64,000 bases of DNA. Source: Microbacteriaceae bacterium. Its GTDB lineage: Bacteria > Actinomycetota > Actinomycetes > Actinomycetales > Microbacteriaceae. Location: positions 1-64,000 of the forward strand of contig JAIXXG010000107.1 of NCBI GenBank assembly GCA_027490915.1, written 5' to 3'. Within the stretch, counting starts at the first letter, position 1; each line of letters starts with the position of its first letter. Of this stretch, positions 1-64,000 are shown in pieces. The notes under the pieces are model-generated. The model saw nothing but the letters and a program-made list of their open reading frames with translations, was not told where the DNA came from and made no database searches. The translations under genes were made by a program, and so were the position numbers.

Positions 1-591
1 CTCGTGCGCCTGCTGCGCATCCTGCGCATCTTCCGCTTCCTGCCCGAAGCGCGCATCCTCATGGTGTCGATGATCAAGTCGGTTGCGCCGCTGGCCAGCC
101 TCGCCGTGCTCATCGGCTTCCTCATGTTCATCTACGCCATGGCCGGGGTGTACCTCTTCGGCGAGCAGGCTCCCGACAAGTGGGGCGACATCGGCACCGC
201 CATGGTGACGCTCACCGTCATGCTGACCCTCGAGAACTTCCCTGACTCGTTCCTGGGCGGCCTCTCGATCACCCCGTGGGCCCTGCTGTACTTCCTGAGC
301 TACATGTTCTTCATCGTGTTCACGGTGCTGAACATCCTCATCGGCATCGTCATCACGGCCATGGACCAGGCGCGCGAGGAGGTCACGGCCGACCGCGCGA
401 AAGAGGGCCTGCCGACGGCGACGGGCACGATCCACATCGGGGCGTCGATGCGGGATGCCCACGCGACGCACGCCGAGCTCGACGCCCTCGCGGCCGAGCT
501 CGAGGGGGTGGCGGGCGCGGGCACGGCATCCCCTGACCACATCCGGCGCATCCGCGACGAGATCGACCGCCTGAAGGCCGCGGCGCGCTGA
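1..591 (+). CDS. Voltage-gated ion channel (bacterial Nav-like), C-terminal part; 5' end lies outside the window
   Basis: Open from window start; S4-like RxxR repeats (RLLRILRIFRFLPEARIL), pore segment LTLENFPD, S6-like helix and C-terminal coiled coil. Confidence 0.8.
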   Translation, partial: LVRLLRILRIFRFLPEARILMVSMIKSVAPLASLAVLIGFLMFIYAMAGVYLFGEQAPDKWGDIGTAMVTLTVMLTLENFPDSFLGGLSITPWALLYFLSYMFFIVFTVLNILIGIVITAMDQAREEVTADRAKEGLPTATGTIHIGASMRDAHATHAELDALAAELEGVAGAGTASPDHIRRIRDEIDRLKAAAR

Positions 592-1823
592 TGCGCGGGC
601 GCCGGTTCGCCGCGGCCGCGCTGGCCGCCGTCGGGCTGCTGCTGCTGCCCGGGGCGGTCATGGCGCACTGGGCCACGACGCAACTGGTCGAGACCGAGCG
701 CTTCGTCGCCGCGCTCGGCCCGCTCGCCGACGACCCGGCGGTGCAGGATCGCATCATCGTCGAGGTCACGGCCCTCGTCGACGAGCAGATCGACATCGAC
801 GCCGTCACGAGCGAGCTGCTTGTCGGGCTCGGCGAGGCGCTCGAGCTCGGCCCCCGGGCGCAGGCCGCCCTCGAGCTCGTGAGCGCGCCGATCGCGGCCG
901 GAGTGCGCTCGCTCGTCGCCGACGTCGTCACCGAGGTCGTGCGCTCCGACGCGTTCAGCGCGGCCTGGCAGCGGTCGGTCGAGGTGCTGCACGCGCAGAC
1001 GATCCGCCTGCTCGCCGGGTCGCCCGACTCGCTGCTCGCGCTCGATCGCGACGGAACCCTGAGCCTGCCGCTCGGGCCCATCGTGGCCGAGGTGCGCGCC
1101 GCGCTCGTCGAGCAGGGCGTGCCGTTCGCCGCCGCCATCCCCGACGTCGACCGCGCGATCGTCATCGCCGAGGTGCCGAACCTTGCCCTCGCCCGCGTGC
1201 TCTTCCAGGTGGGCATGACCGTCGGGCTGTGGCTGCCGTGGATCACCGCCGCGCTGCTCGTCGGGGCTGTGCTGCTCGCTCCCCGTCGGCCCGCGACCCT
1301 CCGCACGGTGGGGCTCATCGCGCTCGGTGTCACGGCGGCGCTCGCCGTCGGCTTCTCGCTCGCGCGCACGGCGATCGCGGCCTACGTGGGGCCCGACTCC
1401 TCGGCCGTCGCCCGGGCGGTGTTCGACGCGATGACGGCGTACGCCGTGAGCGTGGTGCTCGGCCTGCTCGCCCTCAGCGTGCTGGCGGTGCTCGTCGGCT
1501 GGTGGCTCGGGGCATCAGGGCTCGCGCAGGGGGCCCGCGCTGCGCTCAGCGCCCGCCTCGCCGCGGGCCGCGCGGCGCTGGGTGTTGCCGAGGGGCCCGT
1601 CACGACGTGGCTCCACGCGCGGCGCGCGCCGCTGCGGTACGGCATCGTCGCGCTCGCCGCTCTTCCGGCCGTGCTGCTGCCCCCGCTCTCAGTGCTCACC
1701 GTGCTCGCGAGCGCGCTGCTCGCAGCCGGCCTGCTCGTGCTGCTCGAGCTGCTCGCCGTCGCTCCCGCACCGCCTGCCCCCGCGCCGAAGCGTCGCGCGC
1801 CGAAGGTGGCGAGCGGCGCCTAA
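591..1823 (+). CDS. Hypothetical multi-pass membrane protein
   Basis: 410 aa ORF, stop/start overlap with upstream gene (TGATG), several hydrophobic segments. Confidence 0.75.
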   Translation: MRGRRFAAAALAAVGLLLLPGAVMAHWATTQLVETERFVAALGPLADDPAVQDRIIVEVTALVDEQIDIDAVTSELLVGLGEALELGPRAQAALELVSAPIAAGVRSLVADVVTEVVRSDAFSAAWQRSVEVLHAQTIRLLAGSPDSLLALDRDGTLSLPLGPIVAEVRAALVEQGVPFAAAIPDVDRAIVIAEVPNLALARVLFQVGMTVGLWLPWITAALLVGAVLLAPRRPATLRTVGLIALGVTAALAVGFSLARTAIAAYVGPDSSAVARAVFDAMTAYAVSVVLGLLALSVLAVLVGWWLGASGLAQGARAALSARLAAGRAALGVAEGPVTTWLHARRAPLRYGIVALAALPAVLLPPLSVLTVLASALLAAGLLVLLELLAVAPAPPAPAPKRRAPKVASGA

Positions 1824-2278
1824 CCCAGCGCCTTCTCCATGCACACGCTGAACTCGTCGCCCACATAGGGCCCGAAGTTCTCGATGTGCGCGTACCCGCG
1901 CCGCTCGTACAGGGCGATCGCGGGCAGCTGCTTCGGGCCGGTCTCCAGCTGCAGTGTGCGGATGCCCTGCGCGCGGGCGGCCGCCTCGAGAGCATCCATC
2001 ACCGCCGTCGCGACGCCCTGGCCGCGCCCGGCCTCGTCGACGTACAGCCTCTTCAGCTCGCCCGTCGTGTCACCCCGATCGACGAGGGCCGCCATGCCGA
2101 GCGCCCGGCTCTGGTCGTCGCGCGCGACGAACACGGTCACCCCGGGGGCGACGAGCTCGTCGAGGTTCAGCATGTAGCAGCTCTCGGCGGGGTAGAGGCT
2201 CAGGGCGTAGGCGTCGCCCGCACGCAGCAGAGCCTCGACCTCGGGCTGGCGGGGGTCTTCGACGGTGACGGTGATCAC
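1820..2278 (-). CDS. GNAT family N-acetyltransferase
   Basis: VDEAGRGQGVATAVMDALEAAARAQGIRTLQLETG acetyl-CoA binding motif; GTG start at 2278 more likely than the longer ORF start. Confidence 0.85.
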   Translation of the reverse strand: MITVTVEDPRQPEVEALLRAGDAYALSLYPAESCYMLNLDELVAPGVTVFVARDDQSRALGMAALVDRGDTTGELKRLYVDEAGRGQGVATAVMDALEAAARAQGIRTLQLETGPKQLPAIALYERRGYAHIENFGPYVGDEFSVCMEKALG

Positions 2279-2534
2279 GATGCGCCCAGAATACGGGCTC
2301 GGCCCGCGGGGGCGGCAGGCGCGTGGGGTACCCTGAGGGGTCGGCTGGAGGCGGGCGAGCATGCTCGTCATCTGCATTGTGTGCGCCTCAGGGCCGGTGC
2401 CCGCCGTCGATCGACGGTACGGGCTCACCTCGAGAAGTGACGGCCCCCGGCCCTCGACCCCGCGTCGACGACTGCCTGGGATAGCGGTGCGCGTGCGCGC
2501 CGACGAGAACCTCGTGCTCTACCCAGGAAGATCC

Positions 2535-4313
2535 ATGCCTCAGAAGAAGCAGGGCGGCGCCGCGCGCGCCGGCCAGAACACCCGCACCTCGGCCCGCTCG
2601 ACCGGCGGCTCGTCCGGCGGCTCGACCGCCCGCGCCGGAGCCCCCGGATCGCGCAGCCCCAAGCACCGCGGCTACCGCCCCGACGAGGCCGCGGCCTCCG
2701 GCTCGGCAACCGGCAAGAAGCCCCGCTGGAGCCGCGATGAGCGGGTCGAGCGCGGCCGCACCCCCGAGCGCGGGGCCCCGTCGCGCAACGGCGGGCGCGA
2801 CGAGAAACATGACGCCGAACGTCGCCGTACCGGCCGGGATGCGGTGCCCACGCGCGACGGCGCCGAGCGCACCGGCACCGGTCGGGCCGTGCACCGCCCC
2901 GAGTGGCGCCCGAAGACCGGCGCTGGCCGCCCGGCGCGCGCCGAGCATCCCGCCCGCGACGAGCGCGGCAGCCGCGACGCGCGCCCTGCTCGCGACGCAC
3001 GCACGACGAGCGCCCCGCGCACGCAGCGCGAGCAGCGCGAGGCCCGGCCCTCGAGCTTCTACCCCGACCGCACGGCGACCGCCGCGGCGACCGACGATGT
3101 CGTGCTCGACCGCTTGGCGGCACGCGCCGTCGAGGCCGCCGACGTCGAGGGTGTGACCTTCGCCGACCTCGGCCTCGGCGGCAACATCACGCGCACGCTC
3201 GCCGACCTCGGTGCCGAGCGCCCGTTCCCGATCCAGGCGGCGACCATCCCCGATGTGCTCGCCGGCCGCGACGTGCTCGGCCGCGGCCGCACCGGCTCGG
3301 GCAAGACCATCGCCTTCGGCGCGCCGCTCGTCGAGCGCCTGCTGCAGAACCGAGGCGGAACCCGGCGCGAGATGGGTCGTGCCCCGCGCGCCCTGATTCT
3401 CGCGCCGACGCGCGAGCTCGCCCTGCAGATCGACGCGACCGTGCAGCCCATCGCGCGCAGCGTCGGGCAGTTCACCACGCAGATCTACGGCGGCGTGCCG
3501 CAGGGCCGCCAGGTCGGCGCCCTGCAGCGCGGTGTCGACATCATCATCGGCACGCCGGGCCGCATCGAAGACCTCGTCGAGCAGGGTCGTCTCGACCTCA
3601 GCCAGATCGAGATCGTCGTGCTCGACGAGGCCGACCACATGTGCGAGCTCGGTTTTCTCGAGCCCGTGCAGCGCATCATCCGCCGCACGCGCAGCGGAGG
3701 GCAGCGCCTGCTGTTCTCGGCGACGCTCGACAGCGGCGTCGCGAGCCTCGTCGCCGAGTTCCTCACCGACCCCGCGGTCTACGAGGTGGCGGGGGAGGAC
3801 CAGCAGTCGTCGACGATCGACCACCGCGTGCTGCTCGTCGAGCAGCGCGAGAAGCGCGCCGTCATCGAGCAGCTCGCGGCCGGCCCGGGCAAGACGCTCG
3901 TGTTCGCGCGCACCCGCGCGTTCGCCGAAGAGCTCGCCGATCAGCTCGACGACGCGGGAATCGCGACCGTCAGCCTGCACGGCGACCTCAACCAGGCGCG
4001 TCGCACCCGCAACCTCGAGAAGCTCACAAGCGGGCGCGTGCGCGTGCTCGTGGCGACGGATGTCGCGGCCCGGGGCATCCACGTCGACGACATCTCGCTC
4101 GTGGTGCAGGCCGACGCGCCCGACGAGTACAAGACGTACCTGCACCGCGCGGGCCGCACCGGCCGCGCCGGCAAGCCCGGCACGGTCGTGACCCTCATCA
4201 CGCGCCCGCGCGCCCGCCGCTTCGGCGAACTGCTCGAGCGCGCCGAGATCGAGGCTGAGACCACCGCGGTGCGCGCGGGCGACCGCCTGCTCGACGAGCT
4301 CGCCGCCCTCTGA
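2535..4313 (+). CDS. DEAD/DEAH box RNA helicase with long basic N-terminal extension
   Basis: GRTGSGKT, PTRELALQ, DEAD (VLDEADHM), SAT, HRAGRTGR motifs; ATG at 2535. Confidence 0.92.
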   Translation: MPQKKQGGAARAGQNTRTSARSTGGSSGGSTARAGAPGSRSPKHRGYRPDEAAASGSATGKKPRWSRDERVERGRTPERGAPSRNGGRDEKHDAERRRTGRDAVPTRDGAERTGTGRAVHRPEWRPKTGAGRPARAEHPARDERGSRDARPARDARTTSAPRTQREQREARPSSFYPDRTATAAATDDVVLDRLAARAVEAADVEGVTFADLGLGGNITRTLADLGAERPFPIQAATIPDVLAGRDVLGRGRTGSGKTIAFGAPLVERLLQNRGGTRREMGRAPRALILAPTRELALQIDATVQPIARSVGQFTTQIYGGVPQGRQVGALQRGVDIIIGTPGRIEDLVEQGRLDLSQIEIVVLDEADHMCELGFLEPVQRIIRRTRSGGQRLLFSATLDSGVASLVAEFLTDPAVYEVAGEDQQSSTIDHRVLLVEQREKRAVIEQLAAGPGKTLVFARTRAFAEELADQLDDAGIATVSLHGDLNQARRTRNLEKLTSGRVRVLVATDVAARGIHVDDISLVVQADAPDEYKTYLHRAGRTGRAGKPGTVVTLITRPRARRFGELLERAEIEAETTAVRAGDRLLDELAAL

Positions 4314-4517
4314 CCCTCGCCCTGGCGCCTCTCACCCTGGCGCCCCTCCCCTGGCGCCTCAAGCCCTGGCGCCCCTCCCCTCCGAGAGGCACCTGTTCGG
4401 CTCTCTGCTGAGACTCCTGAATCCAAGGACGGCCCGACCGCCATCCTTGCATTCGGGAGTTTCGGAGAGGGGCGGTGCGGGTTCGGGCCGGGGTCGGGGC
4501 GGGCGGGGGATGCGGGC

Positions 4518-5537
4518 TCAGGCCGCGGCGAGCATCGCGCTCGCGGCCAGCGCCAGCACGAGCCCGACCCACTGCAGCCGCGCGATGCGCTCGCGCAGCA
4601 CCACCGCGGCGAGCAGGATCGTGCCCGCCGGGTAGAGCGCCGTCAGCACCGAGACGATCGTGAGCTCGCCGACCCGCAGCCCCACGATCACGATGATGTT
4701 GGCGACGGCGTCGAGCAGTCCGCACCCGACGCCGAGCCAGAAGCCGCCACGCCAGCCGCCACGCAGTGCGGCGGCACTCGCGCGCAGCAGCCGGGTGCCG
4801 GCGCCGCCCTCGGTCGGTTCCGCGACGGCGGTGCCCGCGGCTGCCGGGGCGTCGGCGGCGAGCCCGTGCGGCGCGCCGTGCGCGCCGTCGAGCACCGCGA
4901 GCGGCGCATCCGTCGCCCGCACGTGCCGCGCCGCCGCGACGACCGCGAGAACGAGGATGAGCGTGATCATGATGCTGCCGCTCACGCTGCGGTTCACGAC
5001 GAGGGGCACGAGCCCGCTGTCGTCGGGCGTCTGGTCGATGAGGATGTAGAACGCCCCGATGAGGGTGCCCGAGGCGACCGCCATCAGCAGCCCCGCGAGG
5101 GTCGGCCGCACGGCCTCCTTCGACGGCACGAAGCCGACGAGCACGACGGCGACGAGCGCGAGGGCGAACGCCGGGTACGCGATGACGCCGAGCTGCGAAC
5201 CGGTGACGAGCCCCCAGGTGAGCGGCACGATCGCGGAGGTCACGGCGGTCAGCGGCGACAGGATGCTCATCGGCCCGATCGCGAGGCACGCGTAGAGCAG
5301 CGCGATGGCGGCAGCGCCCGTGACGCCCGAGATGCCGCCCCACAGCACGGCCTCCCACGACCAGCGTCCGGGCACGAGGAGCGAGCCGAGCGCCAGCAGC
5401 ACGACGCCCGAGAGCGCACCGACGGCGGTCACCCGCAGCGCCGAGATGCGGCGCGCGGCGAGCCCGCCGAGGAAGTCGGCGGCGCCGTAGACGAGGGCGC
5501 CGGCGAGCCCGAGGATCACTGTGAGCACGTCGCGCAC
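4518..5537 (-). CDS. DMT/EamA family transporter
   Basis: About 10 TM segments, [22 protein letters not shown] and C-terminal EamA repeat. Confidence 0.75.
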
Positions 5538-5682
5538 CTCCTGCGTCGATTCTCGCAGGGGCGGGAATGGTGTGACGAATCGGGTGGTTGAGCCGGGGGG
5601 TGTGCGCTGGCGTCACATTCGCTCGGCATGCAGGCCGCGCCCGTACCCTAGAACCTCACGACTTTCTCTCGAGGAGAACCCC

Positions 5683-6618
5683 ATGGCTCGCATCTATTCC
5701 GACATCACCGAGGTCTTCGGCAACACCCCGCTCGTCACGCTGCGGAAGGTGACCGATGGCGCGGGGGCGACCGTGCTGGCCAAGCTCGAGTTCTACAACC
5801 CCTCGGCGAGCGTGAAAGACCGCCTCGGAGTCGCCATCGTCGACGCGGCCGAGAAGAGCGGCGAGCTGCAGCCCGGGGGCACGATCATCGAGGCGACGAG
5901 CGGCAACACCGGCATCGCGCTCGCGATGGTCGGCGCGGCCCGCGGCTACAAGACCGTGCTGGTCATGCCCGAGTCGATGAGCACGGAGCGCAAGATGCTG
6001 CTCAAGGCGTACGGCGCCGAGCTCATCCTCACCCCGGCGAGCGAGGGCATGAAGGGGGCCGTGGCGACGTCGGAGCGGCTCGCCGCCGAGCGCCCGGGCT
6101 CGATCCTCGCCCGCCAGTTCGAGAACGAGGCGAACGCCGAGATTCACCGCCGCACCACCGGCCCCGAGGTGTGGAACGACACCGACGGCGCCGTCGACAT
6201 CTTCGTCGCCGGCGTGGGAACCGGCGGCACCATCACCGGCACCGGCCAGTACCTCAAGCAGCAGAAGCCCGGCCTGCAGGTGGTCGCCGTCGAGCCGGAG
6301 GAGAACCCCATCCTGCGCGGGGGCGCTCCCGGCCCCCACAAGATCGCCGGCATCGGCCCGAACTTCATCGCTCCGGTGCTCGACCAGGAGATCTACGACG
6401 AGGTCGTCGACGTCAACATCGACCAGGCGGTCTCGATGGCGCGCCGCCTCGCCGAGGAGGAGGGCATCCTCGCCGGCATCTCGTCGGGGGCGACCGTGCA
6501 CGCCGCGGTCGAGCTGGCGAAGCGGCCCGAGAACGCCGGCAAGCTCATCGTCGTCATCGTCGCGAGCTACGGCGAGCGCTACCTGTCGAGCGTGCTCTAC
6601 GAAGACCTGCGAGCGTAG
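5683..6618 (+). CDS. cysK: Cysteine synthase A
   Basis: [13 protein letters not shown]-lysine motif, [20 protein letters not shown]. Confidence 0.95.
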
Positions 6619-7185
6619 ATGAGCGTGCGGGAGGACATCCGCACGGCCCGTCTGCGCGACCCGGCCGCGCGGTCGGCGCTCGAGGTGTTCCTGACCTCGG
6701 CGGGTCTGCATGCCGTGTGGTGGCATCGCATCGCGAGCTGGTTGTGGCGGCACGGGTTCAAACTGCTCGGTCGCATGGTCGCGCAGGGTGCGCGGTGGTG
6801 GACGGGCATCGAGATCCACCCCGGGGCGACGATCGGCAAGCGGCTCTTCATCGACCACGGCATGGGGGTGGTCATCGGCGAGACCGCTGAGATCGGTGAC
6901 GACGTCATGCTGTACCACGGCGTCACCCTCGGCGGTCGAACCCTCGAGAAGGGCAAGCGCCACCCGACGGTCGGCAACGGCGTGCTCATCGGGGCCAACG
7001 CCACCGTGCTCGGCCCCGTCACGATCGGCGACCGCTCGCAGGTCGGCGCGCTCGCTCTGGTGACGAAGGATGTTCCCGCCGACTCGGTCGCGACGGGCAT
7101 CCCTGCCACCTCGCGCCCGATCGATCGCGGCGCCGGCCGCACGGGCGCCGACGGCTTCGTCATCGACCCGGCGATTCACATTTAG
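6619..7185 (+). CDS. cysE: Serine O-acetyltransferase
   Basis: Left-handed beta-helix hexapeptide repeats, [31 protein letters not shown]; directly after cysK. Confidence 0.95.
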
Positions 7186-7351
7186 ATCGAGCACGCGAAG
7201 CTGCGGTCTCGAGGCTGCGGTTTTCGCAATACGAAAGAAGCGGCTGCTTAAACGGTTGGGTGTGTTTTTCCGCTCTGTCTCGTGTATTGAGTTCCCCGCT
7301 ACGGTGCTCGAAACTCAGGTAAAGCCTGGTGGCTCAGAATCGGAGGAACTG

Positions 7352-8056
7352 ATGCAACGTCTCCACCCGCATGGTGTGCGCAAGGCCGTGGCTGTCGTCA
7401 TGGCGGGCTTGTGGATGTTTGCTGCCGTTCCGCCGCAATTCGCCTTGGTCCCGTCCGATCCGTACAGCGAAGTTCGAGCCCATCTGGAGACCTTCGGCGT
7501 CCCTTCTCATCAGGTGGAGACTCTGATCCTCGCTTTGGAAAGTGACGACCCCTGGGAGGTGTACGAGGTCGGGGCAATTCCCGTCTCGCGAGATCGCCTC
7601 ATCATCGATGGTATGGACTATCGAATCAGCCGCTTTGCCGACGGTTCCTTCTCTGCTCAGGGAATAGAGATTCCCCGGATATCGACGAACGGCCGGATTC
7701 AATCCAGAGGGATTCAAGCGTGCGTTGTCACGGGAGGGTCCGGCTACAAGAATTACGACAATTGTCAAGTCGACGGGGTGTGGGGCGCAATCGTAGCCGG
7801 TGCAACCGGGGTTGACTTCACCATCGTTCAGGGCAGCTACGACCGGATTCGTTACGCAGGTGTTCCGTTTCAGCGTTGCCTTGCTGGCACAACATGCAGT
7901 TCACCATCTCTTGTGGCGTCTCGGATGATCGAGACGACGTCGAACCGTGCGTTCATCCGTTGGCAGGGTGATGCGTCAACGATTTGGGGCATGAGTTGGA
8001 ACTACTGGGTGGAGCTCCGTGTTGGTCGCGACACGTACTCAACGGTCACGTCGTGA
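7352..8056 (+). CDS. Hypothetical secreted protein
   Basis: ATG at 7352 preceded by GGAGG; N-terminal signal-like KAVAVVMAGLWMFAAVPPQFA; region visibly lower in GC than neighbours. Confidence 0.65.
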   Translation: MQRLHPHGVRKAVAVVMAGLWMFAAVPPQFALVPSDPYSEVRAHLETFGVPSHQVETLILALESDDPWEVYEVGAIPVSRDRLIIDGMDYRISRFADGSFSAQGIEIPRISTNGRIQSRGIQACVVTGGSGYKNYDNCQVDGVWGAIVAGATGVDFTIVQGSYDRIRYAGVPFQRCLAGTTCSSPSLVASRMIETTSNRAFIRWQGDASTIWGMSWNYWVELRVGRDTYSTVTS

Positions 8057-8289
8057 CGGTGCCTGGACCCATCATCCCCCCGTGGTTCGACGCCCTGACG
8101 TGGATCGGCTTCGCCTCGGTAGCTGCGCTCACCGTCGCCAGTATCGTGCTGATCGCGCGGACACCTCGATTCGGGAGTCTGGATAGGACGGTCTGGATTG
8201 CCGTCGTCGTGCTGGTTCCCATAGTGGGCGCGATCGTATGGTTCATCTTTCAATGGTTCCAGAAGGGCGGCCCTCGCGGCGAGGAGTAA
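8053..8289 (+). CDS. Small membrane protein, PLDc_N-like (two TM helices)
   Basis: GTG 8053 overlaps upstream stop; ARTPRFGSLDRTVWIAVVVLVPIVGAIVWFIF pattern. Confidence 0.65.
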   Translation: MTVPGPIIPPWFDALTWIGFASVAALTVASIVLIARTPRFGSLDRTVWIAVVVLVPIVGAIVWFIFQWFQKGGPRGEE

Positions 8290-8331
8290 GGCGGGTCAGC
8301 ACGGTCAGTCCTGCCGACTAGCCTGGGGCGG

Positions 8332-10284
8332 GTGACCACGACCGCCGAGCAGACCAGCACGGAGCCCGCGGGCACGCCCGGCCCGCAGCAGGTGCTCGAG
8401 CGCGTCTTCGGCTACCCGGCGTTCCGCGGCGAGCAGCAGGCGATCATCGAGCACGTCGTCGCGGGCGGTGACGCCCTCGTGCTCATGCCGACCGGCGGCG
8501 GCAAGAGCCTCTGCTACCAGATTCCGGCGCTCGTGCGCGAGGGCGTCGGCGTCGTCATCTCGCCGCTCATCGCCCTGATGAAAGACCAGGTGGATGCCCT
8601 CGAGGCACTCGGCGTGCGCGCCGCGTTCCTCAACTCGACGCAGTCGCCCGACGATCGCCGCATGGTCGAGCACGCGCTGCGGGCGGGCGAGGTCGATCTG
8701 CTCTACCTCGCGCCCGAGCGGGTGACCGTGCCGGCCACCGTCGAGCTGCTCGCGAGCATCCGCATCGCCCTGTTCGCCATCGACGAGGCCCACTGTGTCT
8801 CGCAGTGGGGTCACGACTTCCGCCCCGACTACCTCGCGCTGTCGATGCTGCACGAGCGCTGGCCGACGGTGCCGCGCATCGCGCTGACCGCCACAGCGAC
8901 GGCGGCGACGGCGGCCGAGATCGTGCAGCGGCTCGACCTCGGCCAGGCGCGGCGCTTCGTGGCGAGCTTCGACCGGCCGAACATCCAGTACCGCATCGAG
9001 CCGAAGAACCAGCCCGTGCAGCAGCTGCTGCAGCTCATCCGCACCGAGCACCCCGGCGACGCGGGCATCGTCTACTGCCTGTCGCGGGCGAGCGTCGAGA
9101 AGACGGCGGCCGAGCTGCAGGCGCACGGCATTCCGGCGCTGCCGTACCACGCGGGACTCGACGCCGCGATGCGGGCCGACCACCAGTCGCGGTTCCTGCG
9201 GGAGGACGGCATCGTGATGGTCGCGACGATCGCCTTCGGCATGGGCATAGACAAACCCGACGTGCGGTTCGTCGCGCACCTCGACCTGCCGAAGAGCGTC
9301 GAGGGCTACTACCAAGAGACGGGCCGTGCCGGTCGCGACAGTATGCCGTCGACGGCATGGCTCGCGTATGGTCTGCAGGACGTCGTGCAGCAGCGCCAGC
9401 TCATCGACAAGTCCGAGGGCGACGCCGCCCATAAGCGACGCATGAGCCAGCTGCTGGATGCGATGCTCGCGCTCTGCGAGACCGTGCAGTGCCGCCGCGC
9501 GCAACTGCTGGCGTACTTCGGGCAAGAGCGGCCCGGCGGCCGCTGCGGCAACTGCGACACCTGTCTGAACCCGCCCGAGAGCTGGGATGGCACGGTGCCG
9601 GCCCAGAAGCTGCTGTCGACCATCGTTCGGCTCGACCGCGAGCGGCGGCAGCGCTACGGCGCGGGGCAGCTCATCGACATCCTGCTCGGCAAGCAGACCC
9701 CGCGGGTCACGCAGCTCGGGCACGACCAGCTCGCGACGTTCGGCATCGGCACCGAGCTCGGCGAGGCCGAGTGGCGCGGCGTGGTGCGGCAGCTGCTCGC
9801 GCAGGGGCTGCTCGCCGTGCACGGCGATGGCTACGGCACCCTCGTTCTCACCGAGGCGAGCGGTGCCGTGCTGCGCGGTGAGCGCACGGTGGCGCTGCGG
9901 CGCGAGGTCGTGCGTGCGAGCAGGTCGAGCCGCGCCCGCAGCGCGGCGGCGAGCGATCTGCCGCCCGCGGCCGCGCCGCTGTTCGAGCGACTGCGCGCCT
10001 GGCGCGCGGCGACCGCCCGCGCGCTCGGGGCCCCAGCCTACGTCGTGTTCGCCGACGCCACGCTGCGCGGCATCGCGCTCACCGAGCCGACGACGCACGA
10101 CGAGCTCTCGCAGGTGAGCGGCGTCGGCGCCGCCAAGCTCGAGCGGTTCGGCGATGCGGTGCTCGCGATCGTGCGGGGCGAGGAGCCGCCCGCGGCGACG
10201 GTTCCGCCGCCCGCCGACGAGCCGCCGTTCGACGAGCCGCCTTTCGACGACGTTCCGCCCGACGACATTCCCCCAGCGGAATAG
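8332..10284 (+). CDS. recQ: ATP-dependent DNA helicase RecQ
   Basis: [35 protein letters not shown] zinc cysteines, HRDC region. Confidence 0.95.
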
Positions 10285-10305
10285 GAATCGTGCCACGATA
10301 GGGCG

Positions 10306-11016
10306 GTGCTGACCTTCCTCGCTCGCGCGTTCCTCGCGCCCGTTGCGAGGCTCATCTGGCGGCCCACCGTCATCGGCCGCGAGAACATGCCCGCCGAGGG
10401 TCCGGTCGTCGTCGCGAGCAACCACCTGTCGTTCATCGACTCCATCGTGATCAGCCTGCTGGCTCGGCGCCCGGTGAGCTTCCTGGCCAAGGAGGAGTAC
10501 TTCACCGGGAAGGGGTTGAAGGGGTGGGCATCCCGGTCATTCTTCTCGGGTGTGGGCGCGATCCCGGTGAAGCGCGGCGCCGGTCAGGCCGCGCAGGAGG
10601 CGCTCGACGCAGGGCTCGCGAAGCTGCAGGCGGGCCAGGCGTTCTCGATCTACCCCGAGGGAACGCGCTCGCGCGACGGTCGTCTCTACCGCGGCAAGAC
10701 CGGCGTGGCGTGGCTCGCGCTCACCGCGGGCGCGCCCGTGGTGCCGGTCGCCCTCATCGGCACGCAGCACCTGCAGCCGGTCGGCTCGCGGCGCATCCGC
10801 CGGGTGCCGATCACGATCCAGTTCGGTGAGCCGATGGACATCTCGCCGTTCGGCACCGCAGACTCCGGTCGTGCCCGCCGGCACGCGACCGACGCGATCA
10901 TGGCCCGCATCCAGAGCATGTCGGGTCAGGAATACGTCGATCGCTACAACGAGCCGCCGCCCGCCACCGTGCGCGAGCGCGTGCGCCGCTTCTTCCGCGC
11001 ACGCGCCGAGCTCTAG
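10306..11016 (+). CDS. Lysophospholipid/1-acyl-glycerol-3-phosphate acyltransferase
   Basis: NHLSFIDS and YPEGTRSRDG motifs. Confidence 0.9.
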   Translation: MLTFLARAFLAPVARLIWRPTVIGRENMPAEGPVVVASNHLSFIDSIVISLLARRPVSFLAKEEYFTGKGLKGWASRSFFSGVGAIPVKRGAGQAAQEALDAGLAKLQAGQAFSIYPEGTRSRDGRLYRGKTGVAWLALTAGAPVVPVALIGTQHLQPVGSRRIRRVPITIQFGEPMDISPFGTADSGRARRHATDAIMARIQSMSGQEYVDRYNEPPPATVRERVRRFFRARAEL

Positions 11017-11126
11017 CCCTGCGGTCGCTCGGCCACCGTATCCCTGGCGCTACCCGACGGCCCGCGCCGAGTTGCATGGGCTTGGAGGATCGCCCGACCA
11101 CGCTCGAGTGGTCGTCGCTTCTCCTG

Positions 11127-11181
11127 CTTCCACAACAACGGAACGGCTGAAGGGGATTCACCCCATCCGTGGTTGTGGAAG
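11127..11181. repeat. Intergenic inverted repeat, 16-bp arms CTTCCACAACAACGGA / TCCGTGGTTGTGGAAG (1 mismatch)
   Basis: Read directly from sequence. Confidence 0.9.
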
Positions 11182-11217
11182 GGCCCCGGAGGGCGCTCGC
11201 CTGATCGCTCCCGGTTT

Positions 11218-11265
11218 CTTCCCGAACTTCGGACGCGGGGTATCCCTCGTCCGAAGTTCGGGAAG
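11218..11265. repeat. Intergenic inverted repeat, 18-bp perfect arms CTTCCCGAACTTCGGACG / CGTCCGAAGTTCGGGAAG
   Basis: Read directly from sequence. Confidence 0.95.
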
Positions 11266-11326
11266 GTCTCCGACGTCTCGTCCAGCGCCCGCCGGTCCGT
11301 CCGCCCGCCGGTCCGCGCGCCGAGCT

Positions 11327-12928
11327 TTAGCCCTGCGGGCGTTCGGCCTCCGCATCCTCGCGCCGCCCCGCGACGGGCGCGGGCGTCAGCCGCAGGGTCG
11401 CGAGCAGGCCGAGGGCGAGGAACCCCGCGGCCGTATAGGCGGCGTAACGCGTGGCGTCGCTGAACGCTTCGCGCGCGGCATCGGCGACCTCGGGCGACTG
11501 CGCGTCGAGGCCGGGGATCGCTGATCCGGCGCTGTCGACCACGGCGCTCACGATGCCGTCGCGCGCCTCCGGCGGCAGGCCGGCGCTGTCGAGCCGGCTG
11601 TCGAGGGCGCTGCCGAGCGACGTGAAGAGCACGGTGCCGAGCACCGCGATGCCGAGGGCCGAGCCCACCTGCCGCGCGGTCGACTGCGTGCCGGAGGCCT
11701 GGCCGCTCGCCGCGACCGGAACATCCTGCAGCACCACGCCGGTGAGCTGCGCGGTCGCGAGCCCGACACCCATGCCGTAGACGAGCAGGCCGAGCGCGAT
11801 CGACCACCACGGGGTGTCGACCGCGATCACGAGCCCGATCAGCACGAGCCCGACGATCTCGAGCGCGATGCCGACCCGCACGATCACGACGGCCGACACG
11901 CGACCGCTGAGCGAGCCGCCCGCACCCGAGGCGAGGAACGACCCGCCCGCGAGCGCGAGCAGAATCGTTCCGGTCTGCAGCGCGTCGTACCCGAGCACGT
12001 TCTGCAGCCACAGCGGCAGCGACAGGATGATGCCGAACTCGCCCATCGACACGATGAGCGCCGCGATGTTGCCGTTGCGGAACGAGCCGATGCGCAGCAG
12101 CGAGAACGCGAGCATCGTCGACTTTCCCGCCCGCTCGCGTCGCAGCCCCCAGCGCACGAACGCGACGCCCGCGGCGACCGAGATCGCGAAGGCGATCGGC
12201 ACCGGGCTGAGGTCGAGCGGCCACACCCAGTCGCCGATCGTCAGCCCGTCGGTCGAGAGCCACCAGCCGTAGGTGCGGCCCTCGATCAGGCCGAAGACGA
12301 GGAACGCGCTCGTGATCACCGAGAGCACGGCGCCCACGCCATCGATCGACTGCGGCTTGTCGGCCTTCGTCGCCGGCACGAAGAGCATGAGACCGATCAG
12401 GATGATGATGCCGAGCGGCACGTTGATGCCGAAGGCCCACCGCCACGAGAACGCCGTGGTGAGCCACCCTCCGAGCAGGGGGCCGACCGCGGCCATGCCC
12501 CCGATCGTGGAACCCCAGACCGCGAACGCGATGCCGCGCTCGCGCCCCTGGAAGGTCGAGTTCAGGGTCGAGAGCGTCGACGGCAGGATCATCGCGCCGC
12601 CCACGCCCTGCACCACGCGGGCGAGGATCAGCGTCGAGCCCGAGTCGGCGAACGCCGCCCAGACGGAGGCGAGCATGAAGATGACCGTGCCGATGACGAG
12701 CATCCGGCGCCGCCCGAACCGGTCGCCGAGCGTGCCGAACACGAGCAGCAGGGCGGCGAAGACGAGCGTGTAGCTCTCCTGCACCCACTGCACCTCGGTC
12801 GAGGTGATGCCGAGCTCGTCGACGATCGACGGCACGGCGACGTTGACGATGGTCGAGTCGACGATGATGAGCGAGACGGCCAGGCTGATGACGAAGAGCC
12901 CGATCCAGCGGGTGCGCGGTGAGGTCAC
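11327..12928 (-). CDS. MFS transporter, DHA2/EmrB-QacA type
   Basis: 14-TM type architecture, LGDRFGRRRMLVIG, ARVVQGVGGAMILP. Confidence 0.9.
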   Translation of the reverse strand: MTSPRTRWIGLFVISLAVSLIIVDSTIVNVAVPSIVDELGITSTEVQWVQESYTLVFAALLLVFGTLGDRFGRRRMLVIGTVIFMLASVWAAFADSGSTLILARVVQGVGGAMILPSTLSTLNSTFQGRERGIAFAVWGSTIGGMAAVGPLLGGWLTTAFSWRWAFGINVPLGIIILIGLMLFVPATKADKPQSIDGVGAVLSVITSAFLVFGLIEGRTYGWWLSTDGLTIGDWVWPLDLSPVPIAFAISVAAGVAFVRWGLRRERAGKSTMLAFSLLRIGSFRNGNIAALIVSMGEFGIILSLPLWLQNVLGYDALQTGTILLALAGGSFLASGAGGSLSGRVSAVVIVRVGIALEIVGLVLIGLVIAVDTPWWSIALGLLVYGMGVGLATAQLTGVVLQDVPVAASGQASGTQSTARQVGSALGIAVLGTVLFTSLGSALDSRLDSAGLPPEARDGIVSAVVDSAGSAIPGLDAQSPEVADAAREAFSDATRYAAYTAAGFLALGLLATLRLTPAPVAGRREDAEAERPQG

Positions 12929-12937
12929 GCGCTGACG

Positions 12938-13312
12938 CTACTCCTGCGCAGCGGCCTCCGCGGCCGCGACCTGCGCGCGCACCTCGTCCATGTCGAGCCC
13001 CTTGACTGCGGTGATGACCTGCTCGAGGGCGGGCGCCGGCAGCGCGCCGGGCTGCGCGAAGACGAGGATGCCGTCGCGGAACGCCATGAGCGTCGGGATC
13101 GACCGGATGTTCGCGGCCGCCGCGAGCGCCTGCTCGGCCTCGGTGTCGACCTTGCCGAAGGTCACGTCGGGGTGCTGCTCGCTGGCCTTCTCGAAGATCG
13201 GCGCGAACATGCGGCACGGGCCGCACCACTCGGCCCAGAAGTCGACGAGGGTGATGCCCTCGCGCGTGACGGTCTGCTCGAAGTCGGCGGCGGTCAGCTC
13301 AACGGTTGCCAT
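12938..13312 (-). CDS. trxA: Thioredoxin
   Basis: LVDFWAEWCGPCRMFAP active site. Confidence 0.92.
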   Translation of the reverse strand: MATVELTAADFEQTVTREGITLVDFWAEWCGPCRMFAPIFEKASEQHPDVTFGKVDTEAEQALAAAANIRSIPTLMAFRDGILVFAQPGALPAPALEQVITAVKGLDMDEVRAQVAAAEAAAQE

Positions 13313-13460
13313 GCCCCCATCATTCCTCATGCGATAGCCCACTATGCACTTCCCCAGGTTTGTGAGGTCATCCACAAACGCTGCCCGCGCCCGCCCACGG
13401 GCGTTCGTGGCCCCGCACGACGAAACCCCGCGCCCGAGCGCCGCGGCCTACCGTGACGAC

Positions 13461-15599
13461 ATGAGCACGATCGAGACCTCGGCCCCTGCCTCTGTGCCCG
13501 AGCCGGCGCCCGCGGCGACCCCGCGCGCCGCCGCTTCGGTTCCCTCGGTGCCGTCGGCACCGGCCGCTGACACCCCCGACATCAGCGTCGACGTCGCCGC
13601 CCTGGGCCAGCAGCTGCTGGGCCGCTGGGCCGACACCCGCCGCGCCTCCCGCGAGCTCATGCGCGACCCCGCCTTCCACCGCGACCCGAGCCTCGGCATG
13701 GCCGAGCACCGCGAGCGCGTCCTCGGCCAGCTGAAGCTGCTCGTCGAGCGCGGCGAGGTGCACCGCGCCTTCCCCGCGGCCTTCGGCGGCCACGACGACC
13801 ACGGCGGCTTCATCGCGAGCTTCGAAGAACTGCTGCTCGGCGACCCGAGCATGCAGATCAAGTCGGGCGTGCAGTGGGGCCTCTACGCCTCGGCGATCCT
13901 GCACCTCGGCACCGCCCCGCACCACGAGGCCTGGCTGCCCGACGCCCTCACCCTCGCGACGCCCGGCGCGTTCGCCATGACCGAGACCGGTCACGGCAGC
14001 GACGTCTCGGCGATCGGCACGACGGCCACGTACGACGCCGCCACCGATGAGTGGGTCATCCACACGCCGTTCCGCGCCGCGTGGAAGGACTACCTCGGCA
14101 ATGCCGCGCTGCACGGCCGCTCGGCCGTCGTCTTCGCGCAGCTCATCACGCGCAACGTCAACCACGGCGTGCACGCGTTCTACGTTCCGCTGCGCGATGA
14201 GAAGGGCGCCTTCCTGCCGGGCATCGGCGGTGAGGATGACGGGCTCAAGGGCGGGCTCAACGGCATCGACAACGGCCGCCTGCACTTCACGACCGTGCGC
14301 GTTCCGCGCACCAACCTGCTCAACCGCTACGGCAGCGTCGACGAGAACGGCGTCTACACCTCCCCGATCGAGAGCCCCGGCCGCCGCTTCTTCACGATGC
14401 TCGGCACGCTCGTGCAGGGGCGCGTCTCGCTCGACGGCGCGGTCACCGTCGCGAGCAAGCTCGCCATGACCATCGCGATCCGCTACGGCTCCGAGCGGCG
14501 GCAGTTCGCCGGCGGCGACCGCGACGAGGTCGTGCTGCTCGACTACCAGCGCCACCAGCGCCGCCTGCTGCCGCGGCTCGCGCAGACCTACGCCATGTCG
14601 TTCGCGCACGAGGTGTTCCTCGAGAAGTTCGACGCCGTGTTCTCGGGGCGCACCGATACGGATGCGGACCGCGAAGACCTCGAGACCCTCGCCGCGGCGC
14701 TCAAGCCGCTGAGCACCTGGGCGGCCCTCGACATCATCCAGGAGGCGCGCGAGGCGTGCGGCGGCCAGGGCTTCCTCGCCGAGAACCGGCTCGTGCAGCT
14801 GCGCGCCGACCTCGACATCTACGCGACGTTCGAGGGCGACAACAACGTGCTGCTGCAGCTCGTCGCCAAGCGCCTGCTCACCGACTACTCGCGCGCCTTC
14901 AGCCGTGCCGACGCGGGCGTCATGGCGCACTACGTCGCCGGGCAGGTCAACGAGGCCGTCGTCAACCGCTCGGGTCTGCGACGGCTCGCCCAGTCGGTCG
15001 TCGACGTCGGCTCGACCGCCCGGTCGGTGGGCTACGTGCGCGATACCGAATCGCAGCGGCAGCTGCTGACCGACCGGGTCGAGACGATGGTGGCTGAGCT
15101 GGCGGGCAAGCTGCGCCCCGCATCCCGCATGCCGCGCGAGGAGGGCGCCGCCCTCTTCAACCGCCACCAGAACGCGCTCATCGAGACGGCGCGCGCGCAC
15201 GGCGAGCTGCTGCAGTGGGAGGCCTTCACCGAGGCGCTCGAGCACGTCAAGCACGCGGGCACGCGGCAGGTGCTGACCTGGCTGCGCGACCTCTTCGGGC
15301 TCGGGCTCATCGAGAAGAACCTGGCCTGGTACGTCATCCACGGGCGGCTCAGCGACCACCGCGCGCAGGCGATCACCGACTACATCGACGACCGCCTGCT
15401 GCCGCGCCTGCGGCCGCACGCGCTCGCGCTGACCGAGGCGTTCGAGCTGGCGCCCGAGCACATCCGCGCCGAGATCGCGACGGGCGTCGAGGGCGAGCGC
15501 CAGGCCGAGGCCCGCGCGCACTACGCCGACCTCGCGGCCCGCGGGCTTGCGCCGATCGACGAGAAAGACCTGATGGCCGCGAAGAAGGCCCGCGGCTAG
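13461..15599 (+). CDS. Acyl-CoA dehydrogenase/oxidase family protein
   Basis: AMTETGHGSDVSAIGTTATYD, EACGGQGFLAENRL, about 700 aa acyl-CoA oxidase-like length; ATG at 13461. Confidence 0.85.
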   Translation: MSTIETSAPASVPEPAPAATPRAAASVPSVPSAPAADTPDISVDVAALGQQLLGRWADTRRASRELMRDPAFHRDPSLGMAEHRERVLGQLKLLVERGEVHRAFPAAFGGHDDHGGFIASFEELLLGDPSMQIKSGVQWGLYASAILHLGTAPHHEAWLPDALTLATPGAFAMTETGHGSDVSAIGTTATYDAATDEWVIHTPFRAAWKDYLGNAALHGRSAVVFAQLITRNVNHGVHAFYVPLRDEKGAFLPGIGGEDDGLKGGLNGIDNGRLHFTTVRVPRTNLLNRYGSVDENGVYTSPIESPGRRFFTMLGTLVQGRVSLDGAVTVASKLAMTIAIRYGSERRQFAGGDRDEVVLLDYQRHQRRLLPRLAQTYAMSFAHEVFLEKFDAVFSGRTDTDADREDLETLAAALKPLSTWAALDIIQEAREACGGQGFLAENRLVQLRADLDIYATFEGDNNVLLQLVAKRLLTDYSRAFSRADAGVMAHYVAGQVNEAVVNRSGLRRLAQSVVDVGSTARSVGYVRDTESQRQLLTDRVETMVAELAGKLRPASRMPREEGAALFNRHQNALIETARAHGELLQWEAFTEALEHVKHAGTRQVLTWLRDLFGLGLIEKNLAWYVIHGRLSDHRAQAITDYIDDRLLPRLRPHALALTEAFELAPEHIRAEIATGVEGERQAEARAHYADLAARGLAPIDEKDLMAAKKARG

Positions 15600-15636
15600 C
15601 CTCCGTTCGCGCGTGCTGCGGGCGTAGGGTCGGGGC

Positions 15637-16134
15637 ATGGATGCTGACCCCGAGCCCGCCGCCTTCCGCCTGCACCCGGCCGCGGCCTGGGCGCTCGTCG
15701 GTGCGCAGTTCGTCTTCCTGATCCTGCTCGGCTTCCTGCCGTGGGGCAGCCTGTGGCCGCGCGAGGTCGCCACCATCGTGATCGGGCTTGCCCTCGTGGC
15801 ACTCGGCGTGGGCATCGCGCTCGCGGCCGGCGCAGGGCTGGGCCGCACGCTCACCCCCAGCCCGATTCCGAAGGCCGACGGGCAGCTCGTCACGAGCGGC
15901 GTGTACGGGCTCGTGCGGCACCCCATCTACTCGGGGCTGCTCGTGCTGGGCCTCGGTCTGCTCGTCATCGGGGCCTCGGTGCTGCACGCGCTCGCCTGGG
16001 TCGCGCTGATGAGCGTGCTCATGGCGAAGGCTCGGCTCGAGGAGCGCATGCTGCTCGACCAGTACGCCGACTACGGCGCCTACGCCGCGCGGGTCGGGCG
16101 GCTCGTGCCGGGCATCGGGCGGATGCGCTCGTGA
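15637..16134 (+). CDS. Isoprenylcysteine carboxylmethyltransferase-like membrane protein
   Basis: LVTSGVYGLVRHPIYSGLLVLGLG motif. Confidence 0.85.
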   Translation: MDADPEPAAFRLHPAAAWALVGAQFVFLILLGFLPWGSLWPREVATIVIGLALVALGVGIALAAGAGLGRTLTPSPIPKADGQLVTSGVYGLVRHPIYSGLLVLGLGLLVIGASVLHALAWVALMSVLMAKARLEERMLLDQYADYGAYAARVGRLVPGIGRMRS

Positions 16135-16880
16135 CCGGCGCCGTGCAGAGCGCCCTGACCGACGTCGAGATCCCGCAGCCGGGCGACCCGCGCGGCGGGG
16201 TGCTGACCGGGGTGCTGGGGGTTCCGCGCGGGGCGGGGCCGCATCCCGCGCTCGTCGTCGTGCACGAGGTGTTCGGCATCGACGCGTCGATGCGCGACCA
16301 CCTCGAGCGGCTCGTCGGTCTCGGGTACGTCGTGCTGATGCCGAACCTCTTCAGCCGCGGAGGTGCGCGGCGCTGCCTCACGGCGACGTTCCGCGCGCTG
16401 CGGGCGGGCACCGGCCCGGCCTTCGACGACATCGAGGCCGCCCGGCGCATGCTGCTCGAGCGCGACGACACGGATGACCGCGCGGGCGTCATCGGCTTCT
16501 GCATGGGCGGGGGCTTCGCGCTGCTGCTGGCCGGTTCGGGCGGCTACGGTGCCGCATCCGTCAATTACGGGATGCTCCCGGCCGATCTCGACGATGCCCT
16601 CGACGGTGCCTGCCCCATCGTCGGCACCTTCGGCGGGCGCGACCGCACGCTGCCCGGCGCGGCGGCGAAACTGGAGGCGGCGCTCGCGGCCCGCGGCATC
16701 GACCACGACGTGCACGAGTACCCGGATGCCGGGCACGCGTTCCTCAACCGGCATGACGCGGGCCCCGCGCTCGTGCGGGTGCTCATGAAGCCGATGATGG
16801 GCGGCGGTCACCGCCCGGCCGAGGCCGAGGATGCGTGGGGCCGCATCGACCGCTTCTTCCGGCGGTACCTCGCGGCCTAG
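16131..16880 (+). CDS. Dienelactone hydrolase family protein
   Basis: VVVHEVFGIDASMRDHLERL, GFCMGGGFALLLA nucleophile, PDAGHAF; GTG overlaps upstream stop. Confidence 0.9.
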   Translation: MTGAVQSALTDVEIPQPGDPRGGVLTGVLGVPRGAGPHPALVVVHEVFGIDASMRDHLERLVGLGYVVLMPNLFSRGGARRCLTATFRALRAGTGPAFDDIEAARRMLLERDDTDDRAGVIGFCMGGGFALLLAGSGGYGAASVNYGMLPADLDDALDGACPIVGTFGGRDRTLPGAAAKLEAALAARGIDHDVHEYPDAGHAFLNRHDAGPALVRVLMKPMMGGGHRPAEAEDAWGRIDRFFRRYLAA

Positions 16881-16909
16881 GCGCCGCGCGAGGAGCGGCG
16901 CCGATTCGG

Positions 16910-17170
16910 CTAGACCGACAGCTTCTCGCGCACGGCGTCGTCGCTCGGCTCGACGAGGTGCGAGCCGTCGGGGAAGACGACGACCGGGATGTTCGTGCGG
17001 CCGCTGATCGCCTGCGCCTGTGCGGCGGCCTCGGCCGAGGCTTCGACGTCGACCTTCGTCCACTCGACGCCGAGGTGGTTGAGCAGCGCCTCGGTGCGGC
17101 GGCAGTCGCGGCACCAGTCGGCGCCGTACATGGTGATCGTTCCGGGGGCAGGGGCCAGAGCATCCGTCAT
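16910..17170 (-). CDS. Glutaredoxin/mycoredoxin-like protein with CRDC active site
   Basis: ITMYGADWCRDCRRTEALL, NIPVVVFPDGSHLVEPS. Confidence 0.85.
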   Translation of the reverse strand: MTDALAPAPGTITMYGADWCRDCRRTEALLNHLGVEWTKVDVEASAEAAAQAQAISGRTNIPVVVFPDGSHLVEPSDDAVREKLSV

Positions 17171-17229
17171 ACCGACAGTCAACCAGGCTCGCCTTCCCGT
17201 TGTTCCCGTGTCTTCCTAGACTGAGCGAC

Positions 17230-18327
17230 ATGACCACCCCCGCCACGGATGCTCCTGCCGAGCATCCGCCCACCCGCACCTCGGTCGACGTCGAGTCGGA
17301 GGCCTTCGCGGTCGCCATCGCCGTCGCGCTCGTCACCGCCATCGTCGGCGGGTTTCTCTTCGCGGGCACGAATCCGCCGATCTGGGGCGGCATCTCGCTG
17401 GGCGTCGCGGCTGCCGGGTCGATCCTCATCGCCGGGGTGATCGTGGCCTACGTCGGCTACTGGCGCAGCCGCACGGTCGACGGGCAGCAGTGGCGGCTCG
17501 AGCTGAAGTCGTGGAAGTTCATCGTCGACGCCACGACGGTCGCCTTCGTGCACGCGGTGCTGGCGGTGCTCGCCGCGATCGCCGTCTTCCTGCTGCTGCA
17601 GCGCAGCTTCCAGGGCCTGACGCTCGACCCGCCGTTCACGACGGTGGCGCTCGCGCTCGTGACGGCGCTCGCCGCCTACTGGATCTACCTCTCGGTGTCG
17701 TCGATCACGACGCCGAAGATGTCGAGCCTGCTCGTGCTCTTCATGACCTTCGGCACGCTGACGGCCATGGCCACGTCGAGCGACCCGAAGTGGTGGGAGT
17801 ACCACTTCAGCCAGCTCGGCACGTTCGGCGACCGGTCGAGCAGCCTGTTCAACCTGACGCTCATCATCGCCGGATTCTTCGTGACCACGTTCGCGCTGTA
17901 CCTGCAGCGCGACCTGCAGGTGCTCGTCGACCGGCGCGTGCTGCTGAACCCGAAGGCCCCGCGCTTCGTGTCGGTGACGTTCGTCGTGATGGGCGTGATG
18001 CTCGCGTGCGTCGGCATCTTCCCGCTGACGGTGAGCGTGCTGCTGCACAACGTCTCGGCCTCGGGCATGGCCGTCACCTTCCTGGTGCTGCTGTTCTCGT
18101 CGCCCCGCGTCTTGAAGGGGCTGCCGGGCCGGTTCTTCCTGGTGTCGGCGGGCTTCGCGGTGGCGCTGATCTTTGGCGCCCTGCTGTTCGAGCCGATCGG
18201 CTACTACAACCTCACCGCCTTCGAGCTGGTCGCCTTCGCGATCATCTTCGCCTGGATCGCCATCTTCATCCGCTACATCAGCGCCCTCACCGAGCAGACC
18301 GCCTATCGAGCGGAGGCTCGCGCATGA
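17230..18327 (+). CDS. Hypothetical membrane protein, DUF998-like
   Basis: Multiple TM helices; ATG 17230 with TAGACT 7 nt upstream. Confidence 0.7.
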   Translation: MTTPATDAPAEHPPTRTSVDVESEAFAVAIAVALVTAIVGGFLFAGTNPPIWGGISLGVAAAGSILIAGVIVAYVGYWRSRTVDGQQWRLELKSWKFIVDATTVAFVHAVLAVLAAIAVFLLLQRSFQGLTLDPPFTTVALALVTALAAYWIYLSVSSITTPKMSSLLVLFMTFGTLTAMATSSDPKWWEYHFSQLGTFGDRSSSLFNLTLIIAGFFVTTFALYLQRDLQVLVDRRVLLNPKAPRFVSVTFVVMGVMLACVGIFPLTVSVLLHNVSASGMAVTFLVLLFSSPRVLKGLPGRFFLVSAGFAVALIFGALLFEPIGYYNLTAFELVAFAIIFAWIAIFIRYISALTEQTAYRAEARA

Positions 18328-18758
18328 CCCCCTCCGCTCTTGGCGCCTTCGGCGAACCCTCGTCGACCGCCGCCCACTACGCCGCGAAGCTCGCGGTCGA
18401 GACCGACGCCTCCGACGTGTGGGCCGCGCGCCAGGCCGGTGAGGTGTTCCACCTCGTCGACGTGCGCGGGCAGGCCGCGTGGGATCAAGGGCATGCGGCC
18501 GGAGCGCTGCACATCCCGCGGCAGCAGCTGGCCGAGCGGGTCGCCGAGCTCGGCGAGGGCATCCCGGTCGTCGTCTACTGCTGGTCGCCCGGCTGCAACG
18601 GCGGCGCGAAAGCCGCGCTCGAGCTCGCCCGCCTCGGGGTACCGGTGAAGGAGATGATCGGCGGCTTCGAGTACTGGGCGCGCGAGGGGTATCCGGTCGA
18701 GGATGCCCGGGGCGCGGTCGTGCGCCCGATCGACCCGCTCACCAACGTGGTCGACTAG
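18324..18758 (+). CDS. Rhodanese-like domain protein
   Basis: VFHLVDVRGQAAWDQGHAAGALHIPRQQL, VYCWSPGCNGGAKAALEL. Confidence 0.9.
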   Translation: MTPSALGAFGEPSSTAAHYAAKLAVETDASDVWAARQAGEVFHLVDVRGQAAWDQGHAAGALHIPRQQLAERVAELGEGIPVVVYCWSPGCNGGAKAALELARLGVPVKEMIGGFEYWAREGYPVEDARGAVVRPIDPLTNVVD

Positions 18759-19843
18759 CTGCCGATCGCACTCTCTCGGTGGTTGCTCCGGCGGCGAGCA
18801 CCGACCATCAGGGCGACACCGGCCGCGAGCGTGATGACCGCGGCCACGCTTCCGACGACGACAATCGTCGCGTCGGTGCCCGTGTCGGCGAGTGCCGGCG
18901 TCGTGATCACGATCGTGTAGGTGCGCGTCTCGCCGTTGCTAGCCGTGACGGTGATCGTCAGCGTGGTGCTGCCGCCCGCGAGTGGCACCGGACCGACCGT
19001 CGTGCCGGTGACCGTGACGGGGGTTCCGCCCACCGAGGCGGTGATCGACGCGCCCTGCTCGACCGGGGTGACGGTGAACGTCGGGGTGCTGCCCGCCGGC
19101 ACGGCCAGGTTGTAGCTCGTTGTGCCGCTCACGAAGGCGGGCGAGAGGGTACCGGTCGACGGCACGAGTGCCTCGAGCGACGTGCGCGAGATCGGGGCAC
19201 CCGGCACCGGGTACGAACCGAGCGCGTCGACGTCGGCGACAGCGCGCCCGCCGGAGCAGATGTTGAAGCCGACCAACGGGGTCGAGGTGACCGACTGTCC
19301 GGCGACGAGCACGCCCGCCGTGGAGAAGAAGTTGCCGTAGTCGCTCGGGAACGAGGCGTGCAAGAAGCCCTCATCCGCCAGCCCGTACAGCTGCCCAGCC
19401 CCGGCGAAGCGTTCCTCCGTCGTCCATCCCCCGAGCGGCTCGGTGATCCATGCCGACCCGTCGTAGCGAACCTCGTCGCCGTCCGGGGTGAAGCGGGCGA
19501 TCGCCCACGGGTGGCCGATGTCACCGGAGGGCACGATCGCCAGATAGTCGTCGCCGATGTCGACGGGAGAGCCGGTCGGTTCGCTGTACGGGTACGACGC
19601 ACTCAGCTCGCCCGGGTTGACCGTCACCGTCCAGGGCGACAGGTCGGAGTCAGAGGTGCACGGCGGATACGCGGGCACACGCTGCACCGGGAAGACCTGG
19701 TCGATGCCGAACTGCCCGTTCAGCAGTCCCGTCGTGGGTGCCGCCGACACCGGCCCCGCGAGCAGCAGCGATCCGGCGAGCGAGCCGATAACGAGAGCGG
19801 CGGCGCCCCAACGGCGACGTGGCGACACGGTGATGAGAGACAT
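18755..19843 (-). CDS. Secreted surface protein with LAxTG-type C-terminal anchor
   Basis: Signal peptide, cadherin-like beta-sandwich motif (FVSGTTSYNLAVPAGSTPTFTVTP), LADTGTD + TM + Arg-rich tail. Confidence 0.8.
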   Translation of the reverse strand: MSLITVSPRRRWGAAALVIGSLAGSLLLAGPVSAAPTTGLLNGQFGIDQVFPVQRVPAYPPCTSDSDLSPWTVTVNPGELSASYPYSEPTGSPVDIGDDYLAIVPSGDIGHPWAIARFTPDGDEVRYDGSAWITEPLGGWTTEERFAGAGQLYGLADEGFLHASFPSDYGNFFSTAGVLVAGQSVTSTPLVGFNICSGGRAVADVDALGSYPVPGAPISRTSLEALVPSTGTLSPAFVSGTTSYNLAVPAGSTPTFTVTPVEQGASITASVGGTPVTVTGTTVGPVPLAGGSTTLTITVTASNGETRTYTIVITTPALADTGTDATIVVVGSVAAVITLAAGVALMVGARRRSNHRESAIGS

Positions 19844-19942
19844 GCGACCCCTTGACGATCCGGATGCGCCCGCCCCCAATCGACACGACGCGAACTCACT
19901 GTATCGAGTCAGGGCGCTCGCAGAGGCACCCCCGAGTGGGGT

Positions 19943-20734
19943 TCAGCCGAGCAGCGCCTGCACCCCGATGGTCAGCAGGGGCGCCGCGATGAGCGCGGGC
20001 AGCATGTCGGCCACCGACACCGCGCGCACGTTGAGCAGGCGCAGGCCGACGCCGAGCAGCAGCACCCCGCCCGTCGCGGTGAGGGCGGCGATCGCCGCGC
20101 CCGACATCACGGTGCCGAGGAAGAACGCGAGCACGGTCAGCAGCCCCTGCCAGATGCCGACCGGGATCGCCGAGAACGCGACCCCCCAGCCGAGCGAGGC
20201 GGCGAAGGCGACGGCCGCGAAGCCGTCGAGGGTCGACTTGAGCGCGAGCTGGTCGATGCCCTGGCCGGTGCCGTCCTGAAACGCTCCGAGAATGGCGAGC
20301 GGCCCGATCGCGAACACGAGCGACGCATCCACGAACCCGGTGATGAAGCGGTCGCGACCCGTGAGGGCGAGCGGGGCGCCATCGGGATGCTCGACGCGGG
20401 CATCCCGTGCGGCAGGCCGCGTGAACCGACGCTGCAGCCAGCCGCCGAAACGCTCGAGCCGCGCCTCGATGCCGGCGAGCGAGCCGACGATGCTGCCGAT
20501 CAGCAGGGCGCCGATGACGACGAGGAAGGTGCCGCCGGCGCCGACCGCGCCGACGAAGTCGGGGTCGCTGAGGGCCACGAGGTTGAGGCCGCCGAGCACG
20601 ATCGTGATGAGCCCGAGCGCGTCGGTGACGACGCGGTTGGTGCGCTCGGGCAGGCGGTTGCCGATGAGCACGCCGATCGCGGCGCCGACGACGATGGTGG
20701 CGATGTTGAGCAGGGTGCCGAGGCCGACGATCAC
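19943..20734 (-). CDS. DUF554 family membrane protein
   Basis: GLGTLLNIATIVVGAAIGVLIGNRLPERTNRVVTDALGLITIVLGG; GTG at 20734. Confidence 0.85.
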   Translation of the reverse strand: MIVGLGTLLNIATIVVGAAIGVLIGNRLPERTNRVVTDALGLITIVLGGLNLVALSDPDFVGAVGAGGTFLVVIGALLIGSIVGSLAGIEARLERFGGWLQRRFTRPAARDARVEHPDGAPLALTGRDRFITGFVDASLVFAIGPLAILGAFQDGTGQGIDQLALKSTLDGFAAVAFAASLGWGVAFSAIPVGIWQGLLTVLAFFLGTVMSGAAIAALTATGGVLLLGVGLRLLNVRAVSVADMLPALIAAPLLTIGVQALLG

Positions 20735-20794
20735 CGGTTCAGCGTAGCCGCGCTGCGCGGCTTGTTCGCGCCCGAACGGAGCGACACCAGGGCT

Positions 20795-20863
20795 CAGCCC
20801 CTTCCAGATCTGCGGATCATCATGAGTCGCATTCAGAACCATCCGCAGATCTGGAAGCGGCTG
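20795..20863. repeat. Intergenic inverted repeat, 23-bp arms with 1 mismatch (core CTTCCAGATCTGCGGAT perfect)
   Basis: Read directly from sequence. Confidence 0.95.
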
Positions 20864-20924
20864 GAACCATGACCCGCATCGCGCAACGCTCGCCTGCGCT
20901 CGCCGGCCCACATAGGGTGGCGCC

Positions 20925-21953
20925 ATGCGAACCCCGGTCGACTACGTGCGCGGCGTGCGGCACCCCGAGGCCTTCCACGGGCGGGGTGTGCACCGCGGCT
21001 ACTTCGAGGGCTGGTACATCAAGCTCGTGTCGGCCGACCGCTCGCAGCGGTGGGCGGTCATTCCGGGGGTGTTCCGCGGGCTGGCCGAGGCGGGCTCTGC
21101 TGGCAAATCCGGCGAGCGTGACGAGGCGTTCGTGCAGGTGCTCGACGGCCTGACGGGGCGCAGCTGGTACCACCGGTTCGACCCCGCCGACTTCGAGGCG
21201 GCGAGCGACCGGTTCGCGGTGCGCGTCGGCGGCAACACCTTCTCGCCGGAGGGGGTCACGCTCGACCTGCCGCAGCTGCGGGGCAGCATCCGGTACACCA
21301 CCGCACTCGACCCCTGGCCGGTGACGCTGCGCGAACCGGGAATCATGGGGTGGTACGGGCTCGTGCCGTTCATGGAGTGCTTTCACGGCATCGTCTCGTT
21401 CGGCCACGGGCTGGCGGGCGAGCTCGAGGTCGAGGGCGCGCCGCGCAGCTTCGACGGCGGCCGCGGCTACATCGAGAAGGACTGGGGCCAGGCCTTCCCG
21501 GCCGGCTACGTGTGGATGGCGAGCAACCACATCGACGCCCCCGACGGCTCCGACACGGGGGCATCGCTCATCGGCTCGGTCGCGATCATCCCGTGGCTGG
21601 GCGGGTCGTTCCGCGGTTTCATCGTCGGGCTGAAGCACGGCGGAAGGCTGCACCGCTGGACCACCTACACCCGCGCCCGCGAGCGGCGCCTCGAGATCGA
21701 CGACAGCCACGTGCGCTGGACGATCGAGGGCCGCGACGGCGTGCTCGAGCTCGAGGCCGAGCGGGTGCGCGGCGGGCTGCTGCACGCTCCGCTGCGTACC
21801 GCGATGCACCAGCGGGTCGAAGAGACGCTGGATGCCCGCATCACGCTGCGCCACCGCGACGCCGAGGGCCGCACCCTGCTGGAGGGTACGGCCCACGCGG
21901 CGGGTCTCGAGGTGTTCGGCGATACCGACCGGCTACTCGGGCTTCGCGCCTGA
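20925..21953 (+). CDS. Tocopherol cyclase-like protein
   Basis: FEGWYIKLVSAD, RSFDGGRGYIEKDWGQAFPAGYVWMASNHI pattern. Confidence 0.8.
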   Translation: MRTPVDYVRGVRHPEAFHGRGVHRGYFEGWYIKLVSADRSQRWAVIPGVFRGLAEAGSAGKSGERDEAFVQVLDGLTGRSWYHRFDPADFEAASDRFAVRVGGNTFSPEGVTLDLPQLRGSIRYTTALDPWPVTLREPGIMGWYGLVPFMECFHGIVSFGHGLAGELEVEGAPRSFDGGRGYIEKDWGQAFPAGYVWMASNHIDAPDGSDTGASLIGSVAIIPWLGGSFRGFIVGLKHGGRLHRWTTYTRARERRLEIDDSHVRWTIEGRDGVLELEAERVRGGLLHAPLRTAMHQRVEETLDARITLRHRDAEGRTLLEGTAHAAGLEVFGDTDRLLGLRA

Positions 21954-23030
21954 CCCAGAGTCGCCCGACCCGTCGCCATCGGCGTCGCTCGCGCCGCTCG
22001 GCGCTGCGGCGACGGCCGCGACGCGGCGGCGGCGGCGGAACACCGGCTCCGCCTCCGCCTCCTCCTCCGGCGTCGCGATGCGGAACGGGGGAGCGTTCTC
22101 GACCTCGACGGCGTGACGCCCCTGCCCGCGGGTGGCCCGCAGGCTCGTGATGATCGAGATCGCGATGATCACTGCCACGACACCGAGCGAGACGCTCGTG
22201 GGGATCTTGTAGACGTCGAGCAGCAGCATCTTGATGCCGACCCAGATGAGCACGAACGCGAGGCCGAGCTTCAGGTAGATGAAGCGGTGCATGAGGTCGG
22301 CGAGCAGGAAGTACATCGCGCGCAGACCCAGGATCGCGAAGGCGTTCGCCGTGAACACGATGAACGGCTCGCTCGTGACCCCGAAGATGGCGGGGATCGA
22401 GTCGACGGCGAAGATGATGTCGGTCACTTCGACGAGCACCAGCACGGCGAGCAGCGGGGTGGCGACGATGACGCCGGCCTTGCGGATGAGGAACTTCTGC
22501 CCGTGGTACGCGTCGGTCATCGGCACGAAGCGCTTGAAGAGCTTCAGGATCTTCGAGTTCGCGACATCCATGTGCTCGTTGCGCTTCCGGATCATCACGT
22601 AACCCGTGTAGAGCAGGAAGGCGGCGAAGACGTAGAGGATCCACGAGAACTGGTCGATCAGCACGGCGCCGAGGGCGATGAAGATCGCGCGGAACACGAG
22701 AGCGCCGATGACGCCGAGGAAGAGCACGCGGTGCTGGAACTCGCGCGGCACCCCGAAGAAGGCGAAGATGATCGCCCAGACGAACACGTTGTCGACGGCG
22801 AGCGACTTCTCGATGAGGTAGCCGGCGTAGTACTGCTGGCCCAGCTCGGCCCCGTACTCCCACCAGATGTAGCCACCGAAGGCGACGCCCAGCGTCACCC
22901 AGATGATCGACCACACGGCGGCTTCGCGCACGCCGATGACGTGCGCTTTTCGGTGGGCGAAGAGGTCGATAGCGAGCATCGCGAGGATGACGCCGAGCAC
23001 GGCCAGCCAGAGCCAGAGGGGAACGTCCAC
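21933..23030 (-). CDS. TerC/Alx family membrane protein
   Basis: EYGAELGQQYYAGYLIEKSLAVDNVFVWAIIFAFFGVPREFQHRVLFLGVIGALVFRA, DIIFAVDSIPAIF; GTG start. Confidence 0.95.
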   Translation of the reverse strand: MDVPLWLWLAVLGVILAMLAIDLFAHRKAHVIGVREAAVWSIIWVTLGVAFGGYIWWEYGAELGQQYYAGYLIEKSLAVDNVFVWAIIFAFFGVPREFQHRVLFLGVIGALVFRAIFIALGAVLIDQFSWILYVFAAFLLYTGYVMIRKRNEHMDVANSKILKLFKRFVPMTDAYHGQKFLIRKAGVIVATPLLAVLVLVEVTDIIFAVDSIPAIFGVTSEPFIVFTANAFAILGLRAMYFLLADLMHRFIYLKLGLAFVLIWVGIKMLLLDVYKIPTSVSLGVVAVIIAISIITSLRATRGQGRHAVEVENAPPFRIATPEEEAEAEPVFRRRRRVAAVAAAPSGASDADGDGSGDSGSGAKPE

Positions 23031-23037
23031 GGAGGAT

Positions 23038-23167
23038 CTCCTGAATCGGTGAGGGTTCAGGAGGTCTCTCCCAGCGCTCCGATCGGTGACCGGTGCGCCC
23101 TCGCTGCCGGCCGCGCATGAGCGCGACGCAATGACGACAACGGGCGAAGACGGGGATACTCCCCTCC
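23038..23167 (-). ncRNA. Candidate yybP-ykoY (Mn2+-responsive) riboswitch plus anti-SD expression platform upstream of terC
   Basis: On minus strand 5' GGAGG-GGAGTA (23167-23157) and 3' AGAGACCTCC (23069-23060) match the conserved ends of the class; GGAGG/CCTCC closes P1; downstream hairpin CTCCTGAA/TTCAGGAG contains the SD. Confidence 0.75.
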
Positions 23168-23295
23168 GCGCACAAGTGAATCACATTTCGTGATTCCGAT
23201 GCCACCTGTAACGCTGAGAAATTGCCCAGCGCCGCGGTGCGCCGGGTGGCTCAGCCGACCACGGCGATCAGTCAGCGGGCGATGCCGCGCACCGC

Positions 23296-24414
23296 TCAGA
23301 CCTTCGCCGCAGCATGCCGCCGGCCCAGAGTCGTCGGCCGCCCCGCCAGCTGCAGGCCCAGGATGCCCGCCAGCAGCATCGCGATCGCCCCCAGCCCGAC
23401 CGCCGGACTGATGACGCTCGCGCCCGTGGCGGCGAGTGACGGGCACGGAGGTGTGCCCGGGCTGAGAACGGTGACGAGCACACGGGTCTCGTGCGTGCTG
23501 CCGAACTCGTCGGTGACGACGATCGGGATGCTCACCTCGCCCGGCTGGTCGATGACGCCGGCAAGGCGGAAGGATGAGCCATCGCGCAGCCCGTCGGCGG
23601 TCAGGCTCAGCCCGGCAGGCGCTCCGGCGCCGACGGCAGCGGCCGTCGCATTCCACGCGACGTTGAAGTCGAAGACGCCCTCGACGGTGAAGGCGGCGCT
23701 CGGGCAGGCGCTGATGGCGGCCTCCTGCACCGCGGCGACCTCGAACAAGGGACTGCACCCCGTCAGGAGACACATCGTCACCGGCACCGTTGCCTGGTAG
23801 TCGTGACCGGCCTCGCTGCGGATGCGTGCCGTGATGGTGGATTCGCCCGGTCTGATGTCGCCGAGGAAGTCACACGTGATGGTGGTGGTGCCCTCTTCCG
23901 GCCGGGTGATGCTGCAGTGGCTGATCTGTGCGAGCCCGCTCGGTGCGCTGCCGTGCGCGACGGTGTGCACGCTGGGATCGATCGCAGGAAACACCATGGT
24001 GACCGATACGCTCGGCCGCCCATTGGTGTTGAGCACGCGCGGGTCGATCCACGCGTGGTCGACGGTGAAGCCGACACCGTCGACGACGGCGGCCGCCTGC
24101 GGTGCCGGGGTGGGGTCGCCTCCTTCGCCGGACGCGATGCTGTCGTCGGCGGGCGGGTCGGCGGGCGGCTCCGCCGTGGGGTCAGGCTCGGGGGTGTCGG
24201 CGGTGCCGGGGTCGACGCTGGGGTCGACGTCGGGGTCGGCAGGCTCGGTCGGCGCGGGGTCGTACGGGGGAGCATCCGTCGTCGGTTGCTCGGCGCTGGG
24301 CGGCGACGTCTCAGCGAGATCGTCGGCGAGGGCGGGCGACGGCAGGCTGATGGCCGCACCGAGCACGAGGAGCCCGGCGAGGGCCGCGGAGAGACGAGGG
24401 CGAATGCGGTTCAC
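23296..24414 (-). CDS. Secreted surface protein with LAxTG-type anchor and Asp/Pro-rich N-terminal region
   Basis: Signal peptide, TDAPPYDPAPTEPADPDVDPSVDPG, C-terminal LAATGAS + TM + basic tail. Confidence 0.75.
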   Translation of the reverse strand: MNRIRPRLSAALAGLLVLGAAISLPSPALADDLAETSPPSAEQPTTDAPPYDPAPTEPADPDVDPSVDPGTADTPEPDPTAEPPADPPADDSIASGEGGDPTPAPQAAAVVDGVGFTVDHAWIDPRVLNTNGRPSVSVTMVFPAIDPSVHTVAHGSAPSGLAQISHCSITRPEEGTTTITCDFLGDIRPGESTITARIRSEAGHDYQATVPVTMCLLTGCSPLFEVAAVQEAAISACPSAAFTVEGVFDFNVAWNATAAAVGAGAPAGLSLTADGLRDGSSFRLAGVIDQPGEVSIPIVVTDEFGSTHETRVLVTVLSPGTPPCPSLAATGASVISPAVGLGAIAMLLAGILGLQLAGRPTTLGRRHAAAKV

Positions 24415-24482
24415 GCCGCCATTGTCGCGGGCGAGAGCGCGGTGCCTCTAGTGCCGGGGCCGCCCCACTAGGGGGGTGACCG

Positions 24483-24944
24483 TCAGCCGCCGACGGCCTG
24501 CCGCACCAGGTCGGTGATGCGCTGCTCCTCCGCTGCCCCGATGCTCGTCACGGCGAACGACGCCGGCCACATCGCGCCGTCGTCGAGCTGCGCGGTGTCG
24601 TTGAACCCGAGCGTCGTGTACCGGGTGTCGAACTTGCTGGCGGGCTGCACGAAGCACAGCACTTTGCCGTCGAGCGCATAGGCGGGCATGCCGTACCAGG
24701 TGCGCGGCCCCAGCTGCGGAGCCGCCGCCATGATCAGCTCGTGCAGTCGCGTCGCGAGCGCGCGGTCGCCCGCGTCGGGAAGCTTCGCGATCGCCTCGAG
24801 CAGGTCGTTGAGCTCGGCCTCGGCCTTCGCGGCACCCTTGGCCCGCTTCGCCTCGGCGCGCAGTTCGGCCGCCCGCTCTTTCATCGCGGCGCGCTCGTCC
24901 GCGGTGAACCCGTCATTGCCGGTGGATGCTCTGCCCTCAGCCAT
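24483..24944 (-). CDS. DUF1801/YdhG-like protein
   Basis: GPRTWYGMPAYALDGKVLCFVQPASKFDTRYTTLGF. Confidence 0.8.
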   Translation of the reverse strand: MAEGRASTGNDGFTADERAAMKERAAELRAEAKRAKGAAKAEAELNDLLEAIAKLPDAGDRALATRLHELIMAAAPQLGPRTWYGMPAYALDGKVLCFVQPASKFDTRYTTLGFNDTAQLDDGAMWPASFAVTSIGAAEEQRITDLVRQAVGG

Positions 24945-24979
24945 GCGCCCCAGGCTAGCCCTGCCGCCCGGGGTCGCCG

Positions 24980-25963
24980 CTACTGCGAGATGGGCTGATG
25001 TTCGTAATTCAACGACGCGACCCAGTCGCGGATCACCTGCCGCTGACTGCTGTTGCAGGTGTAGCCGTATCCGACGCTGATGTCCCAGTAGGTGTACGAG
25101 CCCACCCAGATCCGGTGGTCGAGCTTCCAGCCGCTGAGGTAGGTGAGCGCGTAGCAGTCGGCCATGTGCTCGACGTTGCCGTCGAACGACTCGAGGGCGA
25201 CGGCGGTCTGCTCGGGGTTGCTGAACTGCAGCACGTGGGCGTACTCGTGGTAGGCCACTCCGGCGCGGATGAAGTCGGTCATGTAGGGCTGGCCGATGGT
25301 GCCGGCGTGGTCGTAGTAGACGGTAAAGGGGTCGTCGCCGCTGACGCATCCCCAGGCCTCTTTGCCGCAGGGCGCGACATCGAGCACCGTCGAGATGAAC
25401 CCTTGGCCGAGCTGGTCGGTGATCTTCTCGTAGTAGGTGCCGCTGGCGTTGGATGCCCGCTCTGCCTCGGCGGAGGCGGCGAGCTCGCGCAGCACGGCCG
25501 TCTCGGCTCTGACGTCGTCGATGTCGTGGCGCAGAACCGTGGGGTTCCAGCGATGCGTCCACCCGCGCTCGATGAGCGTCTCGTGGTAGCTGCGGTCGAC
25601 CAGGGTCGAGAAGGGCAGGCCGTCGAAGACGGCCGCGGCGGCCATCATCTCGGTCGCGGCCTGCGAGAAGGTCTCTTTCTGGTCGATGAGCTCGCGCTGG
25701 TCCTCCAGCTCCTGCTGCTGTTCCTCGATGAGGGCGACAGCGCGCTGCAGCTCGAGAAAGGTCAGAGTGAGCCCGACACCGAGCCCGATGAGCCCCGCGG
25801 TGAGGAGGCTGATCGCCACGATCACCCCGACGCGCTTGCGGGGCTTCTGCGGTTCCGCAGCCGGCTCGCTCTCGACGGTGTCGCCGCCTTCCGGCTCGGG
25901 CGGGGTCGGCGGGTGGATGCTGCTGGGCTCGTTGCTCTCAGAGGGTGGGGGAATGCTGCTCAC
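24980..25963 (-). CDS. Membrane-anchored protein with HExxH motif (putative metallopeptidase-like)
   Basis: Single TM after Pro-rich N-term; VAYHEYAHVLQF and DCYALTYLSGW. Confidence 0.65.
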   Translation of the reverse strand: MSSIPPPSESNEPSSIHPPTPPEPEGGDTVESEPAAEPQKPRKRVGVIVAISLLTAGLIGLGVGLTLTFLELQRAVALIEEQQQELEDQRELIDQKETFSQAATEMMAAAAVFDGLPFSTLVDRSYHETLIERGWTHRWNPTVLRHDIDDVRAETAVLRELAASAEAERASNASGTYYEKITDQLGQGFISTVLDVAPCGKEAWGCVSGDDPFTVYYDHAGTIGQPYMTDFIRAGVAYHEYAHVLQFSNPEQTAVALESFDGNVEHMADCYALTYLSGWKLDHRIWVGSYTYWDISVGYGYTCNSSQRQVIRDWVASLNYEHQPISQ

Positions 25964-26115
25964 GGCCTGCCTCTCGGGTTCTGAAGTCGAGACTACGTCG
26001 CTACTGCGTTCCTGTCACGACGGACGACCATCGGTATCGGCGTTTCTCACTCGCGGTGCGCGACGATGGGGGTGTTCTCTTGTCCCTTCGTTCCCGACGC
26101 TCGAAAGGCCCCGCT

Positions 26116-26475
26116 ATGGCTATCGTCTGCCGCACCGGCAATGTGACCCGCGCCGACCAGACCCACACCCCGCTCGAGCTGCCACTGGCCGACCCGCTCG
26201 GCGCGGACATCGCGACGACCTACCTCGAGGTGTTCTCCGGCAAAGCGAGCTCGCTCGACGTCGGCACCTGGGAGACCGACCCGGGCCGCTCGCGGTGGGA
26301 GTTCACCGACAGCGGCGAGGTCATCTACGTCATCTCTGGTCGCATGACGGTGACGGAGGACGGCAAGCAGCCACAGCAGATCGAGCCCGGCGACCTGGTG
26401 ATCTTCCCGGTCGGTTGGCAGGGTTTCTGGGAGGTCACGCAGCCGCTGAAGAAGGTCTACGTCATCTTCGAATGA
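26116..26475 (+). CDS. Cupin domain protein
   Basis: WEFTDSGEVIYVISGRMTVTEDGKQPQQIEPGDLVIFPVGWQGFWEV. Confidence 0.85.
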   Translation: MAIVCRTGNVTRADQTHTPLELPLADPLGADIATTYLEVFSGKASSLDVGTWETDPGRSRWEFTDSGEVIYVISGRMTVTEDGKQPQQIEPGDLVIFPVGWQGFWEVTQPLKKVYVIFE

Positions 26476-26532
26476 CGGATGCGGCGCCGCGGCGCGCGGA
26501 ACCCTCAGGTCTCCGCCGCCGCGCCGCTGTCG

Positions 26533-27429
26533 TTATGACGCGAAGCGGGCGAAGCGCTCGGCCAGGTGATCCCGGTCGGGGCGATCGTCCCGCCGTGAGG
26601 GGAGCTCGAGCGCCTTCCCGTCCATCGCCTGCAGGCCGAACTGCAGCATGGGTCCGTCGCGGTCGGCCAGCAGCCTCTCGTTGATGTGGACGATGTAGTC
26701 CGGGCTGACGCCGAGGAAGTCCTGGTCGTAGGCCGCGTGATGGATCTTGCACATCGCCATCCCGTTGGTGACGATCGGCAGGCCGCGCTCGTCGCTGTCG
26801 CTGATGATGTGGGCGGCATCCAGCAGTTCGGGGTACTTCAACGTGCAGACCGCGCACCGCTTGTTGTAGGCATTGAGCACGCGAGCGCGGAACATCGGTT
26901 GATGCACGCGCTGCTTCACCACTCGAGCGACGTAGGCCTTGTCGAGAGTGACCTGCTGACCGGCTCGGAGCCGACTGTCATCGAGATCGATGACGAAGTG
27001 CCGCTTCTCGACGTCGACGTCGATCACATAGACAGGGAAGACCGGCACGTAGAGATTGGGGAGCGGCTTCTCGAAGAGGATGATCGGCGTTCCGGTCTGG
27101 AGCGCGGCGAGGAGCTTCCGATTGTCTCCGGCGTCGACGGGGCCTTTCGCCCAGGAGTACCGGAGGAGTCCGGTGTCGCGGTCGATCGCGTCGTCGTAGG
27201 GGTTGTTGCGCCCGCCGTCGCCGGCCGAGACGATCGAGAGGCTCGCGTCGAACTCCTGCGGATTGCGGATTCCGCGACCCGTATCGATGAGCGGCATGCG
27301 GAGGCCGCTGCGCATGACGAAGCCGGTGAGCTCGTCCTTGCTGGCGAACCCGCCGCGGGAGTCGACGAAGTGCTCGAGGTCCGCGAAGACCTCCAGCCGC
27401 AGAAGCGCCTGCTCCTCACCCGTCAGCAT
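26533..27429 (-). CDS. HNH endonuclease (HNH_2-type C-terminal domain)
   Basis: RCAVCTLKYPELLDAAHIISDSDERGLPIVTNGMAMCKIHHAAYD. Confidence 0.85.
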   Translation of the reverse strand: MLTGEEQALLRLEVFADLEHFVDSRGGFASKDELTGFVMRSGLRMPLIDTGRGIRNPQEFDASLSIVSAGDGGRNNPYDDAIDRDTGLLRYSWAKGPVDAGDNRKLLAALQTGTPIILFEKPLPNLYVPVFPVYVIDVDVEKRHFVIDLDDSRLRAGQQVTLDKAYVARVVKQRVHQPMFRARVLNAYNKRCAVCTLKYPELLDAAHIISDSDERGLPIVTNGMAMCKIHHAAYDQDFLGVSPDYIVHINERLLADRDGPMLQFGLQAMDGKALELPSRRDDRPDRDHLAERFARFAS

Positions 27430-27457
27430 GACGCCTCCTCACCTCGGTGTCCGCAGC

Positions 27458-28123
27458 CTAGCGCGGCCAACCGCCGAAGAACTCGGGGCGCACCTCGGCG
27501 ATCCCGTCGAGCGCGCGCTGCAGCAGCGCGACAAGCCGCACGCCTTCTCGTTCCCACTCCGGCCACCACGGCGCTGCCGTGATGTCAGGCTCCAGTGTGT
27601 TGGCCATGTCCTGCCAGCGCTCATTCCACGCCGCGAGGTCGATCTCGAGCGTCGCGGGCAGGGGTAACGCGCTGCGTTCGACCGGGTAGTTCTCGGTGAA
27701 CGACTCCCACAACGGCAGGTCCGTTCCCCACTCCGGGAAGAAGCGAATCAGGCGCTCGCCGGTCGGCAGCACCACTTGCTCACCAGCCTGAGCGCGGGCC
27801 CTGAGGTAGCGGTTCTGCATCGCACCGCGGGCGCGCCAGTAGTTCGGGTCATCGACTTGGGCTGGGTTGTCGTTGTAGTCGTTGCCGGAGAGCCAGACCA
27901 GACCCCGGCCGGCGCGGCCATCGTCGTGCACGAGCGCCAGCGACCACAGGTGCTGGTCATTGCCCGACTGCACCCGGGCGGCCTCGAGTGCTTCCTCGAC
28001 GGTCGCGCCCAGAAGGTCGAACGTCGACACCGCGTTCTCCGCGTCCTCGAAGACGTAGATGCGGAAGCGAGGTGCGTCGTTCTCCCACGAGCTGTCGCGC
28101 TCGTCCACCCCGTGCATCCGCAT
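27458..28123 (-). CDS. Hypothetical protein
   Basis: 221 aa ORF, Trp-rich, no recognised family. Confidence 0.6.
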   Translation of the reverse strand: MRMHGVDERDSSWENDAPRFRIYVFEDAENAVSTFDLLGATVEEALEAARVQSGNDQHLWSLALVHDDGRAGRGLVWLSGNDYNDNPAQVDDPNYWRARGAMQNRYLRARAQAGEQVVLPTGERLIRFFPEWGTDLPLWESFTENYPVERSALPLPATLEIDLAAWNERWQDMANTLEPDITAAPWWPEWEREGVRLVALLQRALDGIAEVRPEFFGGWPR

Positions 28124-28233
28124 GGCTGAACGCTAGCGCAGCGGGGGCGCTCGACCACCAGAGGGGCCGGAGCCGCTACGGCGGACCGCTGCCATCCCGA
28201 GCTCGGTATGCAGACCGCGCGATCGGGGAGGGG

Positions 28234-30078
28234 TTACGAGCCGCTCGCCTCGACAGCGCGGCTCGCGGGGGGCTGGAGATTCTGAGTCAACTCGGCCTCC
28301 GGGTTCGGCGCCAGATGGTTCTCGGCTAGGTACTCGAGGGCTCGCTCAACGGCACTGATCTTCTTCTTGAGCGTCTTGACCGACACCGCGTTCCGATCGG
28401 AGTACTCATCGAGCTTCTCGTGCTCGCGTCGGAGCTCCATCTCGACCTCGACGAGCGTCCGCCAGACTCCGCTGTCAACTGGCAGCTTGAGCCTGTCGCG
28501 GAGAATAGCAGCGGCGAGGCGACGTTCCACGACATCCTCGAACGCCTCGGCACTCGTGCCTGAACTGGCGAGTCCGAACGCGATACCACTCCCTCCTGCC
28601 GTTGCGAGGGTTCCCGCGGTGAGGAGCCCACCCACCATTCCGCCGGGGCCGAAGGCAGCGAGGGCGCTTGTGATCGCGGCTCCTCCTACGAGACCGGGTG
28701 CCGCTGCGAGCGCAAGCCCCCCGGTTGCCACCACGAGAGCGGCAGCGCCGGCTCCGACGGCAACCCACTTGATCCATGCGAGCTCGTCCGCACCGCGAAG
28801 GATCTCGCGTGCACGCTTCGTCGACTCCAGGACATCGATGCCGTACTGACTGGTCAGCCCGAGCTCGCCCGTGAGATCTCTCATCGCCTCCTTCATGACG
28901 TTCTTGGGTACGTCGATCTCGAACGGCTGGAGGAAGTTCGTTGCGGCGAGGAGGAGAAGCGGGATGATCGCATCCTCCCGGGTGAAGTAGCCGACGGGGG
29001 CGGGCTCGACAGCATCCGCTCGAGGATCCGTGAGATCGACTTCGAGCTTCGCCAGTGCCAATGGGATGGGCCGGCCAGCGTCTTCCCGAAGGCGAATCAG
29101 CGTGGCGATCTCGCTGCCTTGCACGTGCCTCAGCGCACCGAGGAATCGCGATCGGACTTCACCCGTGAGGCGCCCCGCGATCAGGTGTCCGTAGCGCAGG
29201 GCGATGAGAGCGAGCTGCTCAGGGAGGTCCAGGGCGAGGTCCGCATCAGCCCCCGAGCGAGCGATCTCCTTCGAGAGAGAACCATGCACGGCGAATCCGA
29301 TTGCGCCCGCGACATTCGGGTCTCGGAGGTAGGCGCTCGCCGCGTGCGCACTCATCGGATCGGTGCCGCTGTCGATGCGGAAGTCCAGCAGCCATGGGAT
29401 GACCGACGAGAGTCCCCTGTGGGAGGCAACCGGGTCGGCGCCGTTCCAGAAGTTGATCCACCACTCGAGATGCGGCGGGGGGTCATCCAGCTCGGCAATG
29501 ATCGAACTGACGTCGAGACTCCCGTTCGCCAGAGGGCTCCCGATGGTGATGAGTCCCGAGACCGCCACTCCCTTCGGGAGCCGAGGAACCAGATCTGCCG
29601 CGATGACCGACCCGAGGCTGTGAGCGACGATCACCAGGCGGTCGTTGCTCGGGAGAACCGGAAGGATGCGCGACAGAACCTGTGCCCTGATCTTCACGTT
29701 CTTCACGTAGTTCCGGGCTTGACTGAAGGCGGGCAGTTCGACCGCGGCCTTCACCCCCACGTCCAGGACGCCGAGCCTCTTCCCTCGGTCGAGTCGTCCG
29801 AATCTAGTCTCGATGCTGCCGATCCTGCGCTCGAAGTCGCGACGATTCGCTCGAGCCTCCTCCCGCCCCAGCTTCGTCGTGGTGATGGGCGCGAGCGCTG
29901 GCGGGGGGTCGTCCACCCCCGTGAGCGCGTGCGCGTACTTCGGGGCGACGTACTCGACACCCTGAAGTCCCGGGTAGCCCAGGGCTTCCAGCGACTTCTC
30001 GAGGTGGGTCAGCCAGACGTTCTCTGGGTCCCCGTTCCCGACCCCATGGAGGAACAGCAGTGCAGGTCGGTAGGTCAT
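28234..30078 (-). CDS. Alpha/beta hydrolase domain fused to C-terminal glycine-rich membrane segments and coiled coil
   Basis: LLFLHGVGNGDPENVW, VIVAHSLGSVIAADLVPRL nucleophile elbow; VAVGAGAAALVVATGGLALAAAPGLVGGAAI. Confidence 0.75.
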   Translation of the reverse strand: MTYRPALLFLHGVGNGDPENVWLTHLEKSLEALGYPGLQGVEYVAPKYAHALTGVDDPPPALAPITTTKLGREEARANRRDFERRIGSIETRFGRLDRGKRLGVLDVGVKAAVELPAFSQARNYVKNVKIRAQVLSRILPVLPSNDRLVIVAHSLGSVIAADLVPRLPKGVAVSGLITIGSPLANGSLDVSSIIAELDDPPPHLEWWINFWNGADPVASHRGLSSVIPWLLDFRIDSGTDPMSAHAASAYLRDPNVAGAIGFAVHGSLSKEIARSGADADLALDLPEQLALIALRYGHLIAGRLTGEVRSRFLGALRHVQGSEIATLIRLREDAGRPIPLALAKLEVDLTDPRADAVEPAPVGYFTREDAIIPLLLLAATNFLQPFEIDVPKNVMKEAMRDLTGELGLTSQYGIDVLESTKRAREILRGADELAWIKWVAVGAGAAALVVATGGLALAAAPGLVGGAAITSALAAFGPGGMVGGLLTAGTLATAGGSGIAFGLASSGTSAEAFEDVVERRLAAAILRDRLKLPVDSGVWRTLVEVEMELRREHEKLDEYSDRNAVSVKTLKKKISAVERALEYLAENHLAPNPEAELTQNLQPPASRAVEASGS

Positions 30079-30264
30079 CCTGATCTCCTCGCAGGTCTCG
30101 TTCCGCACGACATCGGGTGAACGAGCATCATTCTTCTTCGTCAGAGTATCGACTGGAACAACGGGGGCGGCTCGGTGCCACGGCTGCACAGGGGTCGAGA
30201 CGGGAAGGGCCGGGGCCTCCGCAGAGACCCCGGCCCGAGCATCCGTCGACGGACGAGCTGCCGA

Positions 30265-32508
<2,244 letters not shown>

Positions 32509-32595
32509 TCAGGCTACCGGCGGCGACCGCGCGATACCTGGGCCGTACATCCCGTGATTCGTTGGGACGTCGGTCGTCATGGCTATCCTCGGGCG

Positions 32596-32930
32596 ATGCG
32601 AATCCGTCGAACCGTAGCGGTCTACGTCGATGGGTTCGCCCTGTACAAGGCATTGCTCCAGCGTCGGTATCCGCAGTACAAGTGGCTCGACCTTGAGGCG
32701 CTCTCTCGACGGCTGTTTCCCCATCGTGACGTCGTGCAGGTCAAGTACTTCACTGCTCCTCTGAAGCCAATGACGAATGACCCCGCAGTGCGTACAACAA
32801 AGCCTTCGAGGGCATTGGTCTCGATGCCATCAGGCAGATCCGCCGTGGCACGCTGCAATCTTCGCAGTTCCCGCTCGTGCTGCGTGACGCCCAGGGGAGA
32901 ACGATCCGGAAGCCACCAACCTGGACTTAA
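32596..32930 (+). pseudogene. NYN (PIN-like) domain protein remnant with internal deletion/frameshift
   Basis: N-term VAVYVDGFALYKALLQRRYPQYKWLDLEALSRRLFP in one frame; C-term AYNKAFEGIGLDAIRQIRRGTLQSSQFPLVLRDAQGRTIRKPPTWT* in another; central region missing. Confidence 0.75.
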
Positions 32931-32937
32931 CGAAGCA

Positions 32938-32961
32938 GGCCCTCGGCTTTCGCCGAGGGCC
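32938..32961 (+). terminator. Terminator-like hairpin GGCCCTCGGC-TTTC-GCCGAGGGCC
   Basis: 10-bp perfect stem 8 nt after the NYN remnant stop; no obvious T tract. Confidence 0.6.
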
Positions 32962-33053
32962 GCGCCCGGTAGTCGAGACATCCGGGTTGTTATGTCCTTA
33001 CGGTAGCAGTCCGCCCCGACAGTTGTGAGCGACAAGACCGCCAGTGGACCATG

Positions 33054-33129
33054 TGGTGGCTCCGACGGGCGTCGATCCCGTGACCTCACGATTTTCAGTC
33101 GTGCGCTCTACCAACTGAGCTACAGAGCC
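33054..33129 (-). tRNA. tRNA-Phe(GAA)
   Basis: Cloverleaf on minus strand GGCTCTGTAGCTCAG...ACTGAAAAT...CGGAGCCACCA; CCA encoded. Confidence 0.95.
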
Positions 33130-33187
33130 GTGGGGCGTTGCCGCCCCGTACGGAACAAGCCCCCTCCGAGGAGAGGGCCCGTCGCCG

Positions 33188-33264
33188 TGGCGACCCTGAC
33201 GGGACTTGAACCCGCGACCTCCGCCGTGACAGGGCGGCACGCTAACCAACTGCGCTACAGGGCC
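33188..33264 (-). tRNA. tRNA-Asp(GTC)
   Basis: GGCCCTGTAGCGCAG...CTGTCACG...CAGGGTCGCCA; CCA encoded. Confidence 0.95.
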
Positions 33265-33293
33265 TTGCAGATATTCAATTGTAGGGCTGTTCG

Positions 33294-33366
33294 TGACCCC
33301 AACGGGATTCGAACCCGTGCTGCCGCCGTGAAAGGGCGGTGTCCTAGGCCACTAAACGATGGGGCC
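33294..33366 (-). tRNA. tRNA-Glu(TTC)
   Basis: GGCCCCATCGTTTAGTGGCCTAGGACACCGCCCTTTCACGG...TGGGGTCA. Confidence 0.95.
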
Positions 33367-33657
33367 GTGGTGGCGCGAGCCGCACAGCAACCGATGCACC
33401 AGCATAGGGCTCCCGCGGCGACTTCGCCAATCGGGTTCGGCGGCGGCCCGCGCGGGCTCCCGGCTGCGGGGCGGGCGGCGGGCTAGCGTCGCGGGCAGGA
33501 TGCCCGAGCGGCGCTCGGCCGGCGGCACGCCCCACCGGGGCGCGCCGTGCCTGGTCGCGGCGAGCATCCGTTGGTACTGTTGTTAATGGTGCTGGTGTGA
33601 GAGTTGTGACATAACGAAAGTGCGTCACGATCGACACCCGGCCGAACGGGGAGAGAC

Positions 33658-34959
33658 ATGCGGGCAGCACAACGCGGGGGGAACGCGATGGGCCGGTCGA
33701 CGACGGCAGACGCCGACGCGCGCAGCGTCGAGCGCGCCCCGAGCGCGCGGGCCGCGGCTCCGGTGCGCCGCCGCGGGCATGCCCTGATCGCGGCGCTCGC
33801 CGCCATCGCCCTGCTCGTCACCGGCTCGATCGCCGCGACCGAGCGGCCCGCCTACGCCACCGACTACCCCTCGTGGAACGACGTGCTCGAGGCCCGGCGC
33901 GACGTCGCCGCGGCCCAGCAGAAGATCAAGGAGATCAAGGCGGCGATCGAGGCGATCACCGCCGAGGTCGCCCGCACCGAGGCGATCGCCCAGGAGAAGG
34001 GCGAGATCTACTACGTGGCGCAGGAGGCCTTCGACGAGGCCGCCTACACCGCCGAGCAGCTGCAGGCCCAGGCCGACGAGGCGCAGGCCCGCGCCGACGC
34101 CTCGCGCCTGCGCGCCGGCCAGTTCGTGGCCGAGCTCGCGCGCTCGGGCGGCGGCGACCTCTCGGCGTCGCTGCTGACCAACCCGGGCCAGGCCGACGAG
34201 CTGCTCTCGCGCCTCGGCTTCGCCAGCAAGATCACCGAGCAGGCCGAGGGCATCTACGCCGCCGCGCTGCAAGACCAGAACGCCGCCGAGGCCTTCACCG
34301 AGCAGGCCAACGTCGCGAAGGGCATCCGCGACGAGCTGCGGCTCGAGGCGCAGGCCGCCTACGAGGAGGCGCAGGTCGCGGCCCAGGCCGCGCAAGACGC
34401 GCTCATCGCGCAGCAGGAGAACCAGGCGCGCCTCGAGGCCCAGCTCGCGGTGCTCGTCGAGAACCGCGAAGCCACCGAGCGCGACTACCAGGCCGGGGTG
34501 CAGGCGCAGTACGGCTCGGGGTCGAGCCTCGGCGCCGGGCAGATCAAGAACGGCTGGGCCGTACCCGCCAACGGCTACATCAGCTCGCCCTACGGCTACC
34601 GCGTGCACCCCATCAGCGGCTCGGTGCGCTTCCACGCCGGCGTCGACATCGCCAACGGTGCGGGAACTCCGCTCTATGCGGCGGCGAGCGGCGTCGTCGA
34701 GTACGCCGGCTGGAACGGCGGCTACGGCTACTTCATCCGCATCGATCACGGCAACGGCCTCACCACCTCGTACGGGCACATCCAGGCGGGCGGCATCCTC
34801 GTGCGCATGGGGCAGGAGGTCGTCGTGGGCCAGAACATCGCGCGCATGGGCACGACCGGCTCGTCGACCGGCAACCACCTGCACTTCGAGGTGCGCCAGA
34901 ACGGCGCGACCACCAACCCCGTCGACTACCTGCGGGGCAAAGGTCTGAGCATCGGGTAG
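33658..34959 (+). CDS. M23 family metallopeptidase with N-terminal coiled coil
   Basis: GYRVHPISGSVRFHAGVDIANGAGTPLYAAASGVV, GNHLHFEVRQNG. Confidence 0.92.
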   Translation: MRAAQRGGNAMGRSTTADADARSVERAPSARAAAPVRRRGHALIAALAAIALLVTGSIAATERPAYATDYPSWNDVLEARRDVAAAQQKIKEIKAAIEAITAEVARTEAIAQEKGEIYYVAQEAFDEAAYTAEQLQAQADEAQARADASRLRAGQFVAELARSGGGDLSASLLTNPGQADELLSRLGFASKITEQAEGIYAAALQDQNAAEAFTEQANVAKGIRDELRLEAQAAYEEAQVAAQAAQDALIAQQENQARLEAQLAVLVENREATERDYQAGVQAQYGSGSSLGAGQIKNGWAVPANGYISSPYGYRVHPISGSVRFHAGVDIANGAGTPLYAAASGVVEYAGWNGGYGYFIRIDHGNGLTTSYGHIQAGGILVRMGQEVVVGQNIARMGTTGSSTGNHLHFEVRQNGATTNPVDYLRGKGLSIG

Positions 34960-34965
34960 GCGGGT

Positions 34966-36318
34966 GTGACGCGCCGCCGAGACCCGCGCGCGCCGCTCGC
35001 CCTGGTGGTGGCGGTGCTGCTCGTGGGCGGCGGGCTCGGCCCGAGCATCCCAAGCGCGATCGCAGCGCCGGCCCCGCCGAGCTGGGACGACGTCGAGGCC
35101 GCCCGCGGCGACGTCGAGGCGACGCAGATCGCGATCGAGCGCATCACCGAGCAGGCCGTGGCGCAGGCCGCCGAGCTCGAGGCCGTGCGCACGGCGGCCA
35201 TCGAGGCGGGCGAGAAGCTGCAGGCGGCGACGGATGCTCTCGCCGCTGCCGAGCAGCAGCTCGCGTCGCTCGAGCGCCAGCACGACGCCGCGGCGCTGCG
35301 GGCCGACGCCTCGGGAGCACAGGCGGCGCAGCTCGCCGCGCAGCTGGCCCGCGCCGGCGGCGGCGACGTCACGATGGCGCTCATCGTGAGCGGCGACGAC
35401 GCGGATGCTCTGCTCTACCGCCTCGGAACGGTCAGCGCCCTCACCGCCCGCGTCGACGAGGTGCTCGCCCGTGCGGTCGCCGACCGCAACGCCGCCGACG
35501 CCCTCGCGCAGCAGGCCGCGACCGCGCGCACCGCTCGCGCCGACGCCGTCGCTGAGGCCGAGGCCGTGCAGGTCGAGACGACGGCCGTGGCCATCCGGGC
35601 CGAGCGGCGGGCGGCCGCGCAGCAGGCGCTGCTCGACGACCTCGCGCAGAAGCTCGCCGTGCTCACCGGGCGGTCGGCCGAGGTCGAGCGGGAGTACCTC
35701 GACTCGCTCGAGCACGGCGGGTCGGGCGGCACGCCGCCGGCCGGGCCGGCGCCGAGCCCGAGCGCGCCTGCTCCGAGCCCGAGCGCGCCTCCCGCCGGGC
35801 CCACGCCCAGCCCGAGCGCGCCCGCCCCGAGCCCGAGCGCGCCCGCGCCCTCACCGTCGCCGAGCACGCCGCCCGCGCCGACCCCGCCCGCGCCGACGCC
35901 GCCGAGCGGCAGCGGCCCCACCCCGAACGCAGCCGTCGTCGCGGCCGCGCTCGCTTTCGCGCGGGCGCAGCTAGGCGAGCCCTACCGCTGGGGCGCGGCC
36001 GGCCCCGACGCGTGGGACTGCTCGGGGCTCACGATGATGGCCTACTCAGCGGGCGGGCTCGCGATCGGCGGGCACTCCGTCTCGGCGCAGTACAACCGGG
36101 CGGCGTCGCGCGGCCTGCTCGTGCCGTACGCGCAGGCGATGCCGGGCGACCTCATCTTCTACAGCTACGGCGGCTCCGCATCCGGCAGCAAGTACCACGT
36201 GGCGATCTACCTCGGAAACGGGCAGATGCTCGAGGCCCCGTCGGCGGGAAAGCCGGTGCGCATCGTCACGGTGCGCACCTACGACCGCATCCCGGTCGTC
36301 GCGCGGCCGAGCGGGTAG
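34966..36318 (+). CDS. C40 (NlpC/P60) peptidase with coiled coil and Pro/Ser-rich repeat linker
   Basis: EPYRWGAAGPDAWDCSGLTMMAYSAGG, PGDLIFYSYGG, YHVAIYLGNGQMLEAP. Confidence 0.92.
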   Translation: MTRRRDPRAPLALVVAVLLVGGGLGPSIPSAIAAPAPPSWDDVEAARGDVEATQIAIERITEQAVAQAAELEAVRTAAIEAGEKLQAATDALAAAEQQLASLERQHDAAALRADASGAQAAQLAAQLARAGGGDVTMALIVSGDDADALLYRLGTVSALTARVDEVLARAVADRNAADALAQQAATARTARADAVAEAEAVQVETTAVAIRAERRAAAQQALLDDLAQKLAVLTGRSAEVEREYLDSLEHGGSGGTPPAGPAPSPSAPAPSPSAPPAGPTPSPSAPAPSPSAPAPSPSPSTPPAPTPPAPTPPSGSGPTPNAAVVAAALAFARAQLGEPYRWGAAGPDAWDCSGLTMMAYSAGGLAIGGHSVSAQYNRAASRGLLVPYAQAMPGDLIFYSYGGSASGSKYHVAIYLGNGQMLEAPSAGKPVRIVTVRTYDRIPVVARPSG

Positions 36319-36362
36319 CCGACGACGCGGCGCGGCGCGGCGACGAGTGGGCCAGACGGTGC

Positions 36363-36854
36363 CTAGTGGCCGCCGGGCACGTACGCGGCGATGCCGGCCT
36401 GCACGATCGCCTCGGCCTCGGCGGCGTCGCCCCAGCCCTCGGTCTTGACCCACTTGCCGGGCTCGAGGTCTTTGTAGTGCTCGAAGAAGTGCTCGATCTC
36501 TTTGCGGGTCTGCTCGGGAACATCCGCGATGTCCTGGATGTGCGCCCAGCGGGGATCCTTCGCGGGAACGCAGATGACCTTCGCGTCGCTGCCGCCGTCG
36601 TCGGTCATGTTGAAGACGCCGACGGGCCGCACCTCGACACCCACGCCGGGGAACAGCGGGTACTCGAGCAGCACGAGCGCGTCGACCGGGTCGCCGTCGA
36701 GGCCGAGGGTGTTCTCGAAGTAGCCGTAGTCGGTCGGGTAGACGAACGGCGTGAACAGCACGCGGTCGAGAAAGACGCGGCCGGTCTCGTGGTCGACCTC
36801 GTACTTGTTGCGGCTGCCGCGGGGAATCTCGATGACGACGGGGTAGGCGCCCAT
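36363..36854 (-). CDS. ppa: Inorganic pyrophosphatase
   Basis: [39 protein letters not shown]. Confidence 0.95.
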
Positions 36855-36925
36855 GGGGGTGCTCCTTCAGAACGGAGGGGAGAACGGAAAAGTCGCGTGC
36901 CGATCGGCGGCTCTAACCTTAGTGG

Positions 36926-37960
36926 ATGCCCTCCGAGCCGACCCCGGCAGCGCGGCGCCCCCGGCTCACCCCGGCGGTCGCCGACACGCGCCGCGCGGTG
37001 CGCGAGGCCCTCGCCGACCTGCCGGCGGGCTCACTCGCCCTCGTCGCCCTGAGCGGAGGCCCCGACTCGCTGGCGCTCGCCGCGGCCGCCGGGTTCGAAG
37101 CGCCCCGGCTCGGGCTGCGCGCCGGCGCGGTGATCGTCGACCACGGGCTGCAGAGCGACTCGGCCACGGTGGCCGCGCGCGCGGCGGAGGCGGCGCGGGC
37201 GCTCGGGCTCGACCCCGTGCGGGTCGAGCGCGTGCGGGTCGAGGGCCCGGGCGGCCCCGAGTCCGCGGCGCGCGCGGCCCGGTACGCCGCGCTCGAGGTC
37301 GCGGCCGTCGAGCACGGGGCCGCGGCCGTGCTGCTCGGGCACTCGCTCGACGACCAGGCCGAGACCGTGCTGCTCGGACTCGCGCGCGGCAGCGGCACGC
37401 TGAGCATCGCGGGCATGGCCGAGGTCGCGGGGCTCTACCGCCGACCGCTGCTCGAGCTGCGCCGCGCCGCACTCGCCCAGGCCTGCGCCGACCAGGGCCT
37501 CGAGCCGTGGAGCGACCCGCACAACAGCGACGAGCGCTTCGCGCGCGTGCGGGTGCGGCGGCGCATCCTGCCGATGCTCGAAGAGCACCTCGATGCGGGG
37601 ATCGTCGAGGCGCTCGCCCGCACCGCCGCGATCGCCCGCGAGGACGCCGAGGCGCTCGACGCCATGGTCGACGAGGTCGCGGAGGAGCTCGTCGAGCTCG
37701 CCGAGGGCGGCTGCTCGCTGCCGGTCGCGTGGCTCGCCGCGAACCCGGCGGCGCTGCGGCATCGGCTCATCCGGCTCGTCGCGCGCGCCGAGTTCGGGGT
37801 CGCGCTCACCCGCACGCAGACCCTCGAGGTGGCGCGGCTCGTGACCGACTGGCACGGCCAGGGGCCGGTGCACCTGCCCGGCGTTAGGGTGGAACGCACC
37901 GCCGGGCTGATCGTGTTCACGCAGGCCCCCGAGACCACCCCCGACACGGCTGAGGAGTGA
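36926..37960 (+). CDS. tilS: tRNA(Ile)-lysidine synthase
   Basis: ALSGGPDSLALA PP-loop; upstream of hpt-ftsH. Confidence 0.92.
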   Translation: MPSEPTPAARRPRLTPAVADTRRAVREALADLPAGSLALVALSGGPDSLALAAAAGFEAPRLGLRAGAVIVDHGLQSDSATVAARAAEAARALGLDPVRVERVRVEGPGGPESAARAARYAALEVAAVEHGAAAVLLGHSLDDQAETVLLGLARGSGTLSIAGMAEVAGLYRRPLLELRRAALAQACADQGLEPWSDPHNSDERFARVRVRRRILPMLEEHLDAGIVEALARTAAIAREDAEALDAMVDEVAEELVELAEGGCSLPVAWLAANPAALRHRLIRLVARAEFGVALTRTQTLEVARLVTDWHGQGPVHLPGVRVERTAGLIVFTQAPETTPDTAEE

Positions 37961-37963
37961 CCC

Positions 37964-38518
37964 GTGGACGTCGAAGACATCCGTAGCGACCTGACCGAGG
38001 TGCTCGTCACCGAGCAGGAGATCCACGCGAAGCTGGCCGAGCTGGCCCGCCGCGTCGAGGCCGACTACGGCGACACCCCGCCCCTGCTGGTCGGCGTGCT
38101 CAAGGGTGCGGTCATGGTCATGGCCGACTTCGCCCGCGAGCTGTCGTTCTCGGCCGAGATGGACTGGATGGCCGTCTCGAGCTACGGCAAGAGCACCGAG
38201 TCGAGCGGCGTCGTGCGCATCCTCAAAGACCTCGACACCGAGATCGCCGGCCGCGACGTGCTGATCGTGGAAGACATCATCGACTCGGGGCTGACCCTCT
38301 CGTGGCTGCGCGACAACCTCGCGTCGCGCGGGGCGAAGAGCGTCAAGATTCTCGCGCTGCTGCGCAAGCCCGAGGCCGCCAAGGTCGAGGTCGACGTCGA
38401 GTACGTCGGCTTCGACATCCCGCCGGCCTTCGTCGTCGGCTACGGCCTCGACTACGCCGAGAAGTACCGCAACCTGCGGGCCGTCGGCGTGCTCGCGCCG
38501 CACGTCTACACGCACTAG
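37964..38518 (+). CDS. hpt: Hypoxanthine phosphoribosyltransferase
   Basis: VLIVEDIIDSGLTLSWL PRPP motif, VGYGLDYAEKYRNL. Confidence 0.95.
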   Translation: MDVEDIRSDLTEVLVTEQEIHAKLAELARRVEADYGDTPPLLVGVLKGAVMVMADFARELSFSAEMDWMAVSSYGKSTESSGVVRILKDLDTEIAGRDVLIVEDIIDSGLTLSWLRDNLASRGAKSVKILALLRKPEAAKVEVDVEYVGFDIPPAFVVGYGLDYAEKYRNLRAVGVLAPHVYTH

Positions 38519-38531
38519 CGGCGCTGGCCGT

Positions 38532-38603
38532 GCACGAACGTCTGCAGAACGACGTCGTGCGCGGTGTTTGGGGCTAGGCGCGCGATTCTGCAGACGTTCG
38601 TGC
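38532..38603. repeat. Inverted repeat, 18-bp perfect arms GCACGAACGTCTGCAGAA / TTCTGCAGACGTTCGTGC, 36-nt spacer
   Basis: Read directly from sequence. Confidence 0.95.
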
Positions 38604-38709
38604 CCGCTCCGCCGCGGGCGAACAGCGCACGGGGTGCCAAGGGTCGCGCGATACCCTGGCAGGCACGTCTCACCAGAAGAAAGGTGCGGGGCGCCACGCC
38701 CGCCAGCCC

Positions 38710-40740
38710 ATGAATCTCAAGCGCATCACTCGAGGCCCCTTCCTCTACATCGTCGCCGGAGCCCTCGTGCTCTGGGTCGGCTTCGCCCTGCTCTCGGGCA
38801 TCGGCGGCTTCCGGCAGATCAGCACCCAGCAGGGCCTGGAGTTTCTGCAGGATGCCCAGCTGAAGAGCGTGAAGATCGTCGACGGCGAGCAGCGCGTCGA
38901 CCTCGTGCTCGCCGAGCCCGACGACGAGTACGGCACGAACGTGCAGTTCTACTACGTGGCACCCCGCGGTGCGGCGATCGTCGAGGCCGTCGACGCGGCG
39001 AATGTCGCGGACGAGTTCACCGACGAGGTGCCGCAGACGAACTTCTTCGTCAGCCTGCTCGGTCTGATCATCCCGTTCGTCATCATCGGCCTCATCTTCT
39101 ACTTCCTGCTCACCCGCCTGCAGGGCGGCGGCGGCCGGGTCATGCAGTTCGGCAAGTCGCGCGCGAAGCTCGTCAGCAAAGAGACGCCGCAGGTGACCTT
39201 CGCCGACGTCGCGGGCGCCGACGAGGCGATCGAGGAGCTCGAGGAGATCAAGGACTTCCTGAAAGACCCGACGCGGTTCCAGGCGGTCGGCGCGCGGATT
39301 CCGAAGGGCGTGCTGCTGTACGGCCCGCCCGGAACGGGCAAGACCCTGCTCGCTCGCTCGGTCGCGGGCGAGGCGGGGGTGCCGTTCTACTCGATCTCGG
39401 GCTCCGACTTCGTCGAGATGTTCGTGGGTGTCGGCGCGAGCCGCGTGCGCGACCTCTTCACCCAGGCGAAGGAGAACGCGCCGGCGATCATCTTCGTCGA
39501 CGAGATCGACGCCGTCGGTCGTCACCGCGGCGCCGGCATGGGCGGCGGCCACGACGAGCGCGAGCAGACGCTCAACCAGATGCTCGTCGAGATGGACGGC
39601 TTTGAGGCCAACACCAACGTCATCATGATCGCGGCCACGAACCGGCCCGACATCCTCGACCCGGCGCTGCTGCGCCCGGGCCGCTTCGACCGGCAGATCC
39701 AGGTCGACGCCCCCGACCTCAAGGGCCGCCAGAAGATTCTCGAGGTGCACGCCAAGGGCAAGCCGATGGCCGAGAACGTCGACCTCGAGGTGCTCGCGCG
39801 CAAGACGCCGGGCTACACCGGCGCCGACCTCGCCAACGTGCTCAACGAGGCCGCCCTGCTCACCGCCCGCGCGCACGAGCAGATCATCACCAACGAGGCG
39901 CTCGACGAGGCCGTCGACCGCGTGATGGCCGGCCCGCAGCGCCGCACGCGCGTGATGCGCGACCATGAGAAGCTCATCACCGCGTACCACGAGGGCGGCC
40001 ACGCGCTCGCGGCCGCGGCGATGCGCAACACCGATCCGGTGACGAAGGTCACGATCCTGCCGCGCGGACGCGCCCTCGGCTACACGATGGTGCTGCCGGT
40101 CGACGACAAGTACTCGGTCACCCGCAACGAGCTGCTCGACCAGCTGACCTACGCCATGGGCGGTCGCGTCGCGGAGGAGATCGTCTTCCACGACCCGACC
40201 ACGGGCGCGAGCAACGACATCGAGAAGGCCACCGCCATCGCGCGCCGCATGGTCACCGAGTACGGCATGAGCGCGAGCATCGGCGCGGTCAAGCTGGGGC
40301 AGTCGAGCGGCGAGGTCTTCCTCGGCCGCGACATGGGCCACCAGCGCGACTACAGCGACAGCGTCGCCGAGCGCGTCGACGCCGAGGTGCGCGCGCTCAT
40401 CGAGCAGGCGCACGACGAGGCGTGGCGGGTCATCAACGACAACCGCGACATCCTCGACCGCCTTGCGACCGAGCTGCTCGAGAAGGAGACGCTCGACCAC
40501 CTCCGGCTCGCCGAGATCTTCGCCGATGTGAAGAAGCTGCCCGAGCGCCCGCAGTGGCTCTCGAGCACCGAGCGGCCGCTGCCGAACATCCCGCCGGTGC
40601 CGATGCCGACGAAGGCGCCTGTCGAGGCGGCCGCCCTCGCGAGCACCGCCGCCGACGCGCCCGCTCGCCCGAAGCGCGCCCCGCGCGCGAAGAAGGCCGA
40701 CGGCACCGCCGAGAGCACCGCCGACGGCGCGCGCGACTGA
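38710..40740 (+). CDS. ftsH: ATP-dependent zinc metalloprotease FtsH
   Basis: [46 protein letters not shown]; zinc site HEGGH (usual HEAGH). Confidence 0.97.
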
Positions 40741-40748
40741 GCCTGCTC

Positions 40749-41330
40749 ATGACCGTCGACACCGGCCGCATCGAGGCGGCCGTCGCTGAGATCCTGGTCG
40801 CCATTGGGGAGGACCCCGAGCGGCCGGGCCTGGCGACGACGCCGCAGCGGGTCGCCGAGGCCTACGCCGAGTTCTTCGCGGGCGTCGGCGTCGACCCGGT
40901 GCCGCTGCTGCAGGACGAGCTCGCGACGCAGGACGCCCCCGAGCGCACCGGCGAGGCCGTGCTGCTGCGCGACATCGCGCTGCGCTCGATCTGCGAGCAC
41001 CACCTGCTGCCGTTCACGGGCGTCGCGCACGTCGCCTACCTGCCGGGCGAGCGGCTCGTCGGCCTCGGCAGCATCACGCGGTGCGTCGAGACCCTCGCCT
41101 CGCGCCCGCAGCTGCAGGAGCGCCTCGGCGAGCAGATCGTCGACGCCCTCGACGCGGCGCTCGCTCCGCTCGGCGTGCTCGTCGTCATCGACGCCCGGCA
41201 CGGCTGCGTCGGCGCGCGCGGGCCCCGTCAGGCCGACAGCACCACCGTCACGGTCGCCGCGAGCGGGATGCTCGCCGACCCCGCGCGGCGCACCGAGGTG
41301 ATGGCGCTCATCGGCAGAGGCGCCGCGTGA
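40749..41330 (+). CDS. folE: GTP cyclohydrolase I
   Basis: SICEHHLLPFTGVAHVAYLPGERLVGLGSITR. Confidence 0.96.
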   Translation: MTVDTGRIEAAVAEILVAIGEDPERPGLATTPQRVAEAYAEFFAGVGVDPVPLLQDELATQDAPERTGEAVLLRDIALRSICEHHLLPFTGVAHVAYLPGERLVGLGSITRCVETLASRPQLQERLGEQIVDALDAALAPLGVLVVIDARHGCVGARGPRQADSTTVTVAASGMLADPARRTEVMALIGRGAA

Positions 41331-42607
41331 GCGGCGAGACTGTCGCGCCGCAGCCGCGCGCCGCAGCGGCGGCGGCGCGCCCAGAGGTATGGGGCGTGCT
41401 CAACGTCACGCCCGACTCGTTCAGCGACGGCGGGCGCTACCTCGCCCTCGACGCGGCCCTCGCGCAGGGGCGGGCGCTGGTCGCCGACGGCGCGTCCGTC
41501 ATCGACGTCGGCGGCGAGTCGACCCGGCCGGGCGCCGAGCCCGTGGCGCCGGAGGTCGAGCGCGAGCGCGTGCTGCCCGTGGTGGCGGCGCTCGCCGCGG
41601 AGGGCATCCGGGTCTCGATCGACACCATGAACGCCGAGACCGCGGCCGCCGCCGTCGAAGCCGGGGCCGCGATCGTGAACGACGTGAGCGGCGGCCTCGC
41701 CGACCCCGCCATGCTCGCGACCGTCGCGGGCCTGCCGTGCGACTACGTGGTCATGCACTGGCGCGGCCCGAGCGCGGTGTGGGACCAGGTGAGCGACTAC
41801 GCCTGGGCGCCGCGCGACGTCGCCGACGAGCTGCGCGCGCGCCTCGCCGCGGCGCAGGAGGCGGGCATCGCGGCCGACCGGCTCTGGGTCGACCCGGGCC
41901 TCGGCTTCGCCAAGCGCGCCGAGCACAACTGGCAGCTGCTCGCGCGCCTCGACGAGCTGCGTGCCCTCGGCGCCCGTGTGCTGGTCGGCGCCTCGCGCAA
42001 GCGGTTTCTCGGAGCGCTGCTGCCCGAGGGCACCCCCGTCGACGAGCGCGATCTGCTGACCGCGGTGCTCTCGGCCCTCGTCGCCGATCGGGTGGATGCC
42101 CTGCGCGTGCACGACGTCGCCGCGAGCGCCCGCGCCCTCGCCGTGCAGCGGTCGCTCGCGGCTGCGGGCCCGGCTGCCGCGCCGGTGCAGGTCGCCCTCG
42201 AGGGTGCGTACACGGCGGCGGCCCCCGCGTCCTCCGCGCCGCACGCCGGCGACCGCATCACCCTCACGGGCCTGCGCGCGTTCGCCCACCACGGCGTCTT
42301 CGACCACGAGCGCCGCGACGGGCAGCAGTTCATCATCGACGTCGTCGCCCACCTCGACCTGCGTGCCGCCGCCGCCGGCGACGAGCTCACGGCGACCGTG
42401 CACTACGGCGAGCTCGCCGAGCAGGTGGTCGCCGCCGTCGAGACCGACCCGGTCGACCTCATCGAGACGGTCGCCGAGCGGGTCGCCGCCGTCGTGCTGC
42501 AGCACGGCGCGGTGTGGCAGACCACCGTGACCGTGCACAAGCCGCAGGCGCCGATCACGGTGCCGTTCGCCGACGTGAGCGTCACGATCGTGCGGGGCCG
42601 GCCATGA
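41327..42607 (+). CDS. folP: Bifunctional dihydropteroate synthase / dihydroneopterin aldolase
   Basis: N-term GVLNVTPDSFSDGGRYL, VIDVGGESTRPGAE; C-term ITLTGLRAFAHHGVFDHERRDGQQFIIDV (FolB) in the same ORF. Confidence 0.93.
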   Translation: MSGETVAPQPRAAAAAARPEVWGVLNVTPDSFSDGGRYLALDAALAQGRALVADGASVIDVGGESTRPGAEPVAPEVERERVLPVVAALAAEGIRVSIDTMNAETAAAAVEAGAAIVNDVSGGLADPAMLATVAGLPCDYVVMHWRGPSAVWDQVSDYAWAPRDVADELRARLAAAQEAGIAADRLWVDPGLGFAKRAEHNWQLLARLDELRALGARVLVGASRKRFLGALLPEGTPVDERDLLTAVLSALVADRVDALRVHDVAASARALAVQRSLAAAGPAAAPVQVALEGAYTAAAPASSAPHAGDRITLTGLRAFAHHGVFDHERRDGQQFIIDVVAHLDLRAAAAGDELTATVHYGELAEQVVAAVETDPVDLIETVAERVAAVVLQHGAVWQTTVTVHKPQAPITVPFADVSVTIVRGRP

Positions 42608-43128
42608 CGAGCGCCCACCTCGCCACGGCCGTCATCGCCCTCGGCAGCAACCTCGGCGATCGCGAGGCCACGCTCGCGCGCGCGGTGGCCGCGCTCGACG
42701 CGCTGCCCGAGTCGAGCATCCTGGCGGTGTCGTCGTGGCACGGAACGGTCGCCCTCACCCTCGACGGCCTCGACCCCGCGAAGCCCGCCTACCTGAACGG
42801 CGTCGCCCTGCTGGCCACCCGGCTCGACGCGTACACGCTGCTCGACGAGCTGCTGCGCATCGAGGTCGAGAACGGCCGCGACCGCAGCGACCCGAGCGCC
42901 GAGCGCTGGGGCGACCGCACGCTCGACCTCGACCTCATCGCGCTCGACCAGCTCGAGATCGACTCCGACGTGCTGCAGCTGCCGCATCCCCGCGCGCACG
43001 AGCGCGACTTCGTGCTCGCCCCGTGGCTCGAGGTGCAGCCAGATGCCGAGCTCACGGGCCACGGCCCCATCGCCGCGCTGCTCGCGCGCCTGCGCTCGGC
43101 GGCCGACGATCCGGGCGGTGTCGCGTGA
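42604..43128 (+). CDS. folK: 2-amino-4-hydroxy-6-hydroxymethyldihydropteridine diphosphokinase
   Basis: ALGSNLGDREATL, RWGDRTLDLDLIALDQLEIDSDVLQLPHPRAHERDFVLAPWLEV. Confidence 0.95.
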   Translation: MTSAHLATAVIALGSNLGDREATLARAVAALDALPESSILAVSSWHGTVALTLDGLDPAKPAYLNGVALLATRLDAYTLLDELLRIEVENGRDRSDPSAERWGDRTLDLDLIALDQLEIDSDVLQLPHPRAHERDFVLAPWLEVQPDAELTGHGPIAALLARLRSAADDPGGVA

Positions 43129-43577
43129 CCCGCACCCGCCCGCTGACGCTCGTCATCGCCGCGCTCGTCGGCGTCGCGAGCTCCTTCGTGCTCGACACCG
43201 TGCTCGCGATGCGCGGGTTCGCCATCGTCGTGCCGCCGCTGTCGCTCGCCGCCGCCCTCGTGCTGATCGGCGCGGCGCTCATCGGCCTCGCCTGGCCGGT
43301 GCGCCGCGCGGCGAAGGGCGAGCGCCACATCGACCCCTTCTACGCCCTGCGCGTCGTCGTGCTCGCCAAGGCCAGCGCCGTCGCGGCGGCGCTGCTCGCC
43401 GGAGCCTCGGCGGGCATCCTGCTGTACCTGCTCACCCGCACGGTCGTGCCGTTAGGCTCGAGCCTGGCTGCGGGGGGCACCGTCGCGGCCGCCGTGCTGC
43501 TGCTGGTGGCCGCGCTCGTGGCCGAGCACTGGTGCGCCCTGCCCCCCGACGATCCGACCGAGGAGGCCGCCACATGA
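43125..43577 (+). CDS. DUF3180 family membrane protein
   Basis: Follows folK; DPFYALRVVVLAKASAVAAALLAG. Confidence 0.85.
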   Translation: MTRTRPLTLVIAALVGVASSFVLDTVLAMRGFAIVVPPLSLAAALVLIGAALIGLAWPVRRAAKGERHIDPFYALRVVVLAKASAVAAALLAGASAGILLYLLTRTVVPLGSSLAAGGTVAAAVLLLVAALVAEHWCALPPDDPTEEAAT

Positions 43578-44152
43578 CCACCACGCCCGACCCGACGCCC
43601 GCCGCCGAGCCCGACGCGAGCGGCACCGACGCGAGCACCACCGACGCGAGCAGCATCGACGCGAGCACCGAGCCCCCCAGCCTCGTGCGGCCCGAGACCG
43701 AGTGGCAGCGCGTGTCGCCGCGGTACATCCCGGTCGACATGATCGGCACCCTCATCTTCGGCGCCATCGCCACCGCGGCCGGATTCCTGCCCTACTGGTT
43801 CGGCTGGCAGGAGGGGTGGTTCATCGGCGCGGGCATCGCCGTCATCTTCCTCATCACGCTCGCGCTCACGCCGCGACGGGTTCGCGCCATCGGGTACCTG
43901 CTGCGGGAGGACGACCTGCTGTTCCGCCGCGGCATCATGTTCCAGCGCTTCGTCGCGGTGCCCTACGGGCGCATGCAGCTCGTCGACATCAGCCGCGGAC
44001 CGATCGCGCGGGCCTTCGGCCTCGCCGAGCTCAAGTTCGTGACCGCCGCGGCCCTGAGCGGCGTGCTCATCCCCGGCCTGCCGCTCGCCGAGGCCGAGCA
44101 GCTGCGCGACCACCTCGTCGCGGTCGCCGAGACACGCCGGGCGGGGCTGTGA
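43574..44152 (+). CDS. PH domain-containing membrane protein (YdbS-like)
   Basis: RAIGYLLREDDLLFRRGIMFQRFVAVPYGRMQLVDISRGPIARAFGLAELKFVTA. Confidence 0.88.
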   Translation: MTTTPDPTPAAEPDASGTDASTTDASSIDASTEPPSLVRPETEWQRVSPRYIPVDMIGTLIFGAIATAAGFLPYWFGWQEGWFIGAGIAVIFLITLALTPRRVRAIGYLLREDDLLFRRGIMFQRFVAVPYGRMQLVDISRGPIARAFGLAELKFVTAAALSGVLIPGLPLAEAEQLRDHLVAVAETRRAGL

Positions 44153-45747
44153 CCGAGCAGCCCGCCGCACCCGAGCAGCCCGCCGCACCCGCCGGGCCCG
44201 CGCGCACCGACTTCGCCGACGGCGAGTGGCACCGCCTGCACCCGGCCACGCCGCTCTTCCGCGGCGGCATCGCCTTCGTCGCGATCATCGGCGTGCTCAT
44301 CGTCAACCTGCGCGACCGCCTGCTGGCGATCTTCGTCGGGGCCGACGATGACGACTTCGTCAGCGGGGGTGACCTCGAGTCGGACGCGATCGACTACATC
44401 GTGCGCGAAGAGCTCATCATCGTCGCGCTGCTCGTCGGCATCGGGGTGCTCGCGCTGATCGTCGCGGGCTTCTGGCTGTCGTGGCGCGTGCACATGTTCC
44501 GCATCACCGATGAGGTCGTCGAGGTGCGGTCGGGCATCCTGTTCCGCACCAACCGCAAGGCGCGTCTCGACCGCATCCAGGGCATCAACATCGCCCGGCC
44601 GTTCGTGCCGCGCCTGTTCGGGGCCGCCAAGCTCGAGATCAGCGTGGCCGGCAACGATGCGAACGTGCCGCTCGCCTACCTGCGCGGGGCGGACGCCGAT
44701 GCCCTGCGCCGCGACATCCTGCTGCTCGCATCCGGGGCCCAGCGCGCCGGTCGCCCCGCCGACCCTGCCGCGCCCGCAGCCGCCGACGCCGCGGGCTCCG
44801 GCATCGGGGGGATGCTCGAGCAGCGTGCCGCCGAGCTGCTCGCCCCCGAGCTCGACGTCGAGGTCGCCCAGCCGCAGTCGGTCGTGCACATGAACCCCGG
44901 CCGGCTCATCGGCTCGACGCTGCTCAGCGAGACGACGATCATCCTCGTCGCGATGCTCGTGGCCCTGACCGTGTTCATCGCCATCACGGGCGAGCTCGGG
45001 CTGCTGCTCGCGATGTTCCCCGGGCTCATCGGCCTCGGTGGCTTCCTCGTCACGCGCATCACGCGCTCGCTGCGTTACTCGATCGCGGCGACGCCCGACG
45101 GCGTGCGCGTCGGCTTCGGGCTGCTCTCGACGACGAACGAGACGCTGCCACCCGGGCGCATCCACTCGGTCAAGATCAGCCAGCCGCTGCTGTGGCGGCC
45201 CGCGGGCTGGTGGCAGATCGCCGTCAACCGCGCGTCGCGCTCGTCGCAGAACGGCGCCGCGGGGCAGCAGCAGACGACGATCCTGCCGGTGGGCAACCTC
45301 GACGATGTGCGGGCCGTGCTGCGCCTGCTGCTGCCTGAGGTGGCGACCGACGAGGCGATGCCCGTGCTCGAGCAGGGCATCCTGGGCCGCGATGCCGACG
45401 GCGGCTACACCGTCTCGCCGCCGCGCGCCCGCGTGCTGCGCTGGTTCTCGCGTCGCCGCAACGGGTATCTCGTGGGCCCGACCGCGGTGCTGCTGCGGGC
45501 CGGCGCCATCTGGCGCTCGCTGACGATCGTGCCGCTCACGCGCACGCAGTCGGTCGCCGTGCGGCAGGGGCCGCTGCTGCGCGCGCTGCGGCTCGGCGAG
45601 GTGCACGTGCACACGGTCGCCGGCCCGATCGTGCCCTCGATCGGAGCCCTCGACCGCCGCGACGCGATGCGCTTGTTCGACGATGTCGCCCGCGCGTCGG
45701 TCAGCGCTGCGCAGGCCGACACGAGCCATCGCTGGCGGCAGGCGTGA
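44149..45747 (+). CDS. PH domain-containing membrane protein (YdbT-like)
   Basis: FRITDEVVEVRSGILFRTNRKARLDRIQGINIARPFVPRLFGAAKLEI repeated architecture. Confidence 0.88.
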   Translation: MTEQPAAPEQPAAPAGPARTDFADGEWHRLHPATPLFRGGIAFVAIIGVLIVNLRDRLLAIFVGADDDDFVSGGDLESDAIDYIVREELIIVALLVGIGVLALIVAGFWLSWRVHMFRITDEVVEVRSGILFRTNRKARLDRIQGINIARPFVPRLFGAAKLEISVAGNDANVPLAYLRGADADALRRDILLLASGAQRAGRPADPAAPAAADAAGSGIGGMLEQRAAELLAPELDVEVAQPQSVVHMNPGRLIGSTLLSETTIILVAMLVALTVFIAITGELGLLLAMFPGLIGLGGFLVTRITRSLRYSIAATPDGVRVGFGLLSTTNETLPPGRIHSVKISQPLLWRPAGWWQIAVNRASRSSQNGAAGQQQTTILPVGNLDDVRAVLRLLLPEVATDEAMPVLEQGILGRDADGGYTVSPPRARVLRWFSRRRNGYLVGPTAVLLRAGAIWRSLTIVPLTRTQSVAVRQGPLLRALRLGEVHVHTVAGPIVPSIGALDRRDAMRLFDDVARASVSAAQADTSHRWRQA

Positions 45748-46454
45748 GCGGCCGCGACGGGCGGCTCGGGGTCGGCGTCATCGGCGCGGGCCGCGTCGGG
45801 CCGGTGCTGGCAGCCGCCCTCGCCGGCGCCGGTCACGCGCTCGTCGGCATCTCGGCGGCCACCGACGACGAGCGCGACCGGGTCGCCGCCCTCCTGCCGG
45901 GGGCGCCGGTGCTCGACGTTCCCGCCATCGTCGAGCGCAGCGAGCTCGTCATCATCGCCGTGCCCGACGACCAGCTGCCCGATCTCGTCGCCGGGCTCGC
46001 GCGGCTCGGGGCCTGGCAGCCCGGCCAGCTCGTGCTGCACACGGCTGCGCGCTACGGCACCGCCGTGCTCGACCCCGCGCGGGCGGCGGGGGCGATTCCG
46101 TTGGCCGTGCATCCCGCCCTCGCCTTCACCGGCACGAGCGTCGACCTGGCCCGCCTGCGCGACGCGTGGTGTGCGGTCACCGCGCCGGCTCCGGTACTGC
46201 CGATCGCGCAGGCGCTCGTGGTCGAGATGGGGGCCGAGCCGGTCGTCATCGACGAGGGCGACCGCGCGGCGTACGCCGATGCGGTCGGTGCCGTCGCCGA
46301 GTTCTCGAGCGCGCTCATCGGCCAGTCGGTCGCCGCCCTGCGCGCGATCGGCGTCGACGAGCCGGGCCGGCTGCTCGGCGGCGTCGTGCGCTCGGCCGTC
46401 GAGAACGCGCTGCAGTCGGGTGCTGTCGAGAGCGTCGATAAGCTCGACCGGTGA
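45744..46454 (+). CDS. DUF2520 / Rossmann-like domain protein
   Basis: GVGVIGAGRVGPVLAAALAGAGHALVGIS; precedes panC. Confidence 0.85.
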   Translation: MSGRDGRLGVGVIGAGRVGPVLAAALAGAGHALVGISAATDDERDRVAALLPGAPVLDVPAIVERSELVIIAVPDDQLPDLVAGLARLGAWQPGQLVLHTAARYGTAVLDPARAAGAIPLAVHPALAFTGTSVDLARLRDAWCAVTAPAPVLPIAQALVVEMGAEPVVIDEGDRAAYADAVGAVAEFSSALIGQSVAALRAIGVDEPGRLLGGVVRSAVENALQSGAVESVDKLDR

Positions 46455-47377
46455 GCACCGCCGCCCCACCGCCCCATGCCGGTCTGTCATCGGCTGGTCT
46501 GCCATCGGCCGGTCTGCCATCGGCCGGCCTTCCTCCGGTCGAGACGACGATCGCCGGGCTCCGCTCGCGACTCGACGCCGCGCGCGCCGAGGGGCGCACC
46601 ATCGCCCTCGTTCCGACCATGGGGGCGCTGCACGACGGGCACCTCGCCCTCGTCGACCACGCGGCGGAGGCGGCCGACCTCGTCATCGTCTCGGTGTTCG
46701 TCAACCCGCTGCAGTTCGGGCCGGCGGAGGACTTCGACCGCTACCCGCGCGACCTCGAGGCCGACCGCGCGGCCCTCGCCGGGCTCGGCGTCGATGCGGT
46801 GTTCGCACCCGCCGTCGATGAGATGTACCCGACCGGGCCCGTGCAGACGCGCGTCACGGCCGGGCCGGTCGGCACGATGTTCGAGGGCCGGTCGCGCCCC
46901 GGTCACTTCGACGGCATGCTGACCGTCGTGGCGAAGCTGCTGGGCATCGCCCAGCCGCACGTCGTCGTCTTCGGCGAGAAGGATGCCCAGCAGGTCTTCC
47001 TCGTGCAGCGCATGGTGCGCGACCTCGACATCCGCACCCGCGTCGACGTGGTCGAGACGGTGCGCGCCGACGACGGCCTCGCGCTGTCGAGCCGCAACAC
47101 CTTCCTCGACCCGCGGCAGCGCCGCGCCGCCCGCGCGATCCCCGACGCGCTCGAGGCCGCCCAGTCGGCCGCCGACCGCGGTATCGACGCGGTGCTCGCC
47201 GCCGCGCAGGGCGTGCTCATGGGCGCCGAGGGTGTCGAGCTCGACTACGTCGCCGTCGTGCGCCCCGACACCTTCCAGCCGGTCGATGACGACCACCGCG
47301 GCCCCGCCCGCGCCCTCATCGCCGCGCGGGTCGGGCCGACGCGGCTCATCGACACCGCGCTGCTGCACCTCGGCTGA
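46451..47377 (+). CDS. panC: Pantoate-beta-alanine ligase
   Basis: ALVPTMGALHDGHLALVDHA, SVFVNPLQFGPAEDFDRYPR, GEKDAQQVFLV. Confidence 0.95.
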   Translation: MSTAAPPPHAGLSSAGLPSAGLPSAGLPPVETTIAGLRSRLDAARAEGRTIALVPTMGALHDGHLALVDHAAEAADLVIVSVFVNPLQFGPAEDFDRYPRDLEADRAALAGLGVDAVFAPAVDEMYPTGPVQTRVTAGPVGTMFEGRSRPGHFDGMLTVVAKLLGIAQPHVVVFGEKDAQQVFLVQRMVRDLDIRTRVDVVETVRADDGLALSSRNTFLDPRQRRAARAIPDALEAAQSAADRGIDAVLAAAQGVLMGAEGVELDYVAVVRPDTFQPVDDDHRGPARALIAARVGPTRLIDTALLHLG

Positions 47378-47432
47378 CGCGCCTCGGCCCTCGGGCTCGC
47401 CGGTAGGCTGAAACGCTGAACCGAGGAGCCTC

Positions 47433-48947
<1,515 letters not shown>

Positions 48948-48976
48948 CGCGTCCGCTGGTGAAGTAGGGTCGCGTC

Positions 48977-49132
48977 ATGGTCTTCAATCGGGATGACGAG
49001 CTCAAGCTGCCCGGCGACGAGAACAAGAAGCCGGCCATCAGCATGAACCGCATCGCGCTGTGGCTCGTCGTCGGCGGCATCGGCGCCTACCTGCTCATCT
49101 CGGGCCTCATCGGCATCGTCGCCAAGGGCTGA
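48977..49132 (+). CDS. Small single-TM hypothetical protein (51 aa)
   Basis: MVFNRDDELKLPGDENKKPAISMNRIALWLVVGGIGAYLLISGLIGIVAKG; TAGGGT 6 nt before ATG. Confidence 0.65.
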   Translation: MVFNRDDELKLPGDENKKPAISMNRIALWLVVGGIGAYLLISGLIGIVAKG

Positions 49133-49266
49133 GCTTCTCTCGTCACCCCCGTACGGGGGACTGCCGCCGTCGCAGTGGCGCGCCTACCCTGGGCACACCC
49201 GTACCCCCATTCGCGCGGATGCCCACCCAGCCTCCCCGCGTCGCCCGACCCGAACGGCGACCCCCC

Positions 49267-49863
49267 ATGATGTCTCATCGACTGCGCGCAGCCGTCGCGG
49301 GAGTGCCCATCGTGCTCCTGTCGACGCTCCTGCTCGCGAGCCCGGCGCTCGCCGCCGACGCACTGCGCATCACGTCGCCGGTTGCCGGGTCGAGCGTGTC
49401 GGGCCCGCTCACGGTCGAGGGCGAGGTCGCGGCGAGCCGCCCGCTCGACGTCGACCTCAGTCTCGCGCCGCAGGTGCTCGGCGATTGCGGTGCCCCGGCC
49501 GTCACGAGCCGCGCGGCCGATGTCGACGGCGCCTTCAGCGCGAGCATCCCGACCGCGGGTCTCGCCGACGGCACCTACTGCCTGATCGCCGTCGCCGACG
49601 ACGGGCGGCTCTCGACCGTGCTCGCCGACATCACGGTCAACAACGAGATCACGCCCGGCGAGGAGGTCGACGGCTTCCAGCTGTCGACCGAGGCGCTCGG
49701 CGGCGCGGGCGGCGGAACGGGCGCCTCGGCGGCTCCGCTCGTCGCGTCTCCGCTGCTCGGCGACCTGCCGATCGTCGGCTCGGCGGTTCTCGCCCTCACC
49801 ATGGCACTCGCCGGCGTCGTGCTCGGCACCGGCCTGTGGGCCCGGCGCCGCTCGGCGGCCTGA
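49267..49863 (+). CDS. Secreted/membrane-anchored hypothetical protein
   Basis: Signal peptide ending ASPALAA, Ig-like ITSPVAGSSVSGPLTVEGEV, C-terminal TM + RRR. Confidence 0.75.
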   Translation: MMSHRLRAAVAGVPIVLLSTLLLASPALAADALRITSPVAGSSVSGPLTVEGEVAASRPLDVDLSLAPQVLGDCGAPAVTSRAADVDGAFSASIPTAGLADGTYCLIAVADDGRLSTVLADITVNNEITPGEEVDGFQLSTEALGGAGGGTGASAAPLVASPLLGDLPIVGSAVLALTMALAGVVLGTGLWARRRSAA

Positions 49864-49901
49864 CCCGCCACACCCACAGCCGCGCGCCGTACCATAGGGG
49901 C

Positions 49902-50102
49902 ATGCCGGACGACTTCTGGGGCAACGCGATCTTCTCGGTGACGCCCACCATCGTCATCGGCCTGATCTTCTGGTTCGCGATGCGCGCGATCATCCGCGCC
50001 GATCGGGCCGAGCGCGAGACGCACGCGCAGGTCGAGGCTGAGGAGCGCGCCCGCATCGCGCGCCAGCACGCCGAGAAGGCCGGCGCCGACCCGCACGAGT
50101 AG
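49902..50102 (+). CDS. Small single-TM hypothetical protein (66 aa)
   Basis: MPDDFWGNAIFSVTPTIVIGLIFWFAMRAIIRADRAERET; TACCAT 6 nt before ATG. Confidence 0.7.
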   Translation: MPDDFWGNAIFSVTPTIVIGLIFWFAMRAIIRADRAERETHAQVEAEERARIARQHAEKAGADPHE

Positions 50103-50160
50103 CGCGCTCCCGTCGCGCGGATCGCGCACGCCGCTTCGTCGCGCGGGGCCGGTGCGCTGG

Positions 50161-51135
50161 TCAGTCGCGCGGACGCAACCGCACGTCGGGCATGACCGGC
50201 GCGGGCAGCGCGCGGCCGTTCCAGCCCTCGACGATGCCGAATCGCCCGGTCGCCGTGCCGTGCTCGACGACCTCGGCCTGCCACTGCTCGCGGAACGCGA
50301 CGATCTCGTCGTGGTCGCGGCCGATGAAGTTCCACCACATCACGATCGGCTCGCCGAGGGGCTCGCCGCCCAGCAGCAGCGCGCGCACGGGATGCTCGCC
50401 CGCCGCGATCCGCAGCTGCGAGCGACCCGGCGGCGCGTAGCCGAGGTGGGCGACGGGAAGCTCGGTGCCCTCGAGGTGCGCGGGCCCCGCATCCACCAGC
50501 AGTCCGTGCTCGAAGGCGGGATCGACGGGCAGGTCGATCGCGGCGCCGGCCGGCAGGTCGAGCTGCGCGCCGAGCAGGGCCGTGAAAGTGCGCACGGGGC
50601 TCGACGCCGACCCGGCAAGAGCCCCCACGAAGACGCGCAGCGTCGCCGGGCCGAGCGCGATCGGCGCGGGCGCGGCGTGCTCGAAGAACGGCGCGGTGTG
50701 GCGGTCGCGGTCGGGCAGCGCCACCCACAGCTGGGCGCCGTGCAGCCGGCGGGTCAGCGGCGTCGACACCTCCGAGTGCTGAATGCCGCGGCCCGCCGTC
50801 ATGAGGTTGACCTCGCCGGGGCGCACCAGTTGGTGCGCGCCCGTCGAATCACGGTGCTCGACCTCGCCCTCGAACAGCCACGTCACCGTCTGCAGGCCGG
50901 TATGCGGATGCGGCGGCACCGTCATGCCGCCCGTCTCGGCGACGTCGTCGGGCCCGTAGTGATCGACGAAGCACCAGGCGCCGATCAGGCTGCGCGCTCG
51001 CTGCGGCAGGGTGCGACGCACGGTCATCGCGCGCGGCCCGCCGAGCGGCACCTCCCGCGGTTCAAGCACCTGGATGCCCGCATCCGGCTGCCCGTCGCAG
51101 ACGAGCTCGGCGGGCTCGGCCTCGAGGTTGCTCAT
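50161..51135 (-). CDS. Pirin family protein
   Basis: MTVPPHPHTGLQTVTWLFEGEVEHRDSTG, VNLMTAGRGIQHSEVS. Confidence 0.93.
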   Translation of the reverse strand: MSNLEAEPAELVCDGQPDAGIQVLEPREVPLGGPRAMTVRRTLPQRARSLIGAWCFVDHYGPDDVAETGGMTVPPHPHTGLQTVTWLFEGEVEHRDSTGAHQLVRPGEVNLMTAGRGIQHSEVSTPLTRRLHGAQLWVALPDRDRHTAPFFEHAAPAPIALGPATLRVFVGALAGSASSPVRTFTALLGAQLDLPAGAAIDLPVDPAFEHGLLVDAGPAHLEGTELPVAHLGYAPPGRSQLRIAAGEHPVRALLLGGEPLGEPIVMWWNFIGRDHDEIVAFREQWQAEVVEHGTATGRFGIVEGWNGRALPAPVMPDVRLRPRD

Positions 51136-51273
51136 GCCGCCACCCTACGTCGCGGCCCCGCCACAAACCCTCACGCCTACGGCGAACACGGGCAGTTCTG
51201 CGGGGGTGCCCTGGTTACCCTCGATACAGCGGCTCCGCATCCTGTCGACGGCGTCGCGTGAGGAGAGTGCGAG

Positions 51274-53784
51274 ATGTTCGAACGGTTCACCGACCGGGCC
51301 CGTCGTGTGGTGGTGCTGGCGCAAGAAGAAGCCAAGATGCTCAACCACAACTACATCGGGACCGAGCACATCCTCCTGGGCCTCATCCACGAGGGCGAGG
51401 GCGTCGCCGCGAAGGCGCTCGAGTCGCTCAACATCTCGCTCGACGCCGTGCGCGAGCAGGTGCAGGACATCATCGGCCAGGGGCAGCAGCAGCCGACCGG
51501 GCACATCCCGTTCACGCCGCGCGCCAAGAAGGTGCTCGAGCTGTCGCTGCGCGAGGCCCTGCAGCTCGGCCACAACTACATCGGCACCGAGCACATCCTG
51601 CTCGGCCTCATCCGCGAGGGCGAGGGCGTCGCCGCCCAGGTGCTCGTCAAGCTCGGCGCCGACCTCAACCGGGTGCGCCAGCAGGTCATCCAGCTGCTCT
51701 CGGGCTACCAGGGCAAAGAGGCAGTGGCCGTCGGCGGGAACGACGCGACCCCCGACAAGGGAAGCCAGATCCTCGACCAGTTCGGTCGCAACCTCACGCA
51801 GGCGGCCCGCGACGGCAAGCTCGACCCGGTCATCGGCCGCGAGAAGGAGATGGAGCGGGTCATGCAGATCCTCTCCCGTCGCTCCAAGAACAACCCGGTT
51901 CTCATCGGTGAGCCGGGCGTCGGCAAGACCGCCGTCGTCGAGGGGCTCGCGCAGGCGATCGTCAAGGGCGAGGTGCCCGAGACGCTCAAGGACAAGCAGC
52001 TGTACTCGCTCGACCTCGGCTCGCTCATCGCCGGAAGCCGTTACCGCGGTGACTTCGAGGAGCGCCTGAAGAAGGTGACGAAGGAGATCCGCACGCGCGG
52101 CGACATCATCGTCTTCATCGACGAGATCCACACGCTCGTGGGTGCGGGTGCTGCGGAGGGCGCGATCGATGCGGCGAGCATCCTGAAGCCCCTGCTGGCG
52201 CGCGGCGAGCTGCAGACCATCGGGGCGACGACCCTCGACGAGTACCGCAAGCACTTCGAGAAGGATGCCGCTCTCGAGCGCCGCTTCCAGCCGGTGATGG
52301 TCAACGAGCCGGCGCTGCCGCACGCGATCAACATCCTCAAGGGGCTGCGCGACAAGTACGAGGCCTTCCACAAGGTGTCGATCACCGACGGCGCGATCGT
52401 CGCCGCGGTCAACCTCGCCGATCGCTACGTGCAAGACCGCTTCCTGCCCGATAAGGCCATCGACCTCATCGACGAGGCCGGCGCTCGCCTGCGCCTGTCG
52501 ATCCTGTCGTCGCCGCCCGAGCTGCGCGAGTTCGACGAGAAGATCGCGGCCGTGCGCGCCGACAAGGAGCTGGCGATCGAGAACCAGGACTTCGAGAAGG
52601 CCGCCGCGCTGCGCGACGACGAGAAGAAGCTGCTCGGTGAGCGGCTGCGTCTCGAGAAGCAGTGGCGCGCGGGCGAGGTCGCCGCGAGCGGCGTCGTCGA
52701 CGAGGGCGTCATCGCCGAGGTGCTGGCGCAGGCCACGGGCATCCCCGTCTTCAAGTTGACAGAGGAGGAGTCGAGCCGCCTCATCTTCATGGAGAAGGCC
52801 CTGCACCAGCGGGTCATCGGCCAGGAGGAGGCGATCTCGGTGCTCGCCAAGACGATCCGCCGCACGCGCGCGGGTCTGAAAGACCCGAAGCGCCCCTCGG
52901 GCTCGTTCATCTTCGCCGGCCCCACGGGTGTCGGAAAGACCGAGCTCGCCAAGGCGCTCGCCGAGTTCCTGTTCGACGACGAGGGTGCGCTCATCGCGCT
53001 CGACATGTCGGAGTACGGCGAGAAGCACACCGTCTCGCGCCTGTTCGGTGCCCCTCCCGGCTTCGTCGGCTTCGAGGAGGGCGGCCAGCTGACCGAGAAG
53101 GTGCGGCGCAAGCCGTTCTCGGTGGTGCTCTTCGACGAGATCGAGAAGGCGCACCCCGACATCTTCAACTCGCTGCTGCAGGTGCTCGAAGAGGGTCGCC
53201 TGACCGACGGTCAGGGTCGCGTCGTCGACTTCAAGAACACGGTCATCATCATGACGACCAACCTCGGCACGAAGGACATCACGGGCGGCCCGGTCGGCTT
53301 CACGATCGAGGGCAACCAGGCGGCGACCTACCAGGCGATGCGCGCAAAGGTCGTGGAGGAGCTGAAGAAGCACTTCAAGCCCGAGTTCCTCAACCGTGTC
53401 GACGAGACGATCGTGTTCCCGCAGCTGACGCAGGACGAGCTGCTGCAGATCGTCGACCTGTTCGTGAAGCGCCTGCGCGAGCGCCTGCTCGACCGCGACA
53501 TGACGATCGAGGTCTCGCAGGCCGCGAAGGAGCAGCTCATCAAGGTGGGCTGGGACCCGACGCTCGGTGCCCGACCCCTGCGCCGCGCGGTGCAGCACGA
53601 GATCGAAGACGCGCTCAGCGAGCGCATCCTGCACGGCGACCTCGACGCGGGCGACCACATCGCGGTCGACTTCGTCGACGGGGCGTTCACCTTCGCGACC
53701 ACGAAGCGCGAGCTCGCGGCCGTCGAGGCCGGGGCCTCGGCCGCGTCGGCCGCTGACGCCGGCGAGCTGCCGCCGCTCGACTAG
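51274..53784 (+). CDS. clpC: ATP-dependent Clp protease ATP-binding subunit ClpC
   Basis: [38 protein letters not shown], two Walker A motifs, UVR-like middle. Confidence 0.97.
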
Positions 53785-53856
53785 GCAGGTACGCAGGCAC
53801 GCGGCGGGCATCCTTCACCGGATGCCCGCCGCGTCGTCGTTGCGCCCGGTCGCGCG

Positions 53857-53945
53857 TGTCACACATCACGGACTTCCAGGCTGTAGAGGGCGTTGCTTGC
53901 GCATGAAGCGCGGGATGCGGGGCCGGAGTTCCGTGATTCGTGACA
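53857..53945. repeat. Imperfect inverted repeat, 21-nt arms with 17/21 complementarity
   Basis: TGTCACACATCACGGACTTCC / GGAGTTCCGTGATTCGTGACA. Confidence 0.8.
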
Positions 53946-53996
53946 GGCAGCGCGACTCTAGGCTGGCGACGTGATGAACGACCGCGGCGGCGCCTC

Positions 53997-54881
53997 GTGA
54001 ACCCTGTCATCGTGCAGTACCGACCGCCGGAGGGCTTGAGCGTCGTCGAAGCGGCCGAGCTCCTTCAGCAGAACAGCCGCGCTGTCGTCGCGCAGCTCAT
54101 CGACTTCGCGGCACGAAAGGTGGTCGTCGTCGTGCCCGGGCCCAAGCGCCGGAGCTTCCGCATCGTGCGCACCGATCGGCCCGTCGAGAACGTCGCCGAG
54201 TCACTGATCCTCCGTGCCGTCTTCGGCGAAGCCGACCGCCCGGGCGCCTCCGTCACACTGACCCGTCACCGCAATGCGGGCCTGAGCGCTCGACTCGCCG
54301 ACGCGCATCGAGAGATCGTGGCGGCGATGTTGCAGCGAGGGCTCGTCGTTCGACGCCCGTGGGCCCTTCGGCTCGTGCAGTTCTGGGATCCCCGTCCGGT
54401 TGCGCCGACGCCGCAGGCGGAGCCGCTCCGCGTGCACCTGGAGGGCCTGCGCCGCTACATCACTCTCGCCGAGGCCGACCGCATGCGCCTGCTGCTGGGC
54501 CCCGACTCGGCGATCGAGCGGCCGACGGTGGACGGGGAATCGGTGCTGGTCATCCACGAACGTCTGCTGGGCTACGCCGTGCTCTTCGGGCTTCAGAAGG
54601 AGTGGGTGGCCCGCATCGTCGCCGACTACCGGCGCGAGCTCGATGAAGGTGCCCCCGCCGGTCTCGATACATCGGTGTGGGTCGACGCGGCCGTGTGGGA
54701 GGCGGTGTCGATCAGTGCCGATATCGCGACGGCGGCGCTCGACCTTTCAGCGTTCGAGCTGGGCGACTCGGGGGTCGAGGCCACGGGCGCCGCCCTCGAG
54801 GCCACGGCGTCCGCGCTCGAGACCGCTGTCGGCTCGGTCGACGTCCTCGACGGCCTCGGGTCGTTCCTCGGCGGCATCTGA
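53997..54881 (+). CDS. DUF2207-like C-terminal domain as a stand-alone protein
   Basis: VIVQYRPPEGLSVVEAAELLQQNSRAVVAQLIDFAARKVVVV; GTG start preceded by short ORF. Confidence 0.65.
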   Translation: MNPVIVQYRPPEGLSVVEAAELLQQNSRAVVAQLIDFAARKVVVVVPGPKRRSFRIVRTDRPVENVAESLILRAVFGEADRPGASVTLTRHRNAGLSARLADAHREIVAAMLQRGLVVRRPWALRLVQFWDPRPVAPTPQAEPLRVHLEGLRRYITLAEADRMRLLLGPDSAIERPTVDGESVLVIHERLLGYAVLFGLQKEWVARIVADYRRELDEGAPAGLDTSVWVDAAVWEAVSISADIATAALDLSAFELGDSGVEATGAALEATASALETAVGSVDVLDGLGSFLGGI

Positions 54882-54944
54882 GCGCGGGATGCGGAGCCGG
54901 GGTGCGGTGATTCGTGCCAGCCAGCGCGGCTCTAGGCTGGCGGG

Positions 54945-55460
54945 GTGAGCAGCAGGGCCTTCCACGTGCGACCGGCGCGCACGACCGATGTGCGCGCCAT
55001 CAAGCGCCTGGTCGAGCCGCTCGTGCAGCAGCGCATCCTGCTCGGCAAAGAGCTCGTCGTGTTCTTCGAGTCGCTGCAGGAGTTCCGCGTGGCCGTCGAC
55101 GACGCCACCGGTGACGTGATCGGGTGCGGGGCCCTGCACGTGATCTGGGAGGACCTCGGCGAGGTGCGCACGCTCGCCGTCTCCGACCCGTGGCGCGGGG
55201 CCGGCGTCGGGCACGCCCTGCTCGAGAGCCTGGAGGCCGAGGCGCGGGTGCTCGGCCTGAAGCGCCTGTTCTGCCTGACCTTCGAGGTCGACTTCTTCAC
55301 CCGGCACGGCTTCGAGCCGACGGGCGAGCAGCTGCTCGTCGACCCCGAGGTCTACGCCGAGCTCGTGCGCTCGCCCGATGAGGGCATCGCCGAGTTCCTC
55401 GACCTCTCGCGCGTCAAGCCGAACACCCTCGGCAATACGCGCATGCTCAAGACGCTGTAG
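54945..55460 (+). CDS. argA: Amino-acid N-acetyltransferase (N-acetylglutamate synthase-like)
   Basis: VRPARTTDVRAIKRLVEPLVQQRILLGKE, GEVRTLAVSDPWRGAGVGHALLESLEAEAR. Confidence 0.9.
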   Translation: MSSRAFHVRPARTTDVRAIKRLVEPLVQQRILLGKELVVFFESLQEFRVAVDDATGDVIGCGALHVIWEDLGEVRTLAVSDPWRGAGVGHALLESLEAEARVLGLKRLFCLTFEVDFFTRHGFEPTGEQLLVDPEVYAELVRSPDEGIAEFLDLSRVKPNTLGNTRMLKTL

Positions 55461-55563
55461 CCGCGCCGCGCGGGTGCCGGCCCGCCTTGGCGGCACCTGC
55501 GAAGGCAGCCACACGCCGGGGGAGCATCCGGCCACCGCACTGCGGCGGGCCTACCCTGGCCGC

Positions 55564-56181
55564 ATGTCGACGATCCGCAACCCTGTCGGACCGCTGCCGC
55601 CGGAGGTCTACTGGCGTCGTCGCCTCGTCGTTGGCCTCGGCGTGCTGGCCGTGATCGTCATCATCGTGCTCATCATCGTTCGGCCCGGAACGGGCGAGCC
55701 CGCCGAGCAGCCGACCCCCGACCCGCAGTCGAGCGAGACGGCCGAGCCGGGTGAGGGCGACGGCGCGAGCGGCGAGGTCGCCGCGTGCACGGCCGACCAG
55801 GTCGAGGTGACCCCCGTGACCGACGCGGCCTCGTACACCGCCGACCAGCAGCCTCTGCTGTCGCTCACGCTGCTCAACACCGGCTCCGACCCGTGCACGA
55901 TCGAGGCCGGCAGCGATGTGCAGAGCTACGTCATCACCTCGGGCAGCGACCGCATCTGGGCATCGACCGACTGCCAGGAGCCGGGAGTGCCCGCCGTCGT
56001 CACCCTCGAGCCCGGCGAGCCCCTGTCGACCACCCCGTTCGCCTGGAGCCGCACCCGCTCGACCCCCGACGACTGCGGCAGCGAGCGCCCGCCGGTGACC
56101 GCGGGCGGCGCGACCTATCGCCTCAGTGTGAGCGTCGGCGAGTTCGCCAGCGCGGGCGATCGCCCGTTCATCCTCAACTAG
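55564..56181 (+). CDS. Membrane-anchored hypothetical protein, DUF4232-like extracellular domain
   Basis: Single TM then Glu/Pro/Thr linker; LLSLTLLNTGSDPCTIEAGSDVQSYVITSGSDRIWASTDCQ. Confidence 0.75.
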   Translation: MSTIRNPVGPLPPEVYWRRRLVVGLGVLAVIVIIVLIIVRPGTGEPAEQPTPDPQSSETAEPGEGDGASGEVAACTADQVEVTPVTDAASYTADQQPLLSLTLLNTGSDPCTIEAGSDVQSYVITSGSDRIWASTDCQEPGVPAVVTLEPGEPLSTTPFAWSRTRSTPDDCGSERPPVTAGGATYRLSVSVGEFASAGDRPFILN

Positions 56182-56211
56182 TGCTCGCCGCGCCCCGCTA
56201 GCCTGGTCGGG

Positions 56212-56667
56212 ATGCCCAAGCGACGCACTCCGAAACGCCCGGTCCGCCCGACGCGGGGGAAGGCCCTGCCCGGCGCGGGTCTGCCCGCCTCGACTCTGCC
56301 GCCCGACCAGCGTCTGGGGGCTGCCCTCGAACGGCAGGATGCCGCCGCCGTCGCCTTCGCCCTGCGCAACGACCACGTGATCGTGCCGCTGCTGCCGGTG
56401 GAGGGGCCGCCGCAGGTGCGGGTGTTCCGCCGCGGCGAGGCCGACAAGTACATGCTGCTGCTCTTCTCGGCTCCCCAGCACTACGCCGCGATGACCCCGC
56501 AAGAGCCGGAGCATCGCGTGCTCGCTTACGACGGCGCGACGCTCCGCGACTTCCTCGAGCAGAACATCGGCGTGCTCGAGGCCGTGTGGTTCGACGTCGC
56601 CGGCCCGCACGCGATGCAGGCCGAGCCGCAGGATGTGCTCGACGCGCTGCGGTTGCCGCGCGACTGA
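56212..56667 (+). CDS. Hypothetical protein
   Basis: 151 aa ORF, TAGCCT 7 nt before ATG. Confidence 0.75.
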   Translation: MPKRRTPKRPVRPTRGKALPGAGLPASTLPPDQRLGAALERQDAAAVAFALRNDHVIVPLLPVEGPPQVRVFRRGEADKYMLLLFSAPQHYAAMTPQEPEHRVLAYDGATLRDFLEQNIGVLEAVWFDVAGPHAMQAEPQDVLDALRLPRD

Positions 56668-56784
56668 GCCACATGTGAGATCGCCGATGTTCGCATTGCG
56701 ACTATCGCTCGATAGAGCATGGATTGCGCAACCGCCTGACGCGTACACTTCCCTGAGACCCGTTCACAAAAAACCGAGGATCTC

Positions 56785-57876
56785 ATGCCCCGCACCCTTC
56801 GACGCTCGGGGGCGACCGTCGTCGTCGCCGCTCTCGTCAGCTCCAGCCTTCTGATCGCCGCACCGGCGTACGCCGCTCCCTGGGACGGCTCGGACGTCGA
56901 CTTCGGGCCCGCCAAGTGGGACTTCGAGAGCTCCGACTTCTACCTTGCCGACGCCGACCTCATCTATCCCGGCCCGTCGTACGAGTACACCGATGTCTGG
57001 GATGACGCCGGCCTGACGACCATCGTGTCGGACCAGCGACTGGTCGACGAGTACGTCTCGTGCGACTCCGATGCCGACGTCGATATCGAGGTCGAGGCGG
57101 CAACCGGTGACCTCGTTCTCACCTGCGCACCCGGCAACACGGCCTTCACGGATGGGGGCCTGGGCGTCGTCTCCGAGATCCGCGTTCTCGCCGGCGGTCA
57201 GATCGTGCGGTTCACCACGACCATCACCAACACCGGGGCCGATGACGCCGTCATCGACGGGGTGTACGTCTACACCGACTTCGGCAGCAGCGGCGACCTC
57301 TACGACTACGACAACCAGTCGGACGCGATCCTGCCCGTGCCGGCCCCGGAGTCGGGAGATCTGACGCCGGCGCTCAACGACGCCGCCGCGGAGTGGATCG
57401 TGCACTGGGAGACCGACGACGCACCCAGCGGCTTCATCATCGGCGGCGGCAGCGACGTCGCAGCACCCGCGACGTGGTCGCAGGCCGATGGCGACAGCTA
57501 CGAGGGTGTCGTCGGCCCGTTCACGATCCCGGTCGGCGCCTCGCGCTCGGTCATGTCGTTCGTGACGTGGGACCCCCAGACCCTCATCAATGGCGAGTAC
57601 ACCAACAACTCTCCGCTCGAGTCACTGCTCGACGCGTCCGCTGACCAGATCGTGGCGGGCATGGCGCAGTTCGCCGATCCGAGCGGTGCCCTGCTCAATG
57701 GCCTCGACCCGGCCTCGCCCGTCGTCAACTGGGGTCCCGTGGACACCGTCGTCGAGCCCGAGGAGCCGGAGCTCGCCGACACCGGTGCCGGTGACGCACT
57801 CGCGCTGGGTCTCGGTGCGATGGTGCTTCTCGGCATCGGAGGTCTTCTGGTGGCCCGTCGCCGGGCGACCGTCTAG
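56785..57876 (+). CDS. Secreted surface protein with LAxTG-type anchor
   Basis: Signal peptide APAYAAP; C-terminal LADTGAGDALALGLGAMVLLGIGGLLVARRRATV. Confidence 0.8.
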   Translation: MPRTLRRSGATVVVAALVSSSLLIAAPAYAAPWDGSDVDFGPAKWDFESSDFYLADADLIYPGPSYEYTDVWDDAGLTTIVSDQRLVDEYVSCDSDADVDIEVEAATGDLVLTCAPGNTAFTDGGLGVVSEIRVLAGGQIVRFTTTITNTGADDAVIDGVYVYTDFGSSGDLYDYDNQSDAILPVPAPESGDLTPALNDAAAEWIVHWETDDAPSGFIIGGGSDVAAPATWSQADGDSYEGVVGPFTIPVGASRSVMSFVTWDPQTLINGEYTNNSPLESLLDASADQIVAGMAQFADPSGALLNGLDPASPVVNWGPVDTVVEPEEPELADTGAGDALALGLGAMVLLGIGGLLVARRRATV

Positions 57877-57983
57877 CAGCTTCTCTGCCGAAGGGGTCGG
57901 GTGCCGAGCGGCGCCCGGCCCCTTCTGCGCGTCCGCGATGCGCGGGGTGCCTCCGCAGAACGGATGCTCGCCGAAGCGGAGGC

Positions 57984-59333
57984 CTAGAACTCGGGAACGT
58001 CGACCGCGTCGTCGTGCGCGCTCGCGAATGCGAGCCGCACGGCTTCGCGCACGTGAAGTGCTGACGCGTCGACGACGGTGCGGTAGCCGAGCCGCGCGGC
58101 CTCCGCGGCGCGCTGCGCACCGCCCGAGACCGCACGGATCTCGCCGGCGAGACTGATCTCTCCGATGGCGGCGAGATGGGCATCCAGCGCCTTCTCGCGA
58201 CGCGCGCTCGCCACGGCGAGGGCGATGGCGAGGTCGGCGGCGGGTTCGGTCAGACGGATGCCGCCGACGGTCGAGACGTAGACGTCGAAGCCCGAGAGCG
58301 GCATGCCGCAGCGGCGCTCGAGAACGGCGAGCAGCATGGCGACGCGCGACGAGTCGACGCCGTTGACGACGCGGCGCGGCTGCGGGGCGTTGGAGGCGAC
58401 GATGAGCGCCTGCACCTCGACGGGCAGGGCGCGACGGCCCTCCATGGCGATGGCGACGCACGTGCCGCTCACGGGGGTGCTCGAGCCCGAGCGGAAGAGG
58501 ATCGACGGGTCGGCGACCTCGGCGATGCCGTCGCCGGTCATCTCGAAGCAGCCGACCTCGTCGGTCGGGCCGAAGCGGTTCTTGAGCGCGCGCACGAAGC
58601 GCAGCGCGGTCTGGCGGTCGCCCTCGAACTGGCAGACGACGTCGACGAGGTGCTCGAGCAGGCGCGGCCCGGCGATCGTGCCGTCTTTGGTGACGTGGCC
58701 GACGAGCACCACAGGAACCTCGCGCTCTTTCGCCACACGGATCAGCGTCGCCGCGACCTCGCGCACCTGCGAGACCCCGCCGGCGAGCCCGTCGACGAGC
58801 GACGACGCCACGGTCTGCACCGAGTCGACGATGACGAGCCCCGGCTGCACGTCATCGATCTGCCCGAGGATCGTCGCCAGATCGGTCTCCGACGCCAGAT
58901 AGAGCTCGGGGGTCAGCGCCCCCGTGCGCTCGGCGCGCAGCCGCACCTGCGCCACCGACTCCTCGGCGCTCACGTACAGCACGCGCTGGCCGAGCCGGGC
59001 GGCGCGGGCGGCGACCTCGAGCAGCAGGGTCGACTTGCCGACCCCCGGCTCGCCCGACAGCAGGATGGCGGCGCCGGGCACGATGCCGCCGCCGAGCACC
59101 CGATCGAATTCGGCGATGCCCGTGGGCGTGTGGCTGGTCTCGCGCGGCTCGATCGACGTGATGGGGCGCGCGGCCCGACCCGCGGCGGGGCGGCTCGCGG
59201 CGGTGCGCGGCTGGGCCGGAGCATCCTTCTCGATGACCGTGCCCCACTGCTGGCACTCGCCGCAGCGCCCGGCCCACTTCAGGGTCGTCCAGCCGCACTC
59301 GGTGCAGACGAAGTTCGCGGTGGGCTTGGCCAT
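57984..59333 (-). CDS. radA: DNA repair protein RadA
   Basis: Zinc finger FVCTECGWTTLKWAGRCGECQQWGT, GEPGVGKSTLLLEVA, KNRFG motif. Confidence 0.96.
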   Translation of the reverse strand: MAKPTANFVCTECGWTTLKWAGRCGECQQWGTVIEKDAPAQPRTAASRPAAGRAARPITSIEPRETSHTPTGIAEFDRVLGGGIVPGAAILLSGEPGVGKSTLLLEVAARAARLGQRVLYVSAEESVAQVRLRAERTGALTPELYLASETDLATILGQIDDVQPGLVIVDSVQTVASSLVDGLAGGVSQVREVAATLIRVAKEREVPVVLVGHVTKDGTIAGPRLLEHLVDVVCQFEGDRQTALRFVRALKNRFGPTDEVGCFEMTGDGIAEVADPSILFRSGSSTPVSGTCVAIAMEGRRALPVEVQALIVASNAPQPRRVVNGVDSSRVAMLLAVLERRCGMPLSGFDVYVSTVGGIRLTEPAADLAIALAVASARREKALDAHLAAIGEISLAGEIRAVSGGAQRAAEAARLGYRTVVDASALHVREAVRLAFASAHDDAVDVPEF

Positions 59334-59435
59334 GGTCGCTACAGAATACGGGCCAGCGCCGACACGGCGGCGGGATGCGCGCTCGCGCCCGACGCCGGTT
59401 CGACCCACCCGCTCGCCTGTACTAAACTCTCCCGC

Positions 59436-59526
59436 GGTGACGTGTCCGAGCGGCCGAAGGTGCAACTCTCGAAAAGTTGTGTGGGTGTTGAGCCCACCGT
59501 GGGTTCAAATCCCACCGTCACCGCCA
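59436..59526 (+). tRNA. tRNA-Ser(CGA)
   Basis: GGTGACGTGTCCGAGCGGCC...CTCTCGAAAAG...long variable arm...CGTCACCGCCA; CCA encoded. Confidence 0.95.
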
Positions 59527-59576
59527 GCGAGAGCCCCGAGATTCTGCGGAATCCCGGGGCTCTCTCGCTGTCTTAG
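59527..59576 (+). terminator. Hairpin downstream of tRNA-Ser (GAGAGCCCCG...CGGGGCTCTC)
   Basis: GCGAGAGCCCCGAGATTCTGCGGAATCCCGGGGCTCTCTCGCTGTCTTAG. Confidence 0.7.
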
Positions 59577-60688
59577 GCCTGTTTCCCCCACAGATCCCCC
59601 ACAACTGTTCGAGTACGCAGCTCGTCGAGGGCTTCCGAAACAGCATCGAGGTCACCGTCGAACAGGTCGGCGTAGGTGTCGAGGGTCATCGCTGCAGAGG
59701 CGTGACCGAGCATCCGCTGGACGCTCTTGACGTGGGCGCCGGCGCTCACGGCGAGGCTCGCGGCGGTGTGCCGCAGATCGTGGATCGTCACGCGGGGGAA
59801 GTCAGGGTCGACCAGCTGCGCTCGCCGCACCGCGGCCGCGAACCAGCCATCCTGCGAACTCGGGGGAGCGAGGTGGGCGCGGCCGTTGCCGAACACGAGC
59901 AGCTCGCGAGACTTGTCCTCGCAGGCGCGCGCCAGGTGCTCGAGCAGGAACGCCGGCACCGGCACCGACCGGCTCGTGTGTGACTTCGGTGTGCCGACGA
60001 CGAGCTCACGCCCCACCCGCACGGCGTTCTCGGTGACCTGCACTCGACGGCGCAGCAGGTCGGTCGACTCGACCCGTAGCGCGATCGCCTCACCCCACCG
60101 CAGGCCGGTGTAGGCGAGGAACAGCACGAGAGGCCCGTGCGTGCCGCTCTCGCGCGCCAGCAGCTCGACCTGGGCCGGGGAGAGGTACGCGCGCTTCTTC
60201 GGCGTCTTGCGGGGCAGGTTGACCCCGCGGGCGACGTTCGAGGGGAGGCGACGGTCGCGCACGGCATCGTCGAGGATGCCGGCGAGCACGCCGTGCGCCC
60301 GCAGCACGCTCGTCGCCGAGAGGCCGCTCTCGCTCAGGCGTGCGACCCATGCCTCGACGTCGGTGTGTTGCACTCTGCCGATCGGTCGCGCGCCCCAGGT
60401 CGGCTCGACGTGCAGGCGCCAGGCGATCTCGACTGGCCGCAGGGACGAGGGCTTGAGGTGTGTCTGTCGCGCCAACCATTCGACGCCGAGCTCGCCGACT
60501 GTCGACCTCGCCGCCCCCGGGTCGACGTACTCGCCGCGACGCATCGCGACGGTGACCGAGGCGAGGTAGTCCTCTGCGTCGGCCTTCCTCGTGAAGCCGG
60601 CCTTCTCGCGTGAGCGTCGATCGAGGTCGCGGTAGCGCACCTTGTAGCGGCGACCGCTCGAGGTCTCGTACGCCTCGACGCTACCCAT
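59573..60688 (-). CDS. int: Tyrosine-type site-specific integrase
   Basis: TGLRWGEAIALR, HDLRHTAASLAVSAGAHVKSVQRMLGHASAAMTLDTYADLF. Confidence 0.93.
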   Translation of the reverse strand: MGSVEAYETSSGRRYKVRYRDLDRRSREKAGFTRKADAEDYLASVTVAMRRGEYVDPGAARSTVGELGVEWLARQTHLKPSSLRPVEIAWRLHVEPTWGARPIGRVQHTDVEAWVARLSESGLSATSVLRAHGVLAGILDDAVRDRRLPSNVARGVNLPRKTPKKRAYLSPAQVELLARESGTHGPLVLFLAYTGLRWGEAIALRVESTDLLRRRVQVTENAVRVGRELVVGTPKSHTSRSVPVPAFLLEHLARACEDKSRELLVFGNGRAHLAPPSSQDGWFAAAVRRAQLVDPDFPRVTIHDLRHTAASLAVSAGAHVKSVQRMLGHASAAMTLDTYADLFDGDLDAVSEALDELRTRTVVGDLWGKQA

Positions 60689-60693
60689 TCCGG

Positions 60694-61275
60694 CTAGCCC
60701 TCTGTCCGCTCGGGGTCGGGAGCCCACACTTCTCGGTCGTAGTCGAGGAATGAGCCGTAACCCTCGCCGTGCTGCCTCATGAACTCATGCCAGGAGTTCG
60801 TGAACAACGAGGGTCCGTCCCAGTCCACAAAGGGTCCCCAGAAATCGCGCAGGCTCGGCCGCGAAGGGATCTGCAGCCACATTGGGTCAACGCCGAACAG
60901 GTCTCGGTAGTTGGCTAGCACCGCCCTCATTCGGGCCTGTTGGCCGGAAACTCGCGACAGGACGCTGTGGGCCGCTTCCACTTCGATCAGCCCTGAGACG
61001 CCGTAGTCCATGAGCACATCCTTGGCAACGCGTGCGGCATCTCCGCCCGCGTTCACCATCTCAGTTAGCGGTGAGCGAAGGGCCGACGCGATGGCAACCG
61101 CCTCGGCGACAGTCACTTTACGGTTGCCCTTCTCGATCTTGTAGATGGTCGAGCCCTGGAAGCTCAGTCCAGACTCCACCGAGATGCGAGCGGCGAGATC
61201 TGCCTGTGAAAGCCCGAGCGCTTCCCGCTTTACCTTCAGCTGCGCAGCGAACTTCTCGTCGGGGTCGACTGTCAT
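60694..61275 (-). CDS. XRE-family HTH repressor
   Basis: KREALGLSQADLAARISVESGLSFQGSTIYKIEKGNRKVTVAEAVAIA. Confidence 0.85.
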   Translation of the reverse strand: MTVDPDEKFAAQLKVKREALGLSQADLAARISVESGLSFQGSTIYKIEKGNRKVTVAEAVAIASALRSPLTEMVNAGGDAARVAKDVLMDYGVSGLIEVEAAHSVLSRVSGQQARMRAVLANYRDLFGVDPMWLQIPSRPSLRDFWGPFVDWDGPSLFTNSWHEFMRQHGEGYGSFLDYDREVWAPDPERTEG

Positions 61276-61308
61276 GAATCCATTCTAGCTAATCCCAGAT
61301 AGTTGAAA

Positions 61309-61327
61309 TAGACAGATTCTGTGTCTA
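61309..61327. promoter_or_regulatory. Candidate operator TAGACAGATTCTGTGTCTA in divergent promoter region
   Basis: TAGACA-N7-TGTCTA dyad between repressor and HTH gene. Confidence 0.55.
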
Positions 61328-61374
61328 AGATGGCGAAATCAGGAAAGCCAATATCGACATAAGGAGTCGAGCTG

Positions 61375-61584
61375 ATGGAGCGTTACCTCACGCCGCAGCA
61401 GGTCTGCGACGAGTTGCTTCCGGGCATGACGCCGGCACTACTCGCGCAACTTCGCTACCGCGGCACCGGCCCGGAGTACTTCGCTCCGACGCCGCGCAAG
61501 ATCCTCTACAGCGAGGAGCGTGTGCGGGCGTGGGTCGAGGCCAGCAGCCGCACGAGCACCGCCGACACGGCGCTCGCCGGATGA
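61375..61584 (+). CDS. Small HTH/excisionase-like protein
   Basis: YLTPQQVCDELLPGMTPALLAQLRYRGTGPEYFAPTPRKILYSEERVRAWVEA. Confidence 0.75.
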   Translation: MERYLTPQQVCDELLPGMTPALLAQLRYRGTGPEYFAPTPRKILYSEERVRAWVEASSRTSTADTALAG

Positions 61585-61672
61585 TCCGCCTCCGGCCCGC
61601 ACCCCACCGCCCACAAGAAGAAACCCCCGGCGGCAACCGGGGGTCGAGTCCATCGAACGGAGAAAGCGACCA

Positions 61673-62038
61673 ATGAACAATCTCAACCCTACCGCCGAGA
61701 GCCCGAATAGGGCACTCATGACCCGCGCCTACTGCCCCGCCTGGTGCGCAGGCCACCAAGCCGCCGACCCCAACCAGGCCCACGACACCAGCAGCAGTAG
61801 CGACGGCTCGACCATCGTCGTCCACCGCGGCCGCCTCATCCCACCCACCCTCGGAACCACCAGCATGAGCATGCTCCGCGAGGTCCGCTGGGACACCGAG
61901 GGAACCCTCATCGACCGCACCGACACTGTCCTCCTCGGCGAGACCCTGCTCCACAGCCCCACCGAGATCACGGCGCTCGCCGAAGCCCTGCACGACCTCG
62001 CCACCGTCCTCACCGCCAGCGACGGAGCCCGGCGATGA
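61673..62038 (+). CDS. Hypothetical protein (DUF6907-like CPAWC...H)
   Basis: AYCPAWCAGHQ; ATG at 61673. Confidence 0.65.
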   Translation: MNNLNPTAESPNRALMTRAYCPAWCAGHQAADPNQAHDTSSSSDGSTIVVHRGRLIPPTLGTTSMSMLREVRWDTEGTLIDRTDTVLLGETLLHSPTEITALAEALHDLATVLTASDGARR

Positions 62039-62346
62039 GCGCCACGGTGCCCGTGTTCCCGGCGCCCGATTGGGCTGAGCCGACAGAGAGCGAGGCGGTC
62101 GACCGTTTCGACTACACGACAGTGTTTTGGTCAAGCCGCAACTACTGCACTCACCCGGCATTCCAGGTCAAGCTGTTGAAGGTTGACTCTCTCGAGGACG
62201 GTGAGCGCTCGGCCTGCACGACTGCGGAGATTCAGCGGCAAGGGGGCAGCGTCGAGCTCGAGAATCTGGACGAGCTCGAGCAGGTCATCGCCGCCCTCCA
62301 AGCTCTTGCGGCCACATGGCGCAGCGCGGGACGGGCGGGCGAATGA
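62035..62346 (+). CDS. Hypothetical protein
   Basis: ATGA overlap with both neighbours. Confidence 0.6.
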   Translation: MSATVPVFPAPDWAEPTESEAVDRFDYTTVFWSSRNYCTHPAFQVKLLKVDSLEDGERSACTTAEIQRQGGSVELENLDELEQVIAALQALAATWRSAGRAGE

Positions 62347-63227
62347 TCAGCGTCGACGAACTCCTCGACCTGTGGTCAATCGACATGAGAGGTCGCGCAT
62401 ACTCCGACAACACGATCGCGAACCGGCGCACTGTGGTGCGCTACATGGTCAAGCACACGGGCGCACACCCGGCGACTGTCACTCGCCGCGAGCTCGCCGC
62501 CTACCTCGCACGCCCTGGTGTGAAGCCCGCCTCGAGGCGCGTCTACCTCGTCACCGCACGATCACTGTTCCGGTGGATGGTTGACGAAGGCTTCCGCGAC
62601 GACGATCCGACCGAGAAAATGCCTGCTGTCAAGGTTCCCCGACGTCGACCGCGACCGTTCACCCGGGGTCAGATCGAGGCGTTGCTCGAGAGCGGTGCCT
62701 ACGCGCGCACGCGGGCGATGATCCTGCTGGGCTACTACCAGGGGTTCCGCCGCTCCTCGATCGCGCGCGTTCATGGCCACGACATTGACTTCGAGGCGGG
62801 GACGATTCGCACGGTCGCGAAGGGCCAGCGCTCGTACGTGTTCCCCCTGCATCCTGTGGTGCGCGATCTGGCATTGACGATGCCCCGCGATGACTGGTGG
62901 TTCCCCAGCACAGTCCGACCGGGCCCTGTGCGACCTGGCACCGTCAGCGACCTAATCGCGGATGCTCGACGTCGCGCCGGCATCAACGACCCCAGCCTGA
63001 CCGCGCACTCGTTGCGGCATTCGTTCGGAACACACCTAATCGACAGCGGCACAGACGTGCGCGTGATTCAGCAGCTCATGGGTCACGAATCGCTGTCGAC
63101 GACCCAGATCTACACCGAGGTCAGCGACGTACTCGCCCGGGAGGGAATCAAGAACCTCGAGTCGATCACGATTCCAAAGCACTCGGGCCGTTCCGCAGCT
63201 GGTCGGCGCTCGCCGAAGGTGGCCTAA
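62343..63227 (+). CDS. Tyrosine-type recombinase (XerC/D-like)
   Basis: GYYQGFRRSSIARV, LTAHSLRHSFGTHLIDSGTDVRVIQQLMGHESLSTTQIYTEV. Confidence 0.9.
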   Translation: MISVDELLDLWSIDMRGRAYSDNTIANRRTVVRYMVKHTGAHPATVTRRELAAYLARPGVKPASRRVYLVTARSLFRWMVDEGFRDDDPTEKMPAVKVPRRRPRPFTRGQIEALLESGAYARTRAMILLGYYQGFRRSSIARVHGHDIDFEAGTIRTVAKGQRSYVFPLHPVVRDLALTMPRDDWWFPSTVRPGPVRPGTVSDLIADARRRAGINDPSLTAHSLRHSFGTHLIDSGTDVRVIQQLMGHESLSTTQIYTEVSDVLAREGIKNLESITIPKHSGRSAAGRRSPKVA

Positions 63228-63231
63228 CTCG

Positions 63232-63777
63232 ATGGGACTCAAGCTCGTGAAGCGGGCCTTCGCAACATTCGCAACCGTCAAGGTCTCCGCAGACGCTCGG
63301 AACGTCTTGATCTGGATGGCGCTCACCGCCCGCGACGACGATGACCCTCCGCGGTACTTCGCCCGCCGAGAGGAGACCTGCTACGCCCTCGGCAGGATGG
63401 TGCCCGACGCGCCCGCGCCGGACGCTCCCGATCGCGAGCAGATCGCCCGTGAGAGGGCAGCAGCTTTCCAACGGTTGAAGGTGGTCATCGGCGAACTCGT
63501 CGCGGCGGGCCTCCTCGAGAGAGTGAAGCGGGGGCAGCGAAACCAGCGTGCGGAGTACGCCCTCACCTTCCACAGCCCGACCGTGGCAGGTACGCCTGAC
63601 GTACCCCAATCGAGTACGCCCGACGTACCCCACGAGAGTACGTCTGACGTACCCCTGGCGGTACGCCACACGTACCCCCAAGGAGAACTAGGAATCACTA
63701 GGAATACAGAACAGGAACAACCCCCCGTCGTGCGCGCACCTCACTTGCCGTCTGTGGACAGACGAGGAGCAGCATGA
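63232..63777 (+). CDS. Putative winged-helix/replication-type protein with iteron-like repeats in its coding sequence
   Basis: RLKVVIGELVAAGLLERVKRGQRNQRAEYAL; 3' part encodes STPDVP repeats. Confidence 0.6.
   Translation: MGLKLVKRAFATFATVKVSADARNVLIWMALTARDDDDPPRYFARREETCYALGRMVPDAPAPDAPDREQIARERAAAFQRLKVVIGELVAAGLLERVKRGQRNQRAEYALTFHSPTVAGTPDVPQSSTPDVPHESTSDVPLAVRHTYPQGELGITRNTEQEQPPVVRAPHLPSVDRRGAA
63590..63679. repeat. Iteron-like tandem repeats GTACGYCTGACGTACCCC, 4 units, periods 24/24/23 bp
   Basis: Units start at 63590, 63614, 63638, 63661. Confidence 0.85.
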
Positions 63778-64000
63778 CGCGACCTCCCGAGGGCTACCTC
63801 ATCCCGGCCACCTCCGTCGTCGTGCCTGCCCGTATCGCGCGACTGCTGATGGAGCACGCCCTCGAGGGCTTCCGCGTTCGCTGGCACGGCGTCGACCCCG
63901 AGCTCGACACCGTCCTCACCGCCCTCGCCATCGCCGGCCGCCGCTGGGCTCTCGCCAGTACCGACCGCGGAACTGCAGTGGCGGCCGCACCGGAACTCAG
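63774..64000 (+). CDS. Hypothetical protein, truncated by window end
   Basis: ATGA overlap with upstream gene, open to window end. Confidence 0.55.
   Translation, partial: MTRPPEGYLIPATSVVVPARIARLLMEHALEGFRVRWHGVDPELDTVLTALAIAGRRWALASTDRGTAVAAAPEL

Follow-up and report, generated by a model that had tools for sequence, protein, structure and literature searches.

The window, a stretch of 64,000 nucleotides from a Microbacteriaceae bacterium, contains on its minus strand a terC/alx-type gene (23030–21933) that starts with GTG and encodes a protein of 365 residues. The product matches Pfam TerC with E=1.9e-53 and scores 415 bits against the NCBIfam model TIGR03718 (R_switched_Alx), for which the cut-off is 246. 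A gene on the plus strand at 20928–21953, tocopherol-cyclase-like by Pfam (E=2.7e-17), converges on terC, and terC may be monocistronic. Upstream of terC lies a structured leader, all parts of which are given below in minus-strand coordinates. A direct check of the sequence finds its motifs base for base where the original prediction of a manganese riboswitch had placed them, together with the GTG start and the 7-nt spacing of the Shine–Dalgarno (SD) sequence.

Orthologues across the genus and in further families of the same order share this leader. In an alignment of 20 orthologous leaders made by sequence alone, RNAalifold recovers helices P1.1, P1.2, P3 and P3.1, all showing compensatory changes, and P4 was placed by eye. 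Both sides change in 23 of the 27 pairs of the structure so named, and 90.4% of the cells pair, against 72.3% in shuffled and at most 52.3% in slid controls. R1, a covariance model built solely from relatives of the terC leader on this 20-leader structure, finds the leader in the 64-kb window with 84.3 bits (E=2.6e-18) and gives no other match there below E=0.2. When 92 leaders are fitted to R1, standard pairs fill 93.7% of the cells (67.6% when shuffled), 25 of the 27 pairs show compensatory double changes, doubly changed cells number 588 against 178, and the covariation score is 0.632 against 0.193 for shuffled and at most 0.122 for slid alignments; this larger alignment leans to R1 by construction, and the 20-leader alignment rests on sequence only. 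Loops L1 and L3 are near-invariant among the 92 leaders, while the helices vary freely.

The helices of the yybP-ykoY class, P1.1, P1.2, P3, P3.1 and P4, are all present around the junction, as are the class motifs L1 (GGGGAGUA ... AGACC) and L3 (GUCA...CG / CCGG) with the Mn2+-contacting adenine. The switch helix P1.1 is formed by GGAGG (23167–23163) and CCUCC (23064–23060), whose pairing covaries; it is 97.4% paired in the 92 leaders, with double changes in three of its five pairs. The original prediction had this pairing right but called the helix P1, where the published name is P1.1. Next to it, the 5′ strand of L1, GGAGUA (GGAGTA in the DNA; 23162–23157), is identical in all 92 leaders at five of its six positions and in 88 at the remaining one. 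P1.2 joins UCCC (23156–23153) to GGGA (23072–23069), with double changes in 4/4 pairs and 95.9% pairing. Within 23163–23153, GGGG of L1 could also form a local hairpin with CCCC of P1.2 (GGGGAGUAUCCCC), which may compete when no ligand is bound.

The P2 helix of the four-way junction seen in crystal structures was not encountered in the terC leader. Its place is taken by the linker CGUCUUCG (23152–23145), in which a vestige of at most 2 bp can be drawn; P2 thus appears from the sequence to be absent or vestigial, as in the E. coli alx leader. The linker measures 3–8 nt in 83 of the 92 leaders, and a clear P2-like hairpin is present in one locus (L125). P3, the internal loop L3 and P3.1 together occupy 23144–23099, with P3 strands at 23144–23138 and 23106–23099 and P3.1 strands at 23127–23121 and 23116–23110. 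All 13 modelled pairs of this arm show double changes, and the energy fold agrees. In the 5′ strand of L3, UCGUCAUUGC (23137–23128), the A, C and G are each found in 92/92 leaders; A23132, the key adenine, is the counterpart of A41 in Lactococcus lactis and A48 in Xanthomonas oryzae, which contact Mn2+ in crystal structures (PMC6754395). Two positions upstream of this adenine, 84 leaders have U and 8 have A. The 3′ strand of L3, CCGG (23110–23107), is kept in 87–91 of the 92 leaders per position, and C23110 also closes P3.1. The P4 hairpin follows at 23098–23074 (double changes in 5/5 modelled pairs, 90% paired) and is seen in the energy fold as well. A conserved 3′ block, GGGAGAGACCTCC (23072–23060), then combines the 3′ strands of P1.2 and L1, GGGA and GAGA (23072–23065; AGA of L1 in 91–92 of 92 leaders per position), with that of P1.1.

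A probable extended −10 element, TGA-TTCACT (23183–23175), lies 7 nt upstream of the aptamer, and a similar TGN with a T-rich hexamer is kept in most leaders of the genus. Across the 92 leaders, a TANNNT hexamer stands 7–10 nt before the aptamer in 48, against 0–12 in other 4-nt bins. This spacing suggests that transcripts probably start at P1.1, and here the RNA would probably begin at the first base of that helix or about 1 nt from it. The extended −10 element is overlapped by a dyad, AATCAC-GAAAT-GTGATT (23195–23175), with a counterpart in the genus (GTGAAGTGTGCTTCAC in L010); it may serve as an operator, perhaps of a repressor that responds to metal.

A search with the Rfam 15 model RF00080, proposed with the original prediction, did not bear it out. 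This model of 177 positions matches nothing in the window at its gathering score and nothing in the leader even at E≤10; on the whole genome it gives no match at the position of the leader, and all of Rfam together with RF00080, run with limits of E=10 and E=1 on the window and 12 relatives, returned nothing relevant. The same model, however, also fails at E≤1 on the E. coli alx leader, which is reported to respond to Mn2+, and it scores mntP at 41.6 bits, under its own 45-bit cut-off (alx and mntP test loci, L032 2377–2499 and L033 1962–2058). RF00080 is thus a narrow model, and little weight attaches to its failure here. In one sample of the phylum it exceeds its cut-off in 1 of 398 genomes, compared with 87 of 398 matched by R1 at E≤0.01; in a control set it passes in 2 of 14 genomes, and Corynebacterium glutamicum gives a match. 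Weak RF00080 matches fall at R1-type loci (L047, with 23.0 bits, G084 and G387), and R1 recovers all 10 of the RF00080 places tested across the phylum, among them the single one above the RF00080 cut-off. The missing match is a property of one model and not of the yybP-ykoY class. The class assignment had been staked on an RF00080 match or on conservation of L1 and L3, and it is the conservation that is found.

The closest characterised relative is the leader of E. coli alx (the PRE element), which responds to Mn2+ and to alkaline pH (PMC9603457). R1 matches it, in the annotated E. coli record, with 51.4 bits (E=3.2e-11), the sole match in 8 kb at E≤10, and this match together with the near-invariant loops upholds the assignment of the terC leader to the yybP-ykoY (Mn2+) class. 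The two leaders share L1 GGGGAGUA, L3 UCGUCAUUACG/CCGG, the GAGACC segment, the lack of P2 and an Alx/TerC gene downstream. Since P2 is missing from the alx match too, it is not taken as class-defining. The alx leader is longer, with extra hairpins between aptamer and start codon, whereas in the terC leader P1.1 and the anti-SD strand overlap directly, about 35 nt or less from the start. The mntP-like members of RF00080 share L1, GUCA in L3, GAGACC, the gene context and reciprocal weak matches, but L3 of mntP reads GUCAACAUACU and R1 does not match mntP. The L. lactis and X. oryzae aptamers have the switch helix P1.1 in common with the terC leader (PMC6754395) but are built on a four-way junction with P2. 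Their L3 sequences, UCA41 and ACA48, contain the same key A, and both the U and the A variant occur among the 92 leaders. By its published description, the leader of C. glutamicum terC (cg2157) is also alike: an earlier Rfam release predicted a yybP-ykoY element upstream of that gene at 49.1 bits, and a transcription start has been observed there (PMC3890552). No separately named "terC motif" was found in the literature.

The overlap of P1.1 with an anti-SD strand, on which the predicted switch depends, is real. The strand CUCCUGAA (DNA CTCCTGAA; 23063–23056) shares 23063–23060 with P1.1 and forms eight Watson–Crick pairs with the SD strand UUCAGGAG (DNA TTCAGGAG; 23045–23038), the ribosome binding site 7 nt from the GTG at 23030–23028. 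In folding of both states, the ligand-free pairing probability of this helix is 0.98, the unliganded fold of the leader is the OFF state, and the ON-constrained state is 12 kcal/mol worse when folded through the start codon. Pairing of the 5′ segment GGAGGGGAG with codons 4–7 in the minimum-energy fold is attributed to chance, as it is marginal in 1 of 57 leaders (this one, p=0.05).

Counterparts of the anti-SD helix were sought by pairing the P1.1 3′ strand and the bases that follow it with the downstream strand, against mononucleotide shuffles. Such a helix is significant (p≤0.05) in 54 of the 92 leaders, against an expectation of about 5; all 54 use the P1.1 3′ strand, and the partner usually lies just before the start codon, as in CCUUCGGUAC/GUACCGAAGG (L031), CCUUCAACUG/CAGUUGAAGG (L040) and CCUCCGGCAG/CUGCCGGAGG (L088). 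The remaining 38 leaders have no significant helix by this simple test. A base of the SD, picked by position only, tracks the variable base of P1.1: C goes with 28 G and 3 A, and U with 5 G and 9 A (Fisher p=3e-4, relatedness ignored; leaders of the own genus, with the register shifted by one, lie outside the count). The P1.1 3′ strand thus has two alternative partners, the P1.1 5′ strand and the SD strand, and these tend to vary in step. In ligand-free folding the downstream sequence takes most of the P1.1 3′ strand in 53 of 57 leaders. For the terC leader, the energy model keeps the P1.1 population low (0.02–0.25) even before the SD is synthesised. Switching must therefore rest on docking energy and co-transcriptional folding, which the model ignores.

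The leader of about 140 nt is thus very probably an alx-type yybP-ykoY (Mn2+) riboswitch that acts on translation. The proposed translational switch holds in the comparative tests, in which P1.1 and the anti-SD helix covary, while its ON direction and the binding of Mn2+ by this RNA are presumed by homology. Transcription would start about where the aptamer begins. At low Mn2+, CUCCUGAA would pair with UUCAGGAG and block ribosome loading. At high Mn2+, the ion would bind between L1 and L3, so that the two legs of the aptamer dock and P1.1 (GGAGG/CCUCC) is stabilised; P1.1 would then take CUCC from the anti-SD helix and free the SD. TerC/Alx protein, for which Mn2+ is the presumed substrate, would be made, and Mn2+ removed or otherwise handled. 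The terC gene of this genome thereby gains a well-supported control mechanism and a likely signal: the switch probably turns on a manganese-handling membrane protein at high manganese.

Here and elsewhere, the element is followed mostly by genes for the export or handling of Mn2+. Downstream genes were assigned by tblastn, the longest-ORF method being unsuited to GC-rich loci, and TerC was found in 63 of the 90 leaders with downstream DNA. Ten non-TerC loci were classified by Pfam as three GDT1, two P-type ATPases, one Na/Ca exchanger, one M50 peptidase, one SAICAR synthetase and two without a family; the other non-TerC loci, by sequence inspection, have mostly P-type ATPases or GDT1/UPF0016. 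In all, the element stands upstream of Mn2+/cation transporters of three unrelated types. Two genomes from the same family have, downstream of the element, proteins of about 290 residues with no Pfam match (L036 1658–2521, plus strand; L053 582–1457, minus strand); they look alike by eye and are possibly unknown Mn2+-related genes. A site-2-protease-like gene (M50, CBS) lies downstream in L063 (1609–2811, plus strand), and a gene in L105 resembles it by eye; such genes are not the usual targets of the yybP-ykoY class.

Blocked translation exposes the RNA to Rho in some riboswitches. Control of terC might likewise be mainly transcriptional, with a block of translation leading to pausing or Rho-dependent termination, and the Mn2+ riboswitch of L. 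lactis does control transcription (PMC11087558). The terC leader contains no intrinsic terminator, however, and its switching strand covaries with an SD that lies 7 nt from the start codon, which makes this reading of a yybP-ykoY aptamer quite unlikely. A sensor of pH or of another divalent metal more than of Mn2+ is suggested by alx itself, the best characterised match, with its dual response to alkaline pH and Mn2+ (PMC9603457). The invariance of the L3 motif and its Mn2+-contacting adenine, and the Mn2+/cation transport members of all three downstream families, argue against such a sensor, and we regard it as very unlikely. Still harder to sustain is the notion of a protein-bound conserved leader, or of a degenerate aptamer that binds no metal and leaves only the SD hairpin acting. 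The missing RF00080 match and the missing P2 would fit it, but the class-specific loops are near-unchanged in 92 leaders whose helices vary freely, and Mn2+-responsive alx likewise lacks P2 in the aligned match; this notion is exceedingly improbable.

The translational Mn2+ switch preferred here is of a known kind. Modestly new are this instance, the failure of the current Rfam model across the phylum and an architecture that lacks P2. Owing to the narrowness of RF00080, Mn2+ switches are probably under-annotated before genes for TerC, GDT1 and P-type ATPases. The alx-type three-way junction would lend itself to direct comparison with its four-way counterpart. That the alx-type leaders of the phylum constitute a P2-less three-way-junction sub-class, unseen by Rfam and with a metal or pH response measurably unlike that of four-way aptamers, seems unlikely.

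Elsewhere in the genome R1 reveals this riboswitch a second time, about 4.4 kb past the end of the window (G000:C94:68443–68538, plus strand; L074 1944–2039). No further copies were found: weaker matches begin at E=0.67, and one that was inspected lies in apparent coding sequence; the sequence upstream of the TerC gene on contig C48 has no R1 match. The second copy precedes another Alx-type TerC gene. Taken by itself, its anti-SD helix of 6 bp falls short of significance; its P1.1, CAAGG/CCUUG, and its SD strand, CCAAGG, have changed together.
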